Assembly (NCBI GenBank): GCA_029068555.1
Contig: JAIECJ010000076.1
Location: 1-42,348 of the forward strand
Length of the DNA stretch: 42,348 nt
Source: Lachnospiraceae bacterium
GTDB lineage: Bacteria > Bacillota > Clostridia > Lachnospirales > Lachnospiraceae
Direction: 5' to 3'
The translations under genes were made by a program, and so were the position numbers. This document shows, piece after piece, positions 1 through 42,348 of this stretch; position 1 is the first letter of the stretch, and each line of letters opens with the position of its first letter. Under the pieces are notes generated by a model. It saw nothing but the letters and a program-made list of their open reading frames with translations. It was not told the DNA's origin and searched no databases.

Positions 1-1
1 G

Positions 2-103
2 CCTTTTGTAAGCTATGGTCTTACATCCTTGGTCAGCCTTTATATAGGAATGGGAATTGTTCTCAATGTACGACTTAAGTGTGTAAGAAAATATAATAAC
101 TAA
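2..103 (+). CDS. FtsW/RodA/SpoVE family protein, C-terminal fragment
   Basis: Frame 2 is open from the window edge to a TAA at 101-103 and encodes the last 33 residues of a membrane protein. It contains PFVSYGLTSL, the signature that closes the FtsW/RodA/SpoVE (SEDS) peptidoglycan glycosyltransferase family, followed by a last hydrophobic helix and a short basic tail. The N-terminal part lies outside the window. A SEDS gene followed by mgsA fits an envelope-related clostridial cluster. RodA is more likely than FtsW from that context, but 33 residues cannot separate the paralogues. Confidence 0.75.
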   Translation, partial: PFVSYGLTSLVSLYIGMGIVLNVRLKCVRKYNN

Positions 104-201
104 TTTTTATATAAAAATAACAATAAATTATATAGATTTTTGAGCGCAAAGGAGTTAAAATATTCTTAGATAAAAAAGACAAAGGAAGGTGCATATAAAA
201 T

Positions 202-597
202 ATGAATATTGCTTTAATCGCACATGACGGAAAAAAGAAATTAATGCAGAACTTTTGTATAGCATACAGAGGAATCCTAAGTAAAAACGAGTTGTATGCA
301 ACAGGTACGACAGGAAGACTTATAGAGGAAGTGACAAATCTCAATATCCATAAGTATCTGGCAGGGCATCTGGGCGGTGAGCAGCAGATTTGTGCACAGA
401 TTGAACATAATCAAATAGATCTTGTTATATTTTTGAGAGATCCGCTGAATTCAAAGTCTCATGAACCAGATGTTAACAATGCGGTAAAACTTTGTGATAT
501 GCACAATATCCCATTGGCAACAAATTTGGCATCGGCAGAGCTTTTGATTAAGTCACTTGACAGAGGAGATTTGGACTGGCGTGAAATGTACAAATAA
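202..597 (+). CDS. mgsA: Methylglyoxal synthase with altered active-site loop
   Basis: This 131-residue protein matches the whole length of methylglyoxal synthase, which converts dihydroxyacetone phosphate to methylglyoxal and phosphate in the cytoplasm. Visible family motifs are IALIAHDGKK at the N-terminus, the phosphate-binding ATGTTG, IFLRDPL and HEPDV (His and Asp of the catalytic pair). The loop that is usually SGPxGGDQQ reads AGHLGGEQQ here (residues 54-62), so the position equivalent to the E. coli catalytic base Asp71 is Glu60 and the phosphate-contacting Ser is Ala54. A strong Shine-Dalgarno (AAGGAAGG, from 181) precedes the ATG. The gene overlaps the start of the downstream carboxypeptidase. 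Family assignment is secure; activity is less certain because of the substitutions. Confidence 0.9.
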   Translation: MNIALIAHDGKKKLMQNFCIAYRGILSKNELYATGTTGRLIEEVTNLNIHKYLAGHLGGEQQICAQIEHNQIDLVIFLRDPLNSKSHEPDVNNAVKLCDMHNIPLATNLASAELLIKSLDRGDLDWREMYK

Positions 598-1567
598 ATT
601 CTACAAGATAATATATGTTGCACTGCTTTCTATTATGCTGGCATTAAATCTTGCAGGCTGTGGTGCAAAAGAATATACTTTTGCGTATGATAGAAGCAGG
701 AATAACTCAAGTTTTTCTGTTGCATCACACACACAGGGAGAGACGGTTGACGCATTTGCGTCAGGGCTGTGCATTGTGACTGGTGATGTTTCCGGAGAAA
801 CAAAAGTTGATATGTCACAGGCGTCGGCAGCTGGGTTGTTTGATGTTGCATCAGGTAAGGTAATATATGCAAAAAATGTCCATGAAAAACTAAATCCTGC
901 GAGTCTTACCAAGATACTTACGGCATTGTGCGCGCTAAAGTATGGAAGTCTGGATGACGTACTCACTGCTTCGGAGAATGTATATATCAGTGAATCGGGA
1001 GCTGTAAAACTTGGCATAGAGGCTGGCGATACCATGACAATGGATCAGGCATTGCATGCTCTTTTATTAAAATCGGCTAATGATGTGGCAATCATGATTG
1101 CGGAGCATATTGGTGGAAGTGTGGAAGGCTTTGCAGAGATGATGAATGATATGGCAAACAGTCTGGGCGCTACAAACAGTCATTTTGTCAATCCCCATGG
1201 ATTAACAGACCCAAATCATTATACAACAGCCTATGATTTGTACCTGATATCCAACGAAGTTTTGAAGTACGATAAATTTACAGAGTTAATTCATACTTCA
1301 AATTATACATCCACATATCATGATAAAAACAACAATGAAAAAAGCATTGATATACAAAATTCCAATGCATATATCAAAGGGGAAGCATTTGCTCCTGACA
1401 ACGTGACCGTGATTGGCGGAAAGACAGGAACCACCAGTGCGGCGGGAAACTGCTTGATTCTCTACTCGAAAGACAAATCAGGAAATCCATATATATCTGT
1501 TGTTCTGAAATCAATCGACAGGACTACAATGTATCAGGAAATGACAGATCTGTTAAAAGAAATATGA
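581..1567 (+). CDS. Serine-type D-Ala-D-Ala carboxypeptidase lipoprotein (peptidase S11)
   Basis: A penicillin-binding D,D-carboxypeptidase that trims the terminal D-alanine from peptidoglycan stem peptides outside the membrane. The three penicillin-binding motifs are present in order: SLTK (residues 108-111), SAN (165-167) and KTG (281-283). I choose the GTG at 581, behind AGAGGAG at 562-568, because it gives a standard lipoprotein signal: basic N-terminus, hydrophobic stretch, and lipobox LNLAGC. A TTG at 557 in the same frame is possible but would put eight odd residues ahead of the signal. The gene starts inside mgsA, so translation is probably coupled. No C-terminal amphipathic anchor is obvious; the lipid anchor would replace it. 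Confidence 0.88.
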   Translation: MKCTNKFYKIIYVALLSIMLALNLAGCGAKEYTFAYDRSRNNSSFSVASHTQGETVDAFASGLCIVTGDVSGETKVDMSQASAAGLFDVASGKVIYAKNVHEKLNPASLTKILTALCALKYGSLDDVLTASENVYISESGAVKLGIEAGDTMTMDQALHALLLKSANDVAIMIAEHIGGSVEGFAEMMNDMANSLGATNSHFVNPHGLTDPNHYTTAYDLYLISNEVLKYDKFTELIHTSNYTSTYHDKNNNEKSIDIQNSNAYIKGEAFAPDNVTVIGGKTGTTSAAGNCLILYSKDKSGNPYISVVLKSIDRTTMYQEMTDLLKEI

Positions 1568-1683
1568 TACGTAATTGAATTTACGTTACTGGAATGGAGT
1601 GAAAAACTTATAGCCAATAAATAATTTTGCATGGATTTTTACATGTTACTGGAACGGTAACGTTACAAATATAAAAGTTTAAG

Positions 1684-1712
1684 TTGTATTTTTCAGAGTA
1701 TTCAACTATAAT
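1684..1712 (+). promoter_or_regulatory. Sigma-A promoter for the P-loop gene
   Basis: TTGTAT at 1684-1689 and a perfect TATAAT at 1707-1712 are separated by 17 bases. They lie about 100 bases ahead of the P-loop gene at 1810, leaving a leader of roughly 90 nt. The next entry describes the hairpins in that leader. Confidence 0.55.
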
Positions 1713-1743
1713 TAGATTAAGGATATGCTAAATATATCGTATA

Positions 1744-1776
1744 ACTGTTCAGGAACAGTCTCAGGATTGCGAGACT
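1744..1776 (+). promoter_or_regulatory. Overlapping alternative hairpins in the leader of the P-loop gene
   Basis: ACTGTTC (1744-1750) pairs perfectly with GAACAGT (1753-1759). AGTCTC (1757-1762) pairs with GAGACT (1771-1776). The two stems share bases 1757-1759, so they cannot both form fully. There is no T-run behind either stem, so this is not a plain terminator. The function is unknown. Confidence 0.3.
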
Positions 1777-1809
1777 CTGGACAATACACAAATTATAGGA
1801 GGTATTGCT

Positions 1810-2232
1810 ATGGTGCAGCTTATTGTAGGAAAAAAGGGAAAAGGCAAGACAAAAATTATTTTGGATATGGTGAATAAAGAGGTAGCTACGGCCTCTGGAA
1901 ATATCGTATATCTTGACAAAGGCAATGACCATATGTATGAACTAAATAACAAAGTAAGGCTTATTAATGTGAAGGATTATGGAGTTGCCAGTGCAGACGA
2001 ATTTGTTGGCTTCATTCGCGGCATCGTTTCTCAGGATCATGATCTTGAACAGGTTTATTTTGACGGATTCTTAAAAATATCCTGTCTTGAAGGTTCGGAC
2101 AGGCTTGAAGAAATTATGGGTAAGCTCGATTCAATTAGCAATACATATGGATTTAAGATTATAGCAAGTGTTTCAGTAGATGAGGCTGAATTGTCTGATG
2201 ACTTAAAGTCAAAGGTAATTGTTTCCTTATAG
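1810..2232 (+). CDS. Small P-loop NTPase-like protein
   Basis: A 140-residue protein beginning with a Walker A motif, GKKGKGKT, directly after its first beta strand. An LEQVYFDGF strand may act as Walker B. The rest has the alternating strand/helix look of a compact P-loop fold, with no membrane segment. Such proteins are often labelled PilT-like in Clostridia, but nothing here specifically supports twitching motility. The start has a good Shine-Dalgarno, AGGAGG, just upstream of the ATG. The gene has its own promoter and is followed by a terminator, so it appears to be a single-gene transcript. I do not recognise a specific function. Confidence 0.7.
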   Translation: MVQLIVGKKGKGKTKIILDMVNKEVATASGNIVYLDKGNDHMYELNNKVRLINVKDYGVASADEFVGFIRGIVSQDHDLEQVYFDGFLKISCLEGSDRLEEIMGKLDSISNTYGFKIIASVSVDEAELSDDLKSKVIVSL

Positions 2233-2262
2233 AAATTGGAACAAATGATATACTTGAAAATG

Positions 2263-2293
2263 AAGCCTCGGAGAATAGTTGCCGGGGCTTTTT
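2263..2293 (+). terminator. Rho-independent terminator after the P-loop gene
   Basis: AAGCCTCGG (2263-2271) pairs with CCGGGGCTT (2282-2290) with one G-T wobble and runs straight into five T residues. It closes the transcript of the P-loop gene. Confidence 0.8.
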
Positions 2294-2318
2294 GATGCAC
2301 ACGGGCACCCAGTGGAAG

Positions 2319-2430
2319 ATTGTCAGCACAGCTGACGGATGCCTGACGCGCGAGTAGAGGAGAAGAACATTATACTGCTCGATTGCACAACCCCATGCAG
2401 GGAAGTAGGACATTCCCTTACTCGGATTTT
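2319..2430 (+). ncRNA. Unidentified structured leader upstream of the HlyD-like gene
   Basis: Several stems can be drawn by eye. GTCAGC/GCTGAC (2322-2336) closes a three-base loop. CGAGTA (2351-2356) pairs with TACTCG (2419-2424) and encloses CTGC/GCAG (2375-2400) and AGGGAA/TTCCCT (2399-2418), the last two sharing a base or two. The stretch is more GC-rich than its flanks and ends only about 15 bases before the next start codon, where no normal ribosome binding site is visible. I compared it from memory with common riboswitch cores and found no match. It could be a cis-acting leader or a small RNA. Confidence 0.4.
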
Positions 2431-2439
2431 ATAGTATGA

Positions 2440-3858
2440 ATGGAGAATATATCTGTGGCGGCTGAAAAACATCAGGTACATAGAAAAAAACAAAATAAGT
2501 CTGGAAAAACCATGAATCGGATTGAGCTGATGATATTTGGTGCAATGACATTCTATATTGTAGTCATTCTTTTTATGTACCTGAATTCAGAGCCGATTCA
2601 GGGCTATGAAGTCCAACTGGGTTCCCTGTCTGTGGCAAAAACATACACAGGATTGGCAATTCGGGAGGAGGAACTTTTGACTTCTCCATATACTGGCTAT
2701 ATCAATTATTATGTCAGGGAAGGGGAACGCGTATCTTCAAGGGATACAGTATTCTCCATAGATGAGAGCGGAAAACTTGCCTCTCTTTTGAATGCAGGAG
2801 ATATGGAAGATGCGACTTATACAGATGAGGAGCTTGGAGAATTTCGGTCGGAGGTTATACAGTTTGACAGGATGTTTGACAGCAAAGATTTCCAAAGTGT
2901 ATATGATTTTAAATATGATTTGGAGGGATCTGTTATAAAACTGGTAAATATCAGCATGTACGAAAACATGGAAACACTCAATAAATCCAGCCTGGGGGGA
3001 ATGGTTTCATTATGTACAGCAGGTAAAACCGGCTATATTGTATATAGTACAGATGGTTATGAAACCCTGACACCTGACCAGGTCACACCTGAACTGTTTG
3101 AGCAGACGACATATGAGAAAAACAGGGTAAATAATAATGACCTCATAGAGAAAAATGCGACAGTGGGTAAACTTGTAACAGATGAAAACTGGTCACTAAT
3201 GATACCTGTAGATCCGGAACGGGCAATAGAACTTGAAGAAGATGAATATGTTGAAGTGAAATTTATAAAAACTCAGGAGATTTCGTGGGGACAGGTAGTC
3301 ATCCATCACCTTGCAGGCGGTGATTATGCTCAGCTTATATTTAATAACTCCTGTGTTTCTTTCTGTACAGACCGATTTGTTGACATTGAACTTGTTGTAG
3401 ATGATCAGCAGGGACTCAAAATACCAAATTCAGCGATAGCAGAGAAGGAATTTTTTATCATTCCTGCAGAATATATGAGCAAAGGCGGCGCAAACGGAAA
3501 TTATGGAGTCTTGATGGAAAAACCAGATGAAAACGGAAACCTTGTCTATGAGTTTGTAGAAACAACCGTTTACAATTCTGATGACAATGAATTTTATATC
3601 GACAATAGTAACCTGAGTGTCGGAAATTATATCTGCAAACCGGAATCAACAGAGAAAATGGCAGTCAGTAAATCAGGTACGCTGAAGGGCGTATATAATA
3701 TGAATAAGGGTTATGCGGACTTTAAACAGATAACAATATTAGACTCGAATGACGAGTATTCTATTGTCAGCTCTAATACCCAATATGGTCTCACTGTTTA
3801 CGACAGAATTGTTCTGGATGCATCTAGTGTAAATAATGATGATTTTATTTATCACTGA
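2440..3858 (+). CDS. HlyD-like membrane-anchored adaptor protein
   Basis: A 472-residue protein with a basic cytoplasmic N-terminus, one membrane segment at about residues 30-50, and a large extracytoplasmic part. After the membrane segment, the AYTGLAIREE-like and SPYTGYINYYVREGERV patches resemble the barrel-sandwich (lipoyl-like) half of HlyD-type membrane fusion proteins, and a second beta-rich part follows after residue 240. No transporter gene is adjacent. In Lachnospiraceae such a gene often sits before yggS-sepF, suggesting a division or envelope role, which is inference. The start is uncertain: the ATG at 2440 has no clear Shine-Dalgarno, while an in-frame GTG at 2455 has GGAG at 2442-2445 at nine bases spacing. 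Confidence 0.7.
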   Translation: MENISVAAEKHQVHRKKQNKSGKTMNRIELMIFGAMTFYIVVILFMYLNSEPIQGYEVQLGSLSVAKTYTGLAIREEELLTSPYTGYINYYVREGERVSSRDTVFSIDESGKLASLLNAGDMEDATYTDEELGEFRSEVIQFDRMFDSKDFQSVYDFKYDLEGSVIKLVNISMYENMETLNKSSLGGMVSLCTAGKTGYIVYSTDGYETLTPDQVTPELFEQTTYEKNRVNNNDLIEKNATVGKLVTDENWSLMIPVDPERAIELEEDEYVEVKFIKTQEISWGQVVIHHLAGGDYAQLIFNNSCVSFCTDRFVDIELVVDDQQGLKIPNSAIAEKEFFIIPAEYMSKGGANGNYGVLMEKPDENGNLVYEFVETTVYNSDDNEFYIDNSNLSVGNYICKPESTEKMAVSKSGTLKGVYNMNKGYADFKQITILDSNDEYSIVSSNTQYGLTVYDRIVLDASSVNNDDFIYH

Positions 3859-3880
3859 AAAAAGTGGAATGGAGAGAATT

Positions 3881-4585
3881 ATGAAAGATGTAACAATAAA
3901 GGAAAATATAATGGCAGTTGAGGAGATTATTGCCAGGGAATGCATAAAATCGGGGCGGAAAGTGGAAGATGTAACGTTAATTGCAGTAAGTAAGACAAAA
4001 CCAGTAGAAATGCTTATGGATGCATATGCTTATGGATGCAGGGATTTTGGGGAAAACAAGGTTCAGGAACTGCTCGATAAATACGAAGTGATGCCCAAGG
4101 ATATCAGATGGCATATGATTGGCCATCTTCAAAGAAATAAGGTAAAATATATTGTTGATAAGGTCTATCTGATACACAGTGTTGATTCCATGAAACTGGC
4201 AGAGGAAATTAATAAGGAAGCTGCGAAAAAGAACATATGTGTCAATATTCTGATAGAAGTAAATGTAGCAAATGAAGAAACAAAGTTTGGAATAACGTGC
4301 GAAGAAGTGAGACAACTTGTGCAAGATATTGCAAAATTACCTAACATTTGTATAAAAGGCCTGATGACAATTGCACCTTTTGTGCAAGATGCTGAAGAAA
4401 ATAGAATTTATTTTAGCAAATTAAAAAAATTAGCAGTTGACATTATGGAGGAAAACATTGATAATATAACTATGGAAATTTTATCTATGGGTATGACAGG
4501 GGACTATGGTGTAGCTATATCAGAGGGAGCTACATACGTCAGGGTAGGAACCGGTATCTTCGGAGTAAGGCAGTATATGCCGTAG
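3881..4585 (+). CDS. yggS: PLP homeostasis protein, YggS/YlmE family
   Basis: A 234-residue single-domain alanine-racemase-like TIM barrel that binds pyridoxal phosphate and keeps free PLP balanced in the cytoplasm. The PLP lysine is in AVSKTKP (Lys38). Further family signatures are FGENKVQEL, WHMIGHLQRNK, LIEVNVANEETKFG and the late SMGMTGDYGVAISEGATYVRVGTGIFG. I start at the ATG at 3881 because GGAGAG precedes it and the length then matches the family; the frame is open further upstream. It lies between the HlyD-like gene and sepF, the usual Gram-positive position next to division genes. Confidence 0.93.
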   Translation: MKDVTIKENIMAVEEIIARECIKSGRKVEDVTLIAVSKTKPVEMLMDAYAYGCRDFGENKVQELLDKYEVMPKDIRWHMIGHLQRNKVKYIVDKVYLIHSVDSMKLAEEINKEAAKKNICVNILIEVNVANEETKFGITCEEVRQLVQDIAKLPNICIKGLMTIAPFVQDAEENRIYFSKLKKLAVDIMEENIDNITMEILSMGMTGDYGVAISEGATYVRVGTGIFGVRQYMP

Positions 4586-4602
4586 AGAAAGGAAATATAG
4601 CT

Positions 4603-5121
4603 ATGGGAGTAATGGACAAGTTTTTAGATGCATTGCATTTAAACAGTGACGAGGGAGACTACGATGATGATGATTTCTATGACGAGGGAGAAATCGTAGA
4701 CAATACGGTCAGAAAGCCCATGAGAGCAGTTCGTGATGATGACGATTATGATGAACCGATAGAAAAAGTAAAAAAGCAGTCACAGAAGGTAACCCCTATC
4801 AGACCAGTGAAGAAGGTACCGGGAAGTGGGATGGAAGTATGTGTGATAAAACCTACAAGTGTAGAAGATGCCAGAGAGATTACAGAGACACTTTTGGCTA
4901 ATCGTACAGTTGTATTGAATTTAGAGGGACTTGACGTTGAGATAGCGCAGAGAATCATTGATTTTGCATCTGGTTCTACATATGCAATCAATGGAAATCT
5001 TCAGAAGATTTCTAATTATATATTTATTATCACCCCGGCGAGTGTTGATATTTCAGGAGATTTTCAGGAGATTTTCTCAGGAACATTTGACGTTCCCCCT
5101 ATTTCGCACGGTGCTTTTTGA
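4603..5121 (+). CDS. sepF: Cell division protein SepF
   Basis: SepF polymerises on the membrane and tethers FtsZ. The 172-residue protein starts with a short amphipathic membrane-targeting helix (MGVMDKFLDALHL), then a very acidic linker of about 60 residues rich in Asp, Glu and Tyr, then the compact SepF fold from about residue 85 with EVCVIKPTSVEDAREI, VVLNLEGLD and IDFASGSTYAINGNLQKI. It follows yggS by 17 bases and belongs to the same transcript, which ends at the hairpin at 5141. Confidence 0.95.
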   Translation: MGVMDKFLDALHLNSDEGDYDDDDFYDEGEIVDNTVRKPMRAVRDDDDYDEPIEKVKKQSQKVTPIRPVKKVPGSGMEVCVIKPTSVEDAREITETLLANRTVVLNLEGLDVEIAQRIIDFASGSTYAINGNLQKISNYIFIITPASVDISGDFQEIFSGTFDVPPISHGAF

Positions 5122-5140
5122 TTTGGGATAACGAAGGATA

Positions 5141-5168
5141 AACTTCCCACTTTAGGTGGGAAGTTTTT
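5141..5168 (+). terminator. Terminator between sepF and aroB
   Basis: AACTTCCCAC (5141-5150) and GTGGGAAGTT (5156-5165) form a perfect 10-bp stem with a five-base loop, followed by a T-run. aroB starts 17 bases later with its own AGGAGG-like site, so transcription into aroB is either readthrough or from a promoter I did not find. Confidence 0.85.
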
Positions 5169-5184
5169 AAATGGAGGAATTTTT

Positions 5185-6294
5185 ATGTCACAAAGATTAA
5201 CAATCAATCTGAATAACCAGCCAATCTATGATATTGTTTATGAACAGAATTTTAAGAATCTGGCAAAAGAGCTGGAGCCGCTTGGAATCAACGCAAGAAA
5301 ACTTTGTGTTATAACGGATACAAGGGTAAAAGGCTTATATGCTGATGAGGTATGTGGAGCACTGAAAGACTATTGCAGAGAAATCGTCGTTTATGATTTC
5401 CCAAATGGAGAGGAAAGCAAAAATCTTGATACGGTTAGGAATATTTATACGTTTTTGATACAAAATAAATTTGGACGCAAAGATATGCTTTTGGCGCTTG
5501 GCGGCGGTGTCGTAGGTGATACGACAGGATTTGTAGCAGCAACTTATCTGCGCGGTATTGATTTTGTTCAGGTTCCCACAACACTTCTCGCGCAGGTAGA
5601 CAGCAGTATCGGTGGCAAAACCGGTGTTGATTTTGACCAGTACAAGAATATGGTAGGGGCTTTTTACATGCCAAAGCTGGTGTATATGAATGTGTCAACC
5701 CTCAAAACACTTGACGACAGACAGTACTATTCGGGAATGGGCGAAGTTTTAAAACATGGTCTCATCAAAAGTGCCAAGTTTTATGAGTGGATTATTGATA
5801 ATATGTATGAAATCCATGAAAGGAATCTTGAAACACTAGAAGACATGGTATATAAAAGTTGTACCTGCAAAAAGCTCGTTGTCGAGAAGGATCCGACAGA
5901 AAAAGGCGAGCGTGCCATTCTGAACTTTGGACACACAATCGGTCATGCCATTGAGAAGGCGAAAAACTTTGAACTGATGCATGGCGAATGTGTTGCACTT
6001 GGCTGCGTTGCTGCCGCATATATTTCATGGAAAAGAGAATTGCTGTCTAAGGATGAATATTATGAGATTAGGGATATGTTTGTGCCGTTTAATCTGCCGA
6101 TTTCGATAGAAAATATTGATCCTGAAGAAATTTATGCACTGACAACTTCTGATAAGAAGATGGACGGAAATCAGATTAAATTTATACTTTTGAAAAAAGT
6201 GGGAAAAGCCATAATTGACACTACCGTTACAAAGGAAGAAATAATAGCTGGTATCAATGAAATTTATTTTACGGACGAGGATTGGGATGAATAA
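5185..6294 (+). CDS. aroB: 3-dehydroquinate synthase
   Basis: The second step of the shikimate pathway: conversion of DAHP to 3-dehydroquinate, NAD- and zinc-dependent, in the cytoplasm. The 369-residue length is normal. The NAD-binding LALGGGVVGDTTGFVAATYLRG, the substrate loop VPTTLLAQVDSSIGGKTGVD, GEVLKHG, and the metal-binding FGHTIGHAIE and MHGECVALG histidines are all present. The start is fixed by GGAGG just before the ATG at 5185. The stop overlaps the lspA start by eight bases, so lspA is translationally coupled to it. No other shikimate gene is in the window. Confidence 0.96.
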   Translation: MSQRLTINLNNQPIYDIVYEQNFKNLAKELEPLGINARKLCVITDTRVKGLYADEVCGALKDYCREIVVYDFPNGEESKNLDTVRNIYTFLIQNKFGRKDMLLALGGGVVGDTTGFVAATYLRGIDFVQVPTTLLAQVDSSIGGKTGVDFDQYKNMVGAFYMPKLVYMNVSTLKTLDDRQYYSGMGEVLKHGLIKSAKFYEWIIDNMYEIHERNLETLEDMVYKSCTCKKLVVEKDPTEKGERAILNFGHTIGHAIEKAKNFELMHGECVALGCVAAAYISWKRELLSKDEYYEIRDMFVPFNLPISIENIDPEEIYALTTSDKKMDGNQIKFILLKKVGKAIIDTTVTKEEIIAGINEIYFTDEDWDE

Positions 6295-6814
6295 AAAGAA
6301 AAAAATATTATTATCTGTTGATGTATTGTTGTTAATTCTGCTGATTGTTCTGGATCAGGTAACAAAATATTTTGCAATTAAGTCTCTGTCAGATAACCAT
6401 ACAATGGTAATCTGGGAGGGCGTGTTTGAACTACACTATCTTGAAAATAAAGGCGCTGCATTTGGCATGCTGCAAGGTCAGAAAGTTTTTTTTGTGCTGA
6501 TTGCTGTCACGATTTTAGCGGTAATTGTTTATGTGCTGCTGAAGACTCCATATCAGAAGATGTATACGAAATTGCATGTATCACTCATTTTTATAGCAAG
6601 CGGTGCAATCGGAAATTTGATTGACAGGTTAAGGTTTGGTTATGTTGTTGACTTCCTTTATTTCAGCCTGATTAATTTCCCTGTTTTTAATGTTGCGGAT
6701 ATCTGTGTGACGCTTTCGTCTATTTACCTTGTTATTTTATTAGTGTTTGTATACAAGGAATCCGATTTGGAATTTCTGACATTCCGGACAAAAAAATTTC
6801 GTGATATCAAATAA
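6287..6814 (+). CDS. lspA: Lipoprotein signal peptidase II
   Basis: An integral membrane aspartyl protease that removes signal peptides from prolipoproteins after diacylglyceryl transfer. The 175-residue protein has four hydrophobic segments and the family boxes DQVTKYFA, NKGAAFGML, GNLIDRLRFGYVVDF and FNVADICV, which hold the two catalytic aspartates. The frame is open upstream, but the ATG at 6287, overlapping the aroB stop and preceded by GAGG at 6277-6280, gives the normal start MNKKKK. It serves lipoproteins such as the carboxypeptidase at 581-1567. Confidence 0.95.
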   Translation: MNKKKKILLSVDVLLLILLIVLDQVTKYFAIKSLSDNHTMVIWEGVFELHYLENKGAAFGMLQGQKVFFVLIAVTILAVIVYVLLKTPYQKMYTKLHVSLIFIASGAIGNLIDRLRFGYVVDFLYFSLINFPVFNVADICVTLSSIYLVILLVFVYKESDLEFLTFRTKKFRDIK

Positions 6815-6825
6815 TAGGTGTGTTA

Positions 6826-7749
6826 ATGAATGAGATTGTTTTTGATATTCTGCCAGAAATGGAGGATATGCGCATTGATAAGTGTATCAGTGATTATATG
6901 GACAACTTATCCAGAAGCTATATCCAGAAAATCATTAAGGATGGCAATGTGTATGTAAATGATATAGTAATAAAGGCAAATTACAGAGTAAAATTTGAAG
7001 ACAAGGTAAGATTTATCATACCAGATTCTGTGGAACCTAATATTCCGGCACAGAATATTCCCCTTGACATTTTATACGAGGATACGGATATTCTAATTAT
7101 CAATAAGTCGAAAAATATGGTCGTACACCCAGCTCCTGGGCATTACGAGGGGACGCTGGTAAACGCAATTATGTACCATTGTAAAGACAATCTATCTGGC
7201 ATTAACGGTGTTATGCGTCCCGGGATTGTCCACAGAATTGACAAGGACACAACGGGATCCGTCATTGTCTGCAAGAATGACGAAGCACATACTGCTATAG
7301 CGGAACTGCTCAAAACACATGATATTACAAGAAAGTACAGAGCCATTGTATATGGTATTATGAAAGAGGAACATGGAACAGTGGATGCCCCAATTGGACG
7401 TCATCCAAATGACCGCAAAAAAATGGCTGTAAATATTAAAAATGGCAAGCGGGCAGTGACGCATTATCAGGTACTGGAACATTTTGGGCAATATACTTAC
7501 ATTGAGTGTCAGCTGGAGACGGGCAGGACACACCAGATAAGGGTACATATGGCAAGTATAGGGCATCCTCTGCTGGGGGATGCTGTGTATTCCAACAGGA
7601 AAGCGCCTTTTCGTCTGGAAGGGCAGGTTCTACACGCCATGACGTTGGGGTTCATTCACCCCAGAAGTGGGGAGTATGTTGAGTTTGTGGCACCACTTCC
7701 TGAATATTTCGAAAAGCTTCTGTCTGTGTTAAGAAATAAAACTTTATAA
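6826..7749 (+). CDS. Large-subunit pseudouridine synthase, RluD type
   Basis: An RluA/RluD-family enzyme that isomerises uridines in 23S rRNA. It has an N-terminal S4 RNA-binding domain (about residues 12-75, with RIDKCISDYMDNLSRSYIQK), then the catalytic domain with HRIDKDTTGSVIV (catalytic Asp), and the terminal GRTHQIRVHMASIGHPLLGD motif. I choose the ATG at 6826 behind AGGTG; a GTG at 6820 would add two residues. It directly follows lspA, the standard lspA-rluD pairing of Firmicutes. Two further pseudouridine synthases occur later in the window. Confidence 0.92.
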   Translation: MNEIVFDILPEMEDMRIDKCISDYMDNLSRSYIQKIIKDGNVYVNDIVIKANYRVKFEDKVRFIIPDSVEPNIPAQNIPLDILYEDTDILIINKSKNMVVHPAPGHYEGTLVNAIMYHCKDNLSGINGVMRPGIVHRIDKDTTGSVIVCKNDEAHTAIAELLKTHDITRKYRAIVYGIMKEEHGTVDAPIGRHPNDRKKMAVNIKNGKRAVTHYQVLEHFGQYTYIECQLETGRTHQIRVHMASIGHPLLGDAVYSNRKAPFRLEGQVLHAMTLGFIHPRSGEYVEFVAPLPEYFEKLLSVLRNKTL

Positions 7750-7776
7750 AAAAGAGACAAAAAAATTAAAAATAAT

Positions 7777-7805
7777 TTGAATTTTTTGTTCAAAAAAGAT
7801 ATAAT
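7777..7805 (+). promoter_or_regulatory. Sigma-A promoter for the cytidylate-kinase-like gene
   Basis: TTGAAT at 7777-7782 and a perfect TATAAT at 7800-7805, with exactly 17 bases between them, sit in a very AT-rich gap about 45 bases before the start codon at 7851. Confidence 0.7.
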
Positions 7806-7850
7806 AGAATTGTATTATAAATATATGTCAGTCAGAAAGGGTGGAATGAT

Positions 7851-8477
7851 ATGAATACTATAATTACAATTGGACGTCAGTTTGGTTCTGGGGGACATGA
7901 GATTGGAGAAAAGCTTGCAAATCATTATGGAATTAAATGTTTTGACAAGGAGTTACTTTCTAGAGCTGCGAAGGAGAGTGGTTTTTGTGAAGAAATGCTT
8001 AGAAACCATGATGAGAGACCAACAAATTCCTTCCTTTACAATTTAGTTATGGACACATATACATTTGGATATAATTCATCTTCATTTGTGGATATGCCTA
8101 TCAGCCATAAGGTTTTTATGGCGCAGTTTGATACGATTAAGAAAATTGCAGAGGAAGAAGCATGTGTTATTGTAGGCCGCTGTGCTGATTATGCCTTGCA
8201 GGAATACAAGAACTGCCTGCACATTTTTATCCATGCCAATGAGGATGCAAAGATTGAAAGAATCAAGAAGAAATATGAAATTGATGCTGATAAGGCGCGC
8301 GAAATGATGGTTAAAAAAGACAGGCAGCGTCAGAGCTATTATAATTATTATTCAACCAAGAAATGGGGGCGTGCAGACAGTTATGACCTGTCAATTAACA
8401 GCAGTATTCTCGGTGTTGACGGAACGGTCAAGCTGATTATTCAGTACATAGAAGACTTTGAAGAAAAAAATAAATAA
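7851..8477 (+). CDS. Cytidylate-kinase-like family protein
   Basis: A 208-residue P-loop protein of the cytidylate-kinase-like family. ITIGRQFGSGGHEIGEKLA holds the phosphate-binding loop, CVIVGRCADYAL forms the second nucleotide strand, and YYNYYSTKKWGRADSYDLSI is the conserved C-terminal signature of this family. These proteins resemble CMP kinase but are distinct from the true cmk, and their substrate is not established. AAAGGGTGG supplies the ribosome binding site. The gene has its own promoter and terminator and so stands alone. Confidence 0.85.
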   Translation: MNTIITIGRQFGSGGHEIGEKLANHYGIKCFDKELLSRAAKESGFCEEMLRNHDERPTNSFLYNLVMDTYTFGYNSSSFVDMPISHKVFMAQFDTIKKIAEEEACVIVGRCADYALQEYKNCLHIFIHANEDAKIERIKKKYEIDADKAREMMVKKDRQRQSYYNYYSTKKWGRADSYDLSINSSILGVDGTVKLIIQYIEDFEEKNK

Positions 8478-8490
8478 GCTAAATAAATGA

Positions 8491-8519
8491 AAAGCATCTC
8501 AATATGAGGTGCTTTTATT
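8491..8519 (+). terminator. Terminator after the cytidylate-kinase-like gene
   Basis: AAAGCATCTC (8491-8500) pairs with GAGGTGCTTT (8506-8515) with one G-T wobble and is followed by TTATTG. Confidence 0.8.
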
Positions 8520-8526
8520 GTGTAAA

Positions 8527-8743
8527 ATAGTGCGTAAGGAGCTACTATTATGAAAATGAAATGTACAGTAACGAAGGAGTTACTGTTCACACCTACGCCA
8601 AAGTAGTGGGAATCATGCGCCAAAATGCCTGCCTTTTAGCATTTTGTGTGCAAAATCTGTTATATAATTCACACCTCAATAACTTATAAGCTGATGAAAA
8701 CTGGCGTTGGTGTGAATTGTAACACGAAGGAAAAGGTTACAAT
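8527..8743 (+). other. Structured non-coding stretch with AAGGA-loop hairpins and an inverted repeat
   Basis: No convincing gene occupies 8520-8760. Hairpin 1 (8527-8548) has ATAGTGC and GCTACTAT around a GTAAGGA loop. Hairpin 2 (8565-8586) is an 8-bp stem, ACAGTAAC/GTTACTGT, around GAAGGA. Hairpin 3 (8716-8743) is an 8-bp stem, ATTGTAAC/GTTACAAT, around a 12-base loop also containing GAAGGA. Between 2 and 3, TTCACACCTACGCCA (8586-8600) pairs with TGGCGTTGGTGTGAA (8702-8716), 14 of 15 bases, enclosing another stem, CAAAATGC/GCATTTTG (about 8622-8647). It may be a non-coding RNA belonging to the locus downstream, or a small mobile repeat. Confidence 0.5.
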
Positions 8744-8763
8744 GAATTTATACTACAGGTATA

Positions 8764-8792
8764 TTGTTTTATTATATTTAGCATGGTATAGT
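8764..8792 (+). promoter_or_regulatory. Promoter for the tRNA-like RNA / DUF2828 transcript
   Basis: TTGTTT (8764-8769), a 17-base spacer and TATAGT (8787-8792). The expected start of transcription, about seven to nine bases further on, falls at 8799-8801, which is the first base of the acceptor-like stem of the first tRNA-like RNA. No terminator is visible between here and the DUF2828 gene. Confidence 0.55.
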
Positions 8793-8800
8793 AGATACAT

Positions 8801-8892
8801 GAGTGGCTCGGAGGTGGTGCCTTGACAAAGGCACACGCAGCAAGCGTATACTTATTTGGTTTAAGTCGGTTCGAATCCGTCCCAGCCACTCC
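8801..8892 (+). ncRNA. tRNA-like RNA 1 (D-arm replaced; UGG-type loop)
   Basis: GAGTGGCT (8801-8808) and AGCCACTC (8884-8891) form a perfect 8-bp acceptor-like stem. An anticodon-like arm, ACTTA/TAAGT (8850-8866), has a seven-base loop, TTTGGTT, that would read UGG. A T-arm-like CGG-TTCGAAT-CCG follows at 8867-8879. No D-arm can be drawn; in its place is the core shared with the two following RNAs: a 19-base hairpin (8816-8834, stem 8817-8823/8828-8834, loop GACA), three bases, then CAGCAA (8838-8843). No CCA is encoded. The short T-stem and missing D-arm argue against an ordinary decoding tRNA. Confidence 0.6.
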
Positions 8893-8967
8893 TGTTAAAG
8901 TGTGTGGATTTCGTCTGCATACTGTGCCAGGCATATATGCAATACTGAATATGTGTCTGCTAAAAAT

Positions 8968-9083
8968 AGGGCTATAGCTCAGTTGGTAGAGCAGGTAAAA
9001 GGAGCTTTGTCAAAAGCTCTTGCAGCAATTTTCTCCAAGGACTGTTAATCCCCTCGTCGCCGGTTCGAGTCCGGCTAGCCCTG
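8968..9083 (+). ncRNA. tRNA-like RNA 2: Asn(GUU)-type tRNA with a 43-nt arm in the anticodon stem
   Basis: Without bases 8996-9038 this is a canonical tRNA. It has a 7-bp acceptor stem (8968-8974 with 9076-9082), T-A at positions 8-9, a GCTC/GAGC D-stem with an AGTTGGTA loop, anticodon stem GGGGA/TCCCC with loop CTGTTAA (anticodon GTT), a five-base variable region, a GCCGG/CCGGC T-stem with TTCGAGT, and discriminator G. The extra 43 nt sit between positions 28 and 29 of the anticodon stem. They hold AAAA (8997-9000), the hairpin GGAGCTTTGTCAAAAGCTC, TTG, CAGCAA (9023-9028) and TTTT (9029-9032). No CCA is encoded. Whether the insert is removed cannot be told from sequence. Confidence 0.8.
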
Positions 9084-9123
9084 CTTTCCGGATGCGAAAG
9101 AACGTGTTTGGAAAATAAAATGT

Positions 9124-9241
9124 GGAGCCGTAGCTCAGCTGGATAGAGCGGTGTCAAAAGGAGCTTTGCCAAAAGCTCGTACAGCAATTTTACATATGGA
9201 AGATACCCCACAGGGCGCAGGTTCGAATCCTGCCGGCTCCA
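9124..9241 (+). ncRNA. tRNA-like RNA 3: Ile(GAU)-like tRNA with a 44-nt arm in the anticodon stem
   Basis: The cloverleaf is complete: acceptor GGAGCCG/CGGCTCC with discriminator A, T-A at 8-9, a GCTC/GAGC D-stem, and a GCAGG/CCTGC T-stem with TTCGAAT. If 9154-9197 are skipped, GTG and GG join to form a perfect anticodon stem with CCCAC. The loop is then AAGATAC, placing GAT at the anticodon but A instead of the near-universal U at position 33, so decoding is doubtful. The inserted arm repeats that of RNA 2: AAAA, GGAGCTTTGCCAAAAGCTC, GTA, CAGCAA (9182-9187), TTTT. No CCA is encoded. It ends 56 bases before the DUF2828 start codon. Confidence 0.75.
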
Positions 9242-9245
9242 AATT

Positions 9246-9278
9246 AAAAAGAACGATAAAGCTTCTGCAGTAATTTTT
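9246..9278 (+). promoter_or_regulatory. Leader copy of the tRNA-like insert arm, upstream of the DUF2828 gene
   Basis: A-run 9246-9250 pairs with T-run 9274-9278. Inside, AGAA (9250-9253) can pair with TTCT (9263-9266), leaving GCAGTAA (9267-9273) as a 3' bulge before the T-run. This is the same layout as the inserts in RNAs 2 and 3 (A4, hairpin, GCAGCAA bulge, T4), and AAAGCTTCTGCAGTAATTTT aligns almost base for base with their 3' half. It ends seven bases before the ribosome binding site GGAGGG at 9285, so a protein bound here could block translation. Autoregulation is inference. Confidence 0.5.
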
Positions 9279-9297
9279 CGGAATGGAGGGAATAGAA

Positions 9298-10860
9298 ATG
9301 GGATTCATGCAGAATATTAAGAACATGTTAACGAACGAATACAATACTTCTGTGACAGAAAACGGCGCATCTGGGTATAAGACTACAGGAAAAGCTCTGC
9401 TTGATTTGAATTTTTCTGTCTCTTCATGCAGAAATGCCTCACAGGAAGAGATTGTGAGCAAGTTTGTGAAAGCATACTATGAGAATCCAAGACTTGCAGT
9501 CCGGTGGCTTTTCTTTGCAGGTGATGTAAGACAGGGATTAGGAGAGCGCCGGCTTTTCAGGACACTGATTATGTATCTGGCAAATAACCATATTGACATT
9601 GCAAGGGCTTTGATACCTTTGATACCAGAGTTTTCAAGGTGGGATATTGTTGTGGCGCTGCTGGATACGCCGCTTGCGAACGATGCGGCTGATATGATGC
9701 GGCGTCAGATACATGAGGACAATATTAATATGGAGAAAGGGGAATCTGTCAGTCTCTGTGCGAAGTGGCTTCCATCTGAAAATGCGTCCGCAGAGCACAC
9801 AAGAAAGATGGCACGTGTTCTGGCAGAGAGACTTTCTATGACAAGAAAGCAATACCGGCAGATGCTGTCTGAACACAGAAAGTATCTGGATGTTGTGGAA
9901 GTGAAAATGAGTGGCAGGAGATGGACTGAAATTGACTATAGCGCGGTTCCGTCAAAGGCAAACCTTGTGTATAACAAGGCATTTCTGCGAAATGATGAGG
10001 AACGCCGCAGGGAGTTTCTTAGTGCCGTAAAAAAAGGTGAGCAGACAATTCATGCAGGAGTACTTTATCCGCACGATATTGTACATTCCTATATGAGAGA
10101 TGGTGAAAGTGCATGGACAAAGATTCTTGCACCTGCTGATGACACACTTGAGGAATTGTGGAAGGCGCTTCCTGATTATGTTCAGGGTACTGGAAATACA
10201 CTCTGTATTGCAGATGGCTCTGGAAGCATGACAGCCACTGTCGGAAATACACAGGTGACTTGTCTGGATGTGGCAAATGCGCTGGCAGTCTACTTTTCGG
10301 AACGCTGTACAGGACAGTTCAGAAATATGTATATCACGTTTAGCCAGACGCCACAGTTTGTTGATTTGTCAAAGGGCAGGTCACTTCACGACAAAATTGA
10401 AATTGCACTGAACTACAATGAGGTAGCAAATACCAATATCGAGGCAGTTTTTGACTTGATTTTGCGCACTGCAGTAAAGTGCCATATGCCGCAGTCAGAG
10501 CTTCCAGAAAATCTATTGATTTTGTCGGATATGGAATTTGATGCAGCAACGAGAAGCTACGTCAATGGTAAGTCGGTATCGCCCGATGAAAAGCTGTTTG
10601 ATATGTTTGCCACAAAATATGCGATGCATGGCTATCGTCTGCCAAGACTGGTATTTTGGAATATCTGCAGCAGAACAAACACCATTCCTGTCATACAAAA
10701 TGCGCTTGGCGTTGCGCTTGTGAGTGGATTCTCACCGGTTATTGTGAAGATGGTGCTAAGCAATGAGATTAATCCATATAAGGCGCTTGTAGAACAGCTT
10801 ATGGTGCCGCGATATGATGTGGTAGAGAATGCTGTAGAAAGTGTCATGGAAGCATGTTAA
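9298..10860 (+). CDS. DUF2828 family protein with C-terminal vWA domain, Ro60-like architecture
   Basis: A 520-residue protein. The N-terminal 280 residues are helical, with the DUF2828 signature RWLFFAGDVRQGLGERRLF and SRWDIVVALLD. The C-terminal part is a von Willebrand A domain with a metal site: DGSGS at residues 306-310, and LSDMEFD with Asp411. PRLVFWNI and VALVSGFSP are further DUF2828 hallmarks. The domain order of a helical-repeat ring followed by vWA is that of Ro60/Rsr, which hold Y RNAs; homology beyond architecture is inference. Start at 9298 is set by GGAGGG at 9285-9290; the upstream ATG at 9283 lacks a site. Three tRNA-like RNAs precede it in the same transcript, making RNA binding the leading hypothesis. 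Confidence 0.85.
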   Translation: MGFMQNIKNMLTNEYNTSVTENGASGYKTTGKALLDLNFSVSSCRNASQEEIVSKFVKAYYENPRLAVRWLFFAGDVRQGLGERRLFRTLIMYLANNHIDIARALIPLIPEFSRWDIVVALLDTPLANDAADMMRRQIHEDNINMEKGESVSLCAKWLPSENASAEHTRKMARVLAERLSMTRKQYRQMLSEHRKYLDVVEVKMSGRRWTEIDYSAVPSKANLVYNKAFLRNDEERRREFLSAVKKGEQTIHAGVLYPHDIVHSYMRDGESAWTKILAPADDTLEELWKALPDYVQGTGNTLCIADGSGSMTATVGNTQVTCLDVANALAVYFSERCTGQFRNMYITFSQTPQFVDLSKGRSLHDKIEIALNYNEVANTNIEAVFDLILRTAVKCHMPQSELPENLLILSDMEFDAATRSYVNGKSVSPDEKLFDMFATKYAMHGYRLPRLVFWNICSRTNTIPVIQNALGVALVSGFSPVIVKMVLSNEINPYKALVEQLMVPRYDVVENAVESVMEAC

Positions 10861-10879
10861 ATGTAACAAAATAGAGCAT

Positions 10880-10919
10880 AAAAAGACAGCTTTGCTTTTG
10901 GTTGGCAGCTGTCTTTTTT
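10880..10919 (+). terminator. Terminator after the DUF2828 gene
   Basis: AAAAAGACAGCT (10880-10891) pairs perfectly with AGCTGTCTTTTT (10907-10918), with a 15-base loop and a T-run. It closes the tRNA-like RNA / DUF2828 transcript. Confidence 0.88.
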
Positions 10920-10940
10920 CATATTAAAAAATTATTCCGT

Positions 10941-10970
10941 TAAACTTTTTGGGAGAAATATAGGTCTTAT
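10941..10970 (+). promoter_or_regulatory. Possible ECF-type autoregulated promoter
   Basis: TAAACTTTTT (10941-10950), followed about 17 bases after its AAAC by GTCTTA (10964-10969), resembles the AAAC / CGTC-type boxes recognised by many Firmicute ECF sigma factors. It lies 40 bases ahead of an ECF sigma gene, the usual place for self-control. No good sigma-A promoter was seen in the gap. Confidence 0.4.
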
Positions 10971-11009
10971 AAAGTATATCGGTATTAAATTTCCTTGCAG
11001 GGGTGACAA

Positions 11010-11555
11010 ATGAGTAGTAAAAAAGACAGACAGGTTATCATTCAATCGGCAGTCGAAACATACTATGATGATATTTATCGTTTCTGTCGGTATTATACTG
11101 GCAATGAGACAGATTCCTATGATATTACACAGGAAGTATTTTTGCGGTTTATGAAATACATGGATTCCTGCGAGCATAGGAACATAAAAGGATATCTGAT
11201 AATGATTGCGCGCAATCTGTGCTGTGATTATTTCCGCAGACGGACACAGATGAGAGAAAAGACAGTTTCCCTTGACGCAATAGAGCATGCGACAGAAAAT
11301 ACAATAGACTGTATGAGGAGCGAATGTATAAGCAGTGATAAATCAATTACAGACTGTGATAGTGGGATTTTTTTGTGTGAACTGCTGCAAAGTATCCCGC
11401 CAGAGCAGAGAGAGGTCGTGATATTAAGAATCCATGACGGTTTAAAATTTCAGGAAATTTCCAATATAACGGGGTGCAGCCTGTCAACAGCTAAGTCTCG
11501 GTTCCGACTGGGAATAGCCAGTATGAAGAAAAAAATGGGGGATAATTATGGATAA
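11010..11555 (+). CDS. ECF-type RNA polymerase sigma factor
   Basis: A 181-residue sigma-70 protein of the extracytoplasmic-function class. Region 2 is at about residues 15-80 (YDDIYRFCRYYTGNETDSYDITQEVFLRF), and region 4 is at about 125-178 with a helix-turn-helix (LKFQEISNITGCSLSTAKSRFRLGI). Regions 1 and 3 are absent, as in all ECF factors. A GGGGTG site precedes the ATG. The stop overlaps the next gene by eight bases. The following genes encode a membrane protein and an ABC transporter, suggesting that the sigma factor responds to an envelope or drug signal. Confidence 0.92.
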   Translation: MSSKKDRQVIIQSAVETYYDDIYRFCRYYTGNETDSYDITQEVFLRFMKYMDSCEHRNIKGYLIMIARNLCCDYFRRRTQMREKTVSLDAIEHATENTIDCMRSECISSDKSITDCDSGIFLCELLQSIPPEQREVVILRIHDGLKFQEISNITGCSLSTAKSRFRLGIASMKKKMGDNYG

Positions 11556-12291
11556 AAATTGCAGTAAAATAAAAGAAATGTTTGAAGAAAGCGACAAGAT
11601 TGTCATAATTAACAACGCAAAAAAGCAGGATGCATTGAAGCAAATAAACCTACGAGAAGGTGCTGCATCTGAGCAAAAAAGTAAGTGGCAAATATTAAAA
11701 ATCCAGATTTACTATATGGACAAGACAATATTGTTGATGCATATGATGGTCTGCATAGGAATCGTCTTGCTAGAAAAATGGCAGTATAGGAATCGCTTTT
11801 CTATGATTTTTGCATGTGTGCTAGGAGCACTGTCACTGCTTGAAATCAGTAATATGCTCTTTTCAGGAATGACAGAACTTGAAGAGAGCTGCTATTTTAA
11901 TGTGCGGCAGATTGTCGTGTTTCGAATGACCTGCTCTGGGATTATCAGTTTGGCAGCACTGCTGGCAGCTTTTGTGTCAGCTGGTATGAAAAGCAAAACG
12001 TCTGTCGTGGAGACTGGACTATACATGCTGGTACCGTTTGTATTTACAGAATGCGTTTGCATGACAGTAATGGTTACAGAGATAGGCAGGAGGAGTAAAA
12101 TGTTCTCAGTAGCTGCAGGTATATTCTCGATGCTGTTCTGGGGTGTGCTTTCCACGATACCCAGTTTGTATGAAACATCCACTTTTGCTTTCTGGGGTAT
12201 AGCATTCTTTGCAGGTACAGGTATTTTAGCCATACAGACAAAAAGATTTTTCGATGCATTGGAAAAGGGGGACATATTATGTGTAAATTAG
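11548..12291 (+). CDS. Membrane protein co-transcribed with the ECF sigma factor, possible anti-sigma
   Basis: A 247-residue protein with a roughly 60-residue charged cytoplasmic N-terminus, then about six hydrophobic segments. I recognise no named family motif. It overlaps the sigma gene by eight bases and the ABC ATPase gene by 13, so it is tightly coupled to both. By position it may be the membrane-bound regulator of the sigma factor, with the soluble N-terminus holding the sigma, or a subunit of the transporter. No zinc anti-sigma (HxxxCxxC) motif is seen, so the anti-sigma idea rests on context alone. Confidence 0.7.
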   Translation: MDKNCSKIKEMFEESDKIVIINNAKKQDALKQINLREGAASEQKSKWQILKIQIYYMDKTILLMHMMVCIGIVLLEKWQYRNRFSMIFACVLGALSLLEISNMLFSGMTELEESCYFNVRQIVVFRMTCSGIISLAALLAAFVSAGMKSKTSVVETGLYMLVPFVFTECVCMTVMVTEIGRRSKMFSVAAGIFSMLFWGVLSTIPSLYETSTFAFWGIAFFAGTGILAIQTKRFFDALEKGDILCVN

Positions 12292-13139
12292 AGTTGACAG
12301 GACTTGAAAAGGCATATAAGGACAAGAAAGCTGTTAAAGACCTGACTGCTGGCTTTGACAATGGTGTGTATGGACTGCTTGGTGAAAATGGGGCGGGAAA
12401 AACTACATTAATGCGTATGATTGTCGGTATTTTGAAACCAACACAAGGGCAGATTTGTTGTGATGGCATACCGATACAACAACTCGGCTGTGCATACCGT
12501 GATCTTTTAGGGTATCTTCCACAAGATTTTGGGTATTATAAGGATTTTAGTGCAATGCGGTTTCTAAACTATATTGCTGCGTTAAAGGCAATCGAACCCG
12601 AGACTGCAAAGGAGCGGATTGAGTGTATTTTAGAAACAGTGGGGTTGACAGAGTACAAGAATAAAAAATTAAAAACATTTTCAGGAGGGATGATAAGGCG
12701 GATTGGGATTGCGCAGGCACTCTTAAATGAACCGGAGATATTGATACTAGATGAACCGACAGCAGGACTGGATCCCAAGGAACGTGTGCGTTTCCGAAAT
12801 ATCATCAGCTCTTTGGGCAAAAAACGGATTGTAATTCTATCAACACACATTGTATCTGATGTTGAGTATATTGCAAATCAGATTCTGATTATGAAGCATG
12901 GTCAGTTTATAAAGACAGGAACACAGGAACAGATTTTGGCGCCTGTTGCAGGATGTGTCTGGAAATGTACTGTTACAGAAAAAATTGCAGGAGAACTGAA
13001 TGAGAAGTATGCAGTGAGCAACCTTAAGAGCTGTGGTGAACAGGTCGAACTTCGAATTGTTTCTAGGAAGAAACCGTTTCCAGATGCCACAATCGTTGAA
13101 CCAGTGTTGGAAGATGCGTACTTATATTACTATATTTAA
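12279..13139 (+). CDS. ABC transporter ATP-binding protein
   Basis: A 286-residue exporter-type ATPase with Walker A GENGAGKTT (residues 35-43), a Q-loop in YLPQDFGYY, signature FSGGMIRRIGIAQALL, Walker B ILILDEPTAGLDP and the switch histidine in LSTHIV. The last 70 residues form the short C-terminal extension found in the drug/bacteriocin-type ATPases (CcmA family). Start at ATG 12279 has AGGGGG upstream and overlaps the preceding gene. It should power the permease encoded at 13225. Confidence 0.93.
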   Translation: MCKLELTGLEKAYKDKKAVKDLTAGFDNGVYGLLGENGAGKTTLMRMIVGILKPTQGQICCDGIPIQQLGCAYRDLLGYLPQDFGYYKDFSAMRFLNYIAALKAIEPETAKERIECILETVGLTEYKNKKLKTFSGGMIRRIGIAQALLNEPEILILDEPTAGLDPKERVRFRNIISSLGKKRIVILSTHIVSDVEYIANQILIMKHGQFIKTGTQEQILAPVAGCVWKCTVTEKIAGELNEKYAVSNLKSCGEQVELRIVSRKKPFPDATIVEPVLEDAYLYYYI

Positions 13140-13224
13140 TCAATAATTATAATATATGGCAGTTTTTCACACAATATTGTGCCGACATCCAAACTCACGG
13201 ACTGTTGGCAGCATGGAGGATATT

Positions 13225-14511
13225 ATGAGATTATATAAAATGGAACTATATAAAATATGCTCAAAAAAAATATTTATAGTTAGCGCATTGGCTGCGATCA
13301 TAATTATGCTATTATATTTTGGAAGTTTTGTTATAGGTGCTGAGACAACGATAGATGGCGTAAAATATACAGGATATCAGGCAGTCAAGAAGGACAGAGA
13401 GATTACCGAAGAATTTAAGGGTGTGCTTACTGACGAAAAGGTGACACAGATTATTGAGAAATTTGGATTTCCGAGTGGGGTAAGGCAAAATTACAATACT
13501 TTTTTAGAAAAAAATTATCTAAATAATTTTGTAATGCGCGAGTTTTCTGACGGATATTTTCATGGATGGGATGATTATCACGCAGGAACCTGTACATACC
13601 CTATTGCAGAAACTGATTTGGGAAAAGCCAGTGAAGCAGTTAGGAAGATACTTGTGCTGGAATACAGCTATGGATGGAATGTGTTCAACAGCGTGATAGA
13701 GATTGGCTGCATTTTGGGTATATTTTTAATGCTGTTTACCATATCACCTGTTTTTTCTGAGGAGAACCACATCAATATGCGGCAGATTTTATTTACCACA
13801 AAAGAAGGAAAAACGAGAGATATCACTGCTAAAATTATGGCAGGAATGACTGTTGCAGTGGGGCTGTATGCTATTATTTTTATTGTTGATTTTATGCTTG
13901 TCTGGTGTGTGTTTGGACTTGATGGAAGAAACTGCCTATATAAATGGGTGATGGAAGAAAACTTTGTTCGAAATTGGAATAATTATAACAATATATCTAC
14001 AATGTATGTAAAGGATTTTGTTTGGCTAGTAATTGTATTTTGTTTTCTCGGAATGGTAGAAGCAGCTGCGATTATACTATATTTTTCAGCACACTCTGGC
14101 AGTCCTTTCCAGTCCGTCATTACATCTGCCTTGTGTCTGTTTGCACCAATCTGTCTGAATATTTTGGGACAGGGGAATTACAATAGTACATTGTTTATTG
14201 TTGGTCAACTGTTTGACGTGCTTTTACTTGGTATTGCAATCACGTCTTTTATTCCCGATTTTGCCAGTAAAGCAGAGAAATTTATTATAAAAATGTTATG
14301 CTGCATACTGCCTTTATCAGCAGGTATATATTTAAGAAAATTTTTTCCATTTTATTATACACTTCCTGTTGTGATGATAATAACAGAAGGCTATGGTGAT
14401 ATTGATGTGTATCTTTCACGCTATCCATGGATTAGAGGCAGTATGTTTCTGTTTGTTGTTATTTTATCAGCAGCCTTTGTTGTATGCAGCTGGAAAAAAT
14501 ATAGGAACTGA
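13225..14511 (+). CDS. ABC transporter permease
   Basis: A 428-residue membrane protein with a first membrane helix near residues 15-37, an extracytoplasmic region of about 130 residues, and then five or six more hydrophobic segments, the ABC-2-like layout. The start at 13225 follows GGAGG at 13215-13219 and yields MRLYKMELYKICSKK, a normal cytoplasmic start; the frame is open back to 13156 without a ribosome site. A gap of 85 bases separates it from the ATPase gene and contains only the short palindrome CACAATATTGTG. Substrate unknown. It ends the sigma-factor operon. Confidence 0.85.
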   Translation: MRLYKMELYKICSKKIFIVSALAAIIIMLLYFGSFVIGAETTIDGVKYTGYQAVKKDREITEEFKGVLTDEKVTQIIEKFGFPSGVRQNYNTFLEKNYLNNFVMREFSDGYFHGWDDYHAGTCTYPIAETDLGKASEAVRKILVLEYSYGWNVFNSVIEIGCILGIFLMLFTISPVFSEENHINMRQILFTTKEGKTRDITAKIMAGMTVAVGLYAIIFIVDFMLVWCVFGLDGRNCLYKWVMEENFVRNWNNYNNISTMYVKDFVWLVIVFCFLGMVEAAAIILYFSAHSGSPFQSVITSALCLFAPICLNILGQGNYNSTLFIVGQLFDVLLLGIAITSFIPDFASKAEKFIIKMLCCILPLSAGIYLRKFFPFYYTLPVVMIITEGYGDIDVYLSRYPWIRGSMFLFVVILSAAFVVCSWKKYRN

Positions 14512-14607
14512 CAAGAAAGATGTCCATTGCAACACATAGTGAAATATGGTATGCTATTATATGGCAAAATATACAAAAGAGATATATCATAAGAAAAAGG
14601 TGAAGCA

Positions 14608-14793
14608 ATGCAAGAATACATATGCCCTAAATGCATGACAAAAGTAACAGTGGAAGCGGAAAAGAGAATACTATCTCTATATTGCAGAAACTGCATGAAA
14701 ACGAAACAGTTAAATATGCTGAGACTGATACAAAAGCGGAAAACGAGACATGTGGAAGGTGTTTATTTTATTTCAACGGAAATGAAGGGATAA
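14608..14793 (+). CDS. Tiny zinc-ribbon-like protein
   Basis: A 61-residue protein with CPKC at residues 6-9 and CRNC at about 26-29, spaced like a single zinc ribbon, followed by a basic tail. AAAGGTG precedes the ATG. The next gene starts one base after its stop codon, so the two form a pair. A possible promoter lies upstream (TTGCAA at 14527, 17 bases, TATGCT at 14550). The sequence is short and no family is recognised, but the metal-binding pattern, ribosome site and tight coupling support a real gene. Confidence 0.65.
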   Translation: MQEYICPKCMTKVTVEAEKRILSLYCRNCMKTKQLNMLRLIQKRKTRHVEGVYFISTEMKG

Positions 14794-14796
14794 ATG

Positions 14797-15702
14797 ATGT
14801 TATTTAAAAAATCTAAAAAAGAGAAAGAAGAAAATGTTTTCAATCAGGATTTGAGCCAAAAAGAGAATCCTGGTTATGTATTTGTTATGGTACTTTTTAT
14901 GAAAGAGAAATGTCCCATGCCCGATAGAGAAAAAATGACAACAATCATGCAAAAACATCTGGGTAAAGTGGAGTGCTTTACCCACAGTGATAACGCGGCA
15001 GGGTTTGCAGCAAATAACTATCGGGTAGAGTTTGAGCAGGGAGCTATTCCGCCGCAGCTTATGATAACGGGATGTACGAAACGCCCAAAAGAGCCATTGG
15101 ACGAACTGACTGTCAGCCAGATGTGGGACTGTCAGGAGGACAGAGAACGCATTCTTTCCGAGTGTAAGTATCAGGTTCTTGCGACAGATATGATGGCGGC
15201 AGTTATGGATTACAGGGAAAGGGCAGATATGTTAATGGATTATATGGAAGCCCTGGTAGAGCTATATCCAACATGTGAGGCAGTTTACTTCATGACCTCT
15301 GGCAAAATGTTTACAGTAGAAAGGATTAGAAATCACAATATTCCAAGGGATAAAAGATTTCTCTATTTTGCGGTAAATGTACGCTTTTTTAATATTCAGG
15401 GAACAGACGATATGCTGGTGGATACACTGGGAATGACCACACTGTTTCTTCCTGATTTACAGTATCATTTTCATGGAATGAATCCAGACTGGGTAGTCAA
15501 TCACGCTTATAATATGCTTTCTTACATTTATGACAATGAAAATCCGATTAAGGATAACGACTCAATTGATGGTATCAAGGATGGGAATATGAGTCGGGAT
15601 GTCATGTGGATTTGTCATTACGAGGATTCTTTGATACAGCCCGCAAGGGGAATCTTAGATATATATATGAACGAGTATGCAGCAGGGGGCAGAGCGTACT
15701 AA
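14797..15702 (+). CDS. DUF4261 domain protein
   Basis: A 301-residue soluble protein. After a lysine/glutamate-rich N-terminus it follows the DUF4261 pattern: a first half with FVMVLFMKEKCPMPDREKM, and a second half with VLATDMMAAVMDYRERADMLMDYMEAL, WSG-like YFMTSGKM, FNIQGTDDMLVDTLGMTTLFLPDLQYHF and a late VMWICHYEDSLIQPARGILDI. The biochemical role of this domain is not established. Two ATGs are adjacent (14794 and 14797); I choose the second because AAGGGA at 14785-14790 is then six bases away. Followed by a strong terminator. Confidence 0.78.
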   Translation: MLFKKSKKEKEENVFNQDLSQKENPGYVFVMVLFMKEKCPMPDREKMTTIMQKHLGKVECFTHSDNAAGFAANNYRVEFEQGAIPPQLMITGCTKRPKEPLDELTVSQMWDCQEDRERILSECKYQVLATDMMAAVMDYRERADMLMDYMEALVELYPTCEAVYFMTSGKMFTVERIRNHNIPRDKRFLYFAVNVRFFNIQGTDDMLVDTLGMTTLFLPDLQYHFHGMNPDWVVNHAYNMLSYIYDNENPIKDNDSIDGIKDGNMSRDVMWICHYEDSLIQPARGILDIYMNEYAAGGRAY

Positions 15703-15717
15703 CCTAATTCCCACCTT

Positions 15718-15753
15718 AAACCGTAAAGGCATGACAGCCTTTACGGTTTTTTT
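15718..15753 (+). terminator. Terminator after the DUF4261 gene; landing site of the intron
   Basis: AAACCGTAAAGGC (15718-15730) pairs perfectly with GCCTTTACGGTTT (15737-15749), with a six-base loop and a run of seven T. The group II intron remnant begins directly after the T-run, as expected for the IIC class, which targets terminator hairpins. Confidence 0.9.
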
Positions 15754-15754
15754 G

Positions 15755-16279
15755 GTTTGCGCGCCCTAGCGGGTGTGAGTCCCGAACATGTCCAGGTAGT
15801 GGGAAGTGTATAGCTGAACAGCAAGGGTGTTCATCGCGAGATGGAATCTGAAGGAAGCTAGGCAAATCTCTGGTCCGACGAACAGAAACCGCATATAAGG
15901 CTAGGCTACGAGAGATAAGTTGGCCAAAAGCAACGGAGTCTAATAACTACCACATATACGATTCCGCTTACGAATGTGTATATGGAAACAATGGAAAACT
16001 CCACAGAACAGAGCAAAGAACTTGATGAAACTTGGGATTAACAAGAAGTTTGCATGGTCAACAGCTTATTACGGAGCTCATATAGCCCGCGTGTGCCAAG
16101 GTGGTGCAATGAATATGGCTGTTACAAAAGAGAGACTAACCCGATTTGGATTAGTCTCAATGTTAGATTACTACACCGAAAGGTGTGTAGCCTGTTAAGT
16201 TGATTGAACCGCCGTGTACCGAACGGTACGCACGGTGGTGTGAGAGGTCGGGAAATTTATTTAAATTTCCCTCCTACTC
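15755..16279 (+). mobile_element. Group II intron (IIC-like), internally deleted
   Basis: The 5' part begins GTTTGCGCGCCC and continues with domain I-like sequence (GGGTGTGAGTCCCG; GAACAGAAACCGCATATAAGG; AGATAAGTTGGCC). Domain V is at about 16209-16238: CCGCCGTG/CACGGTGG with a GAAC loop, the two-base CG bulge and a CGC triad. Domain VI follows with GGGAAATTT/AAATTTCCC, and the 3' end CTACTCGAT lies near 16279. Only about 525 nt remain because nearly all of the reverse transcriptase gene is missing; just its C-terminal end survives. The boundaries are estimates. The ribozyme core looks intact enough that splicing with help in trans is conceivable. Confidence 0.85.
15953..16198 (+). pseudogene. 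C-terminal remnant of the intron-encoded maturase / reverse transcriptase
   Basis: The frame HIRFRLRMCIWKQWKTPQNR continues to a stop at 16198 and matches the maturase (GIIM) end of group II intron proteins, including KNLMKLGI and LVSMLDYYTERCVAC. The polymerase domain with its YxDD site is absent: the upstream sequence passes directly from domain I-like RNA into this fragment, so an internal deletion of more than 1 kb is inferred. The first ATG is inside the fragment and has no ribosome site, so it is unlikely to be expressed. Confidence 0.85.
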
Positions 16280-16353
16280 GATTTGTTAAATTATGTCTTA
16301 AAAAACTTTATAACAATAAATAACAAAAAATATAATAAACAAAGGCATTTTAG

Positions 16354-16394
16354 TTGACAATATATCAATTGATTGGTATAATATCAATTGATAT
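16354..16394 (+). promoter_or_regulatory. Consensus promoter with twin palindromic operators
   Basis: A perfect TTGACA (16354-16359), a 17-base spacer and a perfect TATAAT (16377-16382). Two copies of the palindrome ATCAATTGAT lie at 16364-16373 and 16383-16392, their centres 19 bases (about two helical turns) apart. One fills the spacer; the other follows the -10 box directly. This is the expected layout for tight autorepression by the helix-turn-helix protein encoded at 16419. Confidence 0.85.
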
Positions 16395-16418
16395 ATTGAG
16401 ATGTTTGGAGGTTGAAAA

Positions 16419-17513
16419 ATGGCGAGGAGTTCATTATTTAAGACCATTCATATAGAATGTCCTGTCTGCAATATGTTCCATCAAGTGGAAGAGCGGATAA
16501 GGATGTCAAGTACCATCATAAAAGGTGAGAAAATTTTTTATGAAGATCATTATTTTGTTTGCACAAACAGCAACGATGAAAATTCAGTAACAGAAGATAT
16601 GAATTCAGAAAAAGAAAAACTCTCCCAAAACAAAAAAAACCGTGAATTTAAAACAGAAAATCTCAACAATACAAATCAGATGTTAGCAGGAAATGCCTAC
16701 CGAAAAGCACATAACCTGCTATCTTCTGATGAAATTGTGGATATTCGGGAAAACTTTGGATTGACACAAGTAGCGTTAGCTCGGCTGCTTGGCTGGGGTG
16801 ATGCGACAGTTGCCCGGTATGAAAACAAAGCAATTCAGGATGAGGCTTACGACACAATGTTGCGCACCATTAAGGAAAATCCGCTTATGGCAGTCCGTTT
16901 TTTGGATAAGAATGGTGATAAATTTCCGGAAACAAAAAGAATGCAGATTCGAACTAAAATGATTGAAAAACTGGATTCTTATGGGAGAGAATTTTTATCG
17001 CGTCAGGTTCTCGAAGGTTTATATGTAAAATTTTCTATTCCCTCTGATTTTAACGGTTATAAGATCCTTGATATTGATAAAATAGAAAGAGTTGTTTCAT
17101 ATTATGCGGAACGAATGACGGAACTTTATAAAGTTCGGCTCATGAATATGCTTTGGTATGCGGATGCAATGTTCTTTAAAACGTATGGGAATTCCATGAC
17201 AGGAATGGTCTATCGACATGAAATGATGGGTGCATTTCCAATTGGATATGACAGTCTGATATGCCTCAAAAATATTAATGTTCGTAAGGTAGAGGACTTT
17301 ACATCAACAAAATATCAGTTTTATCCGAACAGTGCACTTGATATATCAGAGCTGTCAAAAAGTGAAACAGATCTTCTTAATTCTGTGATTACAAAGTTTA
17401 GAAATTTCAGTGACATGAATCTGGTGGATTATATGCGTGAGGAAACCGCTTATGAGCAGACAAATCAGCATGATATTATTCCCTATAGCCTTGCAAAGAA
17501 AATACGCAGTTAA
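16419..17513 (+). CDS. Antitoxin with zinc-ribbon, HTH and Panacea (DUF4065/SocA-like) domain
   Basis: A 364-residue protein in three parts. An N-terminal YgiT/MqsA-like zinc-ribbon has CPVC (residues 14-17) and Cys48, but the second pair is degenerate. An HTH at about residues 100-160 carries LSSDEIVDIRENFGLTQ, ARLLGWGDATVARYEN. The C-terminal Panacea/DUF4065 domain has RLMNMLWYADAMFFKTYGNSMTGMVYRHEMMGAFP and ends near residue 350. Panacea proteins neutralise many different toxins. Normally a toxin gene is adjacent; here the flanks are an intron remnant and a housekeeping permease on the other strand, so it looks orphaned. GGAGG is at 16407. The twin operators upstream indicate autorepression. 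Confidence 0.85.
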   Translation: MARSSLFKTIHIECPVCNMFHQVEERIRMSSTIIKGEKIFYEDHYFVCTNSNDENSVTEDMNSEKEKLSQNKKNREFKTENLNNTNQMLAGNAYRKAHNLLSSDEIVDIRENFGLTQVALARLLGWGDATVARYENKAIQDEAYDTMLRTIKENPLMAVRFLDKNGDKFPETKRMQIRTKMIEKLDSYGREFLSRQVLEGLYVKFSIPSDFNGYKILDIDKIERVVSYYAERMTELYKVRLMNMLWYADAMFFKTYGNSMTGMVYRHEMMGAFPIGYDSLICLKNINVRKVEDFTSTKYQFYPNSALDISELSKSETDLLNSVITKFRNFSDMNLVDYMREETAYEQTNQHDIIPYSLAKKIRS

Positions 17514-17518
17514 ATTTT

Positions 17519-17544
17519 GAATACGACGCTTTGGCGTCGTATTC
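17519..17544 (+). other. Perfect 11-bp hairpin just after the antitoxin gene
   Basis: GAATACGACGC (17519-17529), loop TTTG and GCGTCGTATTC (17534-17544). It begins five bases after the stop codon. There is no T-run, so it is at best an imperfect terminator; mRNA 3' end protection is an alternative. Confidence 0.6.
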
Positions 17545-17549
17545 ACCAC

Positions 17550-17625
17550 TTTGCGTGAAATTTGCGCTAAATTCAGTCAACATAGCTCGCTATGTCTCCT
17601 TCATTTGGCACAAATTTCCCACAAA
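17550..17625 (+). repeat. 76-nt imperfect palindrome
   Basis: Two 37-base arms (17550-17586 and 17589-17625) surround a TC centre. The inner seven pairs, ACATAGC/GCTATGT, are perfect, AAATTTG/CAAATTT and the outer TTTG/CAAA also match, and roughly three quarters of all positions pair. It may be a palindromic repeat unit, a mobile-element end or a structured RNA. No coding gene lies between 17514 and 17784. A further stem with a bulge lies at 17702-17743 (ATAACTATT...AATAGTTAT). Confidence 0.6.
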
Positions 17626-17756
17626 CTGTGACGCACATCTGGCAGAAAGCATTTTTATTCCTTAACCCAAAGTTAGGACTCAAAAATTTACAAGAGGAGG
17701 GATAACTATTTATTCGCAAAAGCATACTTTAACGAATAGTTATGTTTGTTCCAAAA

Positions 17757-17783
17757 GACCCGCATATTATAGCGGGGCTTTTT
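17757..17783. terminator. Bidirectional terminator between the antitoxin region and the permease
   Basis: CCCGC (17759-17763) and GCGGG (17772-17776), with AT-rich loop, are followed by TTTTT on the plus strand and by TCTTTT on the minus strand. It ends two bases before the stop codon of the minus-strand permease gene and most likely serves that gene. Confidence 0.7.
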
Positions 17784-17784
17784 A

Positions 17785-19188
17785 CTATTTCAAATCATCT
17801 TCATTGTTGTGGTCTGAATTGCCTTTTTCATTTTCTTTGTTAGGTTTAACAAGAGTTTCATGTCCCTTTACCAAAATTTTTGTAATCTGGGCAAATGGCT
17901 TCTTGTCTTTTGTAGAAAACTCGACATATTCTTTGGAGCGTGTATCAATATATAAAAGCCTCAGATATTTTCCTGTCTCCGCAGACAGATTTTTTGATGT
18001 TAACCGTGTTTCAATCAATGATTTCATAAATGCAAATAATATTGCAAATATTGGGACACCAACAATCATTCCCAAGATACCCCATAAACCTCCAAATAAT
18101 GTAATGGAAAAGATAACCCAGAAGCTCGATAAACCTGTTGAGCTCCCAAGTATCTTGGGGCCTATGATGTTTCCGTCAACCTGCTGAAGAATAATCACAA
18201 AAATCACAAAATAAAGAGCCTGTAACGGGTTGATAAAAAGTATTAATAATGTAGAAGGAATGGCACCTAAAAACGGTCCAAAAAACGGAATAATGTTTGT
18301 AACGCCAATGATAACACTGATTAATACACAGAATGGTGTTCCGAGTATACTTGTTACTGCAAAACAAATTACACCGATTATTATGGAGTCCAATATTTTT
18401 CCTACAAAGAATCCACCAAAGGTCTTATGCGCAAATCGTACATTACTGATAAAGCGGTTTGCCCGATTAACAGAACAAAATGCATATACAATTTTTTTAG
18501 CTTGCGCCGCAAACAATTCCTTGCTTGCCAATAAGTAAATTGAAATAATAAAACCAATTACTAAATTCCAAACTTCCTTAAACACAGTATAAACACTCAT
18601 AGAAACAGATGTTATCACATTTACTAAACCGTTTAACTGTGACAGCATTTTTGTAACATCATTAAAGCTGTTTAACTGTGGCATTACTTTGGTGTTTATG
18701 AGTGTTGTAAAATCCATGGAAGATTGATTGATAAAGTCCATTACACTTTTTTGAAATTCAGGATTATCATTTAACAGTTTTGAAATCCATAACCCCAAGG
18801 TATTAATATAAGTGGGAAATTGTTCCAAAATGATTCGTATACTATTGGCTATTTGCGGAATTACAATTGAAAAAAAACTGCCTACTGCCCACAAAACAAG
18901 TATATCCGTAATAATAATGGAAAGAAATCTTTTTTGGCTTTTTTTATCTCCCTTTTTTAGAAATTCAAAAATTGGAGTTGTTATAGCACGCTCTGTTGCG
19001 TTTACAATTGGCGCAAGCAGATATGCAAGAATAAACCCGTCAATAATAGGCATCAATATAACCAAAAAATTTTTAATGGTTAATGACAGGCTGGAAAGAT
19101 GGAAAATTGCATAATAGCTTGCAAATCCTCCAAGAATCACTAAAAATGCCGTAAGTCCCCATTTCACATAGGTCTTATTATCTTTCAT
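17785..19188 (-). CDS. AI-2E family transporter (TerC/YtvI-like permease)
   Basis: A 467-residue membrane protein with about eight hydrophobic segments and the family hallmark in the second half: FVGKILDSIIIGVICF, ILGTPFCVLISVIIGVTNIIPFFGPFLGAIPS, and GNIIGPKILGSSTGLSSFWVIFSITLFGGLWGILGMIVGVPIFAI. The C-terminal 60 residues are charged and cytoplasmic. Despite the family name, most members are not proven autoinducer exporters; other members move sodium/protons or unknown solutes. It is transcribed alone, divergently from the recombinase gene at 19337. Confidence 0.9.
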   Translation of the reverse strand: MKDNKTYVKWGLTAFLVILGGFASYYAIFHLSSLSLTIKNFLVILMPIIDGFILAYLLAPIVNATERAITTPIFEFLKKGDKKSQKRFLSIIITDILVLWAVGSFFSIVIPQIANSIRIILEQFPTYINTLGLWISKLLNDNPEFQKSVMDFINQSSMDFTTLINTKVMPQLNSFNDVTKMLSQLNGLVNVITSVSMSVYTVFKEVWNLVIGFIISIYLLASKELFAAQAKKIVYAFCSVNRANRFISNVRFAHKTFGGFFVGKILDSIIIGVICFAVTSILGTPFCVLISVIIGVTNIIPFFGPFLGAIPSTLLILFINPLQALYFVIFVIILQQVDGNIIGPKILGSSTGLSSFWVIFSITLFGGLWGILGMIVGVPIFAILFAFMKSLIETRLTSKNLSAETGKYLRLLYIDTRSKEYVEFSTKDKKPFAQITKILVKGHETLVKPNKENEKGNSDHNNEDDLK

Positions 19189-19336
19189 TCTTTGACTACT
19201 CTCCTATCTTTTATAAATATTGTATTGGAATTATTTAGAAAATGGTATAGAATAATTATAGCATACTATTTTACATATTTATACAAAACTTTTAAATTAA
19301 TACTTATAATAATTTTAAATTTAGGAAGCGATTAAA

Positions 19337-20398
19337 ATGGAAAAAACAAACAAGACAACTTATCATGATGAAGTAAACAAAAAAAATATTGTACATCTAA
19401 GGGAACTGCTCGATACACTTCCAACCTTTTGCGGTCAGTATTTTAGGGGAATGCAGGAATATATATCAAGTAGAACGCGAGTTGCCTATGCGTACGACAT
19501 TCGCGTTTTTTTTGAATATTTACATGAAAGTAATCCTATTTTTAAAAAAACACCAATAACAGAATATAGACTTGAAATTCTTGATGAGATTACAAGGATG
19601 GATATCGAAGAATATTTGGAACACTGTACATACTACACCAAAGATGGCAAGGAATATATGAATGATGAAAGGGGAAAGGCAAGAAAATTAGCCTCATTGA
19701 GAAGCTTTTATAACTACTTTTTCAGAAATGAAATGATAGAGAAGAATCCTGCTGCTCTCGTAAAAATGCCAAAACTGCATGAGAAGGAAATCACACGTCT
19801 GGATCCCGACGAGGTTGCGATATTGCTGGATATCGTTGAAACAGGTGAAAAATTGACAAAGAAACAGCTGCAATACCATCAGAAAAATAAAATAAGAGAT
19901 GTTGCACTTTTAACCCTTATGCTCGGAACTGGAATACGAGTATCAGAATGTGTTGGCATTGATATTCAGGATATTGATTTCAAAAATAATGGAATAAAAG
20001 TACGCCGAAAAGGCGGCTACGAAGCAATTGTATACTTTGGCGAGGAGGTAGAACTTGCACTTCTTGATTACCTTGAGCAGAGGTCGAATATGACACCTGC
20101 CCAAGGACATGAGGAAGCTTTATTTCTGTCAATGCAGAATAAACGGATTACAGTACGTGCTGTAGAAAATCTGGTAAAAAAATATGCTTCTATGGTAACT
20201 TCACTGAAAAAGATAACACCTCATAAGCTGAGAAGTACTTATGGTACTACTCTTTACCGGGAAACTGGAGACATTTATCTCGTAGCGGATGTACTAGGTC
20301 ACAAAGATGTAAACACTACCCGTAAGCATTATGCAGCGCTTGAAGAAAACAGGCGCCGCCAGGCAGCCAAGGCTGTAACTTTGCGAGAAAAACGCTGA
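19337..20398 (+). CDS. Tyrosine recombinase, XerC/XerD-like
   Basis: A 353-residue site-specific recombinase. The N-terminal core-binding (SAM-like) domain is at about residues 40-150, with a long insert between the two domains. The catalytic domain shows the Arg of GTGIRVSE, the HxxR of PHKLRSTYGT, and the His and nucleophilic Tyr in LGHKDVNTTRKHY. The length and the stable position beside lexA suggest a chromosomal rather than phage integrase role. AGGAAG precedes the ATG. It converges with the LysM gene, with only eight bases between the stops. Confidence 0.9.
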   Translation: MEKTNKTTYHDEVNKKNIVHLRELLDTLPTFCGQYFRGMQEYISSRTRVAYAYDIRVFFEYLHESNPIFKKTPITEYRLEILDEITRMDIEEYLEHCTYYTKDGKEYMNDERGKARKLASLRSFYNYFFRNEMIEKNPAALVKMPKLHEKEITRLDPDEVAILLDIVETGEKLTKKQLQYHQKNKIRDVALLTLMLGTGIRVSECVGIDIQDIDFKNNGIKVRRKGGYEAIVYFGEEVELALLDYLEQRSNMTPAQGHEEALFLSMQNKRITVRAVENLVKKYASMVTSLKKITPHKLRSTYGTTLYRETGDIYLVADVLGHKDVNTTRKHYAALEENRRRQAAKAVTLREKR

Positions 20399-20406
20399 AC
20401 TTACAG

Positions 20407-20781
20407 TTAGTTCGCTTTAAACTCTGTGGAATAATATGGTATGATAATATGACTGCCGGCAACGATATTATCTGAAGTCAACAAGTTTATTTTTTTTACT
20501 TCGGCGACATATTCACAAGTGCTTTTGTAATATTTTGTGTCTATGTTATCTTGGGCAATTGACCATAAGGTATCACCTTTTGAAACTTCAATACTTTTAT
20601 AGTATTTGTAGCACGGCTGGTGCTCCATATCATTTGCTTCTGTCGAAAAAGAAATTAGAAACATTGACATAGTAATAACCATAAATAACGATATTGTTAA
20701 GGTTACTAAATTGCGACGTACCTGTTTCATGCGTCGCTGTCTGTTTATATGTGCCCTTATTGTATATGGTATGTTACTCAT
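20407..20781 (-). CDS. LysM-domain membrane protein, YneA-like division inhibitor candidate
   Basis: A 124-residue protein with a basic N-terminus, one membrane segment at about residues 25-45, and a LysM domain near residues 65-118 (KGDTLWSIAQDNID ... VAGSHIIIPYY). This is the layout of YneA, the SOS-induced cell division suppressor of Bacillus, and the gene is divergent from lexA with candidate LexA boxes between them, as yneA is. Function by analogy is therefore division arrest after DNA damage. GGAGAA lies just upstream of the ATG on its strand. Sequence identity to YneA is limited to the LysM part. Confidence 0.78.
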   Translation of the reverse strand: MSNIPYTIRAHINRQRRMKQVRRNLVTLTISLFMVITMSMFLISFSTEANDMEHQPCYKYYKSIEVSKGDTLWSIAQDNIDTKYYKSTCEYVAEVKKINLLTSDNIVAGSHIIIPYYSTEFKAN

Positions 20782-20840
20782 AAAACATTTCTCCTTTGAA
20801 TTTTAGTGAATAAACGAACATAATTTCCAAACAATTATTC

Positions 20841-20854
20841 CGAACAGTTGTTTA
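20841..20854. promoter_or_regulatory. LexA box candidate on the LysM-gene side
   Basis: CGAACAGTTGTTTA fits the Gram-positive LexA operator GAAC-N4-GTTY. It lies about 60 bases upstream of the LysM gene start. Confidence 0.6.
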
Positions 20855-20908
20855 ACTACGATTATACGGAGCGAAAGTCTGTTTGTCAATAGATTTTAGA
20901 AAAATTCG

Positions 20909-20961
20909 CGAACAATTTTTCGGAATATACGTTTGCACTTTTTTTTGATATGTGTTATTAT
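20909..20961 (+). promoter_or_regulatory. lexA promoter with two overlapping LexA box candidates
   Basis: TTGCAC (20933-20938), 17 bases, TATTAT (20956-20961) is a good sigma-A promoter for lexA. CGAACAATTTTTCG (20909-20922) and GAATATACGTTT (20923-20934) each differ at one position from GAAC-N4-GTTY; the second reaches into the -35 box. This supports LexA autorepression. Confidence 0.6.
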
Positions 20962-20982
20962 ATAAAAAAGGAGGCATGAAAT

Positions 20983-21600
20983 ATGGCATATGGAAAAATA
21001 ACAAACAAACAAAAAGAAATTTTAGAATTTATTAAGGCAGAGATACTCAGAAAAGGATATCCTCCATCAGTCAGGGAGATTTGCGAAGCTGTCAACCTGA
21101 AGTCCACATCTTCTGTTCATTCACACCTTGAAACCCTTGAGAAGAATGGATATATCAGAAGAGATCCGACAAAGCCGCGCGCTATTGAGATTATGGATGA
21201 CAGCTTTCAGATGGTACGGCATGAGATGACAAGCATTCCTATCATTGGTACCGTTGCAGCAGGCATTCCGATTCTCGCAGAGCAGAATATCGAAGGCTAT
21301 TTCCCTATTCCGGCTGAGATGGTACCTGCTGGTGAGTCCTTTGTATTAAAGGTTAAAGGCGACAGTATGATAAATGCTGGTATCTTTAATGATGATCGCA
21401 TTTTCATTCATGCGTGCAATACTGCTGAGAATGGTGATACTGTTGTCGCTTTGGTTGATGATTCCGCAACTGTTAAGACATATTATAAAGAGAATGGACA
21501 CTACAGACTTCAGCCAGAAAATGATACAATGGATCCTATTATTTTAGATGAGGTTGAGATACTTGGAAAAGTTTATGGTGTTTTTCGTTTGTATCATTGA
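20983..21600 (+). CDS. lexA: SOS repressor LexA
   Basis: A 205-residue transcriptional repressor and self-cleaving serine protease. The N-terminal winged helix covers residues 1-70 (YPPSVREICEAVNLKSTSSVHSHLETLEKNGYIRRD). The cleavage site is the Ala-Gly in TVAAGIP, the catalytic Ser is in VKGDSMINAG, and the Lys is in VALVDDSATVKTYY. Cleavage is triggered by RecA filaments. AGGAGGC lies just before the ATG. It is divergent from the LysM gene, which it probably controls, and ends at a strong terminator shared with rsfS. Confidence 0.96.
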   Translation: MAYGKITNKQKEILEFIKAEILRKGYPPSVREICEAVNLKSTSSVHSHLETLEKNGYIRRDPTKPRAIEIMDDSFQMVRHEMTSIPIIGTVAAGIPILAEQNIEGYFPIPAEMVPAGESFVLKVKGDSMINAGIFNDDRIFIHACNTAENGDTVVALVDDSATVKTYYKENGHYRLQPENDTMDPIILDEVEILGKVYGVFRLYH

Positions 21601-21629
21601 AGCATTTGCGTTTCGGATTCATTTTTTTC

Positions 21630-21683
21630 AATAACAACAAAACGGTCATGATAATGGAATTATCCGACCGTTTTGTTGTTATT
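21630..21683. terminator. Bidirectional terminator between lexA and rsfS
   Basis: AATAACAACAAAACGGTC (21630-21647) and its exact complement (21666-21683) form an 18-bp perfect stem, T-rich on the 3' side of both strands. It serves the convergent lexA and rsfS transcripts. Confidence 0.9.
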
Positions 21684-21706
21684 ATTGTTGTGTTTGAAAT
21701 TTCTAT

Positions 21707-22057
21707 TTATACAGATTTGGGGTCAACGATTCTGCCGTCCCGCCACATACGTTCCAAATCATAAAAGCCGCGGCTCTCTTTGTCAAATATATGAACGAGG
21801 ATATCATTGTAGTCAAGAAGCACCCAATTTGCAGTATTGTATCCCTCAACATTTTTAGGACGTATTCCTCTGGCAGCAAGTTTTTCTTCTACGTTATCTG
21901 ATAATGCCTGTATCTGGCTTCTGTTTCCGCCATTTGTTATGACAAAATAGTCGGCAATTGTTGATATGTTACTAATATCAATCAGTTCGATATCTTCTGC
22001 CTTTTTATCTTCAAGAGCATTGACAATCATTTTTAAAGTATCATTTATAGTATTCAA
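21707..22057 (-). CDS. rsfS: Ribosome silencing factor RsfS
   Basis: A 116-residue YbeB/Iojap protein that binds ribosomal protein L14 and blocks subunit joining in starvation. It contains DIELIDISNISTIADYFVITNGGNRSQIQAL and WVLLDYNDILVHIFDKESRGFYDLERMW, the full family core. It starts with TTG at 22057, which shares bases with the TGA of yqeK (TTGA), and has GGAGG nine bases upstream, so it is translationally coupled. It is the last gene of the nadD-yqeK-rsfS set. Confidence 0.95.
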   Translation of the reverse strand: MNTINDTLKMIVNALEDKKAEDIELIDISNISTIADYFVITNGGNRSQIQALSDNVEEKLAARGIRPKNVEGYNTANWVLLDYNDILVHIFDKESRGFYDLERMWRDGRIVDPKSV

Positions 22058-22662
22058 GCTAAGTTTCCTCCTTTATATGTAGTCGTGTTCACACTTACAT
22101 AACTGTCATAGGTTATCTGCGTCATTTTGTCCATGGGATTTCCTTTTGCCTCAAGGAATTTCAGGGTATTTGACAATATTTTTTCCATTGCATTGTCTAT
22201 GTCTATAAATGCCAGCTGGCGTATTTCATCCAATTCCGGAATCGGGTTTCGGGAAGGTTCTATATAATCTGCTATAAATATTATTTTTTCAAGAAGTGAC
22301 ATTTCTGGGCGCCCAGTAGTATGCCAGGTTATTGCCTGAAGAATATCTTCGTCCTGTATATCAAACTTCTTTCTGGCAATATGTGCACCCACTTTTCCGT
22401 GTAAAAGGTAGGGATGACTAGCTTCAAAGCGGCTGTATGGAATATTATTTTTCTCACATATCTTTATCTTCTTGTCATTGTCCATGCACTTTGCACAATC
22501 ATGGAGCAGTCCAGCAGTTTCTGCACGCTTTATAAAATCAGAGTTATTGGTATCAGGATTATATCTCATTGCCATTGCAACAGCAGTGTATGCTACTCCA
22601 AGGGTATGTTGATATCTTTCTTTCGTCAAATGCTTCTTTAAATATTTCTTAATTTTCTTCAT
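22054..22662 (-). CDS. yqeK: HD-domain bis(5'-nucleosyl)-tetraphosphatase YqeK
   Basis: A 202-residue HD-superfamily hydrolase; relatives split Ap4A to ADP. Metal ligands are visible in RYQHTLGVAYTAVAMA, GLLHDCAKCM (the HD pair), SHPYLLHGKVGAHIARKKFDI, ITWHTTGRPEMSLLEKIIFIADYIEPSR. The start overlaps the end of nadD by 14 bases, with AGGAGGAG ahead of the ATG. It lies between nadD and rsfS, the common Gram-positive order. Confidence 0.94.
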   Translation of the reverse strand: MKKIKKYLKKHLTKERYQHTLGVAYTAVAMAMRYNPDTNNSDFIKRAETAGLLHDCAKCMDNDKKIKICEKNNIPYSRFEASHPYLLHGKVGAHIARKKFDIQDEDILQAITWHTTGRPEMSLLEKIIFIADYIEPSRNPIPELDEIRQLAFIDIDNAMEKILSNTLKFLEAKGNPMDKMTQITYDSYVSVNTTTYKGGNLA

Positions 22663-23260
22663 AATACAAACGCTCCTCCTTTATATATTCTGCAACCTTG
22701 AAAGGGACATATTCAAAAATCGGCATATTATTCCTGACTCTTTTCCGAATATCGGAAGATGATATCTCCATTTTGGGCATATTCAGGTAAAGAATGTCTG
22801 CACCAGATTTAGCCAGATTACTGCCTTTTTTTTTGATGGCATCAAAATCATAGTCATCTCTTACTGCACACACTAATGTGCACAACATAAATATCCGCTC
22901 TGGATACCGCCATTGTTCTATCTGAAACAAGGAATCGGCACCTATAATAAAATAATAGTGGGTATCAGGATTACTTCTTGTAAGTGTTTCCAATGTCTCA
23001 CAGGTATAAGTATTTCCTAATTTTTGAACTTCAATTAAGGATAATTCAAAATTAGGATTATCTTTAATCGCTAAATCCACCATGTTCACTCTTTTTGGAG
23101 GGGCTAAAACATTTCTTTTCATATATGATTTTCCACTGGGCATGAAAAGAACTTTGTCAAGACCAACTTGTTCCTGTGCACACTGCGCCAACTTTAGGTG
23201 TCCAAAGTGAATGGGATTAAAAGTACCTCCCATTATGCCGATTTTTTTACCATCTCTCAC
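22649..23260 (-). CDS. nadD: Nicotinate-nucleotide adenylyltransferase
   Basis: This enzyme adenylates nicotinate mononucleotide in NAD synthesis. The 203-residue protein carries the nucleotidyltransferase signature GIMGGTFNPIHFGHL near its start and the second motif ISSSDIRKRVRNNMPIFEYVP near its end. Start is a GTG at 23260 with GGAGG upstream; no better ATG exists. It begins the nadD-yqeK-rsfS coupled set and follows yhbY by about 70 bases. Confidence 0.95.
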   Translation of the reverse strand: MRDGKKIGIMGGTFNPIHFGHLKLAQCAQEQVGLDKVLFMPSGKSYMKRNVLAPPKRVNMVDLAIKDNPNFELSLIEVQKLGNTYTCETLETLTRSNPDTHYYFIIGADSLFQIEQWRYPERIFMLCTLVCAVRDDYDFDAIKKKGSNLAKSGADILYLNMPKMEISSSDIRKRVRNNMPIFEYVPFKVAEYIKEERLYYEEN

Positions 23261-23330
23261 GGAAAACCTCCATTATTTAATAATATGGAAAATCACGATA
23301 ACGTGAATTACTTAGGAATACGCAATTTTT

Positions 23331-23621
23331 TTACTTTGGTAATACAATTTTAGGATTATTCTTAAAAGGCTTGTATAGAACAATCTTTTTTCCAATAACC
23401 TGAACGACCTGTGAACGTGTACGCTCAGCCATAACATTTGCTATTTCTTTCGGTTCGTCGATGCAGTTTTTTAATACTGCTATTTTTACAAGCTCATGTG
23501 TGTTAAAAACTTCTGTAATTGCATCAACGTTTTCCGGCGTTACAGATGATTTTCCTATTTGAAATACTGGCTCTAAGTTCATTGCCAGCCCTTTTAAGTA
23601 CGCTCTTTGTTTACTTGTCAT
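23331..23621 (-). CDS. yhbY: YhbY/CRM-domain RNA-binding protein
   Basis: A 96-residue single CRS1-YhbY (CRM) domain, associated with large ribosomal subunit precursors. It shows LTSKQRAYLKGLAMNLEP-type N-terminus, the GKSSVTPENVDAI loop, and LVKIAVLKNC. It lies between obg and nadD, as in many Firmicutes, so a ribosome-assembly grouping with Obg is likely. Confidence 0.93.
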   Translation of the reverse strand: MTSKQRAYLKGLAMNLEPVFQIGKSSVTPENVDAITEVFNTHELVKIAVLKNCIDEPKEIANVMAERTRSQVVQVIGKKIVLYKPFKNNPKIVLPK

Positions 23622-23650
23622 AGTTTGTGATTTTTCCTTTCTTTTTTCCT

Positions 23651-24940
<1,290 letters not shown>

Positions 24941-24994
24941 TTATTTCCAACCTTTCTATTAATATAATAACAATAATATATACAATGTATACAA

Positions 24995-25021
24995 AAGGCT
25001 TCAGGTAAAACCTGAAGCCTT
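24995..25021 (-). terminator. Terminator between rpmA and obg
   Basis: AAGGCTTCAGG and CCTGAAGCCTT form an 11-bp perfect stem with a five-base loop. On the minus strand it is followed by TTTTG, so it would end the rplU-prp-rpmA transcript, allowing readthrough into obg. Confidence 0.8.
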
Positions 25022-25041
25022 AGAGATTCGTAAGTATGGTT

Positions 25042-25329
25042 TTATTTCTCCTCTACAGGATAAACGGAAGCTTGTTTTCTGTCTCTTCCTTTTCTCTCAA
25101 ATCTGAGTACACCATCAACTAATGCAAATAATGTATCATCTCCACCAATACCAACATTTACACCCGGATGAATCTTAGTACCACGCTGTCTATATAAAAT
25201 GTTGCCTGCCTTTACGAACTGACCGTCTGCTCTCTTGGCACCTAATCTCTTAGACTCAGAGTCTCTACCGTTCTTTGTAGAACCGACTCCCTTTTTATGC
25301 GCAAAAAACTGAAGCTCTAACTTCATCAT
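25042..25329 (-). CDS. rpmA: Ribosomal protein bL27 with cleavable N-terminal extension
   Basis: A 95-residue bL27. The N-terminus [20 protein letters not shown] contains the Firmicute extension ending LQFFA, which must be clipped so that the mature [14 protein letters not shown] end reaches the peptidyl transferase centre. The protease for this, Prp, is encoded immediately upstream. The rest ([26 protein letters not shown]) is the conserved bL27 body. Confidence 0.97.
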
Positions 25330-25333
25330 GACG

Positions 25334-25675
25334 CTACACCTCCTTAATTATGAGTTCGAAAAACTTTCTGCCTTTTTTTTGATTGCCATAATTGTGTTCA
25401 ATCTCTTTTAAACCCAACACCATAGAATCCATCAAAAGCACTGTCTTTTCATTGATCATATCAGGAAAATGACATTCAATTGTACCTGATTTCTCATCCG
25501 AATCAGTGATTAGATTCTCGTTTGCCAGCTGTTCAATGGAATTGATGGTATTAATCACTAATACGGAAATCGCTGCACAGACAATATCTTTTCCCGACTG
25601 GTCAAAACCAGCATGTCCCGCACAAGTAAAACCTTTGTATAGACCATTGGATTTAAAAATAACAATCGTAGTCAT
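25334..25675 (-). CDS. prp: Ribosomal-processing cysteine protease Prp
   Basis: A 113-residue cysteine protease that removes the N-terminal extension of bL27. The catalytic His is in CAGHAGFD and the catalytic Cys in [10 protein letters not shown]. It sits between rplU and rpmA, four bases from rpmA, the invariant order in bacteria whose bL27 has an LQFFA extension. Confidence 0.95.
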
Positions 25676-25697
25676 AATATTTCACTAACAACATCTA

Positions 25698-26003
25698 TTA
25701 AGCGTTGATTTTATCAATCTTAACCTGAGTGTATGCTTGTCTATGACCATTTTTCTTGTGATAGCCTGTTTTCCTCTTGTACTTGTAGACAATAATCTTT
25801 CTGCCTCTGCCCTGCTCCATAACGGTTGCTGTAACAGTCGCATTTGCCACATCTGCACCTACCTTAAGAGAATCATTGCTAACAGCAATAACTTTGTCAA
25901 AAGTTACAGTGTTTCCTGCTTCAACATCAAGCTTCTCTACCTTGATAACATCTCCTTCGGAAACTTTGTATTGCTTTCCACCTGTTGCAATAATTGCGTA
26001 CAT
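25698..26003 (-). CDS. rplU: Ribosomal protein bL21
   Basis: A 101-residue bL21, with [14 protein letters not shown] at the start and the conserved [16 protein letters not shown] basic region that contacts 23S rRNA near the C-terminus. AGGAGGTG precedes the ATG. First gene of the rplU-prp-rpmA operon. Confidence 0.97.
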
Positions 26004-26095
26004 ATTGCACCTCCTATAAATTACTCGCTAACTTTGGTGGCATATTTACATTCATATAAAATGCACTTTAACCTAGTTATGCGGCATACTCATAA
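26004..26095 (-). promoter_or_regulatory. Putative bL21 mRNA leader
   Basis: About 90 transcribed bases lie between the promoter and rplU. They can form local stems around GCCGCATAACTAGG and GGTTAAAGTGCATTTTA. The position fits the known L21 leader element of Firmicutes, which controls this operon; I have not been able to align it to the family model. Confidence 0.45.
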
Positions 26096-26124
26096 ATAAT
26101 ATCACTACACAGTCGAAATGTCAA
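26096..26124 (-). promoter_or_regulatory. Promoter of the rplU-prp-rpmA operon
   Basis: On the minus strand, a perfect TTGACA (26119-26124), 17 bases, then TATTAT (26096-26101). Upstream, 26125-26301 is AT-rich and holds no gene that I can support. Confidence 0.8.
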
Positions 26125-26301
26125 CAGATTTTCAATGTTTTTCAGTGTTTACTGCGAAATTGTGATTGACAATGCAGTAGATGGTGATTTGTTCGGAGCA
26201 ATATGTTGCGGTATTTAACTCCAAAAGTAATAATATAACACTGATAACGATAATGACATGTTATTTCTTTTTGATTATATCACATATTTGATTATTTAGC
26301 T

Positions 26302-27534
26302 TTATGTTTTAATTACTCCGTCTCCAAGCTGTTCAGACAATGACTTTGTTGTTTTTTTTCGGGTTATTTCCACAAGACCGAGTGTAGTCATATCAACAAC
26401 GGTTGTTAAAATGCGATCCTTTTTTGCAAGACTCCTTAACGCTTGCAGGAGCATATCACTTTTTTGTGTATCCTCCATATTGATAAAATCAATCAATATT
26501 ATTCCTGTAAGATTTCTCAGACGAATCTGCCGCATAATTTCATCTGCTGCCTCAAGATTAATTTGATAAATATATGCCGCATTATCCTTTTTCGTAACAT
26601 TCTTTCCGGAATTGACATCAATAACATACATTGCCTCTGTCTTTTCAATTACAAGATAGGCACCTGAATCAAGCCAGACTTTTTTTGATAACAGCTCATT
26701 GAGCTGTGTCTCCACACGATATAGTTTTTGCAGCGGGTAATGAATGTCCTGATACAACATCATATTGTGCTGCTGTTCAGGCATATACATGGTTACAAAA
26801 TCCGCTGATTCATGATATATCGTTTCATCATCTGTAATAATCTGCTGATAGTGAATCCCTTCATCACGCATATTTGTCAGGTAAGCCGGCGGGGACTGCC
26901 ATATGCGGCTGTAGCACGTCCTGTGTATGCCTTCCTGAAGCAAGGTAGACATTTTGTTTTTTAGGTGCATAATCTCGTCTGTGACAGTCTGTAATTCGCT
27001 TTGGGTTCCTTCAGATAAATACAATAACAATGCTGCATTTGTTCTTATAACAACACCATAATCAATGTCCGGCGGAATGGCTGAAAGGAGCTGTTCCCGT
27101 TCTGCTCTGGAACATTTTCTGGACACACCTTTATAAGTGTTGGCATTGGAAACCACACTGTATTTACCTGCCAATGACAAATTTGTGGTAAATACTGGCT
27201 CTTTCGTTCGCACAGCTTCCTTTTCAAGCTGTACCAGTATTTCATCACCTGCCAATATTCTGCCATCGTATTTGCGGTTAACCATGACCGGCTCGTAGTC
27301 ATGGTTAATTGGCAGATATCCTTTTTTGTTTGGGGCATAATGGATAAACACCGCGTTGAGCTGCTGGACAACATTGATTACCTTTGCGACAAATATATCA
27401 CCAATATGTATCATTTCGGAGATTGTATCGGAACGCATGAAAGCAACAGATACCATTTTATTTGTCTGAATATCATAGGTAAAAGAAAGGATGCCATTTC
27501 GATATCTTGTTATGACATAACGTACAGCCCCCAT
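26302..27534 (-). CDS. rng: Ribonuclease E/G family protein, short form
   Basis: An endoribonuclease of the RNase E/G family. It has an N-terminal S1-like domain (GDIFVAKVINVVQQLNAVFIHYA), the middle RNase-H-like and DNase-I-like parts, and the metal-binding aspartates in MYVIDVNSGKNV and ILIDFINME. It ends at 410 residues just after GLVEITRKKTTKSLSEQLGD, where longer relatives continue into the CPxC zinc link and small domain, so the zinc-mediated tetramer interface is missing. It overlaps the TIGR03936 gene by one base. Its usual partners TIGR03960, TIGR03936 and rplU are all here. Confidence 0.9.
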   Translation of the reverse strand: MGAVRYVITRYRNGILSFTYDIQTNKMVSVAFMRSDTISEMIHIGDIFVAKVINVVQQLNAVFIHYAPNKKGYLPINHDYEPVMVNRKYDGRILAGDEILVQLEKEAVRTKEPVFTTNLSLAGKYSVVSNANTYKGVSRKCSRAEREQLLSAIPPDIDYGVVIRTNAALLLYLSEGTQSELQTVTDEIMHLKNKMSTLLQEGIHRTCYSRIWQSPPAYLTNMRDEGIHYQQIITDDETIYHESADFVTMYMPEQQHNMMLYQDIHYPLQKLYRVETQLNELLSKKVWLDSGAYLVIEKTEAMYVIDVNSGKNVTKKDNAAYIYQINLEAADEIMRQIRLRNLTGIILIDFINMEDTQKSDMLLQALRSLAKKDRILTTVVDMTTLGLVEITRKKTTKSLSEQLGDGVIKT

Positions 27535-28241
27535 CAGTAATCGCTCCCCACAAATCCAAGTGGCTCCAACCGGATATCTTCTACTGTACCAGCATTGGTA
27601 TAGGTTTCTTCCCTGGTAATGAGCAGAACAAATTCATCCAGTTCCTGATGGTTGAATTCATATAGAGCCTTGATAACAAGTGAAGGTTTGATGTTTCCGG
27701 CACTGCTGGCATCAACTGTCAAAATGATAGATCCGCCAGCTTCATCAAAACGGCATTCAAAAATGAAAGGTTTCATATCAAATGTAGATTCACTTTTCTT
27801 TGTTTTTTTTGTCACCATTATTTCTTTTTGTTCGTAAAAATCTGCAACAGCCTGTCTGGATAAAAAGGATGGCATATGACCCTCGCGGAAAGAAACTGTA
27901 TATTTTGCTGCCGCCACACTTGCCATGGCATTTCCCGCATTTTCAGGCAGAAGACGCACTTCAAGGACTTTGATGCCTTCAACCATCTGTGCATTTAATG
28001 CGTCTACAAATTCTTTTGCGCTAGACAGGGAGTTTACTTCAATATCCATATACTCCCCATTGCTTTCAAGTCCGATACCAAGGGGAGATGCAAAGGACAT
28101 AATCTGGTGGGGACTAAATCCGGCAGAATATGAAATGTCTATTCCCGCACGGCGTATCGCTTTCTGAAAATATCTCATAACATCCAGATGACCAATAAAT
28201 TTAAGCGCACCATGTTTTGAAAATTTAATTCTTAATTTCAA
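27534..28241 (-). CDS. TIGR03936 family protein (DUF2344), partner of radical SAM protein
   Basis: A 235-residue protein typical of the family that is always next to, or fused with, a TIGR03960 radical SAM protein. It starts MKLRIKFSKHGALKFIGHLDVMRYFQKAIRRA, the family signature. The start is a TTG at 28241 with GGAGG seven bases upstream; the open frame runs further but that sequence belongs to the end of the upstream gene. The function is unknown; linkage to RNase G and bL21 suggests RNA or ribosome modification. Confidence 0.88.
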   Translation of the reverse strand: MKLRIKFSKHGALKFIGHLDVMRYFQKAIRRAGIDISYSAGFSPHQIMSFASPLGIGLESNGEYMDIEVNSLSSAKEFVDALNAQMVEGIKVLEVRLLPENAGNAMASVAAAKYTVSFREGHMPSFLSRQAVADFYEQKEIMVTKKTKKSESTFDMKPFIFECRFDEAGGSIILTVDASSAGNIKPSLVIKALYEFNHQELDEFVLLITREETYTNAGTVEDIRLEPLGFVGSDY

Positions 28242-28285
28242 TTTTATTCCTCCATAACATGTGAAGATTGGTTTTGCACATCTTC

Positions 28286-30145
28286 TTACATGAGACATAT
28301 TCCGCACTGAAACCTGGAAGCTCCACAGGCGCTGCACTGCTGCTTACAGTTTTTAGTAACCTGCCCATCAAGCGCACGCTGCCATTCTTTCTTCAAAAAA
28401 TTCTTTGAGACGCCGCAATCTATAAAATCCCATGGGAATATCTCATCAAGGCTGCGCTCGCGTGTCGTATAAAAACTTGTATCAATTCCACATTCTGCAA
28501 AGGTTTCCATCCACATATCATGTTTATAATATTCGCCCCATGCGTCGAAGATACACCCCTTTTTATATGCCCTCAAAATCGGCTCGCACAATCGCCTGTC
28601 GCCACGGGCAAGGATTCCTTCCATAACGCTTGCATCAGCCTCATGCCAGTTATACTTGATACTTTTTTGATTAAGCTGTTCCATAACAGCTCTTTTGGTC
28701 ATGTATGCTTTCTCCAAAAACTGTTCTTTGGTACACTGAGAAGCCCACTGAAACGGTGTAAACGGTTTCGGAATAAAAAATGCTGTGCTCGCAACAATTT
28801 GAACCTTGCCGTTTCTTTTTTCTTTTGGCACCGTATCATAATATGCAGCCGCAATCTTATTGGAAAGCTCCGCAATTCCCTTGATATCCTCCTCTGTCTC
28901 TGTCGGAAGTCCAAGCATGAAGTACAATTTTACTCGGTTCCATCCGCCTTCAAACGCAAGCGTTGCACCCTTAAGAATTACCTCCTCGGAAAGCCCTTTG
29001 TTAATTACATTTCTAAGACGCTGGCTTCCGGCTTCTGGAGCAAAAGTAAGGCTGCTTTTTTTTATATCCTGAACTTTTTCCATAACATCAAGCGAAAAGG
29101 CATCAATTCGAAGTGACGGCAGCGAAATATTGACTTTCTTTTCATGGCATTTATCTATCAGAAAGTTTACTAGTTCTTCAAGATGTGAATAATCACTGGA
29201 GCTCAATGAACTTAGTGAAATTTCCTCATAACCAGTGTTGTCAAGCATTTTAACAGCATAGTCCTTGAGCATAGCTACGTCACGTTCCCTGACAGGCTTG
29301 TACAGCTGTCCTGCCTGACAAAAACGACATCCACGTATGCAGCCTCTCTGGACTTCAAGCACAACCCTATCCTGCGTGCATTTGATAAACGGCACAACAG
29401 GTTTTGCGGGATAGTAAGTATCCGATACATCCTTGACAAGCTCTTTTACAATTGTCTTTGGAATATCCTGTTTCGTTGGCATAAAAGTTTGTATTGTACC
29501 GTCTTCGTGATAAGATACTTCATAAAACTGCGGCACATACATTCCGGGAAGTCTGGCAGCCTCGGTCAGAAACTGTTCCCTGGAATCCTCATTTTCCCTA
29601 CATTTTTTATATAAATCCAAAAGCGCTCTATATTGTGTTTCCCCTTCACCGATATAAAAAATATCAAAAAAATCAGCGATTGGTTCTGGATTATAGCTAC
29701 ATGGACCACCCCCAATAACGATAGGGTGTTCCCATGTCCTTTCCACCGCCAGCAGCGGTATCTGTGATAAATCCAATATCTGCAAAATGTTTGTATAGCA
29801 CATTTCATACTGAATTGTGATTCCCAGAAAGTCAAAGTCCCTGATGGCATCCTGTGATTCCAGCGCGAACAGGGGAATTTGCTTTTCACGCATTACGGCA
29901 TCCAAATCAGGCCATGGAGAGTAGACACGCTCACACCATGTATCTGTAAAACAATTTAACATATCATACAGAATCTGAATGCCAAGATGTGACATACCAA
30001 TTTCGTATACATCCGGAAAGCACATTGCGAATCGAATATCAATATTTTTTTTATTTTTTGTGACACTGTTTACTTCATTTCCGATATAACGTGCTGGCTT
30101 TTCGACCTTTAATAAAATATCATCGCTTAAAGCTAATTTTCTCAT
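28286..30145 (-). CDS. TIGR03960 family B12-binding radical SAM protein
   Basis: A 619-residue radical SAM enzyme. An N-terminal B12-binding-like domain (about 1-200; SHLGIQILYDMLN, DFLGITIQYEMCYTN, GGGPCSYNPEPIADFFD) is followed by the radical SAM barrel with the 4Fe-4S cluster motif CIRGCRFCQAG near residue 265. A cysteine-rich tail (CKQQCSACGASRFQCG) may hold another cluster. Substrate unknown. It is upstream of its partner TIGR03936 and RNase G in one transcript. Confidence 0.92.
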   Translation of the reverse strand: MRKLALSDDILLKVEKPARYIGNEVNSVTKNKKNIDIRFAMCFPDVYEIGMSHLGIQILYDMLNCFTDTWCERVYSPWPDLDAVMREKQIPLFALESQDAIRDFDFLGITIQYEMCYTNILQILDLSQIPLLAVERTWEHPIVIGGGPCSYNPEPIADFFDIFYIGEGETQYRALLDLYKKCRENEDSREQFLTEAARLPGMYVPQFYEVSYHEDGTIQTFMPTKQDIPKTIVKELVKDVSDTYYPAKPVVPFIKCTQDRVVLEVQRGCIRGCRFCQAGQLYKPVRERDVAMLKDYAVKMLDNTGYEEISLSSLSSSDYSHLEELVNFLIDKCHEKKVNISLPSLRIDAFSLDVMEKVQDIKKSSLTFAPEAGSQRLRNVINKGLSEEVILKGATLAFEGGWNRVKLYFMLGLPTETEEDIKGIAELSNKIAAAYYDTVPKEKRNGKVQIVASTAFFIPKPFTPFQWASQCTKEQFLEKAYMTKRAVMEQLNQKSIKYNWHEADASVMEGILARGDRRLCEPILRAYKKGCIFDAWGEYYKHDMWMETFAECGIDTSFYTTRERSLDEIFPWDFIDCGVSKNFLKKEWQRALDGQVTKNCKQQCSACGASRFQCGICLM

Positions 30146-30157
30146 ACAATACCTGTC

Positions 30158-31687
30158 CTACTGTGAAATCATCTTTCCTTCAATATCAAAAATGTAGGGA
30201 ATTCCGCCGATTTCAACGATCCCTGTCTGCATATTTCCATTGATATCAAAATAGTAAACACTTCCGTTAATTGTTACCAGACCGACTGCCATATGTCCAT
30301 CCGCCTCATAATATTTTGTTGTAACGCCATCAGTAAACCAGCCAGTATACATGGAGCCGTCTGCTGCAAACAGGTAAGATAGACCATTTAGGTCTGCTAC
30401 GCCCGTTGTCATATGGCCTGCTTCATCAAATAAATACGTTTTTCCCTCAATTGTCTGCCATCCTGTTGCACGATGTCCGTCCGTCATTGACAGATAATAA
30501 CTGTAAACGCCATCATGGAACCATCCATGTACCATGGAACCATCTGCTGCAAAGAGATATGTCTGGTCAGCGATTGTCTGCCATCCAGTCTGCATAAGTC
30601 CCTTTGTATCAAAGTAATAATAGTTATTGGCTACAATATTCAGTCCAGTAAGCATATGTCCGTCTGTTGAAAAGAATCTTCTTCCATCAGGCAGATCAAG
30701 AAAACCAGTATACATCGCTCCATCTGCCGCAAAATAATATGACAATCCATTAATGTCCTGGAGTCCAGTAAACATTTTTCCATCTATTCCAAAAAAGTAC
30801 ATTCCTGCGCCAATTGGTGTAAAGCCGACAGCCATAACACCATCCGGATGCAGGTAATACATACTTTCCTCAAGAGGGAGCCATCCTGTTATCATGCGCC
30901 CGGCCGGATCAAGATAATACTTTGCTGTCCCTAAATCAAGCCAGCCGCGCTGCATTTTATAGTCAATATAGTAATATAAAAAACCTTTCCTTGGTACCCA
31001 TCCAGTATTCACAATGCTTGTGGAATAGTCCTTCAGGGCATAATCCAGATCCACATTGCCTTTTATCCCAGGAACACTGCCTGTGCTTGAATACTGCCAC
31101 ACTGCCGCGTCAGGAATATCACATGTGCCGCTCCACTGCGCTACCCACTTGTCAAAAAAAATGGGACCTAACCGTTCTGTATACCATTTGGTATTCGCGT
31201 AAATCATCGGATAATATCCTTCAGCCTCAAGTGTTGCACAGAAAGTATTTGCCATAAGGGACAGCATTTCCGGCGACAGAGATTTCTGGACATTGTCCTC
31301 AATGTCCCACACCACAGGATAAGAGACTTGGACATCTTGAATTGCGTTTAATACAAACTGCGCCTCAAGCGCTGCCTCTTGGACATTTGTGGCATAGGAA
31401 TAAATATAGACGCCTGTTTTTATGCCTGCCTGCTGTGCAGCAAGCATATTATAATAAAAATATTCATCAATGCCTTTTAGCGTGCTTCCTACCCTGATAA
31501 AGGCAAATGAAACACCACTCTGTGCCACCGCCTGCCAATTGATTGCGCCCTGCCATTTTGAAACATCAATTCCTCTTTCGACAACTGCCGCTTCTGATGG
31601 AATAACAGGCATGCCGCAAAGCAGGCATACTGCAAGAAGTGTGCAGACAATTCGTGTAAATTTGTTGGCTGATTTTTGTCTTTTCAT
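30158..31687 (-). CDS. GH25 lysozyme with cell-wall-binding repeats
   Basis: A 509-residue secreted muramidase. A signal peptide (about 1-33, ending near PSEAAV) is followed by the GH25 domain (35-225), with RGIDVSKWQGAINW and the catalytic acid pair in VVWDIEDN. From about residue 240 to the end come some 12 repeats of about 20 residues with YYF/G-M-TGW-type motifs, the choline/glucan-binding style that anchors enzymes to the wall. It may be an autolysin. It lies at the end of the his cluster with only 24 bases between them, and just before the radical SAM gene. Confidence 0.93.
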   Translation of the reverse strand: MKRQKSANKFTRIVCTLLAVCLLCGMPVIPSEAAVVERGIDVSKWQGAINWQAVAQSGVSFAFIRVGSTLKGIDEYFYYNMLAAQQAGIKTGVYIYSYATNVQEAALEAQFVLNAIQDVQVSYPVVWDIEDNVQKSLSPEMLSLMANTFCATLEAEGYYPMIYANTKWYTERLGPIFFDKWVAQWSGTCDIPDAAVWQYSSTGSVPGIKGNVDLDYALKDYSTSIVNTGWVPRKGFLYYYIDYKMQRGWLDLGTAKYYLDPAGRMITGWLPLEESMYYLHPDGVMAVGFTPIGAGMYFFGIDGKMFTGLQDINGLSYYFAADGAMYTGFLDLPDGRRFFSTDGHMLTGLNIVANNYYYFDTKGLMQTGWQTIADQTYLFAADGSMVHGWFHDGVYSYYLSMTDGHRATGWQTIEGKTYLFDEAGHMTTGVADLNGLSYLFAADGSMYTGWFTDGVTTKYYEADGHMAVGLVTINGSVYYFDINGNMQTGIVEIGGIPYIFDIEGKMISQ

Positions 31688-31711
31688 CAGTCAGCTTTCC
31701 TCCCTTTTGTT

Positions 31712-32299
31712 TTATAAACTTCCTTTGGTAGAGAGCACATCTTTGATGCGTTCATCCATGGATACTGCCATATCAAGTGCCTTTGCAAACGCCTTGAATA
31801 TCGCCTCAATCATATGGTGGCTGTTGTCACCGCTAAGCATTTTGATATGAATATTCATCGCTGCATTGTAGGATACTGCATAGAAAAATTCTTTAACCAG
31901 AGATGTATCAAAGCTGCCAACCAAATCATTTGGAAAATCACAGTCAAACTGTAGATAAGGACGACCACACAGGTCAACCGCACACAATGCCAGCGCATCA
32001 TCCATCGGCAGGACAAAATAACCATAACGCTTGATTCCTTTTTTGTCTCCAACAGCCTCCTTTATGACTGTTCCCAGTACAATACCGGCGTCTTCCACCG
32101 TGTGATGACCATCAACCTCCAAATCGCCTTTTATCTTAACCTCCAAATCAAAAAAACCATGTTTTGAAAAACCCTCAAGCATATGGTCAAAAAAACCGAT
32201 TCCCGTATTTATGCAGGATTTTCCTTCTCCATTGAGGTTCAGCTTCATATAGATATCCGTTTCCTTAGTTACTCTTTTTATTTCTGCCGTTCTGTCCAT
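31712..32299 (-). CDS. hisB: Imidazoleglycerol-phosphate dehydratase
   Basis: Sixth step of histidine synthesis. 195 residues with the manganese-binding FFDHML, HHTVEDAGI, and MDDALALCAVDLCGRPYL, SGDNSHHMIEAIFKAFAKAL repeats. The start at 32299 follows GGAAAGGAA and yields MDRTAEIKR; the frame upstream overlaps hisD's end and is not used. It is the single-function form without a phosphatase domain. Fourth gene of hisZGDB. Confidence 0.95.
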   Translation of the reverse strand: MDRTAEIKRVTKETDIYMKLNLNGEGKSCINTGIGFFDHMLEGFSKHGFFDLEVKIKGDLEVDGHHTVEDAGIVLGTVIKEAVGDKKGIKRYGYFVLPMDDALALCAVDLCGRPYLQFDCDFPNDLVGSFDTSLVKEFFYAVSYNAAMNIHIKMLSGDNSHHMIEAIFKAFAKALDMAVSMDERIKDVLSTKGSL

Positions 32300-32327
32300 A
32301 GCGATTCCTTTCCACTTATGTATTACG

Positions 32328-33626
32328 TTATGATTTATTCTCAAACCGCACATGAATGGAATTTGCATGTGCGGTAAGTCCCTCTTTCTTTGCAAAAAGT
32401 TCAATGTCTTCATGAACCTTTTCCAGTGCTTCTCTAGAATAGGAGATAATGCTTGATTTCTTTACATAGTCATCCACACTCAATGGAGAGAAGAATTTTG
32501 CCGTTCCGTTCGTTGGCAGTACATGGTTTGGTCCCGCATAATAGTCTCCAAGCGGTTCAGACGAATATTCCCCTAAGAAGATTGCACCTGCATTTCTGAT
32601 TTTTGTCATAGTGTCAAATGGATTTTTTGTCAAAATCTCAAGATGCTCCGAGGCAATCTCGTTTGCAGCTTCAACAGCGGTCTCCATATCTGGTGCAACA
32701 AGGATATATCCGTAGTTGTCGAGTGACTTCTGTATAATTTCCCTGCGTTGCAGTACCTTGACAAATTCATCCACTTCAACAGATACTTTTTCAGCAAGTT
32801 TCTCACTTGTAGTAATCAGAATTGCGGATGCTAGCTCATCATGTTCCGCCTGCGACAGCAAGTCTGCCGCTACATACCTTGGCGTGGCGCTCTCATCGGC
32901 GAGCACAAGGATTTCGGACGGACCTGCGATAGAGTCAATGCTTACATGACCATATACAGCACGTTTTGCAAGCGCGACGAAAATGTTTCCGGGACCAACG
33001 ATTTTGTCGACTTTGGGAATCATTTCAGTTCCGTATGCAAGCGCTGCAATTGCCTGTGCACCACCAACTTTGTAAATGGTATCCACGCCTGCAATATCTG
33101 CAGCGACAAGCGTTGCAGGGTTCACCTTTCCGTCTGCTCCTGCCGGAGTGGTCATGATAATATTGGAAACACCAGCCACTTTTGCGGGAATGACATTCAT
33201 CAGTGTTGTTGACGGATAAGCCGCCTTTCCTCCCGGTACATAGACACCAACATTCTGCATGGGGGTAATCTTCTGTCCAAGGATTGTTCCGTCTTCTTTG
33301 GCGTCAAACCAGCTGTTTCTCTTTTGTTTCTCATGATAGGTACGAATATTAGCAGCAGAGTCCCGCATCACTTGTATGAAATGATTGTCCACCTCCTTGT
33401 ACGCAGCATCAATCTCCGCTCTGGTAACTTGAAAGTTTTCTTTAGTAGTTGTGCATTTGTCGAATTTCAGGGAGTATTCAAAGATGGCTTCCTCCTTGCG
33501 GTTTTTCACGTTTTCAATTATATCCGCAACGACTTTCTCATAATCACCGTAATTGTTTGTACTGCGCTTCAATAAATTTTCAAGCAGATTCTGCTTGGTA
33601 TCGTTTGTCAATTTTACAATTCTCAT
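32328..33626 (-). CDS. hisD: Histidinol dehydrogenase
   Basis: Last two oxidation steps of histidine synthesis. 432 residues, zinc and NAD dependent. Signature [50 protein letters not shown] and SLLSQAEHD-type zinc site ([15 protein letters not shown]) are all present, plus EHLEI and [12 protein letters not shown]. It overlaps the hisG stop by four bases (ATGA), indicating coupled translation. Confidence 0.96.
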
Positions 33627-34279
33627 AACTCCTCCTTCAGAGCTTGTAGTAGTTCTTTCATTCTTTCAGCTTCCATTTTCATGCTTACCTGATTGACTAT
33701 CATTCTCGCAGAAAGCGGACAAATCTCCTCTAACACTTCCAATCCGTTTTCTTTTAAAGTAGATCCAGTCTCGACTATATCGACAATCACATCACTAAGT
33801 CCCACAATTGGTCCCAGTTCAACAGAGCCGTTTAGTTTAATAATATCAACCGTCTGATGCTTTTGGTTATAAAAATAATCCTTGGCAATTTTGGGATATT
33901 TACTCGCCACTCGTATCATCTCATGATGCTGCAAAAGTTCTTTTGCAGAGGCTGGACCGCACACACACATTCGGCATTTCCCAAATCCAAGGTCGAGCAC
34001 CTCATACACTCTTCTGTTTTCCTCCAGAATAGTGTCACTTCCCACAACACCGATATCAGCAGCACCATACTCTACATATGTAGGTACATCTGGACCTTTC
34101 GCAAGAAAAAATTTCAATTTCAATTCTTCGTTTACAAAAATTAGTTTTCTAGAACCTTTATCCTTCATTTCCTCACATGTGATACCTACCTTCTCAAGCA
34201 GCTCCAGTGTTTTGTCTGCCAGCCTTCCCTTGCCAAGTGCGAAGGTAAGGTATCTCATATCCTGCATTACTTTATCCAT
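33623..34279 (-). CDS. hisG: ATP phosphoribosyltransferase, short catalytic form
   Basis: First step of histidine synthesis. 218 residues: the short HisG lacking the C-terminal histidine-sensing domain, which therefore requires HisZ, encoded just upstream. Motifs LTFALGKGRLADKTLELL, the DVPTYVEYGAADIGVVGSD loop and DVIVDIVETGSTLKENGLEV (PRPP site) are clear. The ATG at 34279 follows a GGGGG ribosome site. Confidence 0.95.
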   Translation of the reverse strand: MDKVMQDMRYLTFALGKGRLADKTLELLEKVGITCEEMKDKGSRKLIFVNEELKLKFFLAKGPDVPTYVEYGAADIGVVGSDTILEENRRVYEVLDLGFGKCRMCVCGPASAKELLQHHEMIRVASKYPKIAKDYFYNQKHQTVDIIKLNGSVELGPIVGLSDVIVDIVETGSTLKENGLEVLEEICPLSARMIVNQVSMKMEAERMKELLQALKEEL

Positions 34280-34330
34280 AATTAATCCCCCATTCTTGCC
34301 ATATGAAAACCCTTTGATTTTTCACGCTAT

Positions 34331-35512
34331 TTAAAGATATATTACCTTGGAAAAATAATTTTCCCCAGCAAATTTCATGTAATGCTCTTTGTTTTTTTCG
34401 CATTTCATTAGTACTGCATGGTATCCCTGTTCCCTATACGCCTTCGCTTTTGCAACCGCTTCCCCAAAATCTGTCGAATATACAAGCAAAACATTTTTGT
34501 TCTCAAGTTCGGGACAGCGCTTTTGTCTGGTGAGTGCTGATACGAGGTCGTCAATTATGACTACAAAGCCAGTTGCAGGTGTGGACTTTCCGAACTTTTC
34601 CAAAAGGTTGTCATAACGCCCGCCTTTTGCAATGGCACTTCCTGCCTGATATGTATATGCGCTGAAAATTACGCCTGTGTAATAATTATATTTGCTAACC
34701 ATTGCAAGGTCAAAAGAAATATATTTTTCCACGCCATATATTTTTAACTTTTCATAAACTTGTATTAACCGTTCTATTGCCTTTTGTGAGCGAGAATTAT
34801 CCGCATATTCCAAGGCTCTGTCGAGAATATCATAGGAACCGAACAGACTGTTTACACTTAAAAGTGCTTCAATTGATTTTTCTGGTATCTTTTTATCAAT
34901 CAGAAGCTCATGCGCGCCAAATTCATTTCTGTTTGATATGAATTCACGCAGTGCAAGTTCAGTTTCCTCATCAAGCGCTGCATGTGCACATAAACCCTTG
35001 AAATAATCAATCTGTCCCACTGATACCTGAAAATCTTGTAACCCAGAATTCAAGAGTGCCTCAACAAGCATTGATATCATTTCCGCATCCGCTTCGGACG
35101 AACCATCCCCGATAAGCTCTGCTCCCATCTGTGTTGTTTCTTTCAATTTTCCCTGCAGGTTATTTGTGTTGATAAAATTGTTACCAGAATAACAAAAACG
35201 GAGTGGAATTGTCTCATCCATAAAGTACTTGGCGGCACACCTTGCGATAGAAGGCGTAAAATCAGGTCGCAGAACGAGCGTGTTTCCCTCTTTGTCAAAA
35301 AATTTGTATAACTCCTTGGAAGGTGTTGTGCCTATTTCACGGCTAAAAACATCAAAAAATTCAAAAGTAGGTGTCTGGATATCCTGATATCCGTAACTGT
35401 GAAGCTTATCCCCAAACAGCTTCTGAATGTTTTGTTTGTTTGCATATTCCTTTCCATATATATCGCGCACTCCCTCGGGAGTATGTACAAGTCTTTTTCC
35501 TATAAAATCCAT
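34331..35512 (-). CDS. hisZ: ATP phosphoribosyltransferase regulatory subunit
   Basis: A 393-residue class II aminoacyl-tRNA synthetase-like protein that lacks tRNA charging and instead activates and confers histidine feedback on the short HisG. It shows PEGVRDIYGKEYANK, the motif-2-like LVLRPDFTPSIARCAAKY, and the late GGRYDNLLEKFGKSTPATGFVVIID. The presence of short HisG next door separates it from a true HisS. GGAGG is just ahead of the ATG. Leads the his operon from its own promoter. Confidence 0.94.
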   Translation of the reverse strand: MDFIGKRLVHTPEGVRDIYGKEYANKQNIQKLFGDKLHSYGYQDIQTPTFEFFDVFSREIGTTPSKELYKFFDKEGNTLVLRPDFTPSIARCAAKYFMDETIPLRFCYSGNNFINTNNLQGKLKETTQMGAELIGDGSSEADAEMISMLVEALLNSGLQDFQVSVGQIDYFKGLCAHAALDEETELALREFISNRNEFGAHELLIDKKIPEKSIEALLSVNSLFGSYDILDRALEYADNSRSQKAIERLIQVYEKLKIYGVEKYISFDLAMVSKYNYYTGVIFSAYTYQAGSAIAKGGRYDNLLEKFGKSTPATGFVVIIDDLVSALTRQKRCPELENKNVLLVYSTDFGEAVAKAKAYREQGYHAVLMKCEKNKEHYMKFAGENYFSKVIYL

Positions 35513-35550
35513 GTTAGACCTCCAGTATGTTTACTTTAGCGCACTAACGT

Positions 35551-35572
35551 GCTAATTCATTAGCGAATTAGC
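35551..35572. promoter_or_regulatory. Palindrome in the hisZ leader, possible his operator
   Basis: GCTAATTC (35551-35558), spacer ATTAGC, GAATTAGC (35565-35572): a perfect 8-bp inverted repeat within the first 35 transcribed bases of the his mRNA. Related TTAGCG/CGCTAA words recur on both sides (35536-35578). A DNA operator fits better than an RNA switch because there is no T-run, no leader peptide and no T-box. Confidence 0.5.
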
Positions 35573-35588
35573 ATAACGCATTAATCGA

Positions 35589-35617
35589 AGTATACACTTT
35601 TTTACCCTATGTGTCAA
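35589..35617 (-). promoter_or_regulatory. Promoter of the hisZGDB operon
   Basis: On the minus strand, a perfect TTGACA (35612-35617), 17 bases, then TATACT (35589-35594). The -35 box contains the TGA stop codon of recU. Confidence 0.8.
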
Positions 35618-36156
35618 CTATTACAATCTCTGTCATTCAAATCAATCTGAATCATGTCCAGATATGGTACCATTTGACCGCCCTTATGCTTCATAAAATA
35701 CTTATCTTTTAATTCTTCAATCCGGAAACTTTTTCTCCCGCCATTTTCCATCCGTTCCCAGAAAATATTCAGTTCCCGTATGCTCATATAGTACATAACA
35801 TCGCGCGCTGTGAAGTAAATCAGGAAAAATGCAATGCCATCCTGCTTGTCAAATTCTCTCATAAACTGAACCTGATGGGGATGTATCTTTTGCAGTGTAA
35901 ACAAATCAACTGCGCATTCTTTGGCATCAAAGCAGACTGGAATACCCTGAACCACCCCTATATAATCAACTGTACTTTTCTGTTCAAAATAAGCAAGTGT
36001 TATGTGCCTCGTCTCCTTATCAATCGTAATTGGTGTAATCGGTGTCGGAACCTTTTGGATAAGGGCTAGTCCGCTGTCACGATATTTTTCATTTGTCATA
36101 TTTACCATTTCTTCCAAAAGGGAACCGCGTAGCCCACGGGAATTCCATGTAGGCAT
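35614..36156 (-). CDS. recU: Holliday junction resolvase RecU
   Basis: A 180-residue structure-specific nuclease that resolves recombination intermediates in Gram-positives. NSRGLRGSLLEEMVN starts the fold; the metal-binding core is STVDYIGVVQGIPVCFDAKEC, followed by LHPHQ-like IHPHQVQFMREFDKQDGIAFFLIYF. RecU is commonly encoded beside a class A penicillin-binding protein; here it lies between a pseudouridine synthase (four-base gap) and the his operon. Confidence 0.92.
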   Translation of the reverse strand: MPTWNSRGLRGSLLEEMVNMTNEKYRDSGLALIQKVPTPITPITIDKETRHITLAYFEQKSTVDYIGVVQGIPVCFDAKECAVDLFTLQKIHPHQVQFMREFDKQDGIAFFLIYFTARDVMYYMSIRELNIFWERMENGGRKSFRIEELKDKYFMKHKGGQMVPYLDMIQIDLNDRDCNS

Positions 36157-36160
36157 ATCT

Positions 36161-37174
36161 CTATTCCTCCTCTAGCAGTCTGTTAAAAATATCAGGGGGC
36201 GGACATTCCAATACCATGCCTGCTGTCGGTGCAAAGGTCGGATTGTCAGCCAATGGAAATACAAGCTTATGTGCATGAAGCATTTGACTGTGTATTCCTT
36301 TTTTGGCATATTTTTGATTGATGGCAGGACTGCCATACTTGACATCCCCTATGATGGGGTGACCAAGTGACGACAAATGGGCACGTATCTGATGCGTCTT
36401 CCCCGTAAAAAGCTGTACTTCCATTAATGTCATATCATGAGCTGTACGAACTGTATAAAATGCCGTGTCAATATATTCTGCATTTTTTTTCAAAGAGTCT
36501 GGAACATCGGATTCTCTGGAAAAAACAGTTACTTTGTTCTGCATAGTGTCTTTATATAAATAACCTGTAATATGTTCATTCATGCAGACTGTTCCTGACA
36601 CCAGACAATAATAATACTTATCTAATGATTTATCTTTGATAATGCTGCTTAAATACTGACTCCCCAAAAGTGTTTTTCCACATAGAACCATTCCAGATGT
36701 GTTCCGGTCAAGCCTGTTGCAGACTGAAGGCTTAAAAGTTGAGAGCGTCTCTGCTGTGATACACTTGCTGAAAAGCAGATAACCTGTCAGCCACTCATTG
36801 ATACTAACGTCTTCTGGTTTAGATTTTTGTGAAAGAATTCCTGCTGGTTTATTGACAATCAGGATGTTATCATCCTCATATATGATACTCAAATCATTTA
36901 GTTCATGATAAGCCTGTTCGTAAGGCGTAATATCAAAAGGACAATATGCAGACTTACCGCCAAATTTTTCAAAGGTGCCATCTGCAAGGAAAAGCTTTAC
37001 TTCATCATCAAGGCAGAGCCTTTCCTTTCCATATGCCTTCTTTCCATTTAATACAATATTCTTCTTCCGTAGCATCTTATAGATAAAACTGTCTGGGGCA
37101 TCCTTTAACAGCTTTTTCAGATATTTGTCAAAACGCTGTCCTGCTTCGTTTGTAGTAATCCTTGTCGAAATCAT
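36161..37174 (-). CDS. RluA-family pseudouridine synthase
   Basis: A 337-residue enzyme of the RluA/RluC group. The S4-like RNA-binding domain (about 10-75: GQRFDKYLKKLLKDAPDSFIYKMLRKKNIVLNG) precedes the catalytic domain, with NRLDRNTSGMVLCGK and GKTHQIRAHLSSLGHPIIGD. It is distinct from the lspA-linked paralogue at 6826. The RNA target cannot be assigned from sequence. Confidence 0.9.
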   Translation of the reverse strand: MISTRITTNEAGQRFDKYLKKLLKDAPDSFIYKMLRKKNIVLNGKKAYGKERLCLDDEVKLFLADGTFEKFGGKSAYCPFDITPYEQAYHELNDLSIIYEDDNILIVNKPAGILSQKSKPEDVSINEWLTGYLLFSKCITAETLSTFKPSVCNRLDRNTSGMVLCGKTLLGSQYLSSIIKDKSLDKYYYCLVSGTVCMNEHITGYLYKDTMQNKVTVFSRESDVPDSLKKNAEYIDTAFYTVRTAHDMTLMEVQLFTGKTHQIRAHLSSLGHPIIGDVKYGSPAINQKYAKKGIHSQMLHAHKLVFPLADNPTFAPTAGMVLECPPPDIFNRLLEEE

Positions 37175-37202
37175 AGTAGGTTGTCTCCATTTAATAAACT
37201 TA

Positions 37203-37769
37203 TTATAGGGAAATGTCGCACAAAATTTCCAGAATTTCCGTCTCCTTCTTTCCGGATTCCAATCCCTGAATCTGAATTAACCGTTCCATAAAACGTGTTT
37301 TTTCATGAAAAATCTTGACAGTTGTATTTTTGATACTATTCTGTTTCAAAATCCCTTTAATATGCTCCTCGCAGGCTGCTGCATCACAGTCCTGAAACTC
37401 TGTATAGCCGATCAGACTGTTCCCACATACAGCAAAGCAGTTGATTGCAAAATTTTTATTATATGAAGTCAGGTACATGCTGTAAATAGTTGAGACATCC
37501 CCTTCTTTTTTGGATATTTCCTGATAGATATCTTCGCTGAACTTTGGTATTTTCATATACATGATAACAGATACAAGACTTTTACTTGAAGGCAGCATAC
37601 CCAGTACAGCAACAATTGTCAGGAGATTTTCTTTCTTTCCGGTTAAAAAATATCCCAGCAAAAAAACTGCAATGGATATTATAAAATATGCCGCTGTACG
37701 GATAATCACCCTTTTGGTTTCATAGGACGGATATCCGTAGTCACCTTTCTTTTTCCTTTGTATCTTCAT
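37203..37769 (-). CDS. Two-pass membrane protein of unknown function
   Basis: A 188-residue protein. A basic N-terminus (MKIQRKKKGDYGYPSYETKR) is followed by two hydrophobic segments at about residues 25-45 and 50-70, then a soluble 110-residue domain rich in charged residues. I recognise no family. Start at 37769 is set by GGAGG upstream. It lies between the SDR gene and the pseudouridine synthase gene on the same strand. Confidence 0.72.
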   Translation of the reverse strand: MKIQRKKKGDYGYPSYETKRVIIRTAAYFIISIAVFLLGYFLTGKKENLLTIVAVLGMLPSSKSLVSVIMYMKIPKFSEDIYQEISKKEGDVSTIYSMYLTSYNKNFAINCFAVCGNSLIGYTEFQDCDAAACEEHIKGILKQNSIKNTTVKIFHEKTRFMERLIQIQGLESGKKETEILEILCDISL

Positions 37770-37809
37770 ACGAATCCTCCATTCCTGCAAAAAAACTGTG
37801 ATTCTTATA

Positions 37810-38571
37810 TTATTTCAGAAACCGCATAAACTCCAAAATAGCACTGTGTGGAAATATTTTTGCCGCAACTTCAAAACTCTTAATCCATGCACCATACACT
37901 GACCGCTCTCTCCTATAGTAAGAATCCTTTATTGCTTTCTCTACTACCTGGTCTGCGCGGACAAGCGTTAGTTTTTTGACAGCAAGCGTGCTGCCCGTCT
38001 TTTCTGCAATGTCAAAAAAAGGCGTGTCAACTGGTCCCGGACATACCGCTGTCACATAAAATTTTTTTGTACGCAGTTCCCGATTCAAGGCTCTGGAAAA
38101 ACTGTATACATAAGACTTTGTCGCTGCGTATACTGCAAAATTAGGCTGAGGCAAAAATGCAGCGCTTGAGGCCAGCTGTATGATTCTGCTGTTTTTCTTC
38201 ATATAAGGAATGCACAAATAAGTCATCTGTGTCAATGCCTTACAGTTTACGTCTATCATGCCAAGTTCATCACCAATGTCGGAAGTGGAAAAGTCCCCCA
38301 TAATACCATAACCGGCACAGTTGACAAGCATACGGATCACTGGCTTTTCATCAGCAAGTAGTTTTTTGAGTTTTATCATATCGTCTTTATTGGTAACATC
38401 CATATCCAGAACACGTGTTGTGTGTTCAAGATACTGTGCCACTTCAAGCATTTCTTTTTTTCTGCGCGCAATCAGCCATATCTCATCAATATTGTGAAAA
38501 ACATTGTCCAGCTGCAGTGCAAATTCTACGCCCATACCAGAGGACGCGCCTGTAATTAAAATAATATTCAT
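37810..38571 (-). CDS. Short-chain dehydrogenase/reductase
   Basis: A 253-residue NAD(P)-dependent oxidoreductase. It has the cofactor loop TGASSGMGVEFA, the NCAGYG motif, and the catalytic Ser plus YAATKSY (Tyr and Lys). The RR after the second strand (LIARRKKEML) suggests NADP preference. The C-terminal region resembles the DltE-like/YqjQ subgroup of lipid- or envelope-associated SDRs, so the substrate is open. Close upstream is ygiQ, 24 bases away. Confidence 0.88.
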   Translation of the reverse strand: MNIILITGASSGMGVEFALQLDNVFHNIDEIWLIARRKKEMLEVAQYLEHTTRVLDMDVTNKDDMIKLKKLLADEKPVIRMLVNCAGYGIMGDFSTSDIGDELGMIDVNCKALTQMTYLCIPYMKKNSRIIQLASSAAFLPQPNFAVYAATKSYVYSFSRALNRELRTKKFYVTAVCPGPVDTPFFDIAEKTGSTLAVKKLTLVRADQVVEKAIKDSYYRRERSVYGAWIKSFEVAAKIFPHSAILEFMRFLK

Positions 38572-38595
38572 ATAATATTCCTTTCTGCTGCTTTT

Positions 38596-40590
38596 TTAGG
38601 CCTTTTTTTTGTGCGTGTTTCGTATTGTTTTCTTCTTTGTATGTTTATCAGTTTCCTTTCCCTTACTCATATTATTACATTTATGGTAAAATTTATCAGT
38701 TTCTTTTCTTTTTTTGGGGGGTGATACTTGCCGACAAATCTCACCAGCCAATTTTCTGGGTTTTATTAGGCACTTTTTGTCAAACCCTATCAAATCCTCT
38801 CTTCCCGCAAGCTTTAATGCCTCCCGAACAAGGTCATAATTCTTGGGATTACGGTACTGAATCAGTGCCCGCTGCATCGCCTTTTCATGTGGGTTTTTGC
38901 ATACATATACACGTTTCATTGTCACAGGATCAATCCCTGTATAATACATAACAGTCGACATGGTTGATGGTGTCGGATAAAAATCTTGTACCTGTTCTGG
39001 CATATATCCAATATCTCTTAAATATTCGGCTAACGCTACAGCCTCCTTGATTGTTGAACCTGGGTGTGACGACATCAGATAAGGAACCAGAAACTGATTC
39101 TTTCCAATTTTTTTGTTCAACCTGCGATATTTTTCTGTAAAGGCTTCATAGACAGAATTTTCTGGTTTCCCCATCTTGGACAAAACTGTGTTACAGATAT
39201 GCTCTGGCGCGACCTTGAGCTGTCCGCTGATATGGTGTTCGACAAGTTCCCTGAAAAAAGTATCATCCTTATCCAGCAAAAGGTAGTCAAAGCGGATTCC
39301 AGAACGCACAAAAACTTTTTTAACATTTGGAAGGCTACGAATTTTTCGCAATAGTGACAAATAATCCAAATGACTTACTTCAAGGTTTGGACATGGCTTT
39401 GGACACAGGCATTGTCTGTGTTTACAGACACCAGAATGAAGCTGTTTCTGACATGAGGGCTTCCTGAAATTAGCCGTCGGACCGCCGACATCATGAATGT
39501 ACCCTTTGAAATCCTTGTCCTGTGTGATAAGCTTTGCTTCTTCAATAATAGACTCATGACTCCGTACCTGTATAGTACGTCCCTGGTGGAACGTAAGGGC
39601 ACAAAAATTGCACCCGCCAAAGCAGCCGCGATTGCTTATCAGGGAAAATTTAATTTCGGAAATAGCCGGAACTCCGCCAAGTGTCTCATAAGAAGGATGA
39701 TATGTGCGCTGGTATGGCAAACCATACACATCATCCATCTCCTGTATGGTAAGGGGCGGTTGCGGTATATTTTGCACAACATAAATTCCATTTGGATAGG
39801 GCTCTATCAAGGTTTTTCCGTTAAATGCATCTGTATTGTCATGTTGTATCTTAAAACTTTTTGCATATAGCACTTTATCTGAAACCATCTCATCATAAGA
39901 CGGTAGTAATTCATAATCATAAAGCCCTGAAATATCCTTGGTTTTATATACAGTACCAGCAATAAAGGACATATCTTTTATTGCTATTCCGCTGTTTAAC
40001 GCATCGGCTATCTCAATAATGGACTTTTCTCCCATTCCATATGAAATAATATCTGCCTGACTATCCAGCAAAATTGAACGCTTAAAGGAGTCAGACCAAT
40101 AATCATAGTGTGCCATGCGCCGCAGACTTGCCTCAATTCCTCCGATGATAATTGGTGTAGTTTTGTATTTTTTGCGGATAAGATTGCTGTATACTACTGT
40201 GGCATGATCGGGTCTCTTATAAGGCTTGCCACCTGGTGTATAAGCATCTGTTTCACGATGTTTTTTTGATACATAGTAATGATTTACCATAGAATCCATA
40301 TTTCCAGAAGACACCAGAAATCCGAGGCGTGGCGTCCCTAAAATAGTAATACTGTCATCATTCTTCCAGTCTGGCTGCGAAATAATTCCGACAGTATATC
40401 CATGAGACTGCAGTAGACGCGTGATTATAGCATGACCGAAGGAAGGATGGTCGACATAGGCGTCTCCTGTGACATAAATAAAATCCAGCTGGCTTATGCC
40501 AAGTTCCCTTACATCCTCCAATGTTATAGGAAGAAAACCATTCGCAAGTGACAATTTATTATCCTCCCTTTTGTGTATTTGTAATTTCAA
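38596..40590 (-). CDS. YgiQ family radical SAM protein
   Basis: A 664-residue UPF0313/YgiQ protein. The N-terminal region ([45 protein letters not shown]) is the YgiQ N-terminal domain. The radical SAM cluster motif is [16 protein letters not shown] near residue 320, and the C-terminal domain has [23 protein letters not shown]. The last 60 residues are a lysine-rich, low-complexity tail. Function unknown. It overlaps the pseudouridine synthase gene by four bases. Confidence 0.92.
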
Positions 40591-41303
40591 AAAATAATAC
40601 TTTTTAAATTCACAATTTCTTTCTCTGTAAGGGGTCTATAAGCACCCTTTGGCAGATCAGAATCCAGAGACAGGTTTCCCATTGATAATCTCTTCAAATA
40701 TGTAACAGAACCACCGATTGCCTGTACCATCCGCTTTACCTGATGAAACCGCCCTTCCGTAATTGTTAGTTTTATAGTATAGGAATACTCTGACTGAGTT
40801 ATCAAACGCACTTTTGCTGGACAAGTAAGTTCTTCATCACCAATGTCCACTCCATTCTCAAGCATTTTAAGCTTGTCTGGATTTATCTCTCCAGAACATT
40901 CTGCGTAATACGTTTTCTTCACATGTTTTTTGGGAGAAAGCAGATTATGTGCAAGCTCTCCATCATTTGTTATCAACAAAAGTCCTTCCGTGTCCTTGTC
41001 AAGCCTTCCAACCGGAAACAAATTTTTTCCACAGGTATCGGAAAGCAAGTCCATTACCGTCTGGTCATGGGAATCTTTTGTGGCAGTAACTACGTTCATA
41101 GGTTTATGAAGCATATAATAATAGAACTTTTGATAAGTAATATTTTTACCCATATAAGCAACAATGTCCATATTCTCATCTAGTTTGTAATCAGGTCTTT
41201 TCACGATGAATCCATTGACCGAAATATTGCCTTTTTTTATATAGTCCTTAACCTGACTCCGCGTTCCGATCTGCATATCGCATAAAAATTTGTCCAGTCT
41301 CAT
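40587..41303 (-). CDS. RsuA/RluB/RluF-family pseudouridine synthase
   Basis: A 238-residue enzyme with an S4 domain first ([31 protein letters not shown]), then the catalytic core, with [28 protein letters not shown] and [27 protein letters not shown]. The length and spacing fit RsuA (16S rRNA) but RluB-like targets cannot be excluded. The start at 41303 has GGAGG upstream. It is the first gene of the minus-strand run that continues through ygiQ and the SDR. Confidence 0.92.
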
Positions 41304-41395
41304 CTTCTGCCTCCAAAGCATAATATGTAGTTATGATATACATAATTTTACCAACTCATTTATAAAATATAATAAACATAACCTATGGTGAGTAT

Positions 41396-42340
41396 ATGCT
41401 GCTGAAAACCCTGGTATATCTTTTGCTTATTATTATCATCTTAAGTAATCCGGATGCCACATTTCGATATGCCTATGAAGGATTGTACCAATGGGCAGCC
41501 AAGATGGTTCCAACACTTTTCCCTTTTATGATGATAAGCTCCATCATGGTATATAGTGGCGCTGATTTGGAGCTTGGACATATGCTCACACGCATTTTAA
41601 GGAAAGTATACAAATACAGCAGCTATGGACTGTACGCTATATTTATGGGGTTTTTCTGCGGATTTCCCATGGGTGCAAAAGTTGTGAGCGACCTGATTGA
41701 AAAAAATAAACTAAGCAAACTGGAAGCCACTACCCTGCTTGCCTTTTGTAACAATATAGGTCCAGCATACTTTATGGGAATTATCATTCCAATACTGCAT
41801 GAATGTGGATATCGCAACACAGCATTATTTATATTTGGAATGTATGGAATTCCGGCTGTTTATGGAATGATACTGGGACATCTGCATTTTGCCAAAGATA
41901 GATTGACGGAAATTTGTCATATAGAAAATGAAAATCAGTCCCCTGCAGTTCCGGCACTTTCCCTGGCGTCTATGCTCAAAAAATCTTGCATTGACAATAC
42001 ACAGGCATTAATTGTGCTTGGCGGGTACATAACATTTACAAATGCATTTCGTATATTTCTGGATTTTATGCCTCTATCAGGCAACCATAAAAATATCCTG
42101 TCAAGCTTTCTGGAAATCATCGGCGGCGTTCAGGCAATTTATACAACATCACTTTTACCGCACCAAAAAGTATTTTGGATTATGACAGCACTATGTTTTG
42201 GCGGTGTCTCTTGTATCATGCAGACCAGCAGCTTTCTGGAAAAGTCAGACCTGTCCATTGGTCACTACTTAAAACACAAATTTATCATTACATTTATTTC
42301 AGCAATATATTATTTTGTAATTACAAAACCTAATTTATAA
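41396..42340 (+). CDS. YlbJ-like sporulation membrane protein (nucleoside-recognition/gate domain)
   Basis: A 314-residue membrane protein with about eight hydrophobic segments and gate-domain motifs: WAAKMVPTLFPFMMISSIMV, FMGFFCGFPMGAKVVSDL, and LAFCNNIGPAYFMGIIIP. This is the pattern of YlbJ, an integral membrane protein needed for spore cortex formation in Bacillus, and suggests a spore-forming ancestry. GGTGAG lies upstream of the ATG. It is divergent from the pseudouridine synthase gene and is the last feature of the window. Confidence 0.82.
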   Translation: MLLKTLVYLLLIIIILSNPDATFRYAYEGLYQWAAKMVPTLFPFMMISSIMVYSGADLELGHMLTRILRKVYKYSSYGLYAIFMGFFCGFPMGAKVVSDLIEKNKLSKLEATTLLAFCNNIGPAYFMGIIIPILHECGYRNTALFIFGMYGIPAVYGMILGHLHFAKDRLTEICHIENENQSPAVPALSLASMLKKSCIDNTQALIVLGGYITFTNAFRIFLDFMPLSGNHKNILSSFLEIIGGVQAIYTTSLLPHQKVFWIMTALCFGGVSCIMQTSSFLEKSDLSIGHYLKHKFIITFISAIYYFVITKPNL

Positions 42341-42348
42341 TTCAGACA

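Follow-up and report, generated by a model that had tools for sequence, protein, structure and literature searches.

In a contig of a Lachnospiraceae bacterium (JAIECJ010000076.1; the whole stretch analysed, 42,348 nucleotides, is called the window), three tandem tRNA-like RNAs with a common core precede the gene of a DUF2828 protein with a vWA domain (Table 1). What do such RNAs do next to such a protein? The bacterial Ro60 protein, Rsr, is found together with YrlA/Y RNAs in the rtcBA operons of RNA repair. An earlier note on this DNA proposed that the DUF2828 protein is a counterpart of Ro and holds the three RNAs. The reading favored here, at a probability of roughly 0.6, is that the locus encodes a ribonucleoprotein of the Ro/Y-RNA type acting in tRNA damage or repair, with the tRNA module possibly serving as a bait.

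Table 1. Features of the locus, with positions in the window
Feature	Position	Strand	Evidence
Possible promoter, TATAGT-like -10, directly 5' of RNA1	8770-8800	+	by eye
RNA1, degenerate tRNA-like RNA	8801-8891	+	R1 35.4 bits
RNA1 core hairpin; GCAGCAA	8817-8834; 8837-8843	+	
RNA2, complete tRNA-like RNA	8968-9083	+	Rfam tRNA model 44.8 bits (cut-off 29); consensus structure of nine related RNAs
RNA2 acceptor strands	8968-8974/9076-9082	+	
RNA2 D arm; T arm	8977-8992; 9059-9075	+	
RNA2 core, proposed protein-binding stem	9002-9028	+	R1 47.2 bits; covariation in 51 rows
RNA2 core: 7-bp hairpin with GUCA loop; GCAGCAA	9002-9019; 9022-9028	+	
RNA2 anticodon arm GGA-CUGUUAA-UCC(CC), anticodon GUU	9039-9053	+	
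RNA3, tRNA-like RNA	9124-9240	+	R1 44.2 bits
RNA3 acceptor strands; T arm	9124-9130/9234-9240; 9217-9233	+	
RNA3 core hairpin; ACAGCAA	9161-9178; 9181-9187	+	
RNA3 anticodon-like loop AAGAUAC, without U33	9200-9206	+	
Shine-Dalgarno-like GGAGGG	ca. 9285-9290	+	
DUF2828 + DUF7788 (vWA) protein gene, 520 aa	9298-10860	+	Pfam; predicted Ro60/TROVE-like fold
Intrinsic terminator-like hairpin and T-run, 3' of the gene	10880-10918 (approx.)	+	fold -17.1 kcal/mol

The three RNAs resemble tRNAs to different degrees. RNA2 passes the Rfam tRNA cut-off. In RNA3, the acceptor, D and T arms are all complete by eye, and its best Rfam result is a sub-threshold tmRNA match (18.6 bits, cut-off 47). RNA1 has an 8-bp acceptor (GAGTGGCT/AGCCACTC), a T arm with four of five pairs, and the core, but no D arm was seen on inspection by eye, and is the poorest of the three. 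In RNA2, the core interrupts the anticodon stem within its 5' strand, and beyond it there remains a genuine anticodon arm (with a loop identical to that of the same genome's tRNA-Asn), a more exact picture than that of an arm grown from the anticodon stem. A functional tRNA would form a cloverleaf with a standard anticodon arm, which this insert interrupts, and ARAGORN makes no tRNA call in the window, leaving RNA1, RNA2 and RNA3 all uncalled. All three fold better than their dinucleotide shuffles (z of -3.2, -2.2 and -2.4, respectively). The cloverleaf is derived from the Rfam alignment and the nine-sequence consensus; the single-sequence minimum-energy folds of the three RNAs do not draw it whole.

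At the 3' end of the locus, the strong hairpin and T-run that the earlier note took for a terminator are indeed present, and they are missing from the list of the automatic terminator scan. The proposed promoter is weaker: a TATAGT-like box is visible by eye, with a T-rich element before a similar box at the corresponding position in the relatives L055 and L060, but a scan of 8500-11050 for sigma-70-like sites on both strands is at chance level (seven found, 5.7 expected). A supposed leader copy of the core (around 9260-9285) has to be given up, as it reads CAGTAA, is matched by neither of the RNA models R1 and R2, and is not retained in eight relatives inspected by eye. The gene likely starts at the ATG at 9298, five codons within the longest frame.

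The core is a 7-bp stem, in which AAG-RYRC-NN-ACAGCAA is paired with GYRYCUU-G. At [AG]CAGCAA sites upstream of DUF2828 genes, the stem is present in fixed register at 145 of 183, versus 31 of 339 control sites (two sets, 25/186 and 6/153); with the register shifted by one or more, it is found at no more than 11 of the 183. Compensatory changes occur in all seven pairs and in both topologies of the stem. The rows of alignments A3 and A4 had been chosen for their pairing, so that the 100% pairing in these alignments is by construction. In the window, model R1 gives 35.4-47.2 bits on the three cores, which belong to its 51 training rows, and 13.2 bits at the next best place.

In the first topology, the stem is open and carries a variable apical domain, at times a permuted tRNA like that of YrlA; in the second, that of the window, a tetraloop closes the stem, which sits in the anticodon arm of a tRNA-like RNA. 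Embedding in a tRNA is one topology among these RNAs, many of which are not tRNA-shaped. A T arm is held by 44 of 257 type-A elements, a number that includes spurious cases (several of the 44 rows extend over two successive type-B RNAs). Among the 76 type-B cores, a few look accidental. In the YrlA model, a T arm is followed by an acceptor hairpin and a D arm; this order recurs in phage and clostridial elements, and locus L364 has, by fold, a YrlA-like permuted tRNA order.

Beyond the window, the core is seen repeatedly upstream of DUF2828 genes, and the RNA models find it as well. Among genomes of the family, R1 or R2 matches are found in 20 of 22 with a DUF2828 gene and in 4 of 178 others, figures that mix two cut-offs (E ≤ 1e-3 for R1, E ≤ 1e-2 for R2) picked after the tables were seen; R2 alone gives 15/22 and 2/178. 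The E-values of both models are rough, and their matches can overlap on one element. With R1 at E ≤ 0.01, seven further genomes without DUF2828 appear at 23-27 bits, which are taken as noise. RNAs apart from DUF2828, which by the earlier note would refute the proposal, do occur in a few genomes, as exceptions rather than the rule: G131 has an orphan tRNA-like RNA and G135 has RNAs beside RtcB, and neither genome shows a DUF2828 match. A whole-tRNA-like model, R3, was built but left out of the searches, as it would also pick up ordinary tRNAs. A DNA search with RNA2 was also discarded: among the matches listed, most were of about 21-27 nt over the acceptor/D-arm and T-arm parts, as tRNA genes give, and those longer than 100 nt came only from the window's own genome and G637.

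The bacterial loci number 101 (97 clusters at 95% DNA identity), without locus L023 of G100, one of the 22 DUF2828 genomes; except for the viral loci below, the other counts are not de-duplicated. A perfect element lies directly upstream of the gene in 80 of the 97 loci with enough upstream sequence and is absent from the remaining 17. Such a position is what one would expect of a leader acting in cis on the DUF2828 mRNA (T-box-like, or by protein-binding autoregulation) rather than of separate RNAs. However, there are at least two copies in 54 of the 97 loci, one tRNA-like RNA with an ACAGCAA core stands upstream of RtcB (genome G051), the RNAs exist in genomes without DUF2828, and they lie downstream of the gene in phages SUSP1, Rumpelstiltskin and 6ec. 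We regard a cis-acting leader as very improbable.

In viruses, the RNA models match 63 of 80 DUF2828 contigs, none of which was used in training (55 of 71 clusters at 95% DNA identity), and leave 17 of the 80 loci without a match. All 218 matches of the two models are on the strand of the DUF2828 gene. Among eight named phages, RNAs are near the gene in seven, and annotated tRNA genes are within 2.5 kb in six. DUF2828 occurs in 681 of 50,697 phage records; the window protein matches phrog_850 (E of 1e-131), and mycobacteriophage members are annotated as "Ro-like RNA binding protein."

Pfam confirms the DUF2828 and DUF7788 domains in the window protein and finds only these two, not TROVE (PF05731). 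A DxSxS MIDAS-type motif is present. In the AF2 model (pLDDT 87, pTM 0.87), the protein is predicted to have the helical ring and C-terminal vWA/MIDAS fold of Ro60. The top 13 Foldseek matches in the PDB are all Ro60, TROVE or Rsr structures (best E of 8.6e-8, TM 0.36-0.55), with superpositions at an rmsd of 7.9-12.2. Profile alignment (hhalign) with six TROVE proteins gives a probability of 90.5% and an E of 1.3e-6 over 370 columns. A protein-profile search of PDB sequences gave no significant Ro60 match (TROVE at E of 1.9), a TROVE search of the window's genome none, and PADLOC and NCBIfam no match. The DUF2828-vWA protein would bind the stem defined above, which we consider very probable, and the rest of each RNA would form a projecting module that mimics a tRNA in the window and in many relatives.

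The RNA ligase RtcB is found in 19 of the 101 bacterial loci and a WYL-domain cluster in 33, assignments based on a Pfam run on one member of each cluster; RlaP is also among the neighbors in relatives. Among three members examined from a second-regulator cluster, one is over the WCX cut-off, one is below it, and one has no match. The window itself is without RtcB; the same genome has one on another contig. By genome, the co-occurrence with RtcB is moderate (13/22 DUF2828 genomes versus 51/178 others, p of 0.007). Together with the structure, the TROVE profile comparison and the association of RNA and gene, these neighbors support the view of the DUF2828 protein as a Ro counterpart with putative partner RNAs. 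The complex would probably act in that part of RNA metabolism which deals with tRNA damage and repair, as Rsr-YrlA does in rtcBA operons.

The RtcB neighbors could also suggest intron-containing or permuted tRNA genes, with the core as an intron-like insert cut out by an endonuclease and RtcB to give working tRNAs. In RNA2, the insert does split the anticodon stem within its 5' strand, and the permuted order is like that of permuted tRNA genes. But ordinary genes for tRNA-Asn and tRNA-Lys are present in the genome, the core also occurs in many elements that have no tRNA part, and no D arm is seen in RNA1. Besides, a single acceptor scaffold bears five anticodons, which aminoacylation identity would presumably tolerate poorly. 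We regard such maturation into tRNAs as highly unlikely.

Of the 95 T-arm elements considered, 44 also have an anticodon arm, versus a mean of 2.6 in shuffles; the other 51 have none under the same rule. (The 95 are what remains of 107 elements whose T arm is perfect, after 12 without room for an anticodon arm were dropped; a first, too lenient count is superseded by this shuffle-controlled one.) Eight otherwise near-identical RNAs carry five anticodons. Judged by sequence, authentic 7-nt anticodon loops are retained, yet their identity switches between close relatives. Such switching is not predicted if the RNA is a tether or gate, as with Rsr and Y RNA in D. radiodurans, where the tRNA module would dock the Ro-like ring to another enzyme (such as PNPase or RtcB) and the RNA would control which structured or damaged RNAs reach the ring; the anticodon loop would then be incidental or would recruit a modification enzyme. 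The Ro-like fold, the Y-RNA-like stem with its variable apical domain and the recurring YrlA order of arms agree with a tether, as does the tethering of Rsr to PNPase reported in PMC7790460; on balance, we find it unlikely.

Within the Ro-type particle in tRNA repair that we prefer, a tRNA module with an intact, exchangeable anticodon loop may act as bait, or as a decoy, for nucleases that cut anticodons or for factors reading anticodon loops, and the cut or damaged RNA might then be held, sensed or handed to RtcB; we propose this step tentatively. Bait cannot be the function of all the RNAs because many have no tRNA features. More speculative still is the wider idea that the DUF2828 particles of bacteria and phages, with real but changeable anticodon loops on a scaffold whose tRNA shape is conserved, could be fast-evolving baits in a non-coding-RNA arms race with anticodon nucleases, built as circularly permuted topologies of one particle. 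In that idea, the stem would form either the RNA ends, the acceptor stem, or an arm set into the anticodon stem.

For DUF2828, a widespread protein family of phages and bacteria, these results suggest a class of fold and an RNA partner whose stem is defined by sequence, both probable, as well as a likely process. The family would offer a second Ro-RNA system, apart from TROVE, for asking the long-standing question of what Ro particles do, and it is carried by phages of E. coli K-12 and M. smegmatis that are easy to work with. If the loops are baits, they would be an RNA-based counter to tRNA-cutting defenses with a specificity readable from sequence.

How do these RNAs compare with known systems? 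The phage proteins called Ro-like (phrog_850, DUF2828) are of the same family, and their name was given from the protein. A literature search found no description of these RNAs or of partner RNAs for the phage proteins; the Ro-likeness of the protein family is not new. With the Ro60-Y RNA of animals, whose Ro60 is an autoantigen in humans, the predicted protein fold is alike; animal Y RNAs are not known to have tRNA modules. Burroughs and Aravind reportedly described, in 2016, a Band-7/SPFH-associated tRNA-like RNA of RNA-repair systems, which is alike as a tRNA-like non-coding RNA in RtcB contexts and differs in its protein partner. From Rsr-YrlA, the locus differs in the Pfam families of its protein, in the consensus stem (by eye), and in a tRNA that is not permuted, holds the tetraloop-closed stem in its anticodon arm and retains anticodon loops. 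The YrlA model (RF02553, cut-off 69 bits) reaches at best 25.3 bits in the window, over two neighboring RNAs, a match that was not counted since it is a chimera of the RNA2 T arm and the RNA3 D arm; 20 bacterial loci and 8 phage loci give no match above the cut-off, and the part of L364 with the permuted tRNA gives none even at E of 0.1. What the two systems have in common is a Ro-type fold (predicted here), a tRNA-like module on a terminal stem that putatively binds the protein, RtcB near some loci, and, among the DUF2828-linked RNAs, the same permuted order of T arm, acceptor and D arm.

The three tandem tRNA-like RNAs upstream of the DUF2828+DUF7788 gene (RNA1, RNA2, and RNA3) share, as the earlier note had proposed, a core foreign to tRNA: a 7-bp hairpin capped by a GNNA loop, then two bases and [AG]CAGCAA. 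Their tRNA-like character holds for RNA3 and for RNA2 (44.8 bits against the Rfam tRNA model, cut-off 29, with 59 bases standing where the anticodon arm is expected in the Rfam alignment), whereas RNA1 is a degenerate form. ARAGORN calls no tRNA among the window RNAs and the single-sequence folds of RNA1–RNA3 contain no whole cloverleaf. The terminator claimed after the gene is present as a terminator-like hairpin. The claimed promoter is not above chance in a consensus scan, and the extra core copy claimed for the leader is unsupported (neither RNA model matches there and, by eye, 8 relatives do not share it). Elsewhere in the window, Rfam identifies parts of a group II intron, D1D4-3 (15830–16001) and Intron_gpII (16207–16282); since these are only ~200 bases apart, the intron is a short one without room for a reverse transcriptase.

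RNAs and gene of the DUF2828 locus in the window
Feature	Position	Strand	Remark
RNA1	8801–8891	+	degenerate
RNA2	8968–9083	+	matches the Rfam tRNA model
RNA3	9124–9240	+	full acceptor, D, and T arms by eye
DUF2828+DUF7788 gene	9298–10860	+	3′ of the three RNAs; followed by a terminator-like hairpin

In Pfam, the window protein matches DUF2828 (1.3e-36) and DUF7788 (8.5e-42). The AlphaFold2 model (alignment of 20 homologs; pLDDT 87, pTM 0.87) places helices first and then a vWA-like part. In a structure search of the PDB, each of the best 13 matches is a Ro60, Rsr, or TROVE protein, Ro60–RNA complexes among them (TM 0.36–0.55, rmsd 7.9–12.2, 519–591 alignment columns), and a profile comparison with six TROVE proteins gives a probability of 90.5% (E 1.3e-6, 370 columns). 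The protein thus appears, as the earlier note proposed, to be of the Ro type with a helical and a vWA part. The relation to TROVE is remote, since a sequence-profile search of the PDB with the window protein gives nothing significant (TROVE at E 1.9). TROVE itself was found neither in the window's genome nor among the 200 genomes searched of its family, taken to be Lachnospiraceae from the nearest named relatives, and in 9/398 genomes of a draw from the phylum; DUF2828 occurs in 22 of the 200 family genomes and in 681 of 50,697 phage records.

A pattern scan of named genomes gave at least 537 relatives. The best 80, which were kept, are mostly from clostridia, with spirochaetes and one record each from Bacteroidales and Victivallales; together with 20 further loci and the window they make up 101 loci. 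In the 600 nt upstream of DUF2828 at these loci, the coding strand carries 139 copies of ACAGCAA and the opposite strand 3. The surroundings of this core are constant: a 7-base segment that stops two positions ahead of it is paired with a 7-base partner, which is followed by G or, in the closed form, precedes the G-loop. With the register fixed and sites not selected for pairing, the partner pairs at 145 of 183 upstream sites, versus 25/186 control sites elsewhere on the + strand and 6/153 on the − strand. When the register is shifted by one base or more, at most 11/183 upstream sites still pair. At seven TROVE loci, a partner pairs at 1/13 sites. Stem and core follow the consensus AAG-RYRC-NN-ACAGCAA ... 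GYRYCUU-G, and compensatory changes are seen at 7/7 stem pairs. Upstream sequence of 300 nt or more is available for 97 loci, 80 of them with a perfect element and 54 with at least two. Among the spirochaetes, L075, L092, and L093 carry the element; the perfect form is missing at the Bacteroidales (L118) and Victivallales (L083) loci.

Covariance models of the closed-form core (R1) and the open-form core (R2) were run on the 200 family genomes. R2 matches 15/22 genomes with DUF2828 versus 2/178 others, and R1 (E ≤ 1e-4) 5/22 versus 1/178. At the combined cut-offs, the figures are 20/22 versus 4/178. RNAs in genomes without a DUF2828 match, the kind of case that the earlier note took as refuting, are exceptions to this rule: G131 has an orphan tRNA-like RNA, and in G135 RtcB is preceded by two open-form RNAs, of which the first has an apical domain resembling tRNA. 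The matches in the other two such genomes (G059 and G096) may be due to chance. In DUF2828 genomes, matches lie ~1 kb or less from the gene, with two exceptions (one on another contig of G092, one a few kb off in G118). In G118, the further tRNA-like RNA (L183, ~1500–1640) is followed by bases resembling the last part of another DUF2828 gene, which may reflect a duplication and loss. The window's genome holds, on contig C31 (L164, 1655–1768), a 114-nt tRNA-like sequence with extra bases and without the ACAGCAA core; more T-arm-like repeats occur 3′ of it.

Among 80 viral contigs, none used in model building, R2 gives 164 matches and R1 54 at E ≤ 0.01 (overlap is possible), all on the strand of the gene. 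A match is present at 63/80 loci (55/71 by clusters), and an element within 800 nt upstream by the perfect-pairing rule at 48/80. Paired sites amount to 96/162 upstream, 84/224 elsewhere on the + strand, and 3/70 on the − strand; elements therefore also lie downstream of the gene.

The elements occur in two types. In type A (open form), the apical domain enclosed by the stem varies in length. By regular expression, 44 of 257 type-A elements from bacteria, viral contigs, and phages hold a T arm inside, several of these rows being spurious, as they extend out of one type-B RNA into the following one. In some, the order is T arm, hairpin (acceptor), D arm, as drawn in the Rfam YrlA model (by eye, for instance, in L103, L282, L300, SUSP1 [L361], Rumpelstiltskin [L362], and L364). 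The fold of L364 contains T arm, acceptor hairpin, and D arm parts; the YrlA model does not match L364 at E 0.1. In other type-A elements (such as L124 and L116, by eye), D, anticodon, and T arms keep the normal order and the stem replaces the acceptor stem. In type B (closed form, as in the window), a loop that starts with G, mostly GNNA, connects the outer ends of the stem, which lies within the anticodon arm of a tRNA of ordinary order; 76 such cores occur at 39 loci, some of them lacking a tRNA body. We read the permuted A and the B types as circular permutations of one layout. In Bacillus phage vB_BcoS-136 (L364, 446–2422), seven R2 core elements (six by the perfect-pairing rule) stand between and 3′ of ordinary tRNA genes; at least two hold tRNA-like modules, one in the YrlA-like permuted order.

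For nine related RNAs, RNAalifold independently gives five helices: those of the acceptor, D, and T arms, the core hairpin, and a small anticodon arm. In this RNA2 group, eight near-identical RNAs with a 7-nt loop present the anticodons GUU, UCU (three), GUC (two), GAU, and CUU; in the ninth, the loop is shortened. The three anticodon columns have a diversity of 0.5–0.8 versus 0.16 for the whole alignment, although the 5′ flank outside the RNA varies as much. The RNA2 loop, CUGUUAA, is shared by both tRNA-Asn genes of the window's genome, and the loops CUUUUAA and CUCUUAA of relatives by its tRNA-Lys genes. Of 107 elements with a perfect T arm, 95 leave space for an anticodon arm. A 7-nt loop with U33 and purine 37 correctly placed is present in 44 of these 95, versus 2.6 on average and 7 at most in 200 shuffles; these 44 carry 15 different anticodons.

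Within the flanks available at the 101 loci, RtcB forms a neighbour cluster in 19 (PF01139 checked on one member), WYL-domain proteins in 33, a second cluster with some members matching WCX in 32, and RlaP (PF10127, a nucleotidyltransferase of RNA repair) in 4, of which two are one and the same contig. None of these clusters stands beside the window's gene. On contig C15 of the window's genome (L165, 2678–6284), the genes after RtcB encode a receiver-like protein (by eye) and a Band-7/SPFH protein; RtcB with Band-7/SPFH is a combination of RNA-repair systems. The motif TTCGCAACTTTTTTTCC[GA]TGAT is conserved ~130–620 nt upstream of DUF2828 (L037, L041, L045, L049, L113, L116, L124, L126, and others), ahead of a TATAAT-like box and the first RNA, and may serve the neighbouring WYL regulators as operator; ahead of the orphan RNA of G131 it is present in partial form.

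Among the 60 phage matches listed, several bear the annotation 'RNA-binding protein' or DUF2828; in 7/8 Mycobacterium phage rows it is 'Ro-like RNA binding protein'. Elements lie near the gene, upstream or downstream, in seven of eight phage loci, Vibrio phage nt-1 having none; annotated tRNA genes occur within 2.5 kb in 6/8, and a Listeria phage locus has a tRNA-splicing ligase too. A 2026 overexpression screen reports toxicity for the Ro-like protein of mycobacteriophage LeBron, and likewise for the phage's RNA ligase and polynucleotide kinase (PMC13148394). We infer that this LeBron protein is a DUF2828 protein from the same annotation in Rumpelstiltskin.

Fold class, RNA family, gene link, and mimicry of tRNA and anticodon follow from sequence and prediction. 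By analogy with Ro on the base of Y RNA, the protein would grip the stem with the tRNA module pointing away. The neighbourhood suggests tRNA damage and repair, and the module could be a bait: its anticodon loop is kept and switches identity between close relatives on a constant scaffold, the pattern expected of a bait under changing attack. The main rival is a role as tether or gate like that of Rsr with PNPase. For YrlA, one report suggests that the tRNA domain could act as a competitive inhibitor of an anticodon nuclease, YrlA itself being uncut (PMC7790460).

A Ro protein, a Y RNA with a tRNA-like domain, and RtcB are of a known kind. Chen and colleagues (in RNA, 2014) reportedly placed likely Y RNAs near Ro60 in more than 250 bacteria and phages, and a 2016 survey by Burroughs and Aravind is said to cover repair systems with Ro and with tRNA-like RNAs. 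In the library searched, DUF2828 turns up in four papers, plant studies by title, and DUF7788 in a single paper on proteases, and the available portions of the literature on Ro60, Y RNA, tRNA-like RNA, RtcB, WYL, and decoys give no account of these RNAs. At 20 bacterial loci and 8 in phages, the only Rfam family that the RNAs reach over cut-off, if any, is tRNA. What appears to be new in the DUF2828 RNAs, within the Ro–Y RNA kind, is a stem of their own, several permuted topologies, and exchangeable anticodon loops.
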